Positions 1 through 64,000 of a DNA stretch of 64,000 nt are shown here, piece after piece. The DNA comes from Cryomorphaceae bacterium (GTDB taxonomy: Bacteria; Bacteroidota; Bacteroidia; Flavobacteriales; Flavobacteriaceae). A program made the translations under genes and the position numbers. How positions within the stretch are numbered: the stretch's first letter is position 1; each line of letters opens with the position of its first letter. Location of the stretch: positions 1 to 64,000 of the forward strand of contig QOPZ01000002.1 of assembly GCA_003331885.1 (NCBI GenBank). The letters run 5' to 3'. The notes under the pieces were generated by a model, which ran no database searches, had not been told where the DNA came from, and worked only from the letters and a program-made list of their open reading frames with translations.

Positions 1-905
1 GATGATGTTACTCCCTTAAATAATACAACTCTTTTTCTATCAACTTCACTTTTAATTTTATTGAAAGATATTTTTTGATTTTTTGATAATTCAATTGATT
101 TATTAATGTCAATATTTGAATGAATAAATCTATCTATTTTTGATTTTGATTTTAATAGTATATTTTTTTTAACTAGTGTATTTAAGATACCATCTGATAT
201 TTTAAATTTTTCTTTTAAACTATTTTGTGATAAACTAAAGTTCTTTTTTTGGTCCTTAAAATAACTTATAATTTTCTTGTGATTTTGACTTCTCAACAAA
301 GAAAATGAATTTGAATTTTTAAAGAAAAGATGGTTTAATTCATAAATATTTTCAGTTTTGGGAATGAAGCGATCATAAATCTCTTCTTTAACTTTTAAAT
401 AATTTTTTAAAACTAATTCATCAATTAATTTAAGTGATTGTTTTCCAAATAATTTTATTATATCAATAAATGAGATTTCATTAAAACTAGAAATAGATGA
501 AAATAAATTGCTGGCTTCTTCAGATAAATTATCCTCTGTACCTTCATTTATAACTTCGATAATAGATTCACTTTTTATTAGCAATAATTTTGGCAATGCT
601 GTTTCATAAACCTTTCCAATGGGACACATATAATAATTACTTATCCATTCAAAAAGTTTAATTTGATTTTTATTAACACAAGGTTTATCATCAACGATAT
701 ATTCAATTTCTTTGAGTTCATAATCAAAAGTTTTATTTGAAGATTTACTTATGACAATTGCAGTGTAAAGTTTTTTCTTGCCAAAACTAACAACAACTCT
801 TGATCCAATTGAGATGCTTTTAAACTCATTAGTTGATAATGCATAATCAAAAGTTTTATCAATAGGGAGCGGTAAAACAACTTCAATAGAATTTATTCCA
901 GTCAA
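1..905 (-). CDS. priA: Primosomal protein N' (replication restart helicase PriA), N-terminal part, truncated by window edge
   Basis: Open frame on the minus strand from a TTG at 905 (LTGINSIEVVLPLPIDKTFDYALSTNE...WISNYYMCPIGKVYETALPKLLLIKSES) running off position 1; typical PriA N-terminal motifs. Not in the ORF track because it is partial. Confidence 0.85.
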   Translation of the reverse strand, partial: MTGINSIEVVLPLPIDKTFDYALSTNEFKSISIGSRVVVSFGKKKLYTAIVISKSSNKTFDYELKEIEYIVDDKPCVNKNQIKLFEWISNYYMCPIGKVYETALPKLLLIKSESIIEVINEGTEDNLSEEASNLFSSISSFNEISFIDIIKLFGKQSLKLIDELVLKNYLKVKEEIYDRFIPKTENIYELNHLFFKNSNSFSLLRSQNHKKIISYFKDQKKNFSLSQNSLKEKFKISDGILNTLVKKNILLKSKSKIDRFIHSNIDINKSIELSKNQKISFNKIKSEVDRKRVVLFKGVTS

Positions 906-955
906 GATATAGTGTAAGTTTATTTAAATTAGCATTTTCAATTATAATGTAATTT

Positions 956-1531
956 ATGGATTTAATTGTTGCAACTCAAAACGAAAATAAAGTTTTAGAA
1001 TTTAAAAAGATGTTAGGAGATAAATTTTTAATTAAAAGCTTAAATGATTTAAATTTTAAAGATGAAATTCCAGAAAATGAGAATACAATTAGAAAAAATG
1101 CTGTTTACAAGTCAAATTTTATTTATAAAATCTTTAACTGTAATGTTTTTTCTGATGATACAGGGCTGGAAATTGAAGCTCTTAACAATGAGCCAGGTGT
1201 GAAATCAGCCAGATATTCAGGAGAAAATAGAGATACAAAAAAAAACATTGAATTAGTTCTAAAAAAAATGGAAGGATTAATAAAAAGAAAAGCTAGGTTC
1301 AGAACTGTTATATCCTTGATTTATTATGGTAAAGAATATTGTTTTGAAGGAATTGTAAATGGAAATATAACAGAAACACCTATTGGTGATAATGGATTTG
1401 GTTATGATTCAATTTTTAGACCTAATGGATATAAAAAAACATTTGCACAGCTATCAATGAATAAAAAAAACAAAATTAGTCATAGGGCATTAGCAATAAA
1501 TAAATTAATTGATTTTCTAAAGAAAAATTAA
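956..1531 (+). CDS. rdgB: RdgB/HAM1 family XTP/dITP diphosphatase
   Basis: MDLIVATQNENKVLEFKKML, SDDTGLEIEALNNEPGVKSARYSGE, GDNGFGYDSIF, SHRALA motifs. Confidence 0.95.
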   Translation: MDLIVATQNENKVLEFKKMLGDKFLIKSLNDLNFKDEIPENENTIRKNAVYKSNFIYKIFNCNVFSDDTGLEIEALNNEPGVKSARYSGENRDTKKNIELVLKKMEGLIKRKARFRTVISLIYYGKEYCFEGIVNGNITETPIGDNGFGYDSIFRPNGYKKTFAQLSMNKKNKISHRALAINKLIDFLKKN

Positions 1532-1553
1532 TTTAATGTAAGTTTACAGTCTA

Positions 1554-2315
1554 ATGAAATTTAAAATCTTTTACACTTTCTTTTTTATTATTTTTTCTCA
1601 GTTAATACTTGGTCAAGAAAAAGTAATTGGTGTTATTGAAAACGATGCAGATTCCAAGCCAATTTCTAATGTTCACGTTATTAATCTAAATTCAGTAATT
1701 GGCACAATAAGTAACAATGATGGAGTTTTTGAGATTAATGCTAGTGTTAATGACACATTATTCTTCTCATATTTAGGTTATAAATCAATTAAAGTTAGAG
1801 TTACAAATGATTTAATAAAATTTAAAAATTCTAAAATTAAATTAACTGAGCTGGCATATGCTTTAGAGGAGATTATTGTTACACCCTATAAGTTAACAGG
1901 GTACCTTGAAATTGATGCTAAAAATGTTCCAATTAGTAAATCATACAGATATAATATTCCTGGATTACCATCTAAAGGATATGAAGCAGGCTCGAGAAAT
2001 CCAGGTGCTCTTAGTAAAGTTTTTGGTGCAATATTTAATCCAGTTGATTTTTTATATAATCTTTTTGGAAAAAAACCAAAACAACTCAAAAAACTTCAAT
2101 TAATGAAAGATGACTTTAGGATTAGAGAGTTATTAAGTTCAAAATTTGACAGAGAAACATTAGTTGAACTCTTACAAATTGAAAAGTTTGATATTGATGA
2201 AATTTTAAGAAACTGTAGTTATTCTGAGAGTTTTATTATTAATGCAAATGATTTACAAATCTTAGAAGCAATTAGTCAATGTTATGAAGAGTTTAAGTTG
2301 CTAAATAGAAAATAA
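1554..2315 (+). CDS. Secreted CarboxypepD_reg-like domain protein
   Basis: Signal peptide followed by VIGVIENDADSKPISNVHVINLNSVIGTISNNDGVFEI...FFSYLGYKSIKV, typical of carboxypeptidase-regulatory-like domains. Confidence 0.8.
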   Translation: MKFKIFYTFFFIIFSQLILGQEKVIGVIENDADSKPISNVHVINLNSVIGTISNNDGVFEINASVNDTLFFSYLGYKSIKVRVTNDLIKFKNSKIKLTELAYALEEIIVTPYKLTGYLEIDAKNVPISKSYRYNIPGLPSKGYEAGSRNPGALSKVFGAIFNPVDFLYNLFGKKPKQLKKLQLMKDDFRIRELLSSKFDRETLVELLQIEKFDIDEILRNCSYSESFIINANDLQILEAISQCYEEFKLLNRK

Positions 2316-2336
2316 ACTATTATAATATTTTAACAT

Positions 2337-2344
2337 TATCTTTG
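2337..2344 (+). promoter_or_regulatory. Bacteroidota -7 box (TATCTTTG) upstream of purB
   Basis: Exact TAnnTTTG match 13 bp before the purB start; no clear -33 TTG at standard spacing. Confidence 0.5.
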
Positions 2345-2357
2345 CATTTTTAAAACC

Positions 2358-3695
2358 ATGAAAATAAACTCTATTAATGCTATCTCACCAATTGATGGAA
2401 GATATTCTAATCAAACATCTAATCTTCAAGATTATTTCTCTGAAAAAGCATTAATAAAATACAGGCTTAAAATTGAAATTGAGTACTTTATTAAACTGAC
2501 TGAAATAAAAATAGATGGATTAAAGTCTTGGAGAAAAAGTAATAATAAACTTTTAAGAAAAATCTATACTGATTTTGATGAAAAAAATGCCTTAGAAATC
2601 AAAGAAATTGAAAAAACAACAAATCACGATGTTAAAGCTGTTGAATATTTTTTAAAAAATAAATTTAAAAAATTACGTTTTGAAAAATTTTCTGAGTTTG
2701 TACACTTTGGATTAACATCACAAGACATTAACAACTCAGCAATTCCTTTATCGATTAAAGATTATGTTAAATCTTATAAATTATTAATTCAAAACCTTTT
2801 AAAATTAATTAAACAAAAATCAAAAGAATATAAAAGCATAAGCATGTTGGCAAGAACTCACGGTCAACCAGCTTCTCCAACTAGGTTAGGCAAAGAATTT
2901 AAAGTTTTTGAAGTAAGAATAAATGAACAAATTAAACAATTAAAAAATATTCCATTCTCAGCAAAATTTGGGGGAGCGACAGGCAATTTCAATGCTCATA
3001 ATTTGACGTTTCCAAAGATTAATTGGAAAAAATTTGCTGAAAGTTTTATGAAAGATTTAGGCTTAAAATTATCATTTCCAACAACACAAATTGAACATTA
3101 TGATAATTTAGCTTCACTTTTTGACAACTTAAAAAGAATAAATACAATTATAATTGATTTTAATCAGGATATGTGGTTATACATATCAATGGATTACTTT
3201 AAACAAAAAATTAAAAAAGGAGAAATTGGATCATCTGCTATGCCTCACAAGGTGAATCCCATTGATTTTGAAAATTCAGAGGGCAACTTAGGTCTAGCAA
3301 ATTCAATTTTTAATCATCTTTCAACAAAACTCCCTATTTCAAGACTTCAAAGAGATTTAACAGATAGCACTGTTTTGAGAAATATTGGAGTTCCAATTGC
3401 GCACACTATTATTGGCATAAATTCAACAATTAAAGGAATTAACAAGCTTTTGGTTAATTCAGAAAAAATAAATGAGGACTTAGAAAATAATTGGATTGTA
3501 ATAGCTGAAGGTATACAAAATATATTGAGAAAAGAAGGTTATCCAAATCCATATGAATTATTAAAAGATTTGACTAGAAATAACAAAAAAATAAATCAGG
3601 ATACCTTTACAAAATTTATTAATTCTTTAGATATTAGTGAAAAGCTAAAAAAAGATTTGAAGAAAATAACCCCTTACAATTACACAGGAATATGA
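2358..3695 (+). CDS. purB: Adenylosuccinate lyase
   Basis: ISPIDGRYSNQTSNLQDYFSE, TRLGKEFKVFE, signature GSSAMPHKVNPIDFENSEGN. Confidence 0.97.
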   Translation: MKINSINAISPIDGRYSNQTSNLQDYFSEKALIKYRLKIEIEYFIKLTEIKIDGLKSWRKSNNKLLRKIYTDFDEKNALEIKEIEKTTNHDVKAVEYFLKNKFKKLRFEKFSEFVHFGLTSQDINNSAIPLSIKDYVKSYKLLIQNLLKLIKQKSKEYKSISMLARTHGQPASPTRLGKEFKVFEVRINEQIKQLKNIPFSAKFGGATGNFNAHNLTFPKINWKKFAESFMKDLGLKLSFPTTQIEHYDNLASLFDNLKRINTIIIDFNQDMWLYISMDYFKQKIKKGEIGSSAMPHKVNPIDFENSEGNLGLANSIFNHLSTKLPISRLQRDLTDSTVLRNIGVPIAHTIIGINSTIKGINKLLVNSEKINEDLENNWIVIAEGIQNILRKEGYPNPYELLKDLTRNNKKINQDTFTKFINSLDISEKLKKDLKKITPYNYTGI

Positions 3696-4183
3696 AAATA
3701 TCAAAGATTCAACTAGTAATTGGAATAATAATTATTGCCGTCTTTTCTAGATTAATTCCGCATCCTCCAAATTTCACACCAATAACCGCAATTGCATTAT
3801 TTTCAATAATTAATTTTAAAAATAAATATCTTGCTCTTTCTATTCCAATTATTTGTCTTTTTTTATCAGATTTAATTATTGGATTGTCATTAATTAATCT
3901 TTTTGTATACCTCTCTTTTATTGTAATAAGTGGAGTTGGTTATTTTTTTGGAAAAATAAATATTAAATCTGTTTTAACCTCTAGCTTAATTTTCTTCTTT
4001 GTTACTAATTTTGGTGTCTGGCTTATTGGATATCCAAATACAATTGAGGGTTTTATTGCATGTTTAGTAGCAGCTTTGCCGTTTTTTGGATGGACTATTG
4101 CGGGTGATTTGTTTTATTCCTATTCTGTGAAATTTTCTCTTAATTTTCTAGAGAAAAAATATATTTCTAATCCCTTAAGTTAG
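3692..4183 (+). CDS. DUF6580-like integral membrane protein
   Basis: Hydrophobic multi-TM protein with SRLIPHPPNFTPITAIALF motif; 4-bp overlap with purB. Confidence 0.7.
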   Translation: MKISKIQLVIGIIIIAVFSRLIPHPPNFTPITAIALFSIINFKNKYLALSIPIICLFLSDLIIGLSLINLFVYLSFIVISGVGYFFGKINIKSVLTSSLIFFFVTNFGVWLIGYPNTIEGFIACLVAALPFFGWTIAGDLFYSYSVKFSLNFLEKKYISNPLS

Positions 4184-5276
4184 GTTTTTCTATAGATTCA
4201 TTATCTAGATTTAGCTTTATTTTACCATTAGAAATTCTTGAAATATCTTTATCTATCTTTCCAAATTCATCAGAGGACTTATTGTAATGATTAACAACTG
4301 TTTTTAAAGTATTTCCTAGCTTTTCATGATACAAATGATAACTAGCTAAATGATTAGAGAGGTTTCTTACATTTTTTATTACTGTGTCTATTTCTTTCTC
4401 AAATTTTAAATTATTAAGTGCTTTCATTGTAATTTGCAGCATAGGAAATAAACTCATTGGAGAAACAATCATCACTTTCTTTAGGTAGGCATAACTTACA
4501 AGTTCATTAGAGTTAATTTTTAAACTTCCTACCCTACTGTTTAATAAATCTTGATATAATCCATCAGCAGGAATAAACATAAAAGCATAATCAAGTGTTT
4601 TTTCTTGAGGTTTTATATATTTAGCAGTTTCGTCAATTCTAGATTTAATGTCTTCCTTAAATTTTTTTTCTAATATTTTAATTTCATTTTCATCACTACT
4701 TTCAATCATTCTGTTATAATTATCTAAGGAAAACTTAGCGTCGATTGGTATAATATTTTCATTAACCATTATAATCGCGTCTACAATTTCACCACTTTTA
4801 AAAGAGTATTGCATTTTAAAAATTTCAGGAGGCAGAACATTTGAAAGTAAATTTTCAAGTTGAATCTCTCCGAAAATACCCCTTTGTTTTTGATTTCCTA
4901 AGATTTTTTCTAAAGATTTCATCTGATTTGCAAAACTTAAAACTTGTTCATTTGTTCCTTTAATTTTAGCCAACTCATTTGTAACATCTTTTATGATTTT
5001 ATTAGAATCTGCAAATTGTTTTTGCATTGTTGATTTGGAGGAGGTTTGGAAATCAGAAATCTCTTTATTTATTGTTTTTAGTTTTGATTCAATTTCTATC
5101 CTACTTTTTTCAGAATTATCACTTATTTCCTTACGAATATTTTGAATTTGATTTGATAAATTATTGGAAAGCTGAATAATAACATCCGAAGCACCCGAAT
5201 CCTTATTTCCTCTAAATATTAAGAAAATTAATATTCCAATTACTATAAACAGAGATATAATAATTATTAATTCCAA
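4167..5276 (-). CDS. rmuC: DNA recombination protein RmuC
   Basis: N-terminal TM, coiled coil, then KQRGIFGEIQLENLLSNVLPPEIFKMQYSFKSGEIVDAII...PIDAKFSLDNY...FIPADGLYQDLL. Confidence 0.95.
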   Translation of the reverse strand: MELIIIISLFIVIGILIFLIFRGNKDSGASDVIIQLSNNLSNQIQNIRKEISDNSEKSRIEIESKLKTINKEISDFQTSSKSTMQKQFADSNKIIKDVTNELAKIKGTNEQVLSFANQMKSLEKILGNQKQRGIFGEIQLENLLSNVLPPEIFKMQYSFKSGEIVDAIIMVNENIIPIDAKFSLDNYNRMIESSDENEIKILEKKFKEDIKSRIDETAKYIKPQEKTLDYAFMFIPADGLYQDLLNSRVGSLKINSNELVSYAYLKKVMIVSPMSLFPMLQITMKALNNLKFEKEIDTVIKNVRNLSNHLASYHLYHEKLGNTLKTVVNHYNKSSDEFGKIDKDISRISNGKIKLNLDNESIEKPNLRD

Positions 5277-5279
5277 AAC

Positions 5280-8129
5280 TTACTTAGTTAAGTACATTTT
5301 TCTTCTGGAATACAATTCATAAAATTCATCATCTTTTAAATCATCAATGAATAATATGCTTTCACCTGTGCTTTTCATTTCTGGACCTAAACTTTTATCA
5401 ACATTAGGGAATTTACTGAACGAAAAAACAGGTTGTTTGATAGCAAATCCATCTAATTTTGGATTGAATTTGAAATCATCAATCTTATTTTTTCCTAACA
5501 TAATTTTTGTTGCAAAATTTACATATGGTTGTTTATATGCTTTGGAAATAAAGGGGACCGTTCTTGATGCACGTGGATTTGCCTCAATAATGTAAACAGT
5601 ATCATCTTTAATAGCGAACTGAATATTTATTAGACCAACTGTATTAAGAGCTAAAGCAATTTTATTAGTATGGTCAATAATTTGTTGCATCACAAAATCA
5701 CCTAAATTAAATGGTGGAAGAGTGGCATTAGAATCTCCTGAATGAATTCCACATGGCTCGATATGTTCCATTATTCCGATGATTTGAACTTTTTCTCCAT
5801 CACAAATTGCGTCAGCTTCTGCTTCGATTGCCCCATCTAAATAGTGATCAAGTAAAAGTTTATTATTTGGTATCTTTTGTAATAAATCCACTACATGAGC
5901 TTCAAGGTCTTCTTTATTAATTACAATTTTCATCCCTTGACCACCAAGAACATAAGAAGGTCTAACCAGAATTGGGAAATTTAAAGTATCTGCTAGCTTA
6001 AGAGCCTGATCTGCTGTCTCAGCTACACCAAACTCAGGATATGGTATATTATTGTTTTTAAGGAGTTCAGAAAATGATCCTCTATCTTCAGCTAAATCTA
6101 ATGATTCGTATGTTGTTCCAATGATTTTTATTCCATATTTATCTAGTTTTTCAGCCAACTTTAGAGCAGTTTGACCTCCGAGCTGTACTATAACTCCAAT
6201 AGGTTTTTCATGTTGAATAATGTCATAAATATGTTCCCAAAAAACTGGTTCAAAATATAACTTGTCTGCTACATCAAAATCGGTTGATACGGTTTCAGGG
6301 TTACAATTAATCATAATTGTTTCATAACCACATTCAGAAGCTGCTAAAACTCCATGGACACAACAATAATCAAATTCTATTCCCTGACCTATTCTATTTG
6401 GACCTGAACCTAATACTACAATTTTTTCACGATTGGTTGATTCACTTTCATTTTGAGTATAAGTTTTACCATTAGGGGTTGTTATTTCTTGCTCGAACGT
6501 CGAATAATAATATGGTGTCATGGCCTTAAATTCAGCTGCACAAGTGTCAACAAGCTTATAAACCCTATTTATATTTAAATCTTTTCTTTTTTTATGAACC
6601 TGACTTTCAAGACATTTTAACATGTGAGCAATTTGTCTGTCGGCAAAACCTTTTTGTTTTGCTTCTAGAAGCAACTCTTTTGTAATATTTTTAATATTAT
6701 ACTTATTTATTTCATTTTCTAGGTTAGATAATTCTTCATATTGTTTTAAGAACCACATGTCAATTTTTGTTATTTCATGAATTCTTTCAATAGATATTCC
6801 AATCTTTAAGGCATCATATATAACAAAAACTCTATCCCAACTAGCATACTTTAACTTATTAATAATAGTTTGGTAGTCAGTATATCCTTTTCCATCCGCT
6901 CCTAATCCATTTCTTTTAATTTCGAGAGACTGAGTTGCTTTATGTAAAGCTTCTTGAAAAGATCTTCCAATTGCCATTACTTCACCAACTGCTTTCATCT
7001 GCAAGCCTAGAGTTCTTTCAGAACCTTCAAACTTGTCAAAATTCCATCTTGGAATTTTAACTATTACATAATCTAATGTCGGTTCAAACAAAGCAGAAGT
7101 TGATTTTGTGATTTGATTATCTAACTCATCTAAAGAATACCCTATGGCAAGTTTACTAGCAATTTTGGCTATTGGATATCCAGTAGCCTTTGAAGCTAAT
7201 GCCGAGGATCTTGAAACCCGAGGATTTATCTCAATTGCAATTATATCCTCGTTGTCATCAGGGCTAACAGCGAATTGGACATTACATCCTCCAGCAAAAT
7301 CGCCAATACTTCTCATCATCTTTATTGCCATATCTCGCATTTTTTGATATGTTGTGTCAGAAAGAGTCATTGCTGGAGCGACAGTTATAGAATCTCCAGT
7401 ATGAATACCCATAGGATCCATATTTTCAATTGTACAAATAATTACAACATTATCATTTTTATCTCTTAAAAGTTCTAATTCATATTCTTTCCAGCCAATA
7501 AGAGCTTTATCGATCATTACCTCATGAATTGGAGAAGCTTCTAATCCTCTTTTCAGAAGTGTATCAAATTTTTCTTTTTTATATACAATTGATGCACCGG
7601 TACCTCCTAATGTAAAAGAAGGCCTAACACATAAAGGAAAACCAAATTCTTGTGCAATTTCTTTTCCTTTAAGAAAAGATGTTGCAGTTTCAGATGGTGC
7701 ATAAGGAATATTAATTTTTTCTAATAATAATCTAAATTTTTCTCTATCCTCTGTTATTTGAATTGCATCAATATCAACTCCAATAATTTCAACATTAAAT
7801 TCTTCCCATATACCTTTTTCACCAGCTTCAATACATAAATTTAAAGCTGTCTGACCACCCATTGTTGGTAAAACAGCATCAATTTTATGTTTCTTAAGAA
7901 TTTTTTTAATTGATTTAGTGTTAAGCGGTAATAAATAAATGTGATCAGCCATAACGGGGTCAGTCATAATAGTGGCTGGATTTGAATTTATCAGAACTGT
8001 TTCAATACCGTCTTCTTTAAGGGATCTGAGAGCCTGAGAACCAGAATAATCAAACTCACATGCCTGACCAATAATAATTGGGCCTGAACCAATTATTAGA
8101 ATACTATTTAAATCTTTTTTTAGGGGCAT
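5280..8129 (-). CDS. carB: Carbamoyl-phosphate synthase large subunit
   Basis: SILIIGSGPIIIGQACEFDYSGSQALRSLKEDG; two tandem ATP-grasp halves; SGPNRIGQGIEFDYCCVH. Confidence 0.98.
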   Translation of the reverse strand: MPLKKDLNSILIIGSGPIIIGQACEFDYSGSQALRSLKEDGIETVLINSNPATIMTDPVMADHIYLLPLNTKSIKKILKKHKIDAVLPTMGGQTALNLCIEAGEKGIWEEFNVEIIGVDIDAIQITEDREKFRLLLEKINIPYAPSETATSFLKGKEIAQEFGFPLCVRPSFTLGGTGASIVYKKEKFDTLLKRGLEASPIHEVMIDKALIGWKEYELELLRDKNDNVVIICTIENMDPMGIHTGDSITVAPAMTLSDTTYQKMRDMAIKMMRSIGDFAGGCNVQFAVSPDDNEDIIAIEINPRVSRSSALASKATGYPIAKIASKLAIGYSLDELDNQITKSTSALFEPTLDYVIVKIPRWNFDKFEGSERTLGLQMKAVGEVMAIGRSFQEALHKATQSLEIKRNGLGADGKGYTDYQTIINKLKYASWDRVFVIYDALKIGISIERIHEITKIDMWFLKQYEELSNLENEINKYNIKNITKELLLEAKQKGFADRQIAHMLKCLESQVHKKRKDLNINRVYKLVDTCAAEFKAMTPYYYSTFEQEITTPNGKTYTQNESESTNREKIVVLGSGPNRIGQGIEFDYCCVHGVLAASECGYETIMINCNPETVSTDFDVADKLYFEPVFWEHIYDIIQHEKPIGVIVQLGGQTALKLAEKLDKYGIKIIGTTYESLDLAEDRGSFSELLKNNNIPYPEFGVAETADQALKLADTLNFPILVRPSYVLGGQGMKIVINKEDLEAHVVDLLQKIPNNKLLLDHYLDGAIEAEADAICDGEKVQIIGIMEHIEPCGIHSGDSNATLPPFNLGDFVMQQIIDHTNKIALALNTVGLINIQFAIKDDTVYIIEANPRASRTVPFISKAYKQPYVNFATKIMLGKNKIDDFKFNPKLDGFAIKQPVFSFSKFPNVDKSLGPEMKSTGESILFIDDLKDDEFYELYSRRKMYLTK

Positions 8130-8157
8130 TTATTAATTTGCCAATATATCAAAAAAA

Positions 8158-8190
8158 AGGTGTTACTAAAATAGCAACACCTCTTTTTTT
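8158..8190 (-). terminator. Intrinsic terminator downstream of rpmH
   Basis: AGGTGTTaCTA-AAA-TAGcAACACCT hairpin with an A-tract on the left and T-tract on the right (bidirectional form). Confidence 0.75.
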
Positions 8191-8206
8191 ATTAAAATTT
8201 ATTAAC

Positions 8207-8365
8207 TCATTTCTTGTGATTAGGTTCACTTGAAACACTTAATTTTTTTCTTCCTTTTTTTCTTCTTGAAGCTAAAACTTTTCTACCTTCGACAGTAGAC
8301 ATCCTTTCTCTAAATCCGTGTTTATTTTTTCTTTTTCTATTTGATGGTTGAAATGTTCTTTTCAT
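8207..8365 (-). CDS. rpmH: 50S ribosomal protein bL34
   Basis: Manual translation: [52 protein letters not shown]; 52 aa, below the ORF-track cutoff. Confidence 0.97.
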
Positions 8366-8388
8366 CAAGAAGATTTTTTAAATTCGGC

Positions 8389-8396
8389 CAAATATA
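8389..8396 (-). promoter_or_regulatory. -7 box (TATATTTG) of rpmH
   Basis: Exact TAnnTTTG match on the minus strand about 24 bp upstream of rpmH. Confidence 0.5.
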
Positions 8397-8454
8397 CAAT
8401 AAAAAAAATTTAATAATTATATAAAATTCTTTTTTTAATTTTACCAAAAAAAAT

Positions 8455-8970
8455 ATGTTTAATAAACTCTTTAAACTAGTTATTTCAATATTGATATTTG
8501 GTTTTTCAATTTACCAGTTTAGTGTTGATAATATTGGAAATGGAATTGCACTAATTTTTCTTTCTCTTACTTTCTTGCTCTTGTATTTCAAAAATGAGAT
8601 TTTAATCATTGCTTTTTTAAGAATGAGAAAACAGGATCTTGATGGAACTGAAAAATGGTTATTAAGAATTAAAAATCCAGAATCTTCATTAATAAAAAAA
8701 CAAGTTGGATATTACAATTATTTATTTGGAATAGTTTATTCCCAAAAAAATCTAACTACCGCTGAAAAATACTTTAAAAAAGCAATTTCATTTGGATTAA
8801 ACATGAATCAAGATCTAGCAATGGCTAAATTAAGTCTTGCTGGTATTTTAATGCAAAAAAGAAGAAAAAGAGAGGCTGTAATATTACTTAATGAAGCAAA
8901 GAAGCTAGACAAACATGGTCTTCTAACTCAACAAATAAAGTTGATGCAAACACAAATGAAAAGAATTTAA
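8455..8970 (+). CDS. Conserved membrane protein with TPR-like C-terminus
   Basis: Two N-terminal TM helices followed by helical repeats (TAEKYFKKAISFGLNMNQDLAMAKLSLAGILMQKRRKREAVILLNEAKKLD). Confidence 0.55.
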   Translation: MFNKLFKLVISILIFGFSIYQFSVDNIGNGIALIFLSLTFLLLYFKNEILIIAFLRMRKQDLDGTEKWLLRIKNPESSLIKKQVGYYNYLFGIVYSQKNLTTAEKYFKKAISFGLNMNQDLAMAKLSLAGILMQKRRKREAVILLNEAKKLDKHGLLTQQIKLMQTQMKRI

Positions 8971-9632
8971 TTATTAGATATTATTATTGGTAAGTTTTTA
9001 TTTAACCAAGATGCTTTCCTAAGGATCATAGCATGTGTACCGCCTGAAACAAATATCGCCTTTTTAATGTATATAGAAGGAAAAACTAGATCGATATTGC
9101 CATGTATGTGTATTATATCTTTTAATGGATTTTTTTGATCCCAATTTACTATTTGATGAATTGACCATTTTAAATAATTTTCGTCTCTAACTGAAAGATA
9201 CTTTCTATATAACTCTATTCTATTTCTAACAATTGGACCGAATACAAATAATGCTAATGATTCAAAATCATTAATCCAATTAACATTAAAAAATTTATAA
9301 GCCTTGGTTTTCTTTCCTATTTGCATCATTAGAGGAAGTTCTTTGTTTGACTTTACGCTCGATATAATAATTACCTTACTACATTTTATAATTTTTGAAA
9401 TTTCTTGAACTAAAATTCCTCCAAATGATACTCCTATTAGAACTATATTATTTCCTTTAATTTTTTTAGAAAATTTTAAAGCATAATCTTTAATAGATTC
9501 ATTCTTTAGAGGCATTTCCCATTCCAAATAATGAATTACAAAATTTTTTGGCAGACTTATAAAATCAAATATTTTTGGATTTGCTGCCATTCCTGGCATC
9601 AAGAAAACATCATAAGTATTTTGGTTATTCAT
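8967..9632 (-). CDS. Alpha/beta hydrolase-fold protein
   Basis: MPGMAANPKIFDFI, nucleophile-elbow-like LIGVSFGGILVQEI, C-terminal GGTHAM. Confidence 0.65.
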   Translation of the reverse strand: MNNQNTYDVFLMPGMAANPKIFDFISLPKNFVIHYLEWEMPLKNESIKDYALKFSKKIKGNNIVLIGVSFGGILVQEISKIIKCSKVIIISSVKSNKELPLMMQIGKKTKAYKFFNVNWINDFESLALFVFGPIVRNRIELYRKYLSVRDENYLKWSIHQIVNWDQKNPLKDIIHIHGNIDLVFPSIYIKKAIFVSGGTHAMILRKASWLNKNLPIIISNN

Positions 9633-9662
9633 AATATAAAAACTTATTCAAACTGAATTTTG

Positions 9663-9670
9663 TATATTTG
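9663..9670 (+). promoter_or_regulatory. -7 box (TATATTTG) upstream of GNAT-like gene
   Basis: Exact TAnnTTTG match 30 bp upstream of the 9701 start. Confidence 0.45.
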
Positions 9671-9700
9671 CATCTCACAATTTAAAAATTAACGAGCTAT

Positions 9701-9991
9701 ATGTCAACTTTGAATATAAATGATAATAATTTTTTAAGACAATTTGAAGTAAATATAGACGGTCAGTTAGCTAAGGTTGAATATGCTTTACAAGAAAGAA
9801 AAATTTTCCTTACTAAAATAATTTTACCAGAAAATTCCACTGATGAATTTAAAGAAGCTTTTCTTATTGAAATTTTTGAAATTATAAAGGACAGAAAATT
9901 AAGAATGATGCCAACATCATCTGAAATTAAAACTTTTCTTAAAAGTAAAAGAGAATATATGGAACTTCTTCCAATTGGAGTTAGACTTTAA
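9701..9991 (+). CDS. Small GNAT-type (YjdJ/GTN-like) N-acetyltransferase domain protein
   Basis: FEVNIDGQLAKVEYALQERKIFLTKIILPENSTDEFKEAFLIEIFEIIKDRKLRMMPTSSEIKTFLKSK. Confidence 0.6.
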   Translation: MSTLNINDNNFLRQFEVNIDGQLAKVEYALQERKIFLTKIILPENSTDEFKEAFLIEIFEIIKDRKLRMMPTSSEIKTFLKSKREYMELLPIGVRL

Positions 9992-9994
9992 GTT

Positions 9995-11299
9995 TTAAAT
10001 TAAAGGAATCACATTTACCATTTCGTTATTTGAAATATCAATCAACTTGCAGTTAACTACTTTATCTATCAAATTTTTTGACCATAATGCTTTAACTCGA
10101 ACATAATTATCTGTATATCCAAAAATATATCCATCATTATTTTTTGACTCAAAAAGAACTGGTCTAATAATTTTTAGATTTTTTTTGTAAAAAATGTTTT
10201 TTTTCTTAGATGAAAGAACTCTAAGGGATTTACTTCTTTGTGATTTAATTGTTTTTGAAACTTTATTAGTGAGTTTGATAGATTCAGTATTGTCTCTTTC
10301 AGAGTATGAAAAAACATGCAGATATGATATATCAAGATCGCTCAAAAAATTAAAAGTTTGCATAAAATCTTCATCACTTTCACCTGGAAAACCAACTATA
10401 ACATCAACTCCAATACAACAGTCAGGCATTAATTCTTTAATTTTTTTTATTCTAGATGAATATAAACTAGTCATATACCTTCTTTTCATCAAGTTTAAAA
10501 TCTTATCAGATCCACTTTGTAAAGGAATGTGAAAATGATTAACAAACATGTTGCTCTTAGATACAAAACTAATTATATCATCAGTGAGTAAATTTGGTTC
10601 AATTGAGGATATCCTAACTCTATCTAACATTTTAACTTTATTAAATTCTTTAATGAGTTTAAAAAAATTTGTTTCTCTTTCATTAGAATTTGGATCATAA
10701 ATTCCATAGTCACCGATATTAACACCAGTTAACACAATTTCTTTAATTCCATTACAAACAAGATATTCAGCATTTGAAATTAAATCTTCAATCTTTCCAC
10801 TTCTAGATTTTCCTCTTGCAAGGGGAATAGTACAATATGTGCATTTATAATCACAACCATCTTGAACTTTTAAAAAAGATCTTGTTCTATCTCCAATTGA
10901 AAATGAGTTTTTAAAAAAATTAACAGAATTAATCTCACAAGAATGAACTTTAGTACTATCATTTTTACTGAAATCTAAATAATTTGATATTTCAAACTTT
11001 TTATCAGCTCCAACAACTAAATCAACGCCTTTAATATTAGATATTTTATTTGGTTTCAATTGAGCATAACAACCAATAGCAATTACAGATGATTTTGGAT
11101 TTTTTCTTTTTACTTTGTTTACTAAATATTTAAATTCTTTATCGGCATTTTGAGTAACAGAACAGGTATTGATTACATAAATATCTGATGATTCGTCAAA
11201 TGAAACTTTTCGATGACCTTTTTTAGTAAATTCTCTTGAAATTGCTGATGTTTCTGAGTAATTTAGTTTACAACCTAAAGTTTTGAATGCAACTTTCAA
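9995..11299 (-). CDS. mtaB: tRNA (N6-threonylcarbamoyladenosine(37)-C2)-methylthiotransferase MtaB
   Basis: MKVAFKTLGCKLNYSETSAISREF; radical SAM motif FLKVQDGCDYKCTYCTIPLARGKSRS; VIVGFPGESDEDF. Confidence 0.95.
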   Translation of the reverse strand: MKVAFKTLGCKLNYSETSAISREFTKKGHRKVSFDESSDIYVINTCSVTQNADKEFKYLVNKVKRKNPKSSVIAIGCYAQLKPNKISNIKGVDLVVGADKKFEISNYLDFSKNDSTKVHSCEINSVNFFKNSFSIGDRTRSFLKVQDGCDYKCTYCTIPLARGKSRSGKIEDLISNAEYLVCNGIKEIVLTGVNIGDYGIYDPNSNERETNFFKLIKEFNKVKMLDRVRISSIEPNLLTDDIISFVSKSNMFVNHFHIPLQSGSDKILNLMKRRYMTSLYSSRIKKIKELMPDCCIGVDVIVGFPGESDEDFMQTFNFLSDLDISYLHVFSYSERDNTESIKLTNKVSKTIKSQRSKSLRVLSSKKKNIFYKKNLKIIRPVLFESKNNDGYIFGYTDNYVRVKALWSKNLIDKVVNCKLIDISNNEMVNVIPLI

Positions 11300-11330
11300 T
11301 TTATTTTTTTTGCAAATATAATTTTATATT

Positions 11331-12923
11331 GTGAATGTGATGATCAAAAAAAACATAATGCTATTAATAATTCTAATTATATTTTCTTGTAGTAATAATA
11401 ATAATGAATTAGGTTCAGTTTTTAGATATAATGAGTATTCTAATATAAGCTCGTTAGACCCTGCATTCTCATCTACTCTCAGAAATATATGGCCATGTAA
11501 TCAGATTTTTAATGGACTAGTTAAAATGGATGAAAACCTTAATATAATTCCTGACTTAGCAAAAAAATGGACTATCAGCGATGATCAAAAAACATATAAT
11601 TTTACAATAAAGAAAGATATATTTTTTCATGAATCAGATTTATTTGGAACAGATAAATCTAGATCTGTAAATGCTTATGATTTTGAATTTAGCTTTAACA
11701 GACTTATTGATAAAAATTTAGCATCCCCAGGATCATGGGTTATGAATAATGTTAAAAGCTTTAAAGCATTAAATGATTCTATATTTCAAATTCAACTTAA
11801 TGAGAAATTTAATTCTTTTATTGAAATTTTATCAATGAAGTATTGTTCAGTTGTTCCAAAAGAGGTTGTTAATAATCTTGGAAATTCTTTCTCAAAAAAT
11901 CCAATAGGAACTGGCCCCTTTAAGTTTAAAAGATGGGATGAAAATATTAAAATGGTTCTGGTAAAAAATGATAATTATTATGAAAAAGATAGCATTGGTA
12001 ATCCTCTTCCTTATTTAGATGCTATATCCATTAAATTTATTCCTGATAAGAAAAGTGAATTTATGGAATTTTTGTCTGGAAATTTTGATTTTATAAGCTC
12101 ACCTGAGAATACAATAATTGATCAAATATTTGATATAAATGGAAGTTTAAATAATAATTTAAAAAATAAATACTTGCTATCAAAAAGCCCTTACTTAAAT
12201 ACTGAATATATTGGTTTTAACACAAAAAATAGTTTAGAAAAGGACATTCTACTAAGAAAAGCAATAAATCTTGCTATTGATAGAAAAAAGATGATGAAGT
12301 ATTTAAGAAAAAACATTGGATATCCTGCAACAAGCGGAATAGTGCCAAATGGTTTAAATTATGGATTTGAAGGAGTTAGATATATTAAAAATATTAACAA
12401 AGCGAAAACACTAATAAGTGAATTTAAAAAATTAAATGGCATAGATTATTTAAGCTTAGATGTTACAACTGATGCTCAGTATCTTGATGTTCTTGAGTTT
12501 ATTCAATCAGAGTTGAAAAATATTGATATTGATTTAAATATTAATATAACACCACCTTCAATTTTAAGACAAGGAAAGGCGACTGGAAAATTTAGCATGT
12601 TTAGAGCAAGTTGGATCGCTGATTATGGAAATCCTGAAAACTACTTTTCATTATTTTATTCTAAAAACCATACACCAAATGGACCTAATTATACATTTTT
12701 TTCTGATGAAAAATATGATAAACTCTATGAAAAAATATTAGTTGAAAAGAATAAGGATAAATTATTATTAATTTATAGACAACTAGAAGAAATAATTTTA
12801 ACTTATTCTCCCATTATACCATTATACTACGATATGAGTGTAAGATTAAAACAAAAAAATATAGTTGGACTAAAAAACAATGCATTGAACATGCTAGATC
12901 TTAAGCAAGTATATAAAAAGTAG
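11331..12923 (+). CDS. ABC transporter substrate-binding lipoprotein, family 5 (peptide/nickel type)
   Basis: Lipobox-like LIIFSC; SSLDPAFSSTLRNIWPCNQIFNGLVKMDENLNIIPDLAKKW; SBP_bac_5 features. Confidence 0.9.
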   Translation: MNVMIKKNIMLLIILIIFSCSNNNNELGSVFRYNEYSNISSLDPAFSSTLRNIWPCNQIFNGLVKMDENLNIIPDLAKKWTISDDQKTYNFTIKKDIFFHESDLFGTDKSRSVNAYDFEFSFNRLIDKNLASPGSWVMNNVKSFKALNDSIFQIQLNEKFNSFIEILSMKYCSVVPKEVVNNLGNSFSKNPIGTGPFKFKRWDENIKMVLVKNDNYYEKDSIGNPLPYLDAISIKFIPDKKSEFMEFLSGNFDFISSPENTIIDQIFDINGSLNNNLKNKYLLSKSPYLNTEYIGFNTKNSLEKDILLRKAINLAIDRKKMMKYLRKNIGYPATSGIVPNGLNYGFEGVRYIKNINKAKTLISEFKKLNGIDYLSLDVTTDAQYLDVLEFIQSELKNIDIDLNINITPPSILRQGKATGKFSMFRASWIADYGNPENYFSLFYSKNHTPNGPNYTFFSDEKYDKLYEKILVEKNKDKLLLIYRQLEEIILTYSPIIPLYYDMSVRLKQKNIVGLKNNALNMLDLKQVYKK

Positions 12924-12933
12924 AAAATTTATA

Positions 12934-13335
12934 TTATTTTTCGTCAGATGCCTTTTCAGCAGCAGGTGCCTCTTCAACAACAGGTGCCTCTTCAACAACA
13001 GGTGCTTCTTCAGCAGGTGCCTCTTCAACAACAGGTGCTTCTTCAGCAGCAGGTGCCTCTTCAACAGCAGGTTTATCATTTTTCTTTAATGATACACTAG
13101 CATATCTACTTTTAAACTTATCTATTCTTCCTGCAGTATCAACAAGTTTTGTTTTTCCTGTGTAATATGGATGTGAAGTTCTAGAAATCTCTAGCTTAAC
13201 AAGAGGATAGTCAACACCATCAACATTTATAGAATCTTTTGTATCTACAGCAGACTTAGTAATGAAAACATCATTATTAGACATATCTTTGAATGCCACT
13301 AGTCTATAGTTTTCTGGATGTATACCTTTTTTCAT
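12934..13335 (-). CDS. rpmE2: 50S ribosomal protein bL31 type B with C-terminal EEAP-repeat extension
   Basis: MKKGIHPENYRLVAFKDMSNNDVFITKSAVDTKD...SHPYYTGKTKLVDTAGRIDKFKSRYA then [45 protein letters not shown]. Confidence 0.95.
   Translation of the reverse strand: MKKGIHPENYRLVAFKDMSNNDVFITKSAVDTKDSINVDGVDYPLVKLEISRTSHPYYTGKTKLVDTAGRIDKFKSRYASVSLKKNDKPAVEEAPAAEEAPVVEEAPAEEAPVVEEAPVVEEAPAAEKASDEK
12957..13072 (-). repeat. Low-complexity tandem repeat (about 18-bp unit, gcaggtgcctcttcaaca) encoding EEAPxx
   Basis: About six EEAP units read in rpmE2; one unit is shortened to EEAPA (15 bp). Confidence 0.9.
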
Positions 13336-13352
13336 TAGTTAAATAATGGGCA

Positions 13353-13382
13353 CAAATTTAGTTTTTTTTTATTATTATGCAA
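13353..13382 (-). promoter_or_regulatory. rpmE2 promoter: TTG-N19-TAAATTTG
   Basis: Minus strand TTG (CAA at 13380-13382), 19-bp spacer, TAAATTTG (13353-13360); fits the Bacteroidota TTG/TAnnTTTG consensus. Confidence 0.65.
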
Positions 13383-13427
13383 TGAATATTTAGAATAGAT
13401 AAATTCTAACTAAATTTACAAATAAAA

Positions 13428-13955
13428 ATGAAAAATATATCTGCTAGAAATCAAATAATAAATTTTGGTCTAATTACTTCTTTTTTTGGAGTTTCTTTTT
13501 CTTTAATGCAGTTTTTTTTAGGAACTCATTATGAGAATGACCCAATTTCATTAGTTATTAGTTTTATTATCCTTTTTTCAGGGATTGCTGCCTGTATTTT
13601 AAATTTCAAAAAGAAAAATAATGGCATAATTAAATTAAATACAATTTTAAAATTAGGAACTGGTCTTTCAAGTGTATATGTTGTTGTATCAATAATTTAT
13701 TTTTTATTACTAATTAATATTTTTGAGCCTACATATTGGGATACAGTTTGGCAAATGTCTTATGAGATAGCTATTGCTGAAAATCCTGAACAAATGACAA
13801 ATCCTCAAACAAATAGTTTTTGGACCTTTGAAGAGTTCAAAAGTTATATTGAATGGACAGAAAATATAGTTTATCCATTTATTATTGGAGTAAATTTATT
13901 TATTGGATTTATGTTTAGCCTGGTAATAGGTGTTTTTGTTCAAAAATCTGAATAG
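13428..13955 (+). CDS. DUF4199-family membrane protein
   Basis: Four predicted TM helices, polar central segment WDTVWQMSYEIAIAENPEQM; fits DUF4199 by position before a GT2. Confidence 0.65.
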   Translation: MKNISARNQIINFGLITSFFGVSFSLMQFFLGTHYENDPISLVISFIILFSGIAACILNFKKKNNGIIKLNTILKLGTGLSSVYVVVSIIYFLLLINIFEPTYWDTVWQMSYEIAIAENPEQMTNPQTNSFWTFEEFKSYIEWTENIVYPFIIGVNLFIGFMFSLVIGVFVQKSE

Positions 13956-13960
13956 TTAAT

Positions 13961-14902
13961 ATGGATTTATCTATAGTTATTCCCCTTTACAACGAAAGTG
14001 AATCAATTGTTGAACTAAATTCATCAATTAATAATGTTTTATCAAATTCAAAAATAAATTATGAGATAATTTATATTGATGATGGCAGTAAGGACAACTC
14101 TTGGGATAAAATATTGGAAATTTCAACTAATAATTCAAAAATACAAGGTTATAAATTTTTAAAAAACTATGGAAAATCAATGGCACTTTCTGCAGGATTT
14201 TCTAGTGCCAAAGGAAATATTGTTATAACAATGGATGCAGATCTTCAAGATGATCCAAATGAAATAATTCCTTTATATAATTTAATTTATGAAAATGATT
14301 TTGATCTCGTTTCTGGATGGAAAAAAAAGAGATATGACTCAATTATTTTTAAAAATATACCATCAAAATTATTTAACTGGGCTGCCAGAAATGCATCTGG
14401 GATTAAGCTGAATGATTTTAATTGTGGAATTAAATCCTACAAAAAATCTGTAATAAAAGAAATTGAATTAACCGATGGTATGCATAGGTATATACCGGTT
14501 CTTGCAAAAAGCTGTGGCTTTAATAAAATTTCGGAGAAAATAGTTAAGCATCATCCAAGAAAACATGGAAAAACAAAATATGGAGCTGACAGATTCATCA
14601 AAGGATTTTTAGATTTATTAACGCTTTCTTTTGTACAAAGATTTGGTAAAAGACCAATGCATTTTTTTGGCTTATTCGGAACAATAATATTGTTAATTGG
14701 CTTTATTTTTTCAATTTATTTAGGCATTGATAAATTATTTATTAATGAATCTGGAAGATTAATAACTGAAAGACCTGAGTTTTTTATTTCATTAGCAACA
14801 ATGGTTATTGGTCTACAATTCTTTTTAGCTGGATTTTTAGGAGAACTTATTTTAAGAACAAGAAAAAGAAAAGATAAGTATACAATTATAGATAGAAGTT
14901 AA
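13961..14902 (+). CDS. Glycosyltransferase family 2 (GtrB/DPM1-like)
   Basis: LSIVIPLYNESESIVEL, YIDDGSKDNSW, TMDADLQDDPNEI, two C-terminal TM helices. Confidence 0.93.
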   Translation: MDLSIVIPLYNESESIVELNSSINNVLSNSKINYEIIYIDDGSKDNSWDKILEISTNNSKIQGYKFLKNYGKSMALSAGFSSAKGNIVITMDADLQDDPNEIIPLYNLIYENDFDLVSGWKKKRYDSIIFKNIPSKLFNWAARNASGIKLNDFNCGIKSYKKSVIKEIELTDGMHRYIPVLAKSCGFNKISEKIVKHHPRKHGKTKYGADRFIKGFLDLLTLSFVQRFGKRPMHFFGLFGTIILLIGFIFSIYLGIDKLFINESGRLITERPEFFISLATMVIGLQFFLAGFLGELILRTRKRKDKYTIIDRS

Positions 14903-14911
14903 AAAAACTTT

Positions 14912-16615
14912 ATGAGTATTATTTTAAAGAATTATGAATTATGGACCTCAAGTGTTTTTGATAAAAAAACGATTTCAAATGTAATTGATTTAAAAGAAAA
15001 AAATCCAGTAGATTTCGAAGATTCATTTTATAAGGAATTAGAATTTGGCACTGGTGGTATGAGAGGAATTATGGGTGAGGGTCCAAATAGAGTTAATAAA
15101 TACACTTTTGGAAAAACAACACAAGGAATTTGTAATTTCTTAAAAAAAGAATCAAATGAAAAAAATATATCTGTTGTTATTGGATATGATTGTAGAAATA
15201 ATGGTAAAGAACTTCAACAAACAGTAAGTAATATATTTTCATCTAATGGAATTAAAATTTATACATTTGATTCAATTCAACCCACCCCTTTAATTTCGTT
15301 TGCTGTCAGAGAATTAAATTGTAATTGTGGTATTGTTTTGACTGCATCTCATAACCCTCCTGAATATAACGGATATAAAGTTTATTGGAAAGATGGAGGT
15401 CAAATTGTCCCTCCAATTGATAAAAAATTAATCTCAGAAATTAATAAAATCAAATATTCAGAAATTCAATTTGAAAAAGAAGAGTCCTTGATCGAGATTC
15501 TAGATAAAGGAGTTGAAAAAAATTATTTAAAAAAATCTCTTTTATATAATAATTCCATTATTTCAAATTCAAATCCAAAAAAACTAAATATCGTTTTTAC
15601 TTCCTTGCATGGTACATCCTACAAATTACTACCAAAACTTTTAAAAAAATCTGGTTTTTCTAATATAAAATATGTTAAAGAACAAATGATTCCTGATGGA
15701 AACTTCTCAAATGTAAACTCATCAAATCCCGAAGATGAAAGTTCTTTAAAAGAAGCAATTGAAATTGCAAAAAACAATAATTCTGACCTAGTTTTAGGTA
15801 CAGACCCTGATGCTGATAGATTTGGAATTGCAGTAAAAAATTATAATGGGAAATTTGTACATATTAATGGTAATCAAACAATGGTAGTTTTAACAGATTA
15901 TTTATTGTCAAAACTTAGTAAAGAAAAAGCTAAATCATTTATAGCAAGCACAGTGGTTTCAACTCCAATGATGAGTAAAATTGCTAAAAAAAATTCTATT
16001 AAAATAATGCTATCATTAACAGGCTTCAAATGGATTGGAAAAATGATTAATGATTATCCTGAATTAGAGTATATATGTGGAGGAGAAGAAAGTTTTGGGT
16101 TTTTAGCAGGAAATCATGTTAGAGATAAAGATGCAATAACATCAGCTTTAATTTTATCAGAATTGTGCAACGAATTAAAAAATAAAAATTCTTCATTTTA
16201 TGATAGATTAATTGAGTGTTATATTAATTATGGATTTTTTAAGGAAAAACTAATAACTGAAATAGCAAAAGGAAAAAAAGGAGCAAAAGAAATAGATGAT
16301 AAAATAAATTCATTTAGAAAAAATCCTCCAAAGCTACTAGATAATAGTTCAGTTGTAAAAATATATGATTATAAAAAGTCATTATTAACCAAAACAAAGA
16401 ACAATAATTTAAGTCAAATTAAATTACCAAAATCTAATCTTTTAATTTTTGAATCATCCGATGGAACAAGAGTTGCAGTAAGACCAAGTGGAACTGAACC
16501 TAAAATAAAATATTACTTTAGTGTAAATACTAAATTAAATTCTAAGGTAGACTTTACTTTTAAAAATGATTTTTTAAATAAAAAAATTAACTCATTAATC
16601 AAACAATTTATTTAA
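14912..16615 (+). CDS. Phospho-sugar mutase (phosphoglucomutase/phosphomannomutase family)
   Basis: GTGGMRGIMGEGPNRVN, catalytic TASHNPPEYNGYK, GTDPDADRFGIAV, GGEESFGF, RPSGTEPKIK. Confidence 0.94.
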   Translation: MSIILKNYELWTSSVFDKKTISNVIDLKEKNPVDFEDSFYKELEFGTGGMRGIMGEGPNRVNKYTFGKTTQGICNFLKKESNEKNISVVIGYDCRNNGKELQQTVSNIFSSNGIKIYTFDSIQPTPLISFAVRELNCNCGIVLTASHNPPEYNGYKVYWKDGGQIVPPIDKKLISEINKIKYSEIQFEKEESLIEILDKGVEKNYLKKSLLYNNSIISNSNPKKLNIVFTSLHGTSYKLLPKLLKKSGFSNIKYVKEQMIPDGNFSNVNSSNPEDESSLKEAIEIAKNNNSDLVLGTDPDADRFGIAVKNYNGKFVHINGNQTMVVLTDYLLSKLSKEKAKSFIASTVVSTPMMSKIAKKNSIKIMLSLTGFKWIGKMINDYPELEYICGGEESFGFLAGNHVRDKDAITSALILSELCNELKNKNSSFYDRLIECYINYGFFKEKLITEIAKGKKGAKEIDDKINSFRKNPPKLLDNSSVVKIYDYKKSLLTKTKNNNLSQIKLPKSNLLIFESSDGTRVAVRPSGTEPKIKYYFSVNTKLNSKVDFTFKNDFLNKKINSLIKQFI

Positions 16616-18439
16616 ATGTATTTTAAACGCGTACTAAAAATTGTCTTTACTTTCAAAAAGTATTTTATGTTAAATATTTTGTTTAGCGTATTATATGCTT
16701 TTTTTAGTGCTGTTGCTTTTCTCTCTCTAATGCCAATGTTAGAGGTTTTATTTAATGGAATAAATAAAATAAATGAAAAACCAACTCTAGAATTATCTTC
16801 AAACCTTGGAGACTTTATTGAAAATTGGCTTAATTATCAAGTGAGTAGTTTTGCAGCTGATGATAATCAAAAGGCTATATTATTTGTTGTTGGTATTGTG
16901 GTTATTTTATTTTTCTTAAAAAATATTTCAAACTATTTTGCTTTATTTTTTTCAACCCTAATAAGAAACGGAGTTATTATGAACTTGAAAAAAAGTATTT
17001 ACAATAAAATAATTATACTGCCATTAAAATATTTTTCAAAAAATAAAAAAGGGGATCTCATTTCTAGAATGACATCTGATGTGAGTGAAGTACAAAATTC
17101 TTTTCTTTCAATAATTGAAATTTTTATTCGTGATCCATTAACCATATTTTTTACACTTGGAGCAATGTTTATTATAAGCTTTAAGCTTACAATTTTTGTG
17201 ATATTATTTATTCCATTATCTGGATTTATAATTTCTTTTATTGGAAAATCATTAAAAAGAAAATCTTTATTGGTTCAAAAGGAACAAGCTGAACTTACCT
17301 CAATAACTGAGGAAACAATCAATGGTATTAAAATAATTAAGAGTTTTTTAGCAGAAAGTTTTTTTAAATCAAAATTTGATCATACTAATATTAGATTTTT
17401 AAACTTTTCTAATAAATTAATAAATAGACAAAATATTGCCGCTCCTCTAAGTGAGTTTTTAGGAATTCTTGTAATTGGAGTTTTGCTTTGGTATGGTGGA
17501 AAGCTAGTTCTTATTGAAATGGAATTAAAACCAGCAGCATTTATAACATACATGGGCTTAGCTTATGGGGTTTTAACCCCAGCAAAATCAATTAGTAAGG
17601 CTTTTTATTCTCTAAAAAAAGGAAATGCAGCGGCTGAAAGAGTTTTTGAAATAATTGATATGACAAGTGAATATTATAATGATTTAAATAAAAATAAATT
17701 AAAATCATTTAATGAATGTATTGAATTTAAAAATGTAAGTTTTAAATACGACAAATCTAGTGTCTTAAAAAATATCTCATTAAAAATAAATAAAGGAGAA
17801 ATGATTGCAATAGTAGGTGCGTCTGGAAGCGGAAAATCCACATTAGTAAATTTAATTCCAAGATTTTATGATCAAATTTCGGGTAAGATAACTATCGATG
17901 GAATTGATATTAGTAATTTATCAAGATTAAATATAAGGTCGTTAATTGGAATTGTAAGCCAAGAGTCAATTCTCTTTAATTCTTCTATCAAAGAAAATAT
18001 TGTATTAGGTAATAGTGACTCCGGATCTAACGATAAACTTCTAAACTCATTAAGTATTGCAAATGCAAATGAATTCATAAATGAATTTCAAGAAAATATT
18101 AATTATAATGTTGGGGATAATGGATCAAATTTGTCTGGCGGACAAAAACAAAGAATAGCTATTGCCAGAGCAGTTTATTCAAGTTCTCCAATTTTGATTC
18201 TAGATGAGGCAACTTCATCACTTGACTCAAAATCTGAAAAACTAGTTCAAAACGCGATTGATAAGTTAATGATTAATAAAACTTCAATTGTAATTGCACA
18301 TAGGTTATCAACTATACAAAATGCAGATAAAATTATTGTTCTTGATAAAGGAGAAATTATAGAAGAAGGTTCACATAATGAATTGATAAAAAACAATAGT
18401 ATTTATAGAAAATTAATATCCCTTCAATCTTTTAGCTAA
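16616..18439 (+). CDS. ABC transporter, fused permease/ATPase (MsbA-like exporter)
   Basis: TM domain plus Walker A VGASGSGKSTLVN, signature NLSGGQKQRIAIARA, Walker B LILDEATSSLDS. Confidence 0.95.
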   Translation: MYFKRVLKIVFTFKKYFMLNILFSVLYAFFSAVAFLSLMPMLEVLFNGINKINEKPTLELSSNLGDFIENWLNYQVSSFAADDNQKAILFVVGIVVILFFLKNISNYFALFFSTLIRNGVIMNLKKSIYNKIIILPLKYFSKNKKGDLISRMTSDVSEVQNSFLSIIEIFIRDPLTIFFTLGAMFIISFKLTIFVILFIPLSGFIISFIGKSLKRKSLLVQKEQAELTSITEETINGIKIIKSFLAESFFKSKFDHTNIRFLNFSNKLINRQNIAAPLSEFLGILVIGVLLWYGGKLVLIEMELKPAAFITYMGLAYGVLTPAKSISKAFYSLKKGNAAAERVFEIIDMTSEYYNDLNKNKLKSFNECIEFKNVSFKYDKSSVLKNISLKINKGEMIAIVGASGSGKSTLVNLIPRFYDQISGKITIDGIDISNLSRLNIRSLIGIVSQESILFNSSIKENIVLGNSDSGSNDKLLNSLSIANANEFINEFQENINYNVGDNGSNLSGGQKQRIAIARAVYSSSPILILDEATSSLDSKSEKLVQNAIDKLMINKTSIVIAHRLSTIQNADKIIVLDKGEIIEEGSHNELIKNNSIYRKLISLQSFS

Positions 18440-18531
18440 AAATTTGTTGATAAATTCTTTAAAAGGTTAAAAAACATTAATAATTATCTTCAAAAAACTT
18501 GATTTTTTTAACATAAATTTGATGCTAACAA

Positions 18532-21500
18532 ATGGTATCCTTTTTTAAATCAAAAAGTAATGAAATTTATGCTGTAAATGCAAATACAAAACTCAATGAT
18601 AATGAATTAGAAAAACTTGTTTGGTTATTTTCAAATGCAGAATATTTAAATTCAAAAAAAATTCAAAAAAAATATATTGGACCAAGAAAGACTATGGTTA
18701 CACCATGGTCAACAAATGCAGTAGAAATTACTCAAAACATGGGTTTTTCAAATATCATAAGAATTGAAAAATTTAAGCCATTTAAAGAAGGTTTTAGTTT
18801 TGATAAAATGACAAATGAGTTATATAATGAATTAGATCAAAGCCTTTTTAATATTGATATAAAACCTGAAACAGTAAAAGAAATAATAAACATTGAAGAT
18901 TATAACCAAAAAGAAGGTCTTGCTCTAAGCAATGAGGAAGTAAAATATTTAGAAAATTTATCTAAAAAAATAAATAGAAACTTAACAGACTCTGAGGTTT
19001 TCGGTTTTTCACAAGTCAATTCAGAACATTGTAGACATAAAATATTTAATGGAAAATTTATTATAAATAATCAAGAAATGTCTGAGTCACTTTTTGACTT
19101 AATTAAGAAGACTACAAAATTAAACCCAAATAATGTCGTTTCTGCATATAAGGATAATGTTGCTTTTATTAATGGACCTTTAATTCAACAATTTGCTCCT
19201 GAGTTTGGAAATAAACCATCTATTTATCGAGAATCAAAATTTAAATCAATAATATCATTAAAAGCTGAAACACATAATTTTCCAACCACAGTTGAACCTT
19301 TTAGTGGTGCTGCAACTGGTTCCGGAGGTGAGATTAGAGATAGATTAGCAGGAGGACAAGGATCTTTACCTTTAGCTGGGACAGCAGTCTACATGACTCC
19401 ATATCCTAGGTTTGATGATTTGATAATTGGATTCAAAGATAGAGATTGGTTGTATCAGAAACCTAAGGAAATTTTAATTAAGGCTTCTAATGGTGCTTCA
19501 GATTTTGGAAACAAATTTGGTCAACCATTAATTTCTGGCTCATTATTAACATTTGAACATCAAGAAAAAGATAAATCTTTAGGCTTTGACAAAGTTATTA
19601 TGCTTGCAGGAGGCATTGGTTTTGCTAAGCTTGTTCACTCTAAAAAAGAGAAAATTAAAGAAGGAGATTTAATTATTGTATTAGGTGGTGATAATTATAG
19701 AATTGGAATGGGAGGTGCTGCTGTATCTTCAACTGAAACTGGTAAATATAGCTCTGGAATTGAGCTGAACGCCGTTCAAAGATCAAATCCTGAAATGCAA
19801 AAAAGAGTATCAAATGCAATAAGAGCTGTTGTAGAGTCTGAAAACAACTTTATAAAATCAATACATGATCATGGAGCTGGTGGACATTTAAATTGTATTT
19901 CAGAATTAGTTGAAGACACAGGTGGTATTTTAAATGTAGATGATTTACCTGTAGGAGACAAAACTTTATCTGCCAAAGAAATAATTGGAAATGAGTCTCA
20001 AGAAAGAATGGGGCTTGTTATTCATCCCAAGGACTTGAATAAGTTAAAAGAAATTTGCGAAAGAGAAAATGCTCCAATCTATGTTGTAGGAAAAGTAAAA
20101 GAAAATAAAAGATTTTTAGTTAAATCAAAAAAAGAAAATGAAAATATAATTGATCTTAACCTGTCTGATTTTTTTGGAAATTCTCCAAAAACAATTCTAA
20201 AAGATATTAAACAAAAAGTTAATTATACAGATCTTGTTTATAAAGAAAGTTTAATTGAAGAATATCTTGAGAAAGTTTTAAACCTTGAATCAGTTGCTTG
20301 TAAAGATTGGTTAACAAATAAAGTAGACAGATGTGTGACAGGAAAAGTTGCTCTTCAACAATGCACTGGTCCATTACAAATTCCTCTAAATAATTGTGGA
20401 GTTATGGCTCTAGATTTTAATTCCATGGAGGGTATCGCAACATCAATAGGACATTCTCCACTGACAAGCTTAATCGACCCTACATGTGGCTCAAGAAACT
20501 CAATTGGTGAAGCTCTAACTAATTTGATATGGTCTCCATTAAAAAACGAATTAAAATCTGTTTCACTTTCAGCAAATTGGATGTGGCCAGCTAATAATGA
20601 GGGTGAAAACTCTAGACTTTATGATGCAGTTAAAGCATGTTCTGATTTTTGCATTGAATTAGGAATTAATGTACCAACTGGAAAGGACTCAATGTCGATG
20701 AAACAAAAATACCCTAGAGAAGAGGTAGTTTCCCCAGGCACTGTAATTATTTCAGCAACAGCTCACAGTGACAACTTTAGAAAAACAGTGGAACCTTATT
20801 TAAAAGAGAAGAATTCCAATCTTTACTATATAAACATGTCTTCTTGTGAATATAATCTTGGAGGTTCTGCCCTTTTTCAAAGCAATAATAAAGTTGGAAA
20901 AAAATGTAATGACATTAAATCAACAAAATATTTTAAAAAAATATTTGATTCAATTCAAATTGCCATAAAAAAAGACTTGATATATTCAGGTCATGATATC
21001 AGCTCAGGTGGTTTGATAACATGTTTATTAGAAATGTGTTTTGTCAGCGATGATCTAGGTTTAAATGTTAATCTTTCTAATGTTAATGAAAAAGATATAA
21101 TAAAACTTTTATTTAGTGAGAATCATGGTATAATATTTCAAGCAAATAAAGAAATTGAAAAACATCTAAGTTCAGAAGATATCAGATTTATTAATATAGG
21201 ATCATGTGAAAAAAGTGATTATTTAATGATTTCCAAAAATGATTTCAAATTAAATTTAGATATAAATTATTATAGAAAAATATGGTTTAAAAAATCTTAT
21301 TTATTTGACAAATTACAAAGTGGAAAAACTAAAGCAAAAGAAAGATTCGATAATATCTCTTCCTCTAAACTAAATTTTAAATTTCCTAAATGGTTTGAAT
21401 CCAAATTTAATTTCAAAGCAAATAAAAAAATTAAAGCAGCTATAATTAGAGATAAAGGAAGTAATTCAGAGCGAGAAATGGCTTATGCTATGCATATTTC

Positions 21501-22170
21501 TGGTTTCGAAGTCAGAGATGTACACATGACAGATTTAATCTCAGGAAGAGAGACGTTAGAAGATATAAGTTTTTTAGTTGCTGTAGGTGGGTTTTCAAAT
21601 TCAGATGTTCTCGGATCTGCTAAAGGGTGGGCAGGATCTTTTATATATAATGAACAAGCAAATAAAACTTTAAAAAGATTTTACAATAGAAAAGACACAT
21701 TATCCTTAGGTGTTTGTAATGGCTGTCAATTGTTTATAGAATTAGGTTTATTACACCCAGATCATGAGCAAAAACCAAAAATGGATTATAATGAAAGTAG
21801 TAAATTTGAATGTGTATTTACAAGTGTTAAGATTTCTAAAAATAACTCTGTAATGTTTAACAATTTTGGTGATAGCGAGTTGGGTATTTGGTCTGCTCAC
21901 GGAGAGGGAAGATTTAGATTACCAAAATCTGAAAGTGAATATAATATTATTGCTAAATATTCAAACTCCTCCTTCCCTACCAATCCGAATGGATCTGATT
22001 ATGACACCGCTATTATTTCTAATGAAGATGGAAGGCATATTGCAATGATGCCTCATCTTGAAAGATCAACATTTCCATGGAATTGGGGCTATTACCCAAA
22101 ACCAAAAGAAACAGATCAAATATCTCCTTGGATATATGCTTTTATCAATGCATATAATTGGTTAAAATAA
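18532..22170 (+). CDS. purL: Phosphoribosylformylglycinamidine synthase (fused PurL/PurQ)
   Basis: [42 protein letters not shown]; C-terminal GATase [15 protein letters not shown] and HGEGRF. Confidence 0.97.
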   Translation: [1212 protein letters not shown]

Positions 22171-22174
22171 ATTT

Positions 22175-22202
22175 AAATATACTATGCGTGCATAGTATAT
22201 TT
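22175..22202. promoter_or_regulatory. Perfect inverted repeat AAATATACTATGC-GT-GCATAGTATATTT, candidate MarR operator
   Basis: 13-bp arms with 2-bp spacer, 18 bp upstream of the MarR start. Confidence 0.75.
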
Positions 22203-22219
22203 TTTGTATATTTAATTTT

Positions 22220-22651
22220 ATGTCAAAATACACCATTGATCATGAACTGAGGTATACATGGCAGTCTGTTTCTAAGATGTATAATGAAGAGGCTACAAAA
22301 GTAGGTGGATCAATGGCTATTGGTTTTGCTCTTTTAAGTTTAAACCCAAAAAAAGGATTACCATCAACTTCATTGGGTCCTAAAATGGGAATGGAATCGA
22401 CAAGTTTGTCTCGTACTCTCAAAAGTATGGAGGAATATAATCTAATTAAAAGAATTCCTAACCCTAATGATGGAAGAGGTGTTTTAATTGAGTTAACAGA
22501 TTTAGGAATTGAAATGAGAGATGCATCAAAAGATGTGGTAATGAAGTTTAATAGTGTAATTATTAAAAAAATAGGAAAAAAAAATATGGAAGTTTTTTTT
22601 AATGTAATGCACGAAATAAACAAAACAATAAAGAATAAAGAAATATTTTAA
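22220..22651 (+). CDS. MarR-family transcriptional regulator
   Basis: GPKMGMESTSLSRTLKSMEEYNLIKRIPNPNDGRGVLIELTDLGIEM winged-helix motif. Confidence 0.9.
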   Translation: MSKYTIDHELRYTWQSVSKMYNEEATKVGGSMAIGFALLSLNPKKGLPSTSLGPKMGMESTSLSRTLKSMEEYNLIKRIPNPNDGRGVLIELTDLGIEMRDASKDVVMKFNSVIIKKIGKKNMEVFFNVMHEINKTIKNKEIF

Positions 22652-25057
22652 ATGAATACAAAAATATCTAAAGTTGCTGTATTAGGATCAGGAATTATGG
22701 GATCTGGAATTGCTTGTCATTTTGCCAATATAGGGGTTGAAGTTTTACTGCTTGACATATGTCCCAAAGAATTAAATGAAATTGAAAAAAAGAAAAAACT
22801 ATCAATTGAAAGCAAAGAGGTTAAAAATCGTATTGTAAATGAAATGTTTAATAAATGTATTAAATCAAAACCTTCTCCTATTTACAATAAAAAATTTCTT
22901 AAAAGAATTAAGCTTGGAAATTTTGAAGACGATATAAAAAAAATTAATGAAGTTGATTGGATTATTGAAGTTGTTGTTGAAAAACTTGAAATTAAGAAAT
23001 CTGTTTTTGATTTAGTTGAAAAACATAGAAAAAAAGGAACACTTATTACATCTAATACCTCAGGAATTCCGATCAAACTTATGAATGAAGGAAGATCAGA
23101 TGATTTTAAGAAGTGTTTTGCAATAACTCACTTTTTTAATCCTCCAAGATATTTAAATCTATTCGAAGTAGTCCCTGGCCCAAATTGTGATAAATCTGTT
23201 CTAGATTTCTTACTTGAGTACGGAGAAAAATTTTTAGGTAAAACCTCTGTTTTGGCAAAAGATACTCCTGCTTTTATTGGAAATAGAATTGGAATATTTG
23301 GCATCATGAGTTTGTTTCACCAAATTAAAAATGGAGAGTTTTCAATAGAGGAAGTTGACACATTAACTGGACCAGCAATTGGTAGACCTAAATCAGCTAC
23401 ATTTAGAACTGCTGATATTGCTGGATTAGACACTATGTGTCATGTAGCAAATGGAGTTTTTGATAAATGTCCAAATGATGAATCCAGGAATGTATTTAAG
23501 TTACCTGAATTCCTCAATAAAATGCTTAATAAAAACATGCTTGGTAGTAAAACTAATCAAGGTTTTTATAAAAAGACTAAGGATAAAAATGGAAAAACAA
23601 AAATTCTATCTCTTGACTTAAAGACTTTTAATTATAATGATCAAAAAAAAGTAAAGTATGAAACCCTTAGCATTGCAAGAAAGTGTAAAAAAAGAGATGA
23701 AAAATTTAAAATTTTAATAAATGGAAATGATAAAGCGTCTGAATTTTATAGAGAAAATTTTGCTAGAATGTTTGGGTATGTACAAAATAGAATTCCTGAA
23801 ATTTCAGATGATATTGTAAGTATCGACGCGGCACTCAAAACTGGATTTGGTTGGAAAGAAGGTCCATTTGAAATTTGGAATTATATAGGTATTAAAGAGG
23901 GTGTTGAATTAATGAAGCAATTTGATTTAAAACCAGCTGACTGGATTAAAGAGATTATTACTAAAAAAATAAATAGTTTTTATCAAGTTAAAAACGGATT
24001 CATTGAATATTATAACATTGAGTCCAAATCTTTTAACAAAATGCCAGGTCAAGATGGATTTATTATACTTAAAAATGTTCCTGAAAATCAAGTAATATGG
24101 TCAAATAAAGAAGCTAGACTAATTGATATTGGAGACAATATTTTAAATCTTGAGTTTGGTTCAAAAATGAATGCCATAAATCAAAACATAATACAAGCTT
24201 TAGATAAGTCAGTTGATATAGCAGAAAAAGATTTTAAGGGACTTGTTCTTGGAAATGAATCAAGTCATTTTTCAGCAGGAGCTGATTTGAGTGTTATTTT
24301 CCTAGCAGCTATTGAACAAGAATATGAAGAACTTAATTTTTTCATGAAGATGTTTCAAAACACTATGATGAAATTAAGGTATTCATCGATACCAGTTATT
24401 GGTGCTCCTCATGGATACACTTTAGGAGGTGGTTGTGAAGTTTGTCTGCACTGTGATAAATTAATAGCATATAGTGAAACTTACATTGGTCTTGTTGAAG
24501 TCGGTGTTGGACTTATTCCAGGTGGCGGTGGACTTAAAGAAATGACACTTAGAGCATCTGATCAATTTAGAGCAAATGATGTGGAAGTGAATTTACTACA
24601 GGAATATTTTATAAATATTGGGATGGCAAAAACAGCTACATCTGGCTTTGAAGGATTTGATTTAGACTATTTAGTTAAAGGAAGAGATCATGTAATAATG
24701 AATAAAAAAAATCAAATTTCAATAGCTAAAAAAACTGCTCTAAATATGTATGACATGGGTTATACTAGCCCTATCAGAAGAAATGATATCAAAGTTTTAG
24801 GAAAACAAGCTTTAGGAATGATGTACGTCGGAGCTGATTCCATGTTAGCCGGTGGCTATATATCAGAACATGATAAAAAAATAGCTAATAAAGTTGCTAA
24901 TGTTCTATGTGGAGGTGAACTTTCACAGGCTACTAGAGTTTCAGAACAATACTTGTTAGATTTAGAAAGAGAAGCGTTTTTATCTCTTTGTGGAGAAAGA
25001 AAAACTTTAGAAAGAATCCAGTTTATGTTGAAAAATGGAAAACCACTAAGAAACTAA
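22652..25057 (+). CDS. fadN: Bifunctional 3-hydroxyacyl-CoA dehydrogenase/enoyl-CoA hydratase (FadN type)
   Basis: N-terminal Rossmann AVLGSGIMGSGIACHFANIGVEVLLLD; C-terminal crotonase domain (HFSAGADLSV, PHGYTLGGGCEVCLHCD). Confidence 0.92.
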   Translation: MNTKISKVAVLGSGIMGSGIACHFANIGVEVLLLDICPKELNEIEKKKKLSIESKEVKNRIVNEMFNKCIKSKPSPIYNKKFLKRIKLGNFEDDIKKINEVDWIIEVVVEKLEIKKSVFDLVEKHRKKGTLITSNTSGIPIKLMNEGRSDDFKKCFAITHFFNPPRYLNLFEVVPGPNCDKSVLDFLLEYGEKFLGKTSVLAKDTPAFIGNRIGIFGIMSLFHQIKNGEFSIEEVDTLTGPAIGRPKSATFRTADIAGLDTMCHVANGVFDKCPNDESRNVFKLPEFLNKMLNKNMLGSKTNQGFYKKTKDKNGKTKILSLDLKTFNYNDQKKVKYETLSIARKCKKRDEKFKILINGNDKASEFYRENFARMFGYVQNRIPEISDDIVSIDAALKTGFGWKEGPFEIWNYIGIKEGVELMKQFDLKPADWIKEIITKKINSFYQVKNGFIEYYNIESKSFNKMPGQDGFIILKNVPENQVIWSNKEARLIDIGDNILNLEFGSKMNAINQNIIQALDKSVDIAEKDFKGLVLGNESSHFSAGADLSVIFLAAIEQEYEELNFFMKMFQNTMMKLRYSSIPVIGAPHGYTLGGGCEVCLHCDKLIAYSETYIGLVEVGVGLIPGGGGLKEMTLRASDQFRANDVEVNLLQEYFINIGMAKTATSGFEGFDLDYLVKGRDHVIMNKKNQISIAKKTALNMYDMGYTSPIRRNDIKVLGKQALGMMYVGADSMLAGGYISEHDKKIANKVANVLCGGELSQATRVSEQYLLDLEREAFLSLCGERKTLERIQFMLKNGKPLRN

Positions 25058-25058
25058 T

Positions 25059-26240
25059 ATGAAAGAAGCATATATAATTAAAGCATATAGAACTGCAGTT
25101 GGCAAAGCACCAAGGGGGTTTTTTAAATTTAAAAGACCAGATGAATTAGCTGCAGAAACAATTGAATATTTAATTTCACAAATACCTGATTTTGATAAAA
25201 AACTAATTGATGACTTAATTGTTGGAAATGCAATGCCTGAAGCTGAGCAAGGTTTTAATGTAGCTAGATTAATCTCACTAATGGGGTTAAAAGTTGATGA
25301 TGTACCAGGCGTCACAATTAACAGATTTTGTGCATCTGGTCTGGAAACTATTGCTATTGCAACTGCAAAAATTAAATCAGGAATGTCAGATTGTATAATT
25401 GCTGGAGGTGTTGAAAGTATGAGTTATATACCTATGACAGGTTTTAAACCAGTTCCAAATTACAATACTGTATCAAAAGGAAAAGAAGATTACTATTGGG
25501 GAATGGGATTAACAGCAGAACAAGTTGCAAAAGAATATAAAATTTCGAGAGAAAGTCAAGATGTTTTTGCTTATGAATCACATCAAAAAGCAATAAAAGC
25601 TTTGGAAGATGAAAAATTTAAATCTCAGATTGCACCGATTAGCGTAAAGGAAATCTATTTAGATGAAAATTTAAAAAGAAATGAAAGAGAAATGGTTTTT
25701 GACAAGGATCAAGGTCCGCGAAAAGACACAAGCGTTGAAGCTTTATCTAACTTAAGACCTGTTTTTTCAGCAACTGGATCTGTAACTGCAGGGAATTCAT
25801 CTCAAATGAGTGATGGTGCTGCATTTGTAATGATTGTTAGTGAAAAAATGCTAAAAGTACTTAATGTTGAACCAATTGCTAAGTTAGTTGGATATAGTGT
25901 AGCTGGTTTACCTCCTAAAATAATGGGAATGGGTCCAGTAAGAGCTGTTCCAAAAGTTTTAGATCAAGTTGGTATGAAAATAAATGATATTGAACTTATA
26001 GAACTTAATGAAGCTTTTGCATCTCAATCTATCGCTGTTATCAATGAATTAAAACTTGAAAAAAATATTGTAAATGTAAATGGAGGAGCAATTGCATTAG
26101 GTCATCCACTTGGATGCTCTGGTGCAAAACTTTCTGTTCAACTATTTGAAGAAATGAAAAATAGAAAATTAAAATATGGTATGGTAACGATGTGTGTTGG
26201 TACTGGACAAGGTGCTGCAGGAATTTTTGAAAAATTATAA
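25059..26240 (+). CDS. fadA: Acetyl-CoA C-acyltransferase (thiolase)
   Basis: AYRTAVGKAPRGFF, catalytic Cys region NRFCASGLETIA, NVNGGAIALGHPLGCSGAK, MCVGTGQGAA. Confidence 0.95.
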   Translation: MKEAYIIKAYRTAVGKAPRGFFKFKRPDELAAETIEYLISQIPDFDKKLIDDLIVGNAMPEAEQGFNVARLISLMGLKVDDVPGVTINRFCASGLETIAIATAKIKSGMSDCIIAGGVESMSYIPMTGFKPVPNYNTVSKGKEDYYWGMGLTAEQVAKEYKISRESQDVFAYESHQKAIKALEDEKFKSQIAPISVKEIYLDENLKRNEREMVFDKDQGPRKDTSVEALSNLRPVFSATGSVTAGNSSQMSDGAAFVMIVSEKMLKVLNVEPIAKLVGYSVAGLPPKIMGMGPVRAVPKVLDQVGMKINDIELIELNEAFASQSIAVINELKLEKNIVNVNGGAIALGHPLGCSGAKLSVQLFEEMKNRKLKYGMVTMCVGTGQGAAGIFEKL

Positions 26241-26242
26241 TT

Positions 26243-28045
26243 ATGGAAACTTTAGAGAAAAAAATAACAAGGGGAGCTGAATTTATAATCAAACAAACAG
26301 ATTGTAAAGACGTATTCACACCTGAGGATTTCACAGATGAGCAAAAAATGATGAAGGAGGCAGTTCATGATTTTGCTGAAAAAGAAATTTGGAGTAAAAA
26401 AAGTGAATTTGAAAAACACAACTATGATTTAACATTTGATGTTATTAAGAAAGCCGGAGAACTTGGTTTTCTTGGTATAGGTGTGCCAGAGGAATATGGA
26501 GGTTTAGGGATGTCTTTTACCTCTTCTATGTTAGTTTGTGATTATATTTCTGGAAGTTCTGGTTCAACATCAACAGCGTATGGGGCTCATACTGGTATTG
26601 GAACATTCCCAATTTTACTTTATGGAAATGAAGAACAAAAGAAAAAATATGTACCAAAATTAGCTTCAGGAGAACATATTGGTGCATACTGTTTGACTGA
26701 GCCAAGTGCAGGATCTGATGCAAATAATGGAAAAACAAAAGCAGTTCTTTCGGAAGACAAGAAATATTATTTAATTACGGGTCAAAAAATGTGGATTTCA
26801 AACGCAGGATATGCTGATATATTTACAGTTTTTGCTAGAATTGAAGATGACAAGAACATTACGGCTTTTATTGTTCCAAACGATCCAAAAAATGGTATTA
26901 AGTTGGGAAATGAAGAATCTAAACTTGGTATTCATTCCTCATCAACCAGACAAGTTTTTTTTAGTGAAACAAAAGTACCTGTTGAAAATATGATTTCTAA
27001 AAGAGGAAATGGATTTAAAATTGCCTTAAATGCTTTGAATATTGGAAGAATAAAGTTGGCAGCCGCAGCGCTTGATGGAGAAAGAAGAGTAACTAGTTCT
27101 GCAATTCGATATGCTAATCAAAGAGAACAATTTAATTCTAAAATAATTGAGTTTGGTGCTGTAAAGGAAATGCTAGTTAAAATGGCTATGGAAACATATG
27201 TTGATGAATCAGCAACCTACAGAGCATCTAAAAATATTGAAGATAGAATTTCTATTCTCAAGTCAAATGGTAAAACACATCAAGAAGCTGAACTTAAAGG
27301 CGTAGAAGAATATGTAGTAGAATGTTCTATTTTAAAGGTAGCGGTTTCTGAGCATCTTCAAAATTGTACAGACTTAGGAATTCAAATCTATGGTGGAATG
27401 GGTTATTCAACTGAAACTCCAATGGAATCTGCCTGGAGAGATGCACGAATTGCAAGAATTTATGAGGGAACAAATGAAATAAACAGGTTGCTAATAATTG
27501 GAATGATAATTAAAAAAGCACTAAAAGGTCATTTAAATTTAATTGAAAAAGCAGAAGAAGTTGCTAATGAACTTACAGAGATTCCAAGTTTTGATGTTCC
27601 AGAATTTAATGAACTTTTCTCTGAAGAAAAATATCTTATTCAAAATCTTAAAAAAGTGTTCTTAATGCTGGCTGGGGCTGGTATGAAAAAATTTGGAATG
27701 GATTTAGAAAAAGAGCAAGAGGTTTTGTTAAGAATATCTGATATAATAATTGAAATTTATATGTCTGAATCTGCAATTTTGAGGACTGAAAAAAACTCGT
27801 CAAGATATGGTATAGATAAAGTTTCAAGTCAAATTGCTATGAGTAAGCTTTATCTATATCAAGCTTGCGATATAATTATTTCTAAAGCAAAAGAGTTGAT
27901 AGTCTCATTATCTGAAGGAACAGAGCAAAAGTTTTTATTAGCTGGTTTGAAAAGATTTACTAAATACTTTAATTATCCAAATACAATTGAATTAAAAAGA
28001 CAAATTGCTGATGTTTTGGAAAAAGAGAATAAATATCCTTTTTAA
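26243..28045 (+). CDS. Acyl-CoA dehydrogenase
   Basis: GAYCLTEPSAGSDANNGKTKAV, YGGMGYSTETPMESAWRDARIARIYEGTNEINR. Confidence 0.95.
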   Translation: METLEKKITRGAEFIIKQTDCKDVFTPEDFTDEQKMMKEAVHDFAEKEIWSKKSEFEKHNYDLTFDVIKKAGELGFLGIGVPEEYGGLGMSFTSSMLVCDYISGSSGSTSTAYGAHTGIGTFPILLYGNEEQKKKYVPKLASGEHIGAYCLTEPSAGSDANNGKTKAVLSEDKKYYLITGQKMWISNAGYADIFTVFARIEDDKNITAFIVPNDPKNGIKLGNEESKLGIHSSSTRQVFFSETKVPVENMISKRGNGFKIALNALNIGRIKLAAAALDGERRVTSSAIRYANQREQFNSKIIEFGAVKEMLVKMAMETYVDESATYRASKNIEDRISILKSNGKTHQEAELKGVEEYVVECSILKVAVSEHLQNCTDLGIQIYGGMGYSTETPMESAWRDARIARIYEGTNEINRLLIIGMIIKKALKGHLNLIEKAEEVANELTEIPSFDVPEFNELFSEEKYLIQNLKKVFLMLAGAGMKKFGMDLEKEQEVLLRISDIIIEIYMSESAILRTEKNSSRYGIDKVSSQIAMSKLYLYQACDIIISKAKELIVSLSEGTEQKFLLAGLKRFTKYFNYPNTIELKRQIADVLEKENKYPF

Positions 28046-28050
28046 ATCTA

Positions 28051-29385
28051 ATGAAACTAAGAATAGCTTTAGTTTTATTTAGCTTTTTAATTTTTTCTCA
28101 AAATAAAAAGGATGAATTGATTTATGATATTATATCTAATGTATCCCAAGAACGATTAAAAAGTGATGTTCAAAAACTTGTTGATTTTGGCACAAGACAT
28201 ACCTTAAGCGACACTATATCAAAAACAAGAGGTATTGGAGCAGCTAGAAGGTGGATTAAAAATAGTTTTGATTTAATTTCTGAGGATTGTAATAACTGTT
28301 TAGATGTTTTCTTTCAAAAAAATTACTTTGAAAAAAATAATTTAAGACTTATTAAGAATGTTTGGATTAACAATGTTGTTGCCATCCAAAAAGGATTAAA
28401 ATACCCAAATAGATTTATTATAATGAGTGGAGATATTGATAGTAGAGTATCTGATCCTAATAACTATTTATCTGACTCACCAGGGGCAAATGATAATGCA
28501 AGTGGAATGGCTGGAACGATAGAAGCTGCTCGTATTTTATCAAAATATAAATTTGATAATTCTATAATATATGTTGGTCTCGCTGGGGAGGAACAAGGTT
28601 TATATGGGGGTAAAGGGTTTGCTGGTTATGCAAAAAAAAATAACTGGGATATTATTGGAATTCTTAATAATGATATGATTGGAAATATTGAAGGCACAAC
28701 TGGAATAGTTGATAGTCTCAGTTTTAGGATTTTTTCAGAGCCAGTACCTGCTAATGAAGAAGATAGGGAAAGATACATGAGAAGGTTTTACGGAGGAGAA
28801 GTTGATGGAAACTCAAGACAACTTGCACGATTTATTTATAATTCAACAAAAAAATATATGCCAAATTTAAAACCTGATTTAATTTATAGGTTAGATAGAT
28901 TTGGAAGAGGTGGTCACCATCGTCCATTTAATGAATTAGGTTTTGCTGGGGTAAGAATAATGGAAACTAATGAAAACTATAATAGACAACATCAAGATCT
29001 AAGAATTGAAGATGGGATTAAATATGGTGATGTGATTGAAGGCGTTAATTTTGAATATGTACAAAAGTTAACATCCGTAAATGCAATTAATTTAGCTCTT
29101 TTAGCTTCTTCTCCTCTACCACCAAAAAACTTAAAAATTGGAGGAATTGTTGAACCTTCCGTAAGATTTAAGTGGGATAATAATAATGATGATAATATCA
29201 TTAACTATAAGGTTTATTGGAGAAAAACATCTTCTCCAAATTGGGAGTTCAGCAAGAAAATTAATAATGTGAATGAATATACACTAGAGGGTATTATAAT
29301 TGATAATTTTTTATTTTCAATTGTTTCAGTTAACAAAGAGGGATTCGAAAGTATATATCAATTTCCAAGTGAGACTTATAGATAA
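28051..29385 (+). CDS. Secreted M28-family zinc peptidase
   Basis: SPGANDNASGMAGTIEAARIL, VGLAGEEQGLYGGKGFA, NNDMIGN, GGHHRPFNELGFAGVRIME; C-terminal Ig/FN3-like segment. Confidence 0.9.
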   Translation: MKLRIALVLFSFLIFSQNKKDELIYDIISNVSQERLKSDVQKLVDFGTRHTLSDTISKTRGIGAARRWIKNSFDLISEDCNNCLDVFFQKNYFEKNNLRLIKNVWINNVVAIQKGLKYPNRFIIMSGDIDSRVSDPNNYLSDSPGANDNASGMAGTIEAARILSKYKFDNSIIYVGLAGEEQGLYGGKGFAGYAKKNNWDIIGILNNDMIGNIEGTTGIVDSLSFRIFSEPVPANEEDRERYMRRFYGGEVDGNSRQLARFIYNSTKKYMPNLKPDLIYRLDRFGRGGHHRPFNELGFAGVRIMETNENYNRQHQDLRIEDGIKYGDVIEGVNFEYVQKLTSVNAINLALLASSPLPPKNLKIGGIVEPSVRFKWDNNNDDNIINYKVYWRKTSSPNWEFSKKINNVNEYTLEGIIIDNFLFSIVSVNKEGFESIYQFPSETYR

Positions 29386-30369
29386 TTAGTCTAATCTAAA
29401 ACCATTAGATTTCATCCATTCATCATTATATATTTTTCCAACATATCTACTACCTGAGTCATGAAGTAATACAACAACTACATCGTCTTTAGAAAAATGT
29501 TTTTTAAGCTGGATTACACCTTTTACAGCAGCTCCACAGGAATTTCCTGCAAATATTCCTTCTTCTTTAGCAAGTTTTCTAGTAAACCTAGCTGCATCTT
29601 CATCAGTAACCTTTTCAAAGTGATCAATTAAATCAAAATCAACATTTTCTGGAATAATATCCTCACCTATTCCCTCCGTTATATAAGAGTATACTTCATT
29701 TTTATCAAAAACACCTGTTTCATGAAATTTTTTAAATACAGAACCATATGTGTCTATCCCCCATACTTTAATATTACTATTTTTTTCTTTTAAAAATTTT
29801 GCGACACCAGAAATTGTGCCTCCAGTTCCAACTCCAACAACAAAATGAGTGATTTTTCCATCTGTTTGATCCCATATTTCTGGTCCCGTAGAAAGGTAAT
29901 GAGCTTCCCTGTTTGATAAATTATTATACTGATTTACATACCATGAGTTTTCAGTTTCATCTCCAATTCTTTTAGCTGTAGAATAATAAGATTTGGGATC
30001 ATCAGGCTCAACATTGGTTGGACAAATAATAACCTTGGCTCCTACGGCTTTCAAGATATCTATTTTCTCTTTTGATTGTTTATCTGTGGTTACACAAATA
30101 AGTTTATAACCCTTAACAATTGCAGCTAAAGCTAAACCCATTCCAGTATTACCGGATGTTCCTTCAACAATTGTTCCTCCTGGTTTTAATCTTCCATCTT
30201 TTTCAGCATCCTCGACCATTTTAACTGCCATTCTGTCTTTTACTGAGTTACCAGGATTAAAGTATTCAACTTTTGCTAAAACTAAGGCTTCTATATCATT
30301 TGTTATGCTATTTAACTTAATGAGGGGAGTATTACCAATTGTTTCTAAAATATTATTATTGTAGACCAT
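29386..30369 (-). CDS. PLP-dependent cysteine synthase/cystathionine beta-synthase family protein
   Basis: ILETIGNTPLIKLN, FNPGNSVKDRMAVKM, EGTSGNTGMGLAL, GVGTGGTISGVAKFL. Confidence 0.93.
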   Translation of the reverse strand: MVYNNNILETIGNTPLIKLNSITNDIEALVLAKVEYFNPGNSVKDRMAVKMVEDAEKDGRLKPGGTIVEGTSGNTGMGLALAAIVKGYKLICVTTDKQSKEKIDILKAVGAKVIICPTNVEPDDPKSYYSTAKRIGDETENSWYVNQYNNLSNREAHYLSTGPEIWDQTDGKITHFVVGVGTGGTISGVAKFLKEKNSNIKVWGIDTYGSVFKKFHETGVFDKNEVYSYITEGIGEDIIPENVDFDLIDHFEKVTDEDAARFTRKLAKEEGIFAGNSCGAAVKGVIQLKKHFSKDDVVVVLLHDSGSRYVGKIYNDEWMKSNGFRLD

Positions 30370-30394
30370 TTTTAATCAATACAAATTTAACTTA

Positions 30395-31609
30395 TTAACT
30401 CAATTTGAATGTTGAATTTGGTTTTATTTTTGAAATAACATTTGAGGGAATTATAAGCATAGCTAAAGAAATAACAACTACAATTAAGTTTGTTAAAAAC
30501 AAATTGAAAGGATCTATTTCAATTGGAACATAATCAGAATAATAAGTATTTGGATCAAGTTTAAAAATCATAAAATATTTTTGAAGCAACATTAAGCTTA
30601 AAGAAATTAAATTCCCCCAGATCACTCCTCTTAAAATCAGATAAAATCCGTTAATCATAAATATTTTTTTTATTGAATTATTATTTGAACCTAAAACTTT
30701 TAGTGATGCAATTAGTTTTGTTTTATCCAAAACAGTTACCAAAAGAGCAGTTATCATATTTATTCCTCCAACAATAATCATTAAAGTAATTATTAAGTAA
30801 ATATTGGTGTCAAATAAATTAATCCAACTATAAATTTCAGGAAATCGATCAGAGGATTGTTGTATATCATAACTAGATGGAATTGATGAATATAAGAGAT
30901 CAATGTTTTTCATAGAGTCATTTTTGTTGTTTAATGATAATTCAAGTGCACCAACATAATTATTATCCCATTTATTAATTGAAAGAGACTGTTCAATATT
31001 TCCAATTACAAGTCGTGAATCAAATTCTGAAATTGAGGAGTTATATAAGCCTACAACATTAAATTTTCTAACAATTGGAATTTTACTATTTTCATTTTTA
31101 AAAAAAAGAAACTTTACATTATCCTGTAAATTGATATTCAATTTATTTGATAATTTTTCTGAAATAATTATTTCATTATTTTTAATTTGAATTTTGCCAG
31201 AATCTTTAATAAATGAGTTTAAAAAGTTAATATTAGAGCTTTCTATACCTTTAAAAACAACTTCTTGAAAATTATTTTTAATGGGAATTATTCCAGGATT
31301 GTAAATAACTTTATTTACATAATCAAAGTTGTTTTTTAATTTTAAAAAATTTATTTCATTTAAATCAATAGGGTAAAAAGTTGAAAAATTTTCATTCTTG
31401 AAATTACTTACATAAAAATCACCTGATATTAATGAAAACTTATTCTTTATTTCATTTTGAATTCCAAAACCAATTGAAACAGAAAAGTTTATTACAGTAA
31501 CAGCAATTATAATTGAAAAAATAGAAATTTTTATTATTGGCGATGAAACACTATTCTTATATCTTTTATAACTTAGTATTCTTGATGCTAAAAAATTTTC
31601 AAATTTCAA
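30395..31609 (-). CDS. FtsX/LolE-like ABC transporter permease
   Basis: TTG start; FENFLASRILSYKRYKNSVSSPIIKISIFSIIIAVTVINFSVSIGFGIQNEIKNKF; MacB-like periplasmic domain plus C-terminal FtsX domain. Confidence 0.85.
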   Translation of the reverse strand: MKFENFLASRILSYKRYKNSVSSPIIKISIFSIIIAVTVINFSVSIGFGIQNEIKNKFSLISGDFYVSNFKNENFSTFYPIDLNEINFLKLKNNFDYVNKVIYNPGIIPIKNNFQEVVFKGIESSNINFLNSFIKDSGKIQIKNNEIIISEKLSNKLNINLQDNVKFLFFKNENSKIPIVRKFNVVGLYNSSISEFDSRLVIGNIEQSLSINKWDNNYVGALELSLNNKNDSMKNIDLLYSSIPSSYDIQQSSDRFPEIYSWINLFDTNIYLIITLMIIVGGINMITALLVTVLDKTKLIASLKVLGSNNNSIKKIFMINGFYLILRGVIWGNLISLSLMLLQKYFMIFKLDPNTYYSDYVPIEIDPFNLFLTNLIVVVISLAMLIIPSNVISKIKPNSTFKLS

Positions 31610-32799
31610 AATATTGTATAATTCTAATTATCAAAATTAAATTTTTTTTAATTGTTCCTGTTATTCTTTTTGGACAAAATGAATTGAAAATTGGAATAGA
31701 AAAAACTGAAGCATATCTTCCACTAATTAATGATAAAAATGTAGCAGTTGTTTCAAATCATACTTCAAAGTTTTATAATAGTAATAAAAGTATCCATCTT
31801 GTTGATTCACTTTTAAAATTAAAGGTTAATATAATAAAGGTCTTTGCACCAGAACACGGATTTAGAGGAAACTTGGATGCAGGTGAGAAAATAGTAAATA
31901 CTGTTGATTTAAAAACAGGATTACCAATTATATCACTCTATGGAGATAAAAAAAAACCTGATAAAAATGATTTAAAAAATATTGACGTAATAATATTTGA
32001 TATTCAGGATGTTGGAGCAAGATTTTACACATACTTATCCACTCTACATTACATAATGGAAGGTTGTGCAGAAAATAATATTGATCTAATCATTTTAGAT
32101 AGACCAAATCCAAATGGTCATTATATTGATGGTCCTGTTATGAAGAAAGAATCAATGAGTTTTGTAGGATTGCACCCTGTTCCTATTGTTTATGGAATGA
32201 GTATAGGAGAATATGCTAAAATGATTAACGGAGAAAATTGGCTTAACAATAGCTATTTGAAAGCAACAACTAATAATTCTAAATGTAAATTAACAATTAT
32301 TGAAATGTCAGATTATAACAGGCTAGAAAAATATAAATTACCAGAAAAACCATCTCCTAATTTACCTAATCAAAAGTCCATTAACCTATATCCCTCTCTA
32401 TGTTTTTTTGAACAAACTCCAATAAGTGTTGGAAGAGGAACCAACAAACAGTTTCAAATTATTGGTTCTAGTGATTGGGAGGTTACTAATTTTAATTTTA
32501 AACCTAAGTCAATGAAAGGAGCAAAGTATCCGAAATTTGAAAATATTCTCTGTAATGGATATAACCTTGAAAATGAGAAATACTTATCTAAAATAAATTT
32601 AAGATGGTTAATACTTGCTTATAAAAAAGAAAAAAATAAAGAATCTTTTTTTAGGTCAGGTTTTCATCGTCTAGCAGGAAATAAAGAGCTTGAAAATCAA
32701 ATTAAAAATCAAATTTCAGAATCAGAAATCAAAAAATCATGGGAAAAAGATTTAAATGATTTTAAAAAGATTAGAGAAAAGTATTTGATTTATAATTAA
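31585..32799 (+). CDS. DUF1343-domain protein (NamZ-like exo-beta-N-acetylmuramidase family)
   Basis: NVAVVSNHTSKF, FAPEHGFRGNLDAGEKI, FDIQDVGARFYTYLSTLHYIMEG, SVGRGTNKQFQIIGS; start moved from track 31537 to ATG 31585 as the likelier start. Confidence 0.88.
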   Translation: MLKNFQISKYCIILIIKIKFFLIVPVILFGQNELKIGIEKTEAYLPLINDKNVAVVSNHTSKFYNSNKSIHLVDSLLKLKVNIIKVFAPEHGFRGNLDAGEKIVNTVDLKTGLPIISLYGDKKKPDKNDLKNIDVIIFDIQDVGARFYTYLSTLHYIMEGCAENNIDLIILDRPNPNGHYIDGPVMKKESMSFVGLHPVPIVYGMSIGEYAKMINGENWLNNSYLKATTNNSKCKLTIIEMSDYNRLEKYKLPEKPSPNLPNQKSINLYPSLCFFEQTPISVGRGTNKQFQIIGSSDWEVTNFNFKPKSMKGAKYPKFENILCNGYNLENEKYLSKINLRWLILAYKKEKNKESFFRSGFHRLAGNKELENQIKNQISESEIKKSWEKDLNDFKKIREKYLIYN

Positions 32800-33401
32800 T
32801 CTATATTCAAGAATTTATGAATTTGAAGTGATATTTGCCATTCTGGATTTTCTTTAACAAAATCAACAATAAAAGTTTTGTTTTTTTCAAATTTCCCCCA
32901 TTCAGGTTGAAGATAAAGCTCACAATCTTTTGAAACTTTTTTAGATTCTTGTAATGCAAATTTTAAATCATTTTTATTATGAATAATAATTTTTAATTCA
33001 TTTGCTAACTCATAAATTTCATTTTCAGGAAGTTTTTGTTTTTTTGGAGATAAACAAATCCAGTCCCATTTTCCTGAAATTTTATAGGCTCCTGAAGTTT
33101 CCAGGTGCACTTTCATTTTATTCTCTTTTAGTTTTTTTGTTAAAATATTCATATTCCACATTAAAGGCTCGCCACCAGTAATAATTACTAAGTTAGTTCC
33201 AATGACATTTGAAATAATTTCATCAACGCTTATAATCTCATGATCGCCATGATCCCAACTTTCTTTAACATCACACCAATGACATCCAACATCGCACCCT
33301 CCTACTCTAATAAAAAATGCTGGTTTTCCAGAATAAAAACCTTCACCTTGAACAGAATAAAAGGTTTCCATAATTGGCAAATTATTAGAGTCAATCCTCA
33401 T
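32796..33401 (-). CDS. queE: 7-carboxy-7-deazaguanine synthase QueE (radical SAM)
   Basis: METFYSVQGEGFYSGKPAFFIRVGGCDVGCHWCDVKESW, TGGEPLMW. Confidence 0.93.
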   Translation of the reverse strand: MRIDSNNLPIMETFYSVQGEGFYSGKPAFFIRVGGCDVGCHWCDVKESWDHGDHEIISVDEIISNVIGTNLVIITGGEPLMWNMNILTKKLKENKMKVHLETSGAYKISGKWDWICLSPKKQKLPENEIYELANELKIIIHNKNDLKFALQESKKVSKDCELYLQPEWGKFEKNKTFIVDFVKENPEWQISLQIHKFLNID

Positions 33402-33459
33402 TTATTACAAATATATTATAGATTATAAATAACTTACATTAAATCATTAATTTTAATCT

Positions 33460-33888
33460 ATGGAAAAAAATAAACTACTCCCTTTTCATTTAGCAATTCC
33501 AGTCCATGATTTAGAAAAATCAAGAAATTTTTATAAGAATGTTTTAGGTTGTGAAGAAGGTAGAAGCAGCGATCATTGGGTTGATTTTAATCTTTTTGGT
33601 CATCAATTAGTAATACACTACAAAGAAAAATCCGATGAGATCGTCAAAACAAATCCTGTTGATGGAAAGAATGTTCCAATTCCTCATTTTGGTGTAATAC
33701 TTGAGTGGGATCAATTTCAAAAGTTTTCTACTAATCTTGTTGAAAAGAATATCTCATTTATTATTGATCCATACATTCGTTTTAGAGGTCTTCCAGGTGA
33801 ACAAGCAACAATGTTTTTTACAGACCCTTGTGGAAATGCTTTAGAATTTAAATCTTTTAAAGATTTCAATCAAATTTTTGCTAAATAA
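33460..33888 (+). CDS. VOC (glyoxalase/dioxygenase) family protein
   Basis: [44 protein letters not shown]. Confidence 0.88.
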
Positions 33889-34755
33889 TCATCCTTTGTA
33901 GGATTGTAAAGTGTTTTTTAAAAGCATTGCAATTGTCATGGGTCCAACTCCACCAGGCACAGGAGTTATAAAAGATGCTTTTTTTGAAACATTTTCATAG
34001 TCAACATCTCCAATAATTTTATACCCTTTTTCTGAATTATCTTTGACTCTTGTTATTCCAACATCAATAACTACAACTCCATCTTTAACCATATCTTCTT
34101 TAACAAAATTAGGAATACCTAATGCAGAAATAATAATATCAGCTTGCTTTATTAAATCCTTAATATTTTTTGTTCTACTATGAACCATTGTCACAGTTGA
34201 ATTACCTGGATTAGTTTTTAAGCCCATTAATAAACTTATAGGCTTACCTACAATGTCAGATCTTCCAATAACAACTGTATGTTTTCCCTCAGTCTGCACA
34301 TCATATCTTTTAAGTAATTCCATTATGCCATAAGGGGTGGCAGAAATAAATGTTGGTAAATTTAGAGCCATCCTTCCAAAATTTGTTGGGTGAAAACCAT
34401 CAACATCTTTTTCAGGATCAACCGACATTAAAATTTTTTGAGAATCAATATGTTTTGGTAATGGTAATTGAACAATATATCCATCAATATTATCATCATT
34501 ATTTAATTGGTTTACTTTATCAAGAAGTTCATTTTCATTGATTGATTCACTTAAGCTTATTAGACTTGAATCAAAGCCAACTCTTTCGCAAGCTCTAACC
34601 TTACTTCCAACATATGTAAGACTAGCTCCATCATTACCAACTATTATAGCAGCGAGATGTGGCGGCCTATTACCTTTAGCAGTCATTGATTTAACTTCTA
34701 AAGCAATCTCATTTTTAATATCATTACTTATTTTTTTTCCATCAAGTATTACCAT
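33889..34755 (-). CDS. folD: Bifunctional methylenetetrahydrofolate dehydrogenase/cyclohydrolase FolD
   Basis: YVGSKVRACERVGF, DGYIVQLPLPKHID, VVIGRSDIVGKPISLLM, TPVPGGVGPMTIAMLL. Confidence 0.97.
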   Translation of the reverse strand: MVILDGKKISNDIKNEIALEVKSMTAKGNRPPHLAAIIVGNDGASLTYVGSKVRACERVGFDSSLISLSESINENELLDKVNQLNNDDNIDGYIVQLPLPKHIDSQKILMSVDPEKDVDGFHPTNFGRMALNLPTFISATPYGIMELLKRYDVQTEGKHTVVIGRSDIVGKPISLLMGLKTNPGNSTVTMVHSRTKNIKDLIKQADIIISALGIPNFVKEDMVKDGVVVIDVGITRVKDNSEKGYKIIGDVDYENVSKKASFITPVPGGVGPMTIAMLLKNTLQSYKG

Positions 34756-34756
34756 T

Positions 34757-36085
34757 CTACTGTTTAAAATTTTGCATCATATTCATTAGCTTAGAGGCGC
34801 CACCAGATTGAACCATCTTCATCATTTTTGACATTTGTTCAAACTGTTTCAATAATGAATTAATTTCTTGAATATCTCTACCAGCACCCTTTGCTATTCT
34901 TTTTTTTCTATTATGATCAATAATTTTTGGGTTTGATCTTTCTTTTGGCGTCATTGACTGAATTAGAGCTTCAATGTGCTTAAAAGAATCATTATCAATG
35001 TCGACATCTTTCATTTGACCCATTCCAGGGATCATACTAACTGTGTCCTTAATATTTCCCATTTTTTTAATTTGATTAATTTGATTTAGAAAGTCATCAA
35101 AACCAAATTTGTTTTTAGCAATTTTTTTACTTAACTCCCTAGCCTTCTTTTCATCGTATACATCTTGAGCTCTTTCAACTAATGAAACAACATCCCCCAT
35201 GCCTAAAATTCTATCCGCCATCCTTTCTGGATAAAAAATATCAATTGCATCTAATTTTTCACCATTTCCAATAAATTTAATTGGCTTATTAACAATAGAC
35301 TTTATAGTTAGAGCGGCTCCTCCTCTTGTATCTCCATCTAATTTAGTTAAAACAACCCCATTAAAATCTAATAAATCATTGAACGCTTTTGCTGTATTTA
35401 CTGCATCTTGTCCTGTCATGGAATCAACAACAAATAATATTTCACTTGGATTTGTAGCATTCTTAATATTTCCAATCTCTTTCATCAATATTTCATCAAT
35501 TGCTAACCTACCTGCCGTATCGATAATTATTACATTATTTTTATTTTGCTTAGCAAATTTTAATGAGTTTTTTGAAATTAAAACTGGATCTTTATTTCCT
35601 TCTTCTGTATAAACTTCAACCTTAATTTGTTCACCAAGTAATTTTAATTGATCAATTGCGGCTGGTCTATATACATCACAAGCAACAAGTAAAGGGTTTT
35701 TTCCTTTTTTCTTCTTTAGATAATTTGCAAGCTTACCACCAAATGTTGTTTTTCCAGAACCTTGCAAACCTGACAAAAGGATAATTGAAGGAGTGTCTGA
35801 AAGATTTATTCCTTCATGTTCACCACCCATCAGTTTAGTTAATTCATCTTTAACAATCTTGACCATTAACTGACCCGGTCTGAGATCAGTCAAAACATTT
35901 TTTCCTAATGATTTTTCTTTAACCCTTTGAGTAAATTCTTTAGCAATCTTAAAACTAACATCAGCATCAAGTAGAGCGCGTCTAACTTCCTTTAGGGTCT
36001 CAGCTACATTAATTTCAGTAATTTTACCGTGTCCCTTAAGTACATGGAATGCAGAATTTAATTTTTCAGTAAGATTATTAAACAT
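34757..36085 (-). CDS. ffh: Signal recognition particle protein Ffh
   Basis: LLSGLQGSGKTTFGGKLANYL, VACDVYRPAAIDQL, IIDTAGRLAIDEILM, Met-rich C-terminal M domain. Confidence 0.97.
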   Translation of the reverse strand: MFNNLTEKLNSAFHVLKGHGKITEINVAETLKEVRRALLDADVSFKIAKEFTQRVKEKSLGKNVLTDLRPGQLMVKIVKDELTKLMGGEHEGINLSDTPSIILLSGLQGSGKTTFGGKLANYLKKKKGKNPLLVACDVYRPAAIDQLKLLGEQIKVEVYTEEGNKDPVLISKNSLKFAKQNKNNVIIIDTAGRLAIDEILMKEIGNIKNATNPSEILFVVDSMTGQDAVNTAKAFNDLLDFNGVVLTKLDGDTRGGAALTIKSIVNKPIKFIGNGEKLDAIDIFYPERMADRILGMGDVVSLVERAQDVYDEKKARELSKKIAKNKFGFDDFLNQINQIKKMGNIKDTVSMIPGMGQMKDVDIDNDSFKHIEALIQSMTPKERSNPKIIDHNRKKRIAKGAGRDIQEINSLLKQFEQMSKMMKMVQSGGASKLMNMMQNFKQ

Positions 36086-36097
36086 TACAAAACAAAT

Positions 36098-36997
36098 TTA
36101 ATTTTTTCTAGTGATTTCTTTCATTTTATATATAACTAAAACATGAGGAAAAGTAATTGCAGCCAAAAAGGAAAAAAACACACCTAAACTAAAATCAATT
36201 TTATCCTTAACAACAAAATAAAGAATAGCCAAAAATATAATCGCAACAAGCCAATAAGCAAAACCTTTAAAAATAAATTTTTTAAAAGTTTTAGCAGAGC
36301 TGTCCTCAAATAAATATTCAGCTTGTTCAATTATAGATGGAATACTGTGAAAAAACACAAAATATACTGCAAAAGCAGGTAAAAGATCAAATATTGAAAA
36401 AACAATTAACATTACAATAAATAATATTAATTGGTGAAAAAGCTGAGCTTTTAATGTTTTATAATTTAAAAACAAGAAAAAAACATTTATCAACAATAAA
36501 ATAGACAAGGACAATCCATATGCACTTTCAGGAATATAAAAAGAGGTAATATCATAAATAACATCAGAAACCTCAAAAGAATTAATTGTAAATAAAATCA
36601 TAAAAATCAGAGAGCCAAAAAAGAAATAGAACAAAGTTAAAGAGTTCGAGTTGTTATTTTCAAAAATTGTCCACTGTTGTTCACCAAAATGATATGCACT
36701 AAATAGTATAAAAAACAATAATGAAATAATAGGAAGATTAAAAAATATCAAACATATTAAGACAACTACAAAAAAGTATTTTAGTGTTTTATCAATAATT
36801 GTGTTCGTATTAACTTCTTTTCCTTTTAAAAGTATTAAAACATCATTAGCGCCGTGAATAATTCCAAAAGTTAAGATTAAAGCATAACAAGCAAAATAAA
36901 AAAAATCACCATATAGGTTATTACTAAGAAAAATAGTAAATAAACTCAAAAAAACTATAATTCTAAAAGTTATGTTATTTGTAAACTTGTGATTCAA
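36098..36997 (-). CDS. blh: Brp/Blh family beta-carotene 15,15'-dioxygenase (retinal synthesis)
   Basis: Multi-TM protein; conserved His motifs HGANDVLIL, SAYHFGEQQW, FFHSIPSIIEQ, TFPHVLVIYKM; TTG start; next to proteorhodopsin. Confidence 0.9.
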   Translation of the reverse strand: MNHKFTNNITFRIIVFLSLFTIFLSNNLYGDFFYFACYALILTFGIIHGANDVLILLKGKEVNTNTIIDKTLKYFFVVVLICLIFFNLPIISLLFFILFSAYHFGEQQWTIFENNNSNSLTLFYFFFGSLIFMILFTINSFEVSDVIYDITSFYIPESAYGLSLSILLLINVFFLFLNYKTLKAQLFHQLILFIVMLIVFSIFDLLPAFAVYFVFFHSIPSIIEQAEYLFEDSSAKTFKKFIFKGFAYWLVAIIFLAILYFVVKDKIDFSLGVFFSFLAAITFPHVLVIYKMKEITRKN

Positions 36998-37014
36998 CTT
37001 GATTAATATAGATA

Positions 37015-37022
37015 CAAATTTA
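37015..37022 (-). promoter_or_regulatory. -7 box (TAAATTTG) of blh
   Basis: Exact TAnnTTTG match on minus strand, 17 bp upstream of the blh TTG start. Confidence 0.55.
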
Positions 37023-37076
37023 AAGAATCATATTTGTAATAATACAGATTTGTAAAAAATTAATCTATTATTGAAA

Positions 37077-37112
37077 TTATGTGATAACACATAAATAGTT
37101 GATAATTATGTG
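37077..37112. promoter_or_regulatory. TTATGTG repeat cluster in blh/proteorhodopsin intergenic region
   Basis: TTATGTG-ATAA-CACATAA inverted repeat (37077-37094) and a third TTATGTG copy (37106-37112). Confidence 0.4.
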
Positions 37113-37231
37113 TTTAAACCTGTTATATGCTGTGATTTTGTCAACAATTACCGTTTTTTTTTACGATTAAAGTAGTTATTCGCTTAATTTTTACTAATTT
37201 GTGCCTCATAAAAACCAATTAATTAATTATT

Positions 37232-37942
37232 ATGGAAAATTTTTTAAACATTTTCTTATTAGGTGACGTTCCTAACGACCTAGTAAGTTTTACGTTTTTC
37301 ATTGGAACCATGGCCATGATGGCTGCTTCAGTATTTTTCTTTTTATCGTTAGATGCTGGTGGTGGAAAATGGAGAACATCAATGTTAGTCTCAGGACTAA
37401 TTACATTTATAGCTGCTGTACACTATTATTACATGAGAGATGCTAGTGTATCTGGTGGTGACGTTACATTCTTTAGATATGTAGATTGGATTTTAACTGT
37501 ACCACTAATGTGTGTTGAATTTTATTTAATATTAGCTAAAGCTGGTGCGAAAAAAAGTTTAATGTGGAAACTTATCTTTTGGTCAACTGTAATGCTTGTA
37601 TTTGGATATGTTGGTGAAGCAATAGATCGAGACAATGCATGGCTTTGGGGATTAGTTTCAGGTGCAGCATATTTTTATGTAGCATACATGATATGGCTAG
37701 GTGAAGCTAAAGCATTAGCAGAAAAAGCTGGTGGTGCTGTTTTAGAAGCTCATAATGCTCTATGTTGGTTCGTACTTGTTGGTTGGTCTATATATCCTAT
37801 CGGTTATATGATTGGTACTGATGGATGGTATGACTTTATTGACGTACTTCCATTAGATATGGATGTAGTTTACAACGTGGGTGACGCTATAAACAAAATC
37901 GGATTCGGTCTTGTTATATATAATTTAGCAGTATCTAAGTAA
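37232..37942 (+). CDS. Proteorhodopsin, predicted green-tuned proton pump
   Basis: Helix C RYVDWILTVPLMCVEFYLI (D97/T101/E108 pattern with Met at the 105 tuning position), AAVHYYY (H75 equivalent), GDAINKIGF Schiff-base lysine. Confidence 0.98.
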   Translation: MENFLNIFLLGDVPNDLVSFTFFIGTMAMMAASVFFFLSLDAGGGKWRTSMLVSGLITFIAAVHYYYMRDASVSGGDVTFFRYVDWILTVPLMCVEFYLILAKAGAKKSLMWKLIFWSTVMLVFGYVGEAIDRDNAWLWGLVSGAAYFYVAYMIWLGEAKALAEKAGGAVLEAHNALCWFVLVGWSIYPIGYMIGTDGWYDFIDVLPLDMDVVYNVGDAINKIGFGLVIYNLAVSK

Positions 37943-37971
37943 GAATAGTACAACTAACCTAAATTAAAAAA

Positions 37972-38003
37972 GCTACTTTATTTATTTAAAGTGGCTTTTT
38001 TTA
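37972..38003 (+). terminator. Intrinsic terminator between proteorhodopsin and argS
   Basis: GCTACTTTA-ttattt-TAAAGTGGC hairpin flanked by A-run and T8; convergent genes, likely bidirectional. Confidence 0.75.
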
Positions 38004-39752
38004 CATTCTTTCTGGAACATCAATACCTAAAAGCGACATTGATTTCTTAATATAACTCCCAACTTTTTTGGAAAGTAAAATTCTAAAGCTGTTAATTTCA
38101 TCATTCCCAAGAACTGAAAATGACTGATAAAATGAATTATATAATTTCACTAAATCATAAACATAATTAGCAATTAAAGCAGGGTTTAAAGTCTTATATG
38201 AGTTTAATATTACATTTGGAAAATCATTCAAATGAATAATTAAATTTTTTTCTTTTTCAGATAATATAACATCAGAAAAAGAACTATTGTTTTTATTCTT
38301 TTTCAACAAAGACTTAATTCTTGCATAAGTATATTGAATAAATGGTCCTGTATTACCATTAAAGTCAATTGATTCATTTGGGTCAAATAATATTCTTTTT
38401 TTTGGGTCCACTTTTAAAATATGGTATTTTAAGGCACCTAAAGCAATTTGGTTATATAATTTAGATTGTTCAGTTTTAGATAAATCATTAATTTTTCCAA
38501 GAGATTCGGAAATAATCTTAGCCTTCAAGTTCATGTCAGCTATTAACTCATCAGCATCTACTACTAATCCCTCTCTACTTTTCATCTTTCCGGTTGGTAA
38601 GTCAACCATGCCATAGCTTAAATGCTTAAGCTTATTAGACCATGGATAGCCTAATATATTCATTAATTCAAATAAAACTTTAAAATGATAATCTTGTTCA
38701 TTTCCTGTTGTATAAATCATTCCGTCCATTTTTGGATGGTCTTTATATCTTAAAAATGCTGTACCTATATCTTGAGTTATATAAACAGATGTTCCGTCAG
38801 ATCTAAGCAATATCTTTTCATCTAAGCCTTTTGATGATAAATCAACCCAAATTGAGTTATCCTCTTTTTTATAAAATAATTTATTTTTTAATCCATCTAA
38901 AACAATATTTTTTCCTTTTAAATATGTATCACTCTCATAATATTCAGAGTCAAATTTTACATTTAAATTATCATATGTTTTTGAAAAACCATCGTATACC
39001 CAGGAATTCATTCTTTTCCATAGATTTATAACATCTTTATCGCCGTTTTCCCACTTTCTTAATAATTCTTGTGCTTCAATAAAAATTTTAGAGTTCTTTT
39101 TAGCATCGTCTTCGTTTTGACCTTGAGAAATTAAATCTTTAACTTGTTTTTCATATTCATTATTATATTTTACATAAAAATTACCAACAAAAATATCACC
39201 TTTAATGTTTTCACTTTTAGGGGTTACATTATTTGCAAATTTTAACCAAGATATCATAGATTTACAAATATGAATTCCTCTATCATTTATTATCTGAGTT
39301 TTATGAACTTTATTACCAACCTCCTTAAAAATATTTGAAATTGAATCTCCAAGAAGAATATTTCTAATATGACCCAAATGAAGAGGTTTATTGGTATTAG
39401 GAGAAGAAAATTCAATTAAATAAAATTCTTTTTTAATATCTAATTTATAATTCAAGTTAAAACCTTTTAACAGATCTGTTAAAAAACGATCTGAAAATGT
39501 AAGGTTTAAAAAACCCTGAATTACATTGAATTCTTGAATATATTTCTCCTTTTCTTGAAGAAATAATCCAATCTCATTGCCAATTTCAATAGGGGGTTTT
39601 TTAAGAATTGGCAATAACGGAAATAATACAATAGTATAGTGACCTTGAAATTCTTTTCTAGTTTTTGAAATTTCAATAAGATCATTTGAGATTGAATATT
39701 TAAATAATAAATATTCTTTGACTTTTTTCTTTAGAATATTTTCTATATCCAT
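38001..39752 (-). CDS. argS: Arginyl-tRNA synthetase
   Basis: IEFSSPNTNKPLHLGHIRNILLGD (HIGH), GMVDLPTGKMKSREGLVVDAD, DALR C-terminal domain. Confidence 0.97.
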   Translation of the reverse strand: MDIENILKKKVKEYLLFKYSISNDLIEISKTRKEFQGHYTIVLFPLLPILKKPPIEIGNEIGLFLQEKEKYIQEFNVIQGFLNLTFSDRFLTDLLKGFNLNYKLDIKKEFYLIEFSSPNTNKPLHLGHIRNILLGDSISNIFKEVGNKVHKTQIINDRGIHICKSMISWLKFANNVTPKSENIKGDIFVGNFYVKYNNEYEKQVKDLISQGQNEDDAKKNSKIFIEAQELLRKWENGDKDVINLWKRMNSWVYDGFSKTYDNLNVKFDSEYYESDTYLKGKNIVLDGLKNKLFYKKEDNSIWVDLSSKGLDEKILLRSDGTSVYITQDIGTAFLRYKDHPKMDGMIYTTGNEQDYHFKVLFELMNILGYPWSNKLKHLSYGMVDLPTGKMKSREGLVVDADELIADMNLKAKIISESLGKINDLSKTEQSKLYNQIALGALKYHILKVDPKKRILFDPNESIDFNGNTGPFIQYTYARIKSLLKKNKNNSSFSDVILSEKEKNLIIHLNDFPNVILNSYKTLNPALIANYVYDLVKLYNSFYQSFSVLGNDEINSFRILLSKKVGSYIKKSMSLLGIDVPERM

Positions 39753-39766
39753 TTTTAGTTAAAAAA

Positions 39767-41068
39767 CTATCTTTTTTTTAATGAAATAAAATCTCGATGA
39801 TTTTCTCCAGTATATATTTGTCTTGGTCTACCTATGGGATCATTATTCATTCTCATTTCTCTCCAATGAGCAATCCAACCAGGTAATCTACCTAAAGCAA
39901 ACATAACAGTAAACATTTCTTTTGGAATCTTAAGAGCTTTATAAATAATACCTGAATAAAAGTCAACGTTTGGATAGAGCTTTCTTGATGTAAAATAAGG
40001 ATCATCTAATGCTTCTATTTCAAGAGATTTAGCTATATCAAGAATTGGATCATCAATTCCAAGATCTTTAAGTACTTCATGAGCTGCAACTTTGATAATT
40101 TTAGCTCTAGGATCAAAGTTTTTATAAACCCTATGTCCAAAGCCCATTAATCTAAAAGGATCAGATTTATCTTTAGCTTTTAACATGAATTTTTTTGTGT
40201 CACCGCCATCATTTTTAATTGCTTCAAGCATTTCTAATACCGCTTGATTAGCTCCACCATGTAATCTTCCCCACAAAGCAGAGATTCCGGCTGACACAGA
40301 AGCAAATAAACTAGCTTCTGAAGAACCAACTATTCTAACTGTTGATGTTGAGCAATTTTGTTCATGATCAGCATGAAGTATTAATAATTTATTCATAGCA
40401 TTAACAATAATATCATTTTCAGAATATTCCTGATTAGGGAGCTGGAACATCATTTTTGTTATATTTTGAACATATCCCAGAGAATAATCACCATAGTCAA
40501 GTGATAATCCTTTTCTTCTTCTGTGAACCCAAGCAATTAAGATTGGAATTTTAGCTAAAAGTTTAACAATTGAATTATACATGTAGTCATTTTCATCTCC
40601 GTTGTTATTATTAAGACTTATCTTTTTTTCAGGATTAAAGGCGATAAGAGCACTAGTCAGAGATGAAAGAATACCCATTGGGTGAGCAGATTTTGGGAAA
40701 CCTTCAAGAATTTTTTTTAAATCTTCATCAATTATTGCATTTTCATTTATATCAAAGATTAATTTATCGAGCTGAGATTTATTTGGAAGCTCACCATAAA
40801 TTAACAGAAATGCTACTTCTAAAAAATTAGCATTTTTTGCTAAATCTTCAATTGAATATCCTCTGTATCTCAGTATTCCTTTTTCTCCGTCAAGAAATGT
40901 AATAGAGCTTTTACAAGATCCTGTATTTTTAAAACCAGGGTCAAGTGTAATTAAATTTGCACTGTTCCTAAGACTTGAAATATCGATGCCATTTTCATTT
41001 TCAGAACCCTTAACTAAATCAAGTTCAAAATTCTGATCATTATAATTTATACTAACTTTTTTACTCAT
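39767..41068 (-). CDS. gltA: Citrate synthase
   Basis: DGEKGILRYRGYSIEDLA, LHADHEQNCSTSTVR, SALWGRLHGGANQAVLEML, MGFGHRVYKNFDPRAK. Confidence 0.97.
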   Translation of the reverse strand: MSKKVSINYNDQNFELDLVKGSENENGIDISSLRNSANLITLDPGFKNTGSCKSSITFLDGEKGILRYRGYSIEDLAKNANFLEVAFLLIYGELPNKSQLDKLIFDINENAIIDEDLKKILEGFPKSAHPMGILSSLTSALIAFNPEKKISLNNNNGDENDYMYNSIVKLLAKIPILIAWVHRRRKGLSLDYGDYSLGYVQNITKMMFQLPNQEYSENDIIVNAMNKLLILHADHEQNCSTSTVRIVGSSEASLFASVSAGISALWGRLHGGANQAVLEMLEAIKNDGGDTKKFMLKAKDKSDPFRLMGFGHRVYKNFDPRAKIIKVAAHEVLKDLGIDDPILDIAKSLEIEALDDPYFTSRKLYPNVDFYSGIIYKALKIPKEMFTVMFALGRLPGWIAHWREMRMNNDPIGRPRQIYTGENHRDFISLKKR

Positions 41069-41107
41069 TCAAGTCTAATTTAACTATAAAAATAAGGAAT
41101 AAATATC

Positions 41108-42394
41108 TTAGAAACTAAAAGCTCCCTTTTTTGGATAAAATGCCTTTTTTCCTAATTCTTCTTCAATTCTTAAAAGTTGATTGTATTTAGACATTCTATC
41201 AGATCTAGACAATGATCCTGTTTTAATTTGACCAGCATTTAGAGCGACAGCTAAGTCAGCAATAATATTATCTTCTGTTTCCCCTGATCTATGAGAAATT
41301 ACTGTTGTAAATGAATTGTTTTTTGCAAGGTTAACAGCATTTATTGTTTCAGATAATGTGCCAATTTGATTTACTTTTATTAAAATGGAGTTAGCAGCAC
41401 TTTGATCAATTCCTCTCTGTAATATTTTTGAATTTGTAACAAAAAGATCATCTCCAACTAACTGAACTTTATTGCCAGAAATCTGAGTTAAATATTTCCA
41501 ACCTTCCCAATCATTTTGATCCATACCATCTTCAATTGAAATTATAGGAAATGAGTCAACAAGAGAAGATAAGTATTCAGCTTGTTCTTCAGATGACAGA
41601 ACTCTACCCTTATCACCCTCAAACTTTTTGTAGTCGTATTTATTATTTACATAAAATTCTGAAGCAGCACAGTCAAGAGCAATCATGACATCATCTCCAG
41701 GTGAATATCCTGCAGAAATTATTGAATTTGAAATTGTTTCAAGAGCATCTTCTGTACCATTTAATTTTGGGGCAAAACCTCCTTCATCACCAACTGACGT
41801 AGTAAGACCTCTATCTGAGAGATTTTTTTTAAGGTTATGGAATATTTCTGACCCAATCTTCATAGCTTCAGTAAAACTTGAAGCATTTACTGGTACAATC
41901 ATAAATTCTTGAAAAGCAATTGGAGCATCAGAATGAGAACCACCATTTATAATATTCATCATTGGAACTGGTAAAGTTATTGCAGATTCTCCACCAATAT
42001 ATTTGTAAAGTGACATGCCTTTACTTTTTGAAGCAGCTTGAGCTAAGGCAAGGGAAACGCCCAAGATAGCATTTGCTCCTAAAATACATTTGTTCTCAGT
42101 ACCATCTAATTCAATCATTAAATTATCAAGTTCTTCTTGATTGAAAACTGATTTTCCAATTAAGCTTTCAGCAATTATAGTATTAACATTATTAACTGCC
42201 ATTAAAACACCCTTACCCATGTAGTTTTTTCCACCATCTCTTAATTCAACTGCTTCATTTTCACCAGTTGAAGCACCAGATGGTACAGCAGCTCTCCCAA
42301 CTATTCCATTTTCAGTAATTACATCAACTTCAACGGTGGGATTTCCTCTAGAATCGAAGATTTGTCGAGCTTTAATTTTTTTAATTTTTGTCAT
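41108..42394 (-). CDS. eno: Enolase
   Basis: [65 protein letters not shown]. Confidence 0.98.
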
Positions 42395-42396
42395 AG

Positions 42397-43503
42397 CTAC
42401 TTATTTATTAACTCAATAAATTCATCAAACAAATATGATGAATCATGTGGACCAGCACTAGCTTCAGGGTGAAATTGAACAGAAAAGCATTTTTTATCCT
42501 TTATTTTTATACCAGCAATTGTTTGATCATTCAAATGCATGTGTGTTATTTCAATATTTTTATTTTTTTCAGTATCAGCTTTATCAATAGCAAAGCCATG
42601 ATTTTGAGATGTAATTTCTCCTTTGCCTGTTTTTAGATTAATTACAGGATGATTTATTCCCCTATGTCCATTATGCATTTTATATGTCTTTATGCCATTT
42701 GCCAATGCAATAACTTGATGACCCAAACATATACCAAAAAGGGGTTTCTTAGACTCTAAAATTTTTTTAGTAAGATTAATTGCATTTAAAAGCGGTTCTG
42801 GATCACCAGGTCCGTTCGATATAAAATAAGCATCTGGATTCCATTTTTTGATATCTTCAAATTTAGAATTGTGAGGGAAAATTTTTAAATATGCATCTCT
42901 CTCTGATAAATTATTTAAAATATTTCTCTTTACACCTAAATCAAGGACTGCAATTCTGTATTTAGCCTTTTCATTTCCAAAATAATAAGGTTTTTCAGTT
43001 GAAACTTTTGAAGCTAATTCCAAACCATTCATCGATGGGGTTTTTAAAAGCTTAGCTTTAATTTTATCAATTGATTTAATAGATTCAGTGGTTATTACAG
43101 CATTCATAGCACCATTATCTCTTATGTAACTAACAAGAGCTCTTGTATCAACATCAGAAATACTAACAATATTATTAGATGATAAAAATTCATATAAAGA
43201 TGTAGATTCTCTGTGTCTCGAGAAATTATAACTAAAATTCTTACAAATTAAACCAGCTATTTTGATAGAGTCTGATTCAACTTCCTTGAAATTTGCTCCG
43301 TAATTACCAATATGAGCATTGGTCATGACCATCAATTGGCCATTATATGAGGGATCTGTAAAGATTTCTTGGTAGCCAGTCATTCCAGTATTAAAGCATA
43401 ATTCTCCATATGCTGTACCATCAAGACCTATAGACTTACCATGAAAAATTGTTCCGTCCTCAAGTAAAACAAAAGCTTTTTTTTTGGATATATATTGACT
43501 CAA
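42397..43503 (-). CDS. carA: Carbamoyl-phosphate synthase small subunit
   Basis: [67 protein letters not shown]; probable TTG start at 43503 (track extends to 43551). Confidence 0.95.
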
Positions 43504-43595
43504 GAGAAAAAAATTATTGACAAAATTATAATAAAAAAAAAAGATAAACACCTAGTTTATCTTTAAAGTTATCAAGAATTAAAAAAAACTTTTTA

Positions 43596-44327
43596 TTATT
43601 CTTTTTTATCGTCTTTAGACTCTGTTTTATCATCAGTATCTGTTCCTTCATCATCACCATCTTCAACAGCAGGTGCCTCCTCAACAGCAGGTGCCTCTTC
43701 AATAACAGGTGCCTCCTCAACAGCAGGTGCCTCTTCAACAGCAGGTGCCTCTTCAACAACAGGTGCCTCTTCAACAGCAGGTGCTTCTTCAGCAGCAGGT
43801 GCCTCTTCAACAGCAGGTGCCTCTTCAACAGCAGGTGCTTCTTCAACAGCAGGTGCTTCTTCAGCAGCAGGTTGAATTGATTGTGATGTTGAAACTATAG
43901 AATTCTCATCTGAAGATTTTTTTCTTCTTCTTCTTCTTTTTCTATCAGGTTTTGAAGTCGAATACAATTCATTATAGTCAACAAGTTCTATTAGGGCCAT
44001 ATCAGCATTGTCCCCTAATCGATTACCTAATTTTATCACTCGGGTGTAACCTCCAGGTCTATCTCCAATCTTTACAGAGATATCTCTAAATAATTCGGTA
44101 ACAGCATTTTTATCTCTTAAATATCTAAAAGCAATTCTCCTGTTATGAGTAGAGTCATTCTTAGATTTAGTTATAATTGGTTCAATAAATAACTTAAGAG
44201 CTTTAGCTTTTGATAAAGTTGTATTAATAGATTTATGTTCAATTAAAGAACATGCCATATTAGCTAGCATATACTTTCTATGTGCTGTTTTTCTTCCTAA
44301 ATGAGGAATTTTTTTACCGTGTCTCAT
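43596..44327 (-). CDS. rplQ: 50S ribosomal protein bL17 with long EEAP-repeat C-terminal extension
   Basis: [45 protein letters not shown]...[31 protein letters not shown], then (EEAPAV)n and an acidic tail. Confidence 0.97.
43665..43874 (-). repeat. Tandem 18-bp repeat (gcaggtgcctcttcaaca) encoding EEAPAV units in rplQ
   Basis: About 11 EEAPxx units read from the translation; same unit as in rpmE2. Confidence 0.92.
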
Positions 44328-44333
44328 TACTAT

Positions 44334-45326
44334 TTATTCCTTATCTAATTTATATTTTGATAAATCCATTCCAAAATTCAATCCTTTAACTAGAACTAAT
44401 TCTTCAAGCTCAGTTAATGATTTCTTTCCAAAATTTCTAAATTTCATCAAATCTGATTTATTAAAAGATACAAGATCACCAAGTGTATCAACTTCTGCAG
44501 CTTTCAAACAATTAAGAGCTCTAACTGAGAGATCCATATCAATCAACCTTGATTTTAATAATTGTCTCATGTGTAAAGACTCTTCATCATAAGTCTCAGT
44601 TTGCGCAATTTCGTCAGCTTCCAAAGTGATTCTTTCATCAGAGAATAGCATAAAATGATGAATTAAAACTTTAGCTCCTTCAGTCAATGCATTTTTTGGA
44701 TCAATTGATCCATCAGTAACTATTTCAAAAACTAACTTTTCATAGTCAGTTTTTTGCTCAACTCTAAAGTCTTCAATCGTATACTTTACATTTTTAATAG
44801 GTGTAAAAACTGAATCCATAAAAATAGTTCCTATTGGAAATCCTACTTTTTTATTTTCTTCAGCAGAAACATATCCTCTTCCTTTATCAATATTAAGTTC
44901 AAAATTTACCTTAACATTTTTTTCCATATTACAAATAACTGTTTCAGGATTTAGAATTTGAAACCCAGAAATAAATTTTTGTAAATCACCAGCTTTTAAT
45001 TGATTTTGAGCATTTAAAGAAACTGAAACAGTTTCATTGTCTACAGATTCAATTTGCCTTTTAAGTCTTACTTGTTTAAGATTTAAAATAATTTCTGTAA
45101 CATCTTCAACAATGCCAGGTAAAGAGGTAAATTCATGCTCTACATTATCAATTTTAATTGATGTAAAAGCAAAACCTTCTAAAGATGAAAGTAATACTCT
45201 TCTTAATGCATTTCCAACGGTCAACCCGTATCCAGGTTCTAAAGGTCTAAATTCAAACTTACCCTCAGATTCTGTTGAATCAATCATTATTACTTTATCT
45301 GGTTTTTGAAATGTAAATGTTGCCAT
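44334..45326 (-). CDS. rpoA: DNA-directed RNA polymerase subunit alpha
   Basis: [35 protein letters not shown]-terminal alpha-CTD. Confidence 0.98.
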
Positions 45327-45339
45327 AATTTTATTATTA

Positions 45340-45945
45340 TTATTTCGAATATAATTCGACGATTAATTGTTCTTTAATATTTTCGGGAATTTGTTCTCTT
45401 TCAGGAAGCACATTGTATGTTCCTTCAAGCTTACTACTATCCCATGAAATCCATTCATATACTGAGTCTTTATTCGAAAGTGATTCTTCGATAACAGATA
45501 ATGATTTGGATTTTTCTCTTACTCCAACTTTTTCACTTATTTTAATTATTCTAGAAGGTATATTACAAACACTCCCATTTACAACGATGTGCTCATGACT
45601 AACTAACTGTCTAGCTGCACTTCTAGTCGGAGCAATACCCATTCTGTAAACTAAATTATCTAATCTTGATTCACAAAGTTGTAATAAAACCTCTCCTGTA
45701 ATACCTTTACTTTTATTAGCCTTTTCAAATAAATTTCTAAATTGTCTTTCAAGAATTCCATATAAATACTTAGCCTTTTGTTTTTCCATCAATTGAATAG
45801 CATATTCTGACTTCTTTTGTCTTCTTTTATTGGGTCCATGTTGACCAGGTGGATAATTCTTTTTATCAAAAGACTTATCAGGTCCAAATAATGGCTCGCC
45901 AAATTTTCTAGATATTTTTGTTTTAGGTCCTGTGTATCTTGCCAT
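45340..45945 (-). CDS. rpsD: 30S ribosomal protein uS4
   Basis: [22 protein letters not shown]4 domain [30 protein letters not shown]. Confidence 0.98.
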
Positions 45946-45956
45946 AATTAAATATT

Positions 45957-46340
45957 TTAAACTCTTCTTCTTTTAGGTGGTCTACAACCATTATGAGGAA
46001 TAGGAGTAACATCGAATATCTCAGTAACTTCAATTCCAGCATTATGAATACTTCTAATTGCTGATTCTCTTCCATTTCCTGGCCCCTTAACATATACTTT
46101 AACTTTTCTTATACCAGAGTCATGGGCAACTTTTACAGCATCTTCAGCAGCAAGTTGTGCAGCATAAGGTGTATTTTTTTTTGATCCTCTAAAGCCCATT
46201 TTTCCAGCTGATGACCACGAAACAACTTCTCCTTTAGTATTTGTAAAGGAAATAATTATGTTGTTGAAGGAAGCATTAATATGAACTTCACCAAAAGATT
46301 CAACAACAACTTTTCTTTTTTTATTTACAACTTTAGCCAT
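45957..46340 (-). CDS. rpsK: 30S ribosomal protein uS11
   Basis: [58 protein letters not shown]. Confidence 0.98.
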
Positions 46341-46347
46341 ATTTTAA

Positions 46348-46722
46348 CTATTTAGTTACTTTCTTTTTGTTAGCAACAGTTTTTCTTTTTCCTTTTCTAG
46401 TTCTAGAATTATTTTTAGTTTTTTGCCCTCTTAATGGTAAGCCTAACCTATGCCTTATTCCACGATAAGAACCAATATCCATTAACCTTTTAATATTAAT
46501 TTGATTCTCAGCTCTCAATTCACCTTCAATAACCAATTGTGATACTGCAGATCTAACTTTTGCAGTATCATCATCAGACCACTCTGAAACTTTCTTGTCT
46601 GGACTTACATTAGCGCTATCTAAAATCATTTTAGCTCTGCTGCTACCAATACCATAAATGTAAGTTAATGATACTACACCTCTTTTTTCTTTTGGAATAT
46701 CTATACCTGAAATTCTTGCCAT
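46348..46722 (-). CDS. rpsM: 30S ribosomal protein uS13
   Basis: [58 protein letters not shown]. Confidence 0.98.
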
Positions 46723-46724
46723 AA

Positions 46725-46841
46725 TTAACCTTGTCTTTGTTTAAATCTTGGATTTTTCTTGTTTATAACATAAAGTCTTCCTTTTCTTCTAACAATTTTA
46801 CACTCTGGACTTCTTTTTTTAACTGACGCTCTAACTTTCAT
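46725..46841 (-). CDS. rpmJ: 50S ribosomal protein bL36
   Basis: Manual translation [38 protein letters not shown]; below the ORF-track cutoff. Confidence 0.97.
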
Positions 46842-46844
46842 AAT

Positions 46845-47060
46845 TTAATGTCTAAATGTTATTCGTGCTTTACTTAAATCATATGGACTCATTTGTAACT
46901 TTACTTTATCTCCTGGTAAAAGTTTAATATAATGCATCCTCATTTTACCAGAAATATGGGCTGTAACAACATGACCATTATTTAGTTCTACCCTAAACAT
47001 AGCATTTGAAAGTGCTTCAACTATTACCCCATCCTGTTCTATTGCCTCTTGTTTTGCCAT
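46845..47060 (-). CDS. infA: Translation initiation factor IF-1
   Basis: [53 protein letters not shown]. Confidence 0.98.
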
Positions 47061-48398
47061 TTATGCTACCCTTCTAGTTTTACCTGTTTTCATCAATCCA
47101 TCATAATGTCTATTTAATAAATAAGCATTAATTTGTTGAATTGTGTCTATTGCTACACCAACCATTATTAAAAGTGATGTACCACCATAAAATAATGCCC
47201 AACCCTGTTGAATATTCATTAATGCAACAATAACAGCCGGTAAGACTGAAATTGCGGCAAGAAAAATTGAACCGGGAAAAGTAATTAAGGACATTATTTT
47301 GTCAAGAAAGTCTGCAGTTTCACCACCAGGTTTAATTCCAGGTATAAAACCACCACTTCTTTTTAAATCATCAGCCATCTTATTCGTTGGAACAGTTATA
47401 GCTGTATAAAAATATGTGAAAAGGATTATTAATAATCCAAATAAAATATTGTAAGCAAGTCCAAACATATTTGAAAATGCTGTTTGCATCCATTGACCGA
47501 ATGAACCACCAATTATTTGACCAAGATATGCTGGTGCAAACATTATTGCCTGAGCAAATATTATAGGCATAACTCCTGATGCATTCAATCTTAATGGTAT
47601 GTATTGTCTTTTTGAATAAACTCCACTAGGACCTGAACCAGCAACCGACCTTCTTGCATATTGAACTGGAATTTGTCTGACAGCAAGAACTAAAAGAATA
47701 CATAATGCTATAACGATTATCCATATTACAAATTCAATAGCTACCATAATTAAACCACCAGATCCTGAAAGTTGTGAAATAACTTCTTGTGTAAATGATA
47801 ATGGTAATGAAGCTATAATACCAACTGTAATCAATAAAGAAATTCCATTTCCTATTCCTCTATCTGTAATCTTTTCACCCAACCACATGGCAAATACACA
47901 ACCTGTAACTAAAATAATAACAGAGGGTATTAGGAATGAGGGACCTTTACCTAATATAAATGCTGTATCTGGAACACCAAGTGCACCTAAACCATAAATG
48001 TATGCAGGTGCTTGAACTACACAAATGGCTATAGTCAACCATCTAGTGATTTGAGTAATTTTTTTTCTTCCACTTTCACCTTCCTTTTGAAGCTTTTGTA
48101 AATAAGGTAATGCAACACCCATTAATTGAACTACAATTGATGCAGATATGTAGGGCATTATCCCAAGTGCAAAAACTGATGCATTAGCAAATGCACCTCC
48201 TGTAAAAGCATTTAACAAACCAAGTAAGCCACCATCACCTGCAATCTGAGCATTTGCAATAATATTATAATCAACACCAGGAAGAACTACCTGAGCACCT
48301 AAACGATAGACAGCTAAAAATAAAAGAGTAATAAGAATTCTATTTCTTAACTCCTCAATAGTCCAAATATTTTTTAATGTTTCTATAAATTTTAACAT
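47061..48398 (-). CDS. secY: Preprotein translocase subunit SecY
   Basis: IWTIEELRNRILITLLFLAVYRLGAQVVLPG; GIMPYISASIVVQLM; TDRGIGNGISLLI. Confidence 0.98.
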   Translation of the reverse strand: MLKFIETLKNIWTIEELRNRILITLLFLAVYRLGAQVVLPGVDYNIIANAQIAGDGGLLGLLNAFTGGAFANASVFALGIMPYISASIVVQLMGVALPYLQKLQKEGESGRKKITQITRWLTIAICVVQAPAYIYGLGALGVPDTAFILGKGPSFLIPSVIILVTGCVFAMWLGEKITDRGIGNGISLLITVGIIASLPLSFTQEVISQLSGSGGLIMVAIEFVIWIIVIALCILLVLAVRQIPVQYARRSVAGSGPSGVYSKRQYIPLRLNASGVMPIIFAQAIMFAPAYLGQIIGGSFGQWMQTAFSNMFGLAYNILFGLLIILFTYFYTAITVPTNKMADDLKRSGGFIPGIKPGGETADFLDKIMSLITFPGSIFLAAISVLPAVIVALMNIQQGWALFYGGTSLLIMVGVAIDTIQQINAYLLNRHYDGLMKTGKTRRVA

Positions 48399-48863
48399 TT
48401 AAACAATTTTAATTTCACCACCAGCTTTTTCAATCATTTTTTTAGCCGACTCAGAAAAACTATGAGCTTCAACTTTAACTGCAGATTTTAGTTCTCCTCT
48501 TCCTAAAATTTTAACAAGATCTTTCTTTTTAACAAATCCATTATTAATTAATGTTTCAATATCAATAGTTTTTTTCTTTACTTTTTTATTATCAATCAAT
48601 AATTGTATTGAGTCAAGATTTACAGGTTTGTATTCTACTCTATTAATATTTGTAAAACCAAATTTTGGTATTCTTCTTTGCAATGGCATTTGACCACCTT
48701 CGAATCCAAGTTTTTTTGAATATCCTGACCTGGATTTAGCACCATTATGTCCTCTTGTTGATGTACCTCCTTTTCCTGAGCCTTGACCCCTGCCAATTCT
48801 CTTCTTTTTACTTGTAACCGATCCCTTTTGGGGGCTTAAATTTGATAAATCCATTTTATTCAA
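48399..48863 (-). CDS. rplO: 50S ribosomal protein uL15
   Basis: MDLSNLSPQKGSVTSKKKRIGRGQGSGKGGTSTRGHNGAKSRSG. Confidence 0.97.
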   Translation of the reverse strand: MNKMDLSNLSPQKGSVTSKKKRIGRGQGSGKGGTSTRGHNGAKSRSGYSKKLGFEGGQMPLQRRIPKFGFTNINRVEYKPVNLDSIQLLIDNKKVKKKTIDIETLINNGFVKKKDLVKILGRGELKSAVKVEAHSFSESAKKMIEKAGGEIKIV

Positions 48864-49044
48864 TAACTGTAATTAAATGACTGACTTTTGCTATCATTCC
48901 TTCAATTGAAGGAGTTTTCTTATGCTCAACAATATGACCAATTTTTCTTAAACCAAGGGCTTCAAGAGTTTTCTTTTGATCTTTTGGCCTTCTAATTTTA
49001 CTTCTAATTTGTTTAATTTTAATTGTACTCATAATATTAACCAT
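48856..49044 (-). CDS. rpmD: 50S ribosomal protein uL30
   Basis: [51 protein letters not shown]; true start may be the internal MSTIKIK. Confidence 0.95.
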
Positions 49045-49555
49045 TAAATACTTTATCTAAAGAGATTCCTCTTTCTTGCGCAACTTTATTAGCATCTCTT
49101 AATTTAAAAAGAGCATCAAATGTAGCTTTAACAACATTGTGAGGATTAGAAGACCCTTGTGATTTTGACAAAACGTCTTGTACTCCTACTGCTTCTAAAA
49201 CAGCTCTAACTGCACCACCAGCAATAACACCAGTACCCTGAGATGCAGGTTGAATATACACTCTTGCACCACCATGCTTACCTTTTTGTTCATGAGGAAT
49301 TGTTGAATTAAAAAGAGGGATTTTAACTAAATTCTTTTTTGCATCTTCAACTGCCTTTGATATAGCTATTGATACCTCCTTAGCTTTACCTAAACCATGA
49401 CCAACTACACCTTCCTCATTACCAACAATTACAATTGCTGAAAAACCAAATGCACGTCCACCTTTTGTAACTTTTGTTACCCTTTGAATACTTACTAATC
49501 TATCTTTTAGATCTAGTCCTCCAGGCTTAACAAATTCCATATTTTTTTTCTTCAT
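49037..49555 (-). CDS. rpsE: 30S ribosomal protein uS5
   Basis: [46 protein letters not shown]. Confidence 0.98.
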
Positions 49556-49560
49556 ACTAA

Positions 49561-49917
49561 TTAAAAATTTAATCCAGCTTCTCTAGCACCTTCAGCTAAA
49601 GATTTTACTCTACCATGATATAAATATCCATTTCTATCAAAGGATATTTTTTTAATACCAGCCTTAAGAGCTTTCTTTCCTATTGAATCACCAACAATTT
49701 TAGAAATTTCTGTTTTATTTGTTGTTTTTAATTTTAAATCCTTATCAGTTGATGATGCTGCAACAATTGTGTTAGCACTTACATCATCAATGATTTGAGC
49801 ATAAATTTCTTTATTACTTCTAAAAACAGTTAATCTTGGTTTATCCTTAGTTCCAAAAACTATTTTTCTAATTCTCTTTTTAATTTTATTTCTCTTTAAT
49901 GTTGTTTTCTTAGTCAT
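49561..49917 (-). CDS. rplR: 50S ribosomal protein uL18
   Basis: [31 protein letters not shown]...[24 protein letters not shown]. Confidence 0.97.
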
Positions 49918-49927
49918 TTTAGTTTTA

Positions 49928-50470
49928 TTATGCAGATTTACCTGCTTTTCTTCTTATTTGTTCACCAACATATCTTACTCCTTTACCTTTATATGGCTCA
50001 GGCTTTCTGAATGATCTAATTTTTGCAGCAACCATGCCTACTAATTGTTTATCATGAGAAGTAAGTTTTATAATTGGATTAGCCCCTTTTTCACTAATAG
50101 TTTGGACTTTTACTTCATCAGCTAACTTAATAACAATGTTGTGAGAAAAACCTAAGGCTATTTGTAAATTCTGACCTGAGTTAGAGGCTCTGTAACCAAC
50201 ACCAACTAATTCTAAGTCTATGGCATATCCTTCACTAACACCTGTAATCATATTTGCAAATAACGACCTATACAATCCATGCTTAGATTTATGTTCATTA
50301 TTATTCTTTTCTCTTGAAACTAAAAGTTGATTTTCTTTCTTTTCAACGGAGATAGTATCGTAAGTTTGAGTCAAAGAACCTAATTTTCCAGATATTATAA
50401 CATCTTTAGGATTAATTTGAACATTAACACCTTCAGGAATCAAAATTGGACTGTTACCTACTCTAGACAT
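49928..50470 (-). CDS. rplF: 50S ribosomal protein uL6
   Basis: [42 protein letters not shown]. Confidence 0.98.
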
Positions 50471-50479
50471 AATTATTAA

Positions 50480-50878
50480 TTAATAAACATTACAAATTAT
50501 TTCACCACCAAGGTTTTCACTTTTAGCTTTTTTTCCAGTCATCAAACCTTTAGATGTGGAAACTATACTTATACCTAATCCATTCAATACTCTAGGAATA
50601 GTCTTACTATTGGAATATTTTCTTAATCCAGGCTTACTAACTCTTTGAAGATTTTTAATGACAGGCTCACTAGTAATCTTGTCATATTTTAATGCAATTT
50701 TGATAATACCTTGCAGATTATCATCAATAATTTTATAATTAAGAATAAAACCTTGGTCTACCAATATTTTAGTAATTTCTTTCTTGATATTTGAACTAGG
50801 AATTTCAACAGTTTTTAAACCTGCTTGATTTGCATTTCTAATTCTAGTTAAATAATCTGCTACTGGATCTGTATTCAT
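50480..50878 (-). CDS. rpsH: 30S ribosomal protein uS8
   Basis: DPVADYLTRIRNANQAGLKTVEIPSSNIKKEITKIL; GISIVSTSKGLMTGKKA. Confidence 0.98.
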   Translation of the reverse strand: MNTDPVADYLTRIRNANQAGLKTVEIPSSNIKKEITKILVDQGFILNYKIIDDNLQGIIKIALKYDKITSEPVIKNLQRVSKPGLRKYSNSKTIPRVLNGLGISIVSTSKGLMTGKKAKSENLGGEIICNVY

Positions 50879-50892
50879 TTCTTATTTTTTTA

Positions 50893-51162
50893 CTACCAAC
50901 TTGCTTTTCTTACTCCTGGAATTAAACCTTTATTGGCCATTTCCCTAAACATTACTCTCGAAATTCCAAATTGTCTCATATAGCCCTTTGGTCTTCCTGT
51001 AATTTTACATCTGTTATGTGCTCTAACAGGTGATGAGTTTTTTGGCAGTTTTTGTAAACCAACATAATCACCAGCAGCTTTCAAAGCTTTCCTTTTATCT
51101 GCGTACTTTGCACACATTTTTGCTCTTTTTACTTCACGAGCTTTCATTGATTCTTTTGCCAT
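50893..51162 (-). CDS. rpsN: 30S ribosomal protein uS14
   Basis: [15 protein letters not shown]...[38 protein letters not shown]. Confidence 0.98.
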
Positions 51163-51165
51163 ATA

Positions 51166-51717
51166 CTAATTCTTTTTAAATGGTAATCCCAATTCTTTTA
51201 ATAAACTTTTTGCTAAACTATCATCATTTGTTGATGTAACAAACGTGATATCCATTCCTGAAATATTATTTATTTTATCAATATCAATTTCTGGAAAAAT
51301 TATTTGCTCAGTAACTCCTAAAGTGTAGTTACCTCTGCCATCAAAGCCAGAGTTTTTAATCCCTTGGAATTCTCTAACTCTTGGCAAAGCTGCTGTTATT
51401 AGTCTATCTAAAAACTCATACATTATATTTCCTCTTAAAGTTACTTTAGCTCCAATAGGCATACCTTTTCTAAGTTTAAAAGTTGCAACATCTTTCTTAG
51501 ATTTTGTTGCAATAGCTTTTTGACCAGAAATTGATGTTAATTCTTCAACAGCATATTCAATAAGTTTTTTGTCAGAAACAGCTCCTCCCACACCTCTACT
51601 TATAACAATCTTTTTTAGCTTAGGAACCTCCATAATGTTCTTTAAACCATGAGCTTCTTTAATAGCATTAGTTGCATTTTCCTTATAATCTTTCTTTAAT
51701 CTAGGTATGTAAGACAT
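51166..51717 (-). CDS. rplE: 50S ribosomal protein uL5
   Basis: [66 protein letters not shown]. Confidence 0.98.
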
Positions 51718-51719
51718 AA

Positions 51720-52022
51720 TTATATAATTTCTTTAGTTTTAATTGCAACTCTTACTTTTTTGCCATCTTCAACTTTATAAGTAACTCTAGTTGATTTACC
51801 ATCTTTAGTTACAAAAGATAAATTTGAAACATGGATCGGTGCTTCTTTTTCTACAATACCACCTTTAGGGTTATTAGCATTAGGCTTATTATGCTTTTTA
51901 ACCATATTCATACCTTCAACTAAAGCCTTATTTTTTGATCTAAAAATTTTTATAATCTTACCCGATGAACCCTTTTGGTCTCCGGCAATTATTTTTACGT
52001 TATCTCCAATTTTAAATTTCAT
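51720..52022 (-). CDS. rplX: 50S ribosomal protein uL24
   Basis: [46 protein letters not shown]. Confidence 0.97.
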
Positions 52023-52024
52023 AA

Positions 52025-52393
52025 TTATAAAACTTCAGGTGCTAATGATACAATTTTCATAAAATTTTTATCTCTAAGCTCTCTAGCAACAGGCCCAAAA
52101 ACTCTAGTTCCTCTCATCTCACCCGCTGCATCTAATAAAACACATGCATTATCATCAAATCTAATGTAAGAACCATCCTTTCTCCTTACTTCTTTTTGAG
52201 TTCTTACAACAACAGCCGTTGAAACTTGTCCTTTTTTAACAGTACCATTTGGAGTTGCTTGTTTAATTGTTACAACAATCTTATCTCCTAATGAAGCATA
52301 CCTTTTTTTTGTTCCACCAAGAACTCTAATGGTCAAAACTTGTTTTGCTCCTGTGTTGTCTGCGACTAATAATCTACTTTCTTGCTGTAACAT
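52025..52393 (-). CDS. rplN: 50S ribosomal protein uL14
   Basis: [44 protein letters not shown]. Confidence 0.98.
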
Positions 52394-52396
52394 ATA

Positions 52397-52654
52397 TTAT
52401 TTAGCTTTTTCAATTATTTCAACCAATCTCCATCTTTTATTTTTACTAATTGGCTTAGTTTCCATGATTTTTACAACATCACCTTCTCCACATTCATTTT
52501 TTTCATCATGAACTTGATATTTTTTTGTTTTTAAAACGAACTTCCCATACATTGGATGTTTAACTTTACCAACTTCAGAAACAACTATAGATTTTTGCAT
52601 TTTATTACTAGTAACTATGCCAATTCTTTCTTTTCTTAAATTTCTCTTTTCCAT
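52397..52654 (-). CDS. rpsQ: 30S ribosomal protein uS17
   Basis: [58 protein letters not shown]. Confidence 0.97.
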
Positions 52655-52656
52655 AA

Positions 52657-52851
52657 TTATTTATTAGTTCTTTTAAAAACTTCTGTTTTTAATCTAGCTA
52701 TCGTTCTTCTTAAATTTCTGATCTGAAGAGGATTCTCAATAGGTGAAACTACATGAGTAAGTTTTATATCATGTAAGCTCTTTTTTAAAGCATCAAGCTT
52801 ATCATTAAGCTCATCATCAGATAATATTATAATTTCTTTTTGTTTCATCAT
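52657..52851 (-). CDS. rpmC: 50S ribosomal protein uL29
   Basis: [45 protein letters not shown]. Confidence 0.96.
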
Positions 52852-53274
52852 TTATACAAGTTCATAATCATTAGCAATAATAAACTTAGTTTTTACAGGT
52901 AATTTTTGAGCAGCTAATCTTAAAGCTTCTTTAGCAGTATCTATATCAACACCAGCAACTTCAAACATAATTCTACCGGGCTTAACAACAGCAACAAAAT
53001 ACTCTGGAGCACCTTTACCTTTACCCATTCTAACCTCAAGTGGCTTCTTAGTTATAGGTTTATCTGGAAAAATTTTAATCCAAAGCTGACCTTCTCTTTT
53101 CATATATCTAGTTGCAGCAATCCTTGCAGCTTCAATCTGTCTGGATGTAATAAACTTAGACTGAAGAGATTTGATACCAAACATACCATTGGATAATCTG
53201 TGACCTCTTTGAGAGACACCCTTCATCCTGCCTTTTTGCATTTTTCTAAATTTCTGTCTTTTTGGTGATAACAT
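52852..53274 (-). CDS. rplP: 50S ribosomal protein uL16
   Basis: [49 protein letters not shown]. Confidence 0.98.
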
Positions 53275-53282
53275 ATCTTAAT

Positions 53283-53981
53283 TTATCTTCTTCTTTGTTT
53301 ATTATTTTTCTTTTTCTTAACCATACTTAAACCAACAAGTGGAGAAAGTTCTCTTTTTCCATAAACTTCTCCTTTCATAATCCATACCTTCACTCCAAGT
53401 CTACCATAAGTTGTATGCGCTTCAACTAATGCATAGTCAATGTCAGCTCTAAATGTTGAAAGTGGAATTCTTCCCTCTTTATAAGATTCTGTTCTAGCCA
53501 TTTCGGCACCATTTAATCTTCCAGAAATCTGTACTTTTATTCCTTCAGCATTCATTCTCATTGTTGCAGCAATTGACATTTTAATAGCTCTTCTAAATGA
53601 AATTCTATTTTCAATTTGACGAGCAATAGATGATGCTACTAATTGAGCTTCAAGTTCTGGTCTTTTAATTTCAACGATATTTAGTTGAATATCTTTACCA
53701 GATAATTTTTTTAATTCTTCTTTTAATTTATCAACTTCCTGTCCCGCTTTTCCAATAATAATCCCAGGTCTAGCAGTCGTAATTGTTATAGTTACTAACT
53801 TTAATGTTCTTTCAATGATAACTCTTGAAACACTCGCTTTAGCAAGACGAGTGAAAATATATTTTCTTATTTTATCATCTTCTGCAATCATATTTCCAAA
53901 ACTCTTACCACCATACCAGTTAGATTCCCAACCTCTTATGATTCCTAGTCTATTTCCTATTGGATTAGTTTTTTGTCCCAT
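53283..53981 (-). CDS. rpsC: 30S ribosomal protein uS3
   Basis: [31 protein letters not shown] domain [18 protein letters not shown]. Confidence 0.98.
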
Positions 53982-53983
53982 AA

Positions 53984-54391
53984 TTAATCTTGAGTTTGAT
54001 TTAAATTATCTAAAACTAAAGTAACATGATTGGATCTCTTTCTAATTCTATGAGCCCTTCCTTGAGGAGCAGGTCTTAATCTCTTTAACATTCCAGCACT
54101 ATCAACTTTTATTTCACTTATATACAAATTTTCTTTTTCAATATCTGAATCAGGATTCTTTTGTTGCCAATTATTGATGGCTGATAATAAAAGCTTCTCC
54201 AATCTTAGAGAAGGTTGTTTTTGACTAAATTTTAAAATAGATAAAGCTTTATCAACTTTCTTACCCCTTACCTGATCAGCAACTAATCGCATTTTTCTTG
54301 GAGAAGTAGGACAATTATTAAGCTTAGCAAAAACTCTGTTTTTATTAAGCTCTTTTAATTCTTCTGCTTTATTTCTTTTTCTTGAACCCAT
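53984..54391 (-). CDS. rplV: 50S ribosomal protein uL22
   Basis: [51 protein letters not shown]. Confidence 0.97.
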
Positions 54392-54396
54392 ATTAT

Positions 54397-54663
54397 TTAT
54401 TTTCTTCCACCCCCATGTCCTCTAAAAGATCTCGTAGGTGAAAACTCACCTAATTTATGTCCAACCATGTTTTCAGTGATGTAAACAGGAACGAATTGTC
54501 TACCATTATACACTGCAATAGTCTGTCCTACAAAATCAGGAATAATCATAGAAGATCTAGACCATGTCTTAATAACACTTTTTTTGTTTGAATCAAGATT
54601 AGCTTGAACTTTTTTCAACAAACTTAGTTTTACGTATGGTCCTTTTTTAAGTGATCTTGGCAT
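54397..54663 (-). CDS. rpsS: 30S ribosomal protein uS19
   Basis: [70 protein letters not shown]. Confidence 0.98.
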
Positions 54664-54665
54664 AA

Positions 54666-55487
54666 TTATTTTCTTTTTTCAATAATGAACTTATTACTAA
54701 ATTTTTTCTTATTTCTTGTTCGGTATCCTTTAGCAGGTATACCTTTTTTAGATCTTGGGTGACCTCCAGATGCTTTACCTTCACCACCCCCCATTGGATG
54801 ATCAACAGGATTCATAACTACGGCTCTTGTTCTAGGTCTTCTTCCTAGCCATCTTGATCTACCAGCTTTTCCAGAAACAACTAATTGATGGTCAGAATTA
54901 GAAACTAAACCGATCATTGCATAGCAATTAACAAGAATTAATCTAGTCTCACCTGATGGTAACTTGATAGTTGCAAACTTCCCATCTCTTGCCATTAATT
55001 GAGCAAATGAACCCGCACTTCTAGCAAGAACAGCACCTCTACCTGGTGTCATTTCAATACAACATATCGTAGTACCAAGAGGTATCGATGAAAGTGGCAT
55101 ACAATTACCTATTTGAGGAGAAACATTATCTCCTGAAACAACTTTTTGTCCAACTTTTAAACCTTTTGGAGCAACAATATATCTCTTCTCACCATCTTCA
55201 AACTTGATTAGTCCTATAAAAGCAGATCGATTTGGATCATATTCAATACTGAGTACCTCAGCATTTTCATCTTTTCTATCTCTTTTGAAATCAATAAGTC
55301 TATATTTTTTCTTATGACCACCACCTCTATACTTCATGGTCATTTTACCCTGACTATTTCGTCCTCCAGACCTTTTAGCTGGAACTAATAAAGATTTTTC
55401 AGGCTTATTAGTAGTAATAGCATCAAAACCATTCACGGTTCTTCCTCGTTGTCCTGGTGTTATCGGTTTTAATGATTTAATTGGCAT
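54666..55487 (-). CDS. rplB: 50S ribosomal protein uL2
   Basis: [61 protein letters not shown]. Confidence 0.98.
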
Positions 55488-55496
55488 AATAAATAT

Positions 55497-55787
55497 TTAT
55501 AGATTACTGTAAAAATCAATTGTATCTCCTTCAGCAAGTTGAACTATAGCTTTCTTTATAATCTTTGACTTAGTATTCTGAATACCTTTCTTAGTGTATT
55601 TAGTACTTCTTTCAGGACCATATATTTGAGTCCTAACTTTTTCAACAGTTACACTATATTTTTCCTGAATAGCTTTTTTAATTTGAATTTTATTAACAAA
55701 CCTACTTACAACAAATGTGTAGCGATTTCTAAGTTCACTATCATTTGTAGCTTTTTCTGTAATAATTGGTTTTAAAATAATTTCCAT
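55497..55787 (-). CDS. rplW: 50S ribosomal protein uL23
   Basis: MEIILKPIITEKATNDSELRNRYTFVVSRFVNKIQIKKAIQEKYSVTVEKVRTQIY. Confidence 0.97.
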   Translation of the reverse strand: MEIILKPIITEKATNDSELRNRYTFVVSRFVNKIQIKKAIQEKYSVTVEKVRTQIYGPERSTKYTKKGIQNTKSKIIKKAIVQLAEGDTIDFYSNL

Positions 55788-55791
55788 TTTA

Positions 55792-56418
55792 CTATCCTAA
55801 ATTTGACTCAATTTTTTCAATTACATTTTCTTCAATAACTAAATGCTGAGCATTCATTATTTTGTAAGTTGAAATTTCTGAATCAGTAATCACCTCTGAT
55901 TTATTTAAATTTCGCGCGGACAAATATACATTTTTATTAAGTCCATTAGTTACGAATAAGGTTTTTTTAGTATCCAGTCCAATTGCAGATAAAACATCAA
56001 TAAAAGACTTAGTTTTTGGATTTTTAAAGTTTAAACTTTCAATAACAGATATAGACTTAGCTTTTAACTTGATTGATAATGCAGATTTTCTAGCTAATCT
56101 TTTTACATTTTTATTAAGTTTTATTCCATAATCTCTTGTTCTCGGTCCAAAAACAGTTCCTCCACCTCTAAATAATGGATTTTTGATGCTTCCTGCCCTT
56201 GCAGTACCAGTACCCTTTTGTTTCTTAATTTTTCTTGTACTACCCTTAATTTCACTTCTTTCTTTTGTTTTTGCATTACCCTGTCTTTGATTTGCAAGAA
56301 ACTGTTTTACATCAAGATACACAGCATGTTCATTTGGATCAATTCCAAAAATATTTTTTGAAAGCTCAATTTCTCTTCCAGTTGTTTTACCTTTTATGTT
56401 TAAAACGGGTACTTTCAT
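55792..56418 (-). CDS. rplD: 50S ribosomal protein uL4
   Basis: HAVYLDVKQFLANQRQGNAKTKERSEIKGSTRKIKKQKGTGTARAGSIKNPLFRGGGTVFGPRTRDY. Confidence 0.98.
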   Translation of the reverse strand: MKVPVLNIKGKTTGREIELSKNIFGIDPNEHAVYLDVKQFLANQRQGNAKTKERSEIKGSTRKIKKQKGTGTARAGSIKNPLFRGGGTVFGPRTRDYGIKLNKNVKRLARKSALSIKLKAKSISVIESLNFKNPKTKSFIDVLSAIGLDTKKTLFVTNGLNKNVYLSARNLNKSEVITDSEISTYKIMNAQHLVIEENVIEKIESNLG

Positions 56419-57035
56419 TACTTTCTTATTACAATAAATGAGTTTTTATGACCAGGGATTGCTCCTTTTAATACTAACAAGTTTTTTTCAGGAACAACTT
56501 TTAATACTTTTAAATTTTGAACAGTTACTTTAGAATTCCCAGTTTGACCAGCCATTCTCATTCCTTTGAATACTCTTGCTGGGTAAGATGCAGCACCAAT
56601 TGAACCAGGAGCTCTTAATCTGTTATGCTGACCGTGAGTAGCCTGACCAACTCCAGCAAATCCATGTCTTTTAACTACACCCTGAAAACCTTTTCCTTTT
56701 GAAATACCTGAAACATCAACATACTCACCTTCAACAAAGTGGTCTACATTAACTACATCACCAATGTTTAGCTCTTTCTCAAAATCTTTAAACTCAACAA
56801 GTTTTCTTTTTGGATCTGTTTTTGCTTTTTTAAAGTGTCCAGTTTCAGCCTTGTTAAATTTATTTTCTTTTTTATCAAGAAAACCTAACTGAACAGAGCT
56901 ATATCCATCTTTTTCTTCATTTTTAACCTGAGTTACAATACATGGGCCAGCCTGAATAATAGTGCAAGCTAAATTTTTACCCTCATTATCATAGAGGCTA
57001 GTCATTCCAATTTTTTTTCCAATTAGTCCAGACAT
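56418..57035 (-). CDS. rplC: 50S ribosomal protein uL3
   Basis: [71 protein letters not shown]. Confidence 0.98.
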
Positions 57036-57046
57036 ATTATTATTCT

Positions 57047-57352
57047 TTATACTTTAATCTCAACTTCAACTCCACTAGGTAATTCCAATTTCATAAGAGC
57101 ATCAATTGTTTTAGATGATGAACTATATATATCCAGCAACCTTTTATATGAGGATAACTGAAATTGTTCACGAGCTTTTTTATTTACGTGAGGAGATTTT
57201 AATACTGTAAATATTTTCTTCTTGGTTGGAAGAGGAATTGGACCAGTAACAATTGCACCAGTTGTTTTGACAGTTTTTACAATCTTCTCAGCTGATTTAT
57301 CAACCAGGTTAAAGTCATATGATTTTAGCTTTATTCTAATTTTCTGACTCAT
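57047..57352 (-). CDS. rpsJ: 30S ribosomal protein uS10
   Basis: [62 protein letters not shown]. Confidence 0.98.
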
Positions 57353-57354
57353 AA

Positions 57355-59484
57355 TTATTCTTGATTAACTCCTTTAATTGATGCTATTACTTCATCTGAA
57401 ATGTTTCTTGGTGTTTCAGCATAGTGCGAAAACTCCATTGTAGATGTAGCTCTTCCTGAACTCAGAGTTCTCAGAGCTGTTACATATCCAAACATTTCTG
57501 ATAATGGAACCATAGCTTTCACTACTTTAGATCCAGCTCTATCATCCATGTTATTAACTTGACCTCTTCTTCTATTCAAATCCCCAACAATATCACCCAT
57601 ATTTTCTTCAGGAGTTAGAGCTTCTAGTTTCATCATTGGCTCCATAATAACTGATTTAGCTAATCTTGCAGCTTCTTTGAAACCTAACTTAGCAGCTAAT
57701 TCAAATGAAAGAGAATCTGAATCAACAGGGTGGAATGATCCATCTGTTAATGTTACTTTAAGAGAATCAATTTCAAATCCAGCAAGGGGTCCGTTTTTCA
57801 TAGCATCTTTAAATCCTTTTTCAACCGATGGAATATATTCTTTTGGAATATTACCACCTTTGATCTTATTAATAAATTCTAATCCCTCTTTCTCTTCTTC
57901 ACCAGGCTCCATAGTAAATACTATATCAGCAAATTTACCTCTACCACCTGTTTGTTTTTTGTAAACCTCTCTGTGTTGAGCTGAAGCGGTAATTGCTTCT
58001 TTATATTCCACCTGTGGTTTACCTTGATTAACCTCGACTTTAAATTCTCTTCTTAATCTGTCAACAAGGATGTCTAAGTGCAATTCACCCATTCCAGAAA
58101 TAATTGTTTGACCAGATGCTTCATCAGTTCTGACTTGGAATGTTGGATCTTCCTCTGCTAATTTTGATAATGCAATACCTAACTTATCTACATCAGCCTT
58201 AGTTTTAGGTTCAACGGCGATACCAATAACAGGATCTGGAAAAATCATACTTTCCAGAATAATTGGATGTTTTTCTGAACTTAGAGTATCTCCTGTTTTA
58301 ATATCCTTAAAGCCTACCGCAGCACCAATATCACCAGCTTCAATAAAATCAATAGCATTTTGTTTGTCAGCATGCATTTGATATATTCTAGAAATTCTTT
58401 CTTTTGATTCAGATCTATTATTAAAGACATATGACCCGGCATCAAGTCTTCCAGAGTATACTCTAAAAAATGCTAGTCTACCCACATATGGATCAGTTGC
58501 TATTTTAAAAGCTAAAGCAGAAAAAGGTTCTGAAACAGATGGCTTTCTTAAAATTTCACTATCATTATCTGGGTCAGTACCAACAATAGCTTCTTTATCA
58601 ATAGGAGATGGTAAATATCTACAAACACAATCTAAAAGAAATTGTACTCCTTTATTTTTAAATGCAGATCCACAAACCATTGGAATAATGCTCATATCCT
58701 GAGCTGCCTTTCTTAATGCTTCATGAATTTCATCTTCTGATATCGATTCAGGATCTTCAAAGAATTTTTCTAATAAATTATCGTCATATTCAGCAACAGC
58801 TTCTATTAGATTTGCCCTATATTTTTCAACTTCATCCTTCATATCTTCAGGTATATCAACAACATCGAAAGTTGATCCTTTATTTTCCTCATGCCAAACA
58901 ATTCCACGATTCTTAACTAGGTCTATAATACCTTTAAAATCTTCTTCATTTCCAATTGGTAGAACAATAGGAACTGCATTAGATTTTAACATAGTTTTTA
59001 TTTGGTTGCAAACTTTAAGGAAGTCTGAACCTTGTCTGTCCATTTTATTTACAAAGCCCATTCTTGGAACTTTATAATTATCTGCAAGTCTCCAGTTTGT
59101 TTCAGATTGTGGTTCTACACCATCAACAGCACTAAATAAAAAGACTAGACCATCTAAAACTCTCAAAGATCTATTAACTTCAACAGTAAAGTCGACGTGG
59201 CCTGGTGTATCAATTATATTAAAATGATAAGGCTTAGATCCTTCAACTTTTTTACCTTGATCTGTAGGAAAATTCCATGTACATGTTGTAGCAGCTGAAG
59301 TAATTGTAATTCCTCTTTCTTGTTCTTGCTCCATCCAATCCATGGTAGCAGCTCCATCATGAACTTCACCAATTTTATGACTCACACCTGTATAATATAG
59401 AATTCTTTCTGTAGTGGTAGTTTTACCAGCATCAATGTGCGCAGCAATTCCAATATTTCTAGTATATTTTAAATCTCTTGCCAT
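57355..59484 (-). CDS. fusA: Elongation factor G
   Basis: [74 protein letters not shown]. Confidence 0.98.
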
Positions 59485-59488
59485 TGTT

Positions 59489-59965
59489 TTAGAATCTAAA
59501 GTGTGAAAATGCTTTATTTGCCTCAGCCATTTTGTGAGTATCTGTTCTCTTTTTTACCGCAGCACCTTCTTCTTTTTGAGCAGCAAGAATTTCAGAAGCT
59601 AATTTTTGTGCCATAGATTTTTCATTTCTTTTTCTTGCAAAACTTATTAGCCATTTCATACCAAGAGAGATTTTTCTGTCAGCTCTTATTTGCATTGGAA
59701 TTTGAAATGTAGCTCCACCAACTCTTCTACTTCTAACTTCAACTTGGGGCATTACGTTAGACAAACCTTCTTTCCAAATTTCAAGTGATGATTTTTCAGA
59801 ATCTTGCTTTTTACCCTCAACTATATCAAGAGCATCATAAAATATTTTAAGGGAAATAGATTTTTTTCCGTCTAACATTAACATGTTGACAAATCTGGTT
59901 ACTAGTTTATCGTTAAATTTCGGATCTGGAAGTAGAGGACGTTTTTTTGCTTTTCTTTTTCTCAT
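59489..59965 (-). CDS. rpsG: 30S ribosomal protein uS7
   Basis: [59 protein letters not shown]. Confidence 0.98.
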
Positions 59966-60001
59966 TTTATTTTAATTGAGCGGTTCATTAAAAATTGAAC
60001 A

Positions 60002-60382
60002 TCACTTTTTAGCCTTTGCTTTTTTTGCACCATACTTTGATCTTCTCTGTAATCTTCCTTCAACCCCAGCAGTATCAAGTGCTCCTCTTACAATGTGATA
60101 ACGCACACCTGGTAAATCTTTTACACGTCCACCTCTAACCAAAACTATTGAGTGTTCTTGTAAATTGTGACCTTCACCTGGTATGTATGCATTAACTTCA
60201 ATACCATTAGTTAGCCTAACTCTGGCTACTTTTCTCATGGCTGAGTTTGGTTTTTTAGGAGTAGTTGTATAAACCCTAGTACAGACGCCTCTTTTCTGAG
60301 GACAACCTACTAAAGAAGCAGACTTACTTTTCTTAACAATTTTTTTTCTTCCTTTTCTAACTAATTGTGATATAGTTGGCAT
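60002..60382 (-). CDS. rpsL: 30S ribosomal protein uS12
   Basis: [60 protein letters not shown]. Confidence 0.98.
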
Positions 60383-60412
60383 ATTCTTATATTTTCCCTC
60401 TTAAAAGGGCTG

Positions 60413-60443
60413 CAAATGTATAATAATTTTACAACTATTCAAA
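60413..60443 (-). promoter_or_regulatory. rpsL (str/S10 superoperon) promoter: TTTG-N19-TACATTTG
   Basis: Minus strand TTTG (60440-60443), 19-bp spacer, TACATTTG (60413-60420); consensus Bacteroidota housekeeping promoter. Confidence 0.7.
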
Positions 60444-60600
60444 CCAATGGAAAAAAAAAACCAATAAATATTAATTGATGTTTTAAAATGTATATATATA
60501 TAATGTATAATATCAATATTTTTGTTTTTATGGAATTATCAATAAAGAATACCTAAAATTATGGATAATTTAAAAAAACATTGCTTTTTTTGTACCTCTG

Positions 60601-60657
60601 AAAAAATGCATTTTTTGTTTTTTTTCTTGATTTATTAACAATTTATTAACATATTTG
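60601..60657 (+). promoter_or_regulatory. SusC promoter region: 16-bp palindrome plus TTG-N20-CATATTTG with tandem TTTATTAACA
   Basis: AAAAAATGCATTTTTT (60601-60616); TTG 60627-60629; TTTATTAACA at 60631-60640 and 60642-60651; CATATTTG 60650-60657. Confidence 0.55.
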
Positions 60658-60680
60658 CACGTTACAAATAAATAAATATT

Positions 60681-63600
60681 ATGAAAAAACTATTTTTTAA
60701 AGCATTGTTTATGTCGTTTTTAATGGCATTTCAATTAAGCTTTGCTCAAAAAACAGTTTCTGGTACGGTTACAGATGATAACTCGGTTCCACTTCCTGGA
60801 GCTACCGTTATTGTTGAAGGTACTTCAAATGGTGTTACAACTGACTTTGATGGAAATTATTCTATCTCAGCCTCTGAGGGTGATGTCTTAGTTGTTAGCT
60901 TCGTTGGGTACGCTACTGCATCCTCAACTGTTGGAGCATCAGCAACTTTAAACTTTAGCCTTTCACCATCAAGTGCTCTTGAAGAGGTTGTAGTTACAGC
61001 CCTTGGTATTTCCAGAGATAAAAAATCTCTTGGATTTGCTCAGCAAACTGTTTCTGGTGATGTAATTGCTGAAAGTAAACAAGTTGACCTTAATGTCGCT
61101 TTGACAGGTAAGGTTGCCGGTGTTCAAATGATTGGCGGATCAAGTTCAACATTTGATAACGGTTTCTTAAGATTAAGAGGTGAATCTGACGTTTTATATG
61201 TAGTAGATGGTGTAAAAGTTTATGCTATGTCTGACATTAACGTTGATAACATTGCTAACATATCGGTACTTAAAGGTGCTGCTGCGACTGCTCTTTATGG
61301 TGCAGATGCAAAAAGTGGTGTAATCGTTATTTCATCTAAAAAAGCTAAAGCTGGTGAAAATAATTTCACTGTTAATCATTCAACATCTATTAGTTCAGTT
61401 TCGTTACTTCCTAAGTATCAGAATGAATATGGTGGTGGATATTATCAAGATTGGGATTTATTTACTTACAATCCAGCTACAGACCCAGCTTCATGGGCTG
61501 CGTTTAATGGACATAAAATACCTTATTATGGTGCTGATGAATCATGGGGTCCTCCAATGGATGGAACTATGGTTAGACACTGGGATAGTTGGATACCTAA
61601 TCATCCTGAATTCGGTTCACTAAGAGCTTGGAATGCTAATCCTGATAACGTAAAAGATTTCTTTAATAATGGTGTTGAAAACAGTACTACATTAGCTTTT
61701 AATAGTGGTTCTGATACGGCTACTGTTAGAGGATCAATGAGATTAATTGACGAACAATTACCATTCCCTAACACAGATAGGAACCAAATTGATGTTAACA
61801 TTACTGGTGATGTAAAAATTGCAGATCGTTTAACTGCATTCACATCTTTAAATTATCAGTATAGAAAAACAAAAAATTTCCCTGTTAATGGTTATAATGG
61901 TTTAGGTGCAAACTTTAGCCAATGGTGGCAACGTCAGTTGGATATGAACAGATTACAAGAAAATTATTTTTTCGAAGGTAATTATTATACTTGGAATAGA
62001 AGTTCTGCTAGAAATGCTACTCCTAGGTTTTGGGATGCTCCACAATTTGATTTCTATGGTGATGAAAACAACCAAAGAAAAAATACATTATTTGGAAATT
62101 TCGGACTTAATTTCGAATTAAATGATAATATAACTGCATCTGTTGAAGCTAGAAGAAGATTTAACTCATATGAATATAATGGAAGAACTGGCTGGGGTGG
62201 TATTGATCAAGCTTCTTACAATGAATCGACATCAAGATATGTTCAAAACGAGCTGGCTGCAACTTTACAATATGATGAAAGATTCGATGATTTCGATGTT
62301 TCAGCTATATTGGGTTATCAAGCTACTCAAAACAGAAATCAATCAATTGCTGCAAGTACTGTAGGTGGATTATCTATCCCTGATTTTTACAGCATCGCAA
62401 CATCGGTTGATAGACCTAATTATTCTTCAACTTTATCAAAATCTAAAGTATTATCTACTTATGCCAGTGTATCTGTTGGATACAACAGTATTGCATATTT
62501 AGATGCTTCTTACAGATATGACTGGGGTTCAACTGCTAATCCTGATAAAAACAGAATTGAAACATGGGGTCTTTCAGGTAGTTTAATTCTTAGTGAATTA
62601 ATTGATAGTGCTGACATAACTTTTGCTAAGTTAAGAGCTGGTTATTCTCAAGCTCCTGTATTCCCAGGTGTTTATGCTACGACTCAGGTTTATGGCGTAG
62701 GTACTGCTTATGGTACTAACCCAAGATTCTCTGTTCCAAATACTCAGTCAAACCCTAATTTATTAGGTGGAACAAGAAGTGAGTTTGAGGTTGGTGCTGA
62801 ATTTAGTTTCCTTGATAACAAAATCGGTATTGACGTAACATATTTTGACAGAAAAGATAAAGATCAACCAATTTCTATTCCTGTAACTGGTTCTACTGGT
62901 TATACAGGATTAGCAATTAACTCTGGTGAATCTTCAGCTGAAGGTTTTGAGGTTACTTTAAACCTTAACCCTGTTTCAACTGCTGATTTCAACTGGGATT
63001 TTTCATTTAACTTTGCTACTTTAAATAAATATACAGATAAGCTTGCTGACGGAATTGATGTAAGAGTTCTTGATAGCTGGGCTTCTTGGTATAGTTTACA
63101 ATTACAAGAAAGAGTTGGTGAAGAATGGGGTATGTGGGTAGGTAGAAAGAAAGCTAGAGATGCCAATGGTACTCAAATCTTGACTTCTACTGGTAGAGCA
63201 ACCTATGATACTCAGCAAATTCTAGGTAATTTATTACCAGACTTTACAGGTGGTTTTAGTACTGCGTTTAGCTATAAGAATTGGGATTTAGGTCTTGGAT
63301 TTGATTTCCAAAAAGGTGGTACTTTCTATTCAACAACAAACATGTTTACATACTACTCTGGTATCCACGAGGATACTGTAGGGCTTAATGCTAAAGGAAA
63401 TCCTATGAGAGATCCTGTTTCAGCTGGTGGTGGAGTAAATGTTGTTGGTGTAACTGCTAGTGGTGAACCTGTTGATACATATTTATCAGCGAGTTACTAT
63501 CATTACCAGCATTTCTTCGGAAATCACGAGAACTGGTTATATGATGCTTCTTATGTTAAGCTAAGAACTGCGAGATTAGGGTATAACTTCCCTAAAGATA

Positions 63601-63806
63601 TGATTGATGGTACGCCATTTGAAAATATAAATCTTGCGTTGGTTGGTAATAACTTATTGTTATTGTATTCTAATATTCCTCATGGTGGACTTGATCCAAG
63701 TGAGATCGAAGGATCTGGATCAATTGCTACTGGATATAGAAATGTTGAAGGTGGTCAGTTGCCTCCATCTAGAACGATAGGTCTTAACTTAAGTCTAACA
63801 TTTTAA
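60681..63806 (+). CDS. SusC/RagA-family TonB-linked outer membrane protein
   Basis: Signal peptide, CarboxypepD_reg-like domain (KTVSGTVTDDNSVPLPGATVIVEGTSNGVTTDFDGNYSI), EEVVVTALGISRDKKSLGFA, plug and barrel ending ...IGLNLSLTF. Confidence 0.97.
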   Translation: MKKLFFKALFMSFLMAFQLSFAQKTVSGTVTDDNSVPLPGATVIVEGTSNGVTTDFDGNYSISASEGDVLVVSFVGYATASSTVGASATLNFSLSPSSALEEVVVTALGISRDKKSLGFAQQTVSGDVIAESKQVDLNVALTGKVAGVQMIGGSSSTFDNGFLRLRGESDVLYVVDGVKVYAMSDINVDNIANISVLKGAAATALYGADAKSGVIVISSKKAKAGENNFTVNHSTSISSVSLLPKYQNEYGGGYYQDWDLFTYNPATDPASWAAFNGHKIPYYGADESWGPPMDGTMVRHWDSWIPNHPEFGSLRAWNANPDNVKDFFNNGVENSTTLAFNSGSDTATVRGSMRLIDEQLPFPNTDRNQIDVNITGDVKIADRLTAFTSLNYQYRKTKNFPVNGYNGLGANFSQWWQRQLDMNRLQENYFFEGNYYTWNRSSARNATPRFWDAPQFDFYGDENNQRKNTLFGNFGLNFELNDNITASVEARRRFNSYEYNGRTGWGGIDQASYNESTSRYVQNELAATLQYDERFDDFDVSAILGYQATQNRNQSIAASTVGGLSIPDFYSIATSVDRPNYSSTLSKSKVLSTYASVSVGYNSIAYLDASYRYDWGSTANPDKNRIETWGLSGSLILSELIDSADITFAKLRAGYSQAPVFPGVYATTQVYGVGTAYGTNPRFSVPNTQSNPNLLGGTRSEFEVGAEFSFLDNKIGIDVTYFDRKDKDQPISIPVTGSTGYTGLAINSGESSAEGFEVTLNLNPVSTADFNWDFSFNFATLNKYTDKLADGIDVRVLDSWASWYSLQLQERVGEEWGMWVGRKKARDANGTQILTSTGRATYDTQQILGNLLPDFTGGFSTAFSYKNWDLGLGFDFQKGGTFYSTTNMFTYYSGIHEDTVGLNAKGNPMRDPVSAGGGVNVVGVTASGEPVDTYLSASYYHYQHFFGNHENWLYDASYVKLRTARLGYNFPKDMIDGTPFENINLALVGNNLLLLYSNIPHGGLDPSEIEGSGSIATGYRNVEGGQLPPSRTIGLNLSLTF

Positions 63807-63823
63807 TATATAAATTTTATAAA

Positions 63824-64000
63824 ATGAAAAATTTAATAAATAAAATTGGAGTTTTAACGTTAGTTTTCTCTTTCCTAATAGTTTCATGTGAAACTGTAGA
63901 TTTTGGTGATGAGAATGTTAACCCAAACTCTCCAACTTCTAAAAAAACGGATGCACTTCTAACAAATGCTATGACATGGATGCCTAACATTGTTAGTCCT
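63824..64000 (+). CDS. SusD/RagB-family lipoprotein, N-terminal fragment (truncated by window edge)
   Basis: Manual translation MKNLINKIGVLTLVFSFLIVSCETVDFGDENVNPNSPTSKKTDALLTNAMTWMPNIVSP; lipobox and position directly after SusC. Confidence 0.85.
   Translation, partial: MKNLINKIGVLTLVFSFLIVSCETVDFGDENVNPNSPTSKKTDALLTNAMTWMPNIVSP

Follow-up and report, generated by a model that had tools for sequence, protein, structure and literature searches.

Introduction

In Bacillus subtilis, the FadR regulon comprises the operons lcfA-fadR-fadB-etfBA, lcfB, fadNAE, fadHG and fadF-acdA-rpoE, repression by FadR is relieved by long-chain acyl-CoA, and the fadR gene lies within one of FadR's own operons (PMC4525379). 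SlyA, one of the regulators with SlyA/MarR-type operators, has at ydhI a site whose centre lies near -35 (PMC6401476).

Bacteroidia are mostly environmental bacteria and, the marine Flavobacteriaceae in particular, major degraders of organic matter. In a literature search of incomplete coverage, no description of a regulator of fatty-acid degradation in Bacteroidia was found. Expression of the beta-oxidation genes of F. psychrophilum rises in response to fish mucus and plasma (PMC9723704).

The window analyzed here, that is, the whole stretch of 64,000 nucleotides from contig QOPZ01000002.1 of a Cryomorphaceae bacterium, carries a 28-bp palindrome directly upstream of a marR-fad operon. It is very probably, judging from comparative sequence analysis, the operator of the adjoining MarR, which would repress its own fad operon and other beta-oxidation promoters and would be relieved by acyl-CoA or fatty acid.

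Results

The features of the locus, with their coordinates in the window, are the following.

22175..22202, no strand: 28-bp inverted repeat with 13-bp arms and a GT centre, predicted operator
22181..22196, no strand: conserved operator core ACTATGC-GT-GCATAGT, kept upstream of marR in orthologous loci
22207..22214, + strand: candidate sigma-A -7 box TATATTTA (consensus TAnnTTTG), position conserved in orthologues
22220..22651, + strand: marR, MarR-family winged-helix regulator, 143 aa, PF01047, first gene of the operon
22652..25057, + strand: fadN/fadB, 3-hydroxyacyl-CoA dehydrogenase/enoyl-CoA hydratase, 801 aa, HCDH-ECH domain order
25059..26240, + strand: fadA, acetyl-CoA C-acyltransferase (thiolase)
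26243..28045, + strand: fadE, Bacillus-FadE-type acyl-CoA dehydrogenase, NCBIfam NF058590

The palindrome, AAATATACTATGC-GT-GCATAGTATATTT, occupies exactly positions 22175-22202, with two perfect arms of 13 bp separated by a 2-nt spacer, and its end lies 17 nt from the marR ATG (22220). The symmetry and the distance to the regulator gene given by an earlier, sequence-only reading of this DNA were thus confirmed. The identities which that reading had assigned to the four genes (MarR, FadN, thiolase and acyl-CoA dehydrogenase) were likewise upheld: the marR product scored 36.4 bits against PF01047 (curated cut-off 24.6), the fadN product is a FadN-type HCDH-ECH fusion, and the fadE product reached 699 bits against NF058590, the NCBIfam model of Bacillus FadE (cut-off 600). 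The regulator had also been described as embedded in the operon; this had to be corrected, as marR heads the operon and does not lie inside it.

The AlphaFold model of MarR (pLDDT 90) has a MarR fold, resembling DNA-bound MepR (TM 0.86) and DNA-bound SlyA (TM 0.85). Orthology to SlyA was not found with the NCBIfam SlyA model (36 bits against a cut-off of 120). A profile search with the marR product matched FabT (6jbx) and CouR (6c28) at the level of distant similarity (E about 7e-7). In a phylum-wide sample, the marR family was confined to the class Bacteroidia.

No other inverted repeat in the window combines perfect arms of 13 nt or more with a spacer of at most 10 nt. In 40 dinucleotide-preserving shuffles of this AT-rich sequence, a mean of 0.25 such repeats per window was obtained and 5 of the 40 contained one or more, so that the palindrome alone is weak evidence and does not go beyond chance. 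Conservation, unlike the palindrome by itself, exceeds chance, and it is this comparative sequence evidence that settles the question of the predicted operator.

The comparison covered 80 named loci, largely from Flavobacteriaceae (Maribacter, Muriicola, Arenibacter, Zobellia, Leeuwenhoekiella, Psychroflexus and others). The pattern AYTATGCNNGCATART (AYTATGC-NN-GCATART) was present upstream of marR in all 80, exactly in 77 and with one mismatch in three, while the best match in shuffled upstream sequences had two mismatches. The FadB gene and marR were on the same strand in 80/80 of these loci, with a gap below about 80 nt except in three. Within the genus, the core was found upstream of marR in 18 of the 18 members with an available upstream region. 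In class-wide loci from other orders, the shorter pattern TATGCNNGCATA (TATGC-NN-GCATA) was exact in 24 of 27, against 0 of 1350 shuffles.

The conserved unit is a core of 16-18 bp. Left-right complementarity exceeded the column expectation at several positions, up to about +/-12 bp from the centre (80 loci, kinship uncorrected), and this symmetric extent is close to the 28 bp originally noted. The outer bases vary by lineage and tend to remain symmetric, as in GGTATGC..GCATACC. A chance palindrome, or a repetitive element of the REP type, would be in line with the 0.25 repeats expected per shuffled window; it is contradicted by the conservation across families, by the copy number, which is only 1-4 per genome, and by the orthologous position of the copies. 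This explanation was rejected as next to impossible.

In several genomes (L216, L219, L239 and L247), the space between marR and a divergent gene holds a pair of operators, with about 28-29 bp from one to the other. The divergent gene is either ABC transporter-like or an acyl-CoA ligase gene.

In F. psychrophilum, the sigma-A -7 box TAnnTTTG was mapped at -12 to -5 (PMC9723704). In the window, TATATTTA begins 10 nt past the core, and TAnnTTTG starts 9-10 nt downstream of the core in 62 of the 80 loci, compared to a shuffled rate of 2.8% (box anywhere in 25 nt). As the predicted -7 box sits at this distance, the centre of the operator would fall near -29 and the -33 region would lie within it, which corresponds to the geometry of a repressor operator. 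With the predicted box, the operator overlaps the regulator's own promoter in these 62 loci, the arrangement of an autoregulated operon.

The marR start point is predicted near 22219, which would make the marR mRNA nearly leaderless. In this genus, the predicted -7 boxes hug the ATG of both marR (22207-22220) and etfD (L066, near 2482), and both mRNAs would be nearly leaderless. In most other Flavobacteriaceae loci, the gap between the box and the ATG of marR is longer.

All 23 genomes of the genus were scanned with up to 2 mismatches allowed, and the site categories were counted by hand. The 50 sites were distributed as follows: 18 at marR, 19 between etfB and pdhB, 3 at etfD, 5 beside genes that were SusC-like or of other kinds, and 5 regarded as chance. 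A reversed control pattern was almost without matches. The palindrome was therefore neither concentrated at unrelated loci nor absent from orthologous marR-fad loci: it accompanied marR-fad in 80/80 named loci, and 40/50 genus sites fell at the beta-oxidation loci marR-fad, etfB or etfD, which supports the earlier interpretation as a MarR operator. The few genus sites next to SusC-like and other unrelated-looking genes speak against the reading as a MarR regulon.

In some genus members, near-matches adjoin a large secreted-protein gene (L062, L073, L086) and SusC/TonB-type outer-membrane genes (L069, L072). Matches to AAGTATTCRTGCATAGTA in five genus members recur 191 nt from a Mur-ligase-like gene; these were treated as chance, since no gene start adjoins them and a single orthologous place recurs.

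The genome scan proposed in the sequence-only reading was also run on the window's own genome (62% complete), where the only other good site was C1:3101, upstream of a gene for a membrane iron-sulfur protein (etfD). Together, this protein and a CCG-type protein encoded two genes on correspond to the two parts of EtfD from M. smegmatis (9ojn_A; E values 5.7e-43 and 9.3e-75). EtfD has been proposed as the electron carrier from ETF to menaquinone (PMC13083937). No ETF genes were found in the 62% complete assembly of the window's genome, and their absence is attributed to this completeness.

EtfD in the window's genome (L066:2-2482) is split over separate genes, one for the membrane/4Fe-4S part and one for the CCG part, which flank a small gene, whereas the mycobacterial EtfD is a single chain.

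In other families, sites precede the genes for fadE, fadD (AMP-binding acyl-CoA ligase), a FadL-like porin, a FadH-like protein and nitronate monooxygenase (NMO). Where the site lies between the divergent etfB and pdhB, it was accompanied by an exact -7 box facing etfB in 18/28 cases and facing pdhB in 0/28, and control of pdhB is for this reason not favoured.

The position of the palindrome 4 nt past the purL stop codon (22168-22170) is also what would be expected of an intrinsic terminator of this gene, which lies upstream in 42 of the 80 named loci. Folded as RNA (-10.9 kcal/mol, z -3.1), the palindrome can form a stem of 12 bp capped by a loop of 4 nt, and a T run is found at 22200-22205. 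However, the stem is AT-rich where a G+C-rich one is typical of terminators, a terminator scan called none, the sequence of stem and loop is conserved beyond pairing alone, and the distance to the promoter box is fixed. The site also stands upstream of marR where the neighbour is not purL, and the same sequence occurs between the divergent etfB and pdhB, where no transcript ends. Because sites lie in such divergent, promoter-facing places, termination was ruled out as a general explanation, and it is highly improbable as the role of the palindrome. As a side effect, the palindrome might end some purL transcripts at this locus.

Across 59 genomes of the order, MarR and the motif occurred together in 32 and were both absent from 19; MarR alone was present in 6 and the motif alone in 2 (Fisher p 2e-8, relatedness ignored). 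An exact TATGCNNGCATA upstream of etfB was found in 8/35 MarR-bearing and in 0/35 MarR-lacking genomes of the class (Fisher p 0.005, relatedness ignored), and three of the eight belong to the order itself. On these sequence counts, the predicted control of etfB is regular within the order and patchy beyond it.

Certain exceptions were noted. Genome G034 has three motif sites and no MarR match, and in the family to which it belongs (f11), sites were also present at metG-like and RNA-methyltransferase-like genes (L237, L240, L241, L242). Four genus members have the etfB site without a MarR match, and those genomes are 57-85% complete.

G034 could be accounted for if the palindrome were the operator of another transcription factor controlling both marR and the fad genes, and the assignment to MarR is itself made at the level of sequence. 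However, the most constant location of the site is directly before marR, motif and MarR co-occur, and the 5-bp half-sites with a 2-bp spacer fit the SlyA/MarR type of site. Control by another factor is consequently regarded as improbable.

Discussion

From the position of the site, its conservation and its targets, we infer direct binding by MarR, repression rather than activation, and the nature of the ligand. A MarR dimer would bind both TATGC half-sites and lie over the -33 region upstream of the TAnnTTTG -7 box. Bound in this way, it would block RNA polymerase at the promoter of marR-fadN-fadA-fadE, and marR would presumably be autoregulated. The promoters of etfBA and etfD would be blocked as well, and in some families also those of fadE, fadD, fadL-like and fadH-like genes. 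On accumulation of long-chain acyl-CoA or a related fatty-acid signal, MarR would leave the DNA, and its release would induce the beta-oxidation pathway along with the electron-transfer chain to menaquinone.

On a broader scale, we lean slightly towards MarR being a class-wide master regulator of beta-oxidation in Bacteroidia, which would have arisen independently of the TetR and GntR FadR proteins, would control a similar gene set including the route from ETF through EtfD to menaquinone, and would sense long-chain acyl-CoA. If true, this would be a clear case of different phyla placing the same regulon under repressors that are unrelated to each other. In the literature searched, no paper on a described regulator matching this MarR was found. 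With a predicted regulator, an operator and a list of targets at hand, the control of fatty-acid degradation becomes directly testable. If MarR is present in F. psychrophilum, it would be a candidate for the induction of beta-oxidation genes by mucus and plasma.

When compared to known systems, the operator resembles those of SlyA (TTAGCAAGCTAA; TTAGC-AA-GCTAA) and E. coli MarR in having inverted 5-bp half-sites that end in GC and are separated by a 2-bp spacer, and the regulators are alike as winged-helix dimers. In contrast, the half-site is TATGC here and TTAGC there, and the targets here are beta-oxidation genes.

The MarR fold is also shared with FabT and CouR. These proteins sense acyl-ACP or aroyl-CoA, so that acyl metabolism is under acyl-thioester control; FabT controls fatty-acid synthesis, and CouR the degradation of p-coumarate.

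The gene set is similar to that of the Bacillus FadR regulon, which includes fadNAE, etfBA, an acyl-CoA ligase, fadH and fadF. Its counterparts here, pooled over the whole order and not from one genome, are fadNAE-type genes, etfBA, the AMP-binding ligase, a FadH-like gene and EtfD, to which the iron-sulfur protein encoded by B. subtilis fadF is presumably akin. In both systems, the regulator gene lies in an operon under its own operator, which is a predicted one in the case of marR. In contrast, the regulator here belongs to the MarR family and FadR to the TetR family, and AYTATGC-NN-GCATART bears no known relation to the FadR box. By analogy, the marR product may work like FadR while standing outside the FadR family, since it is a MarR-family protein.
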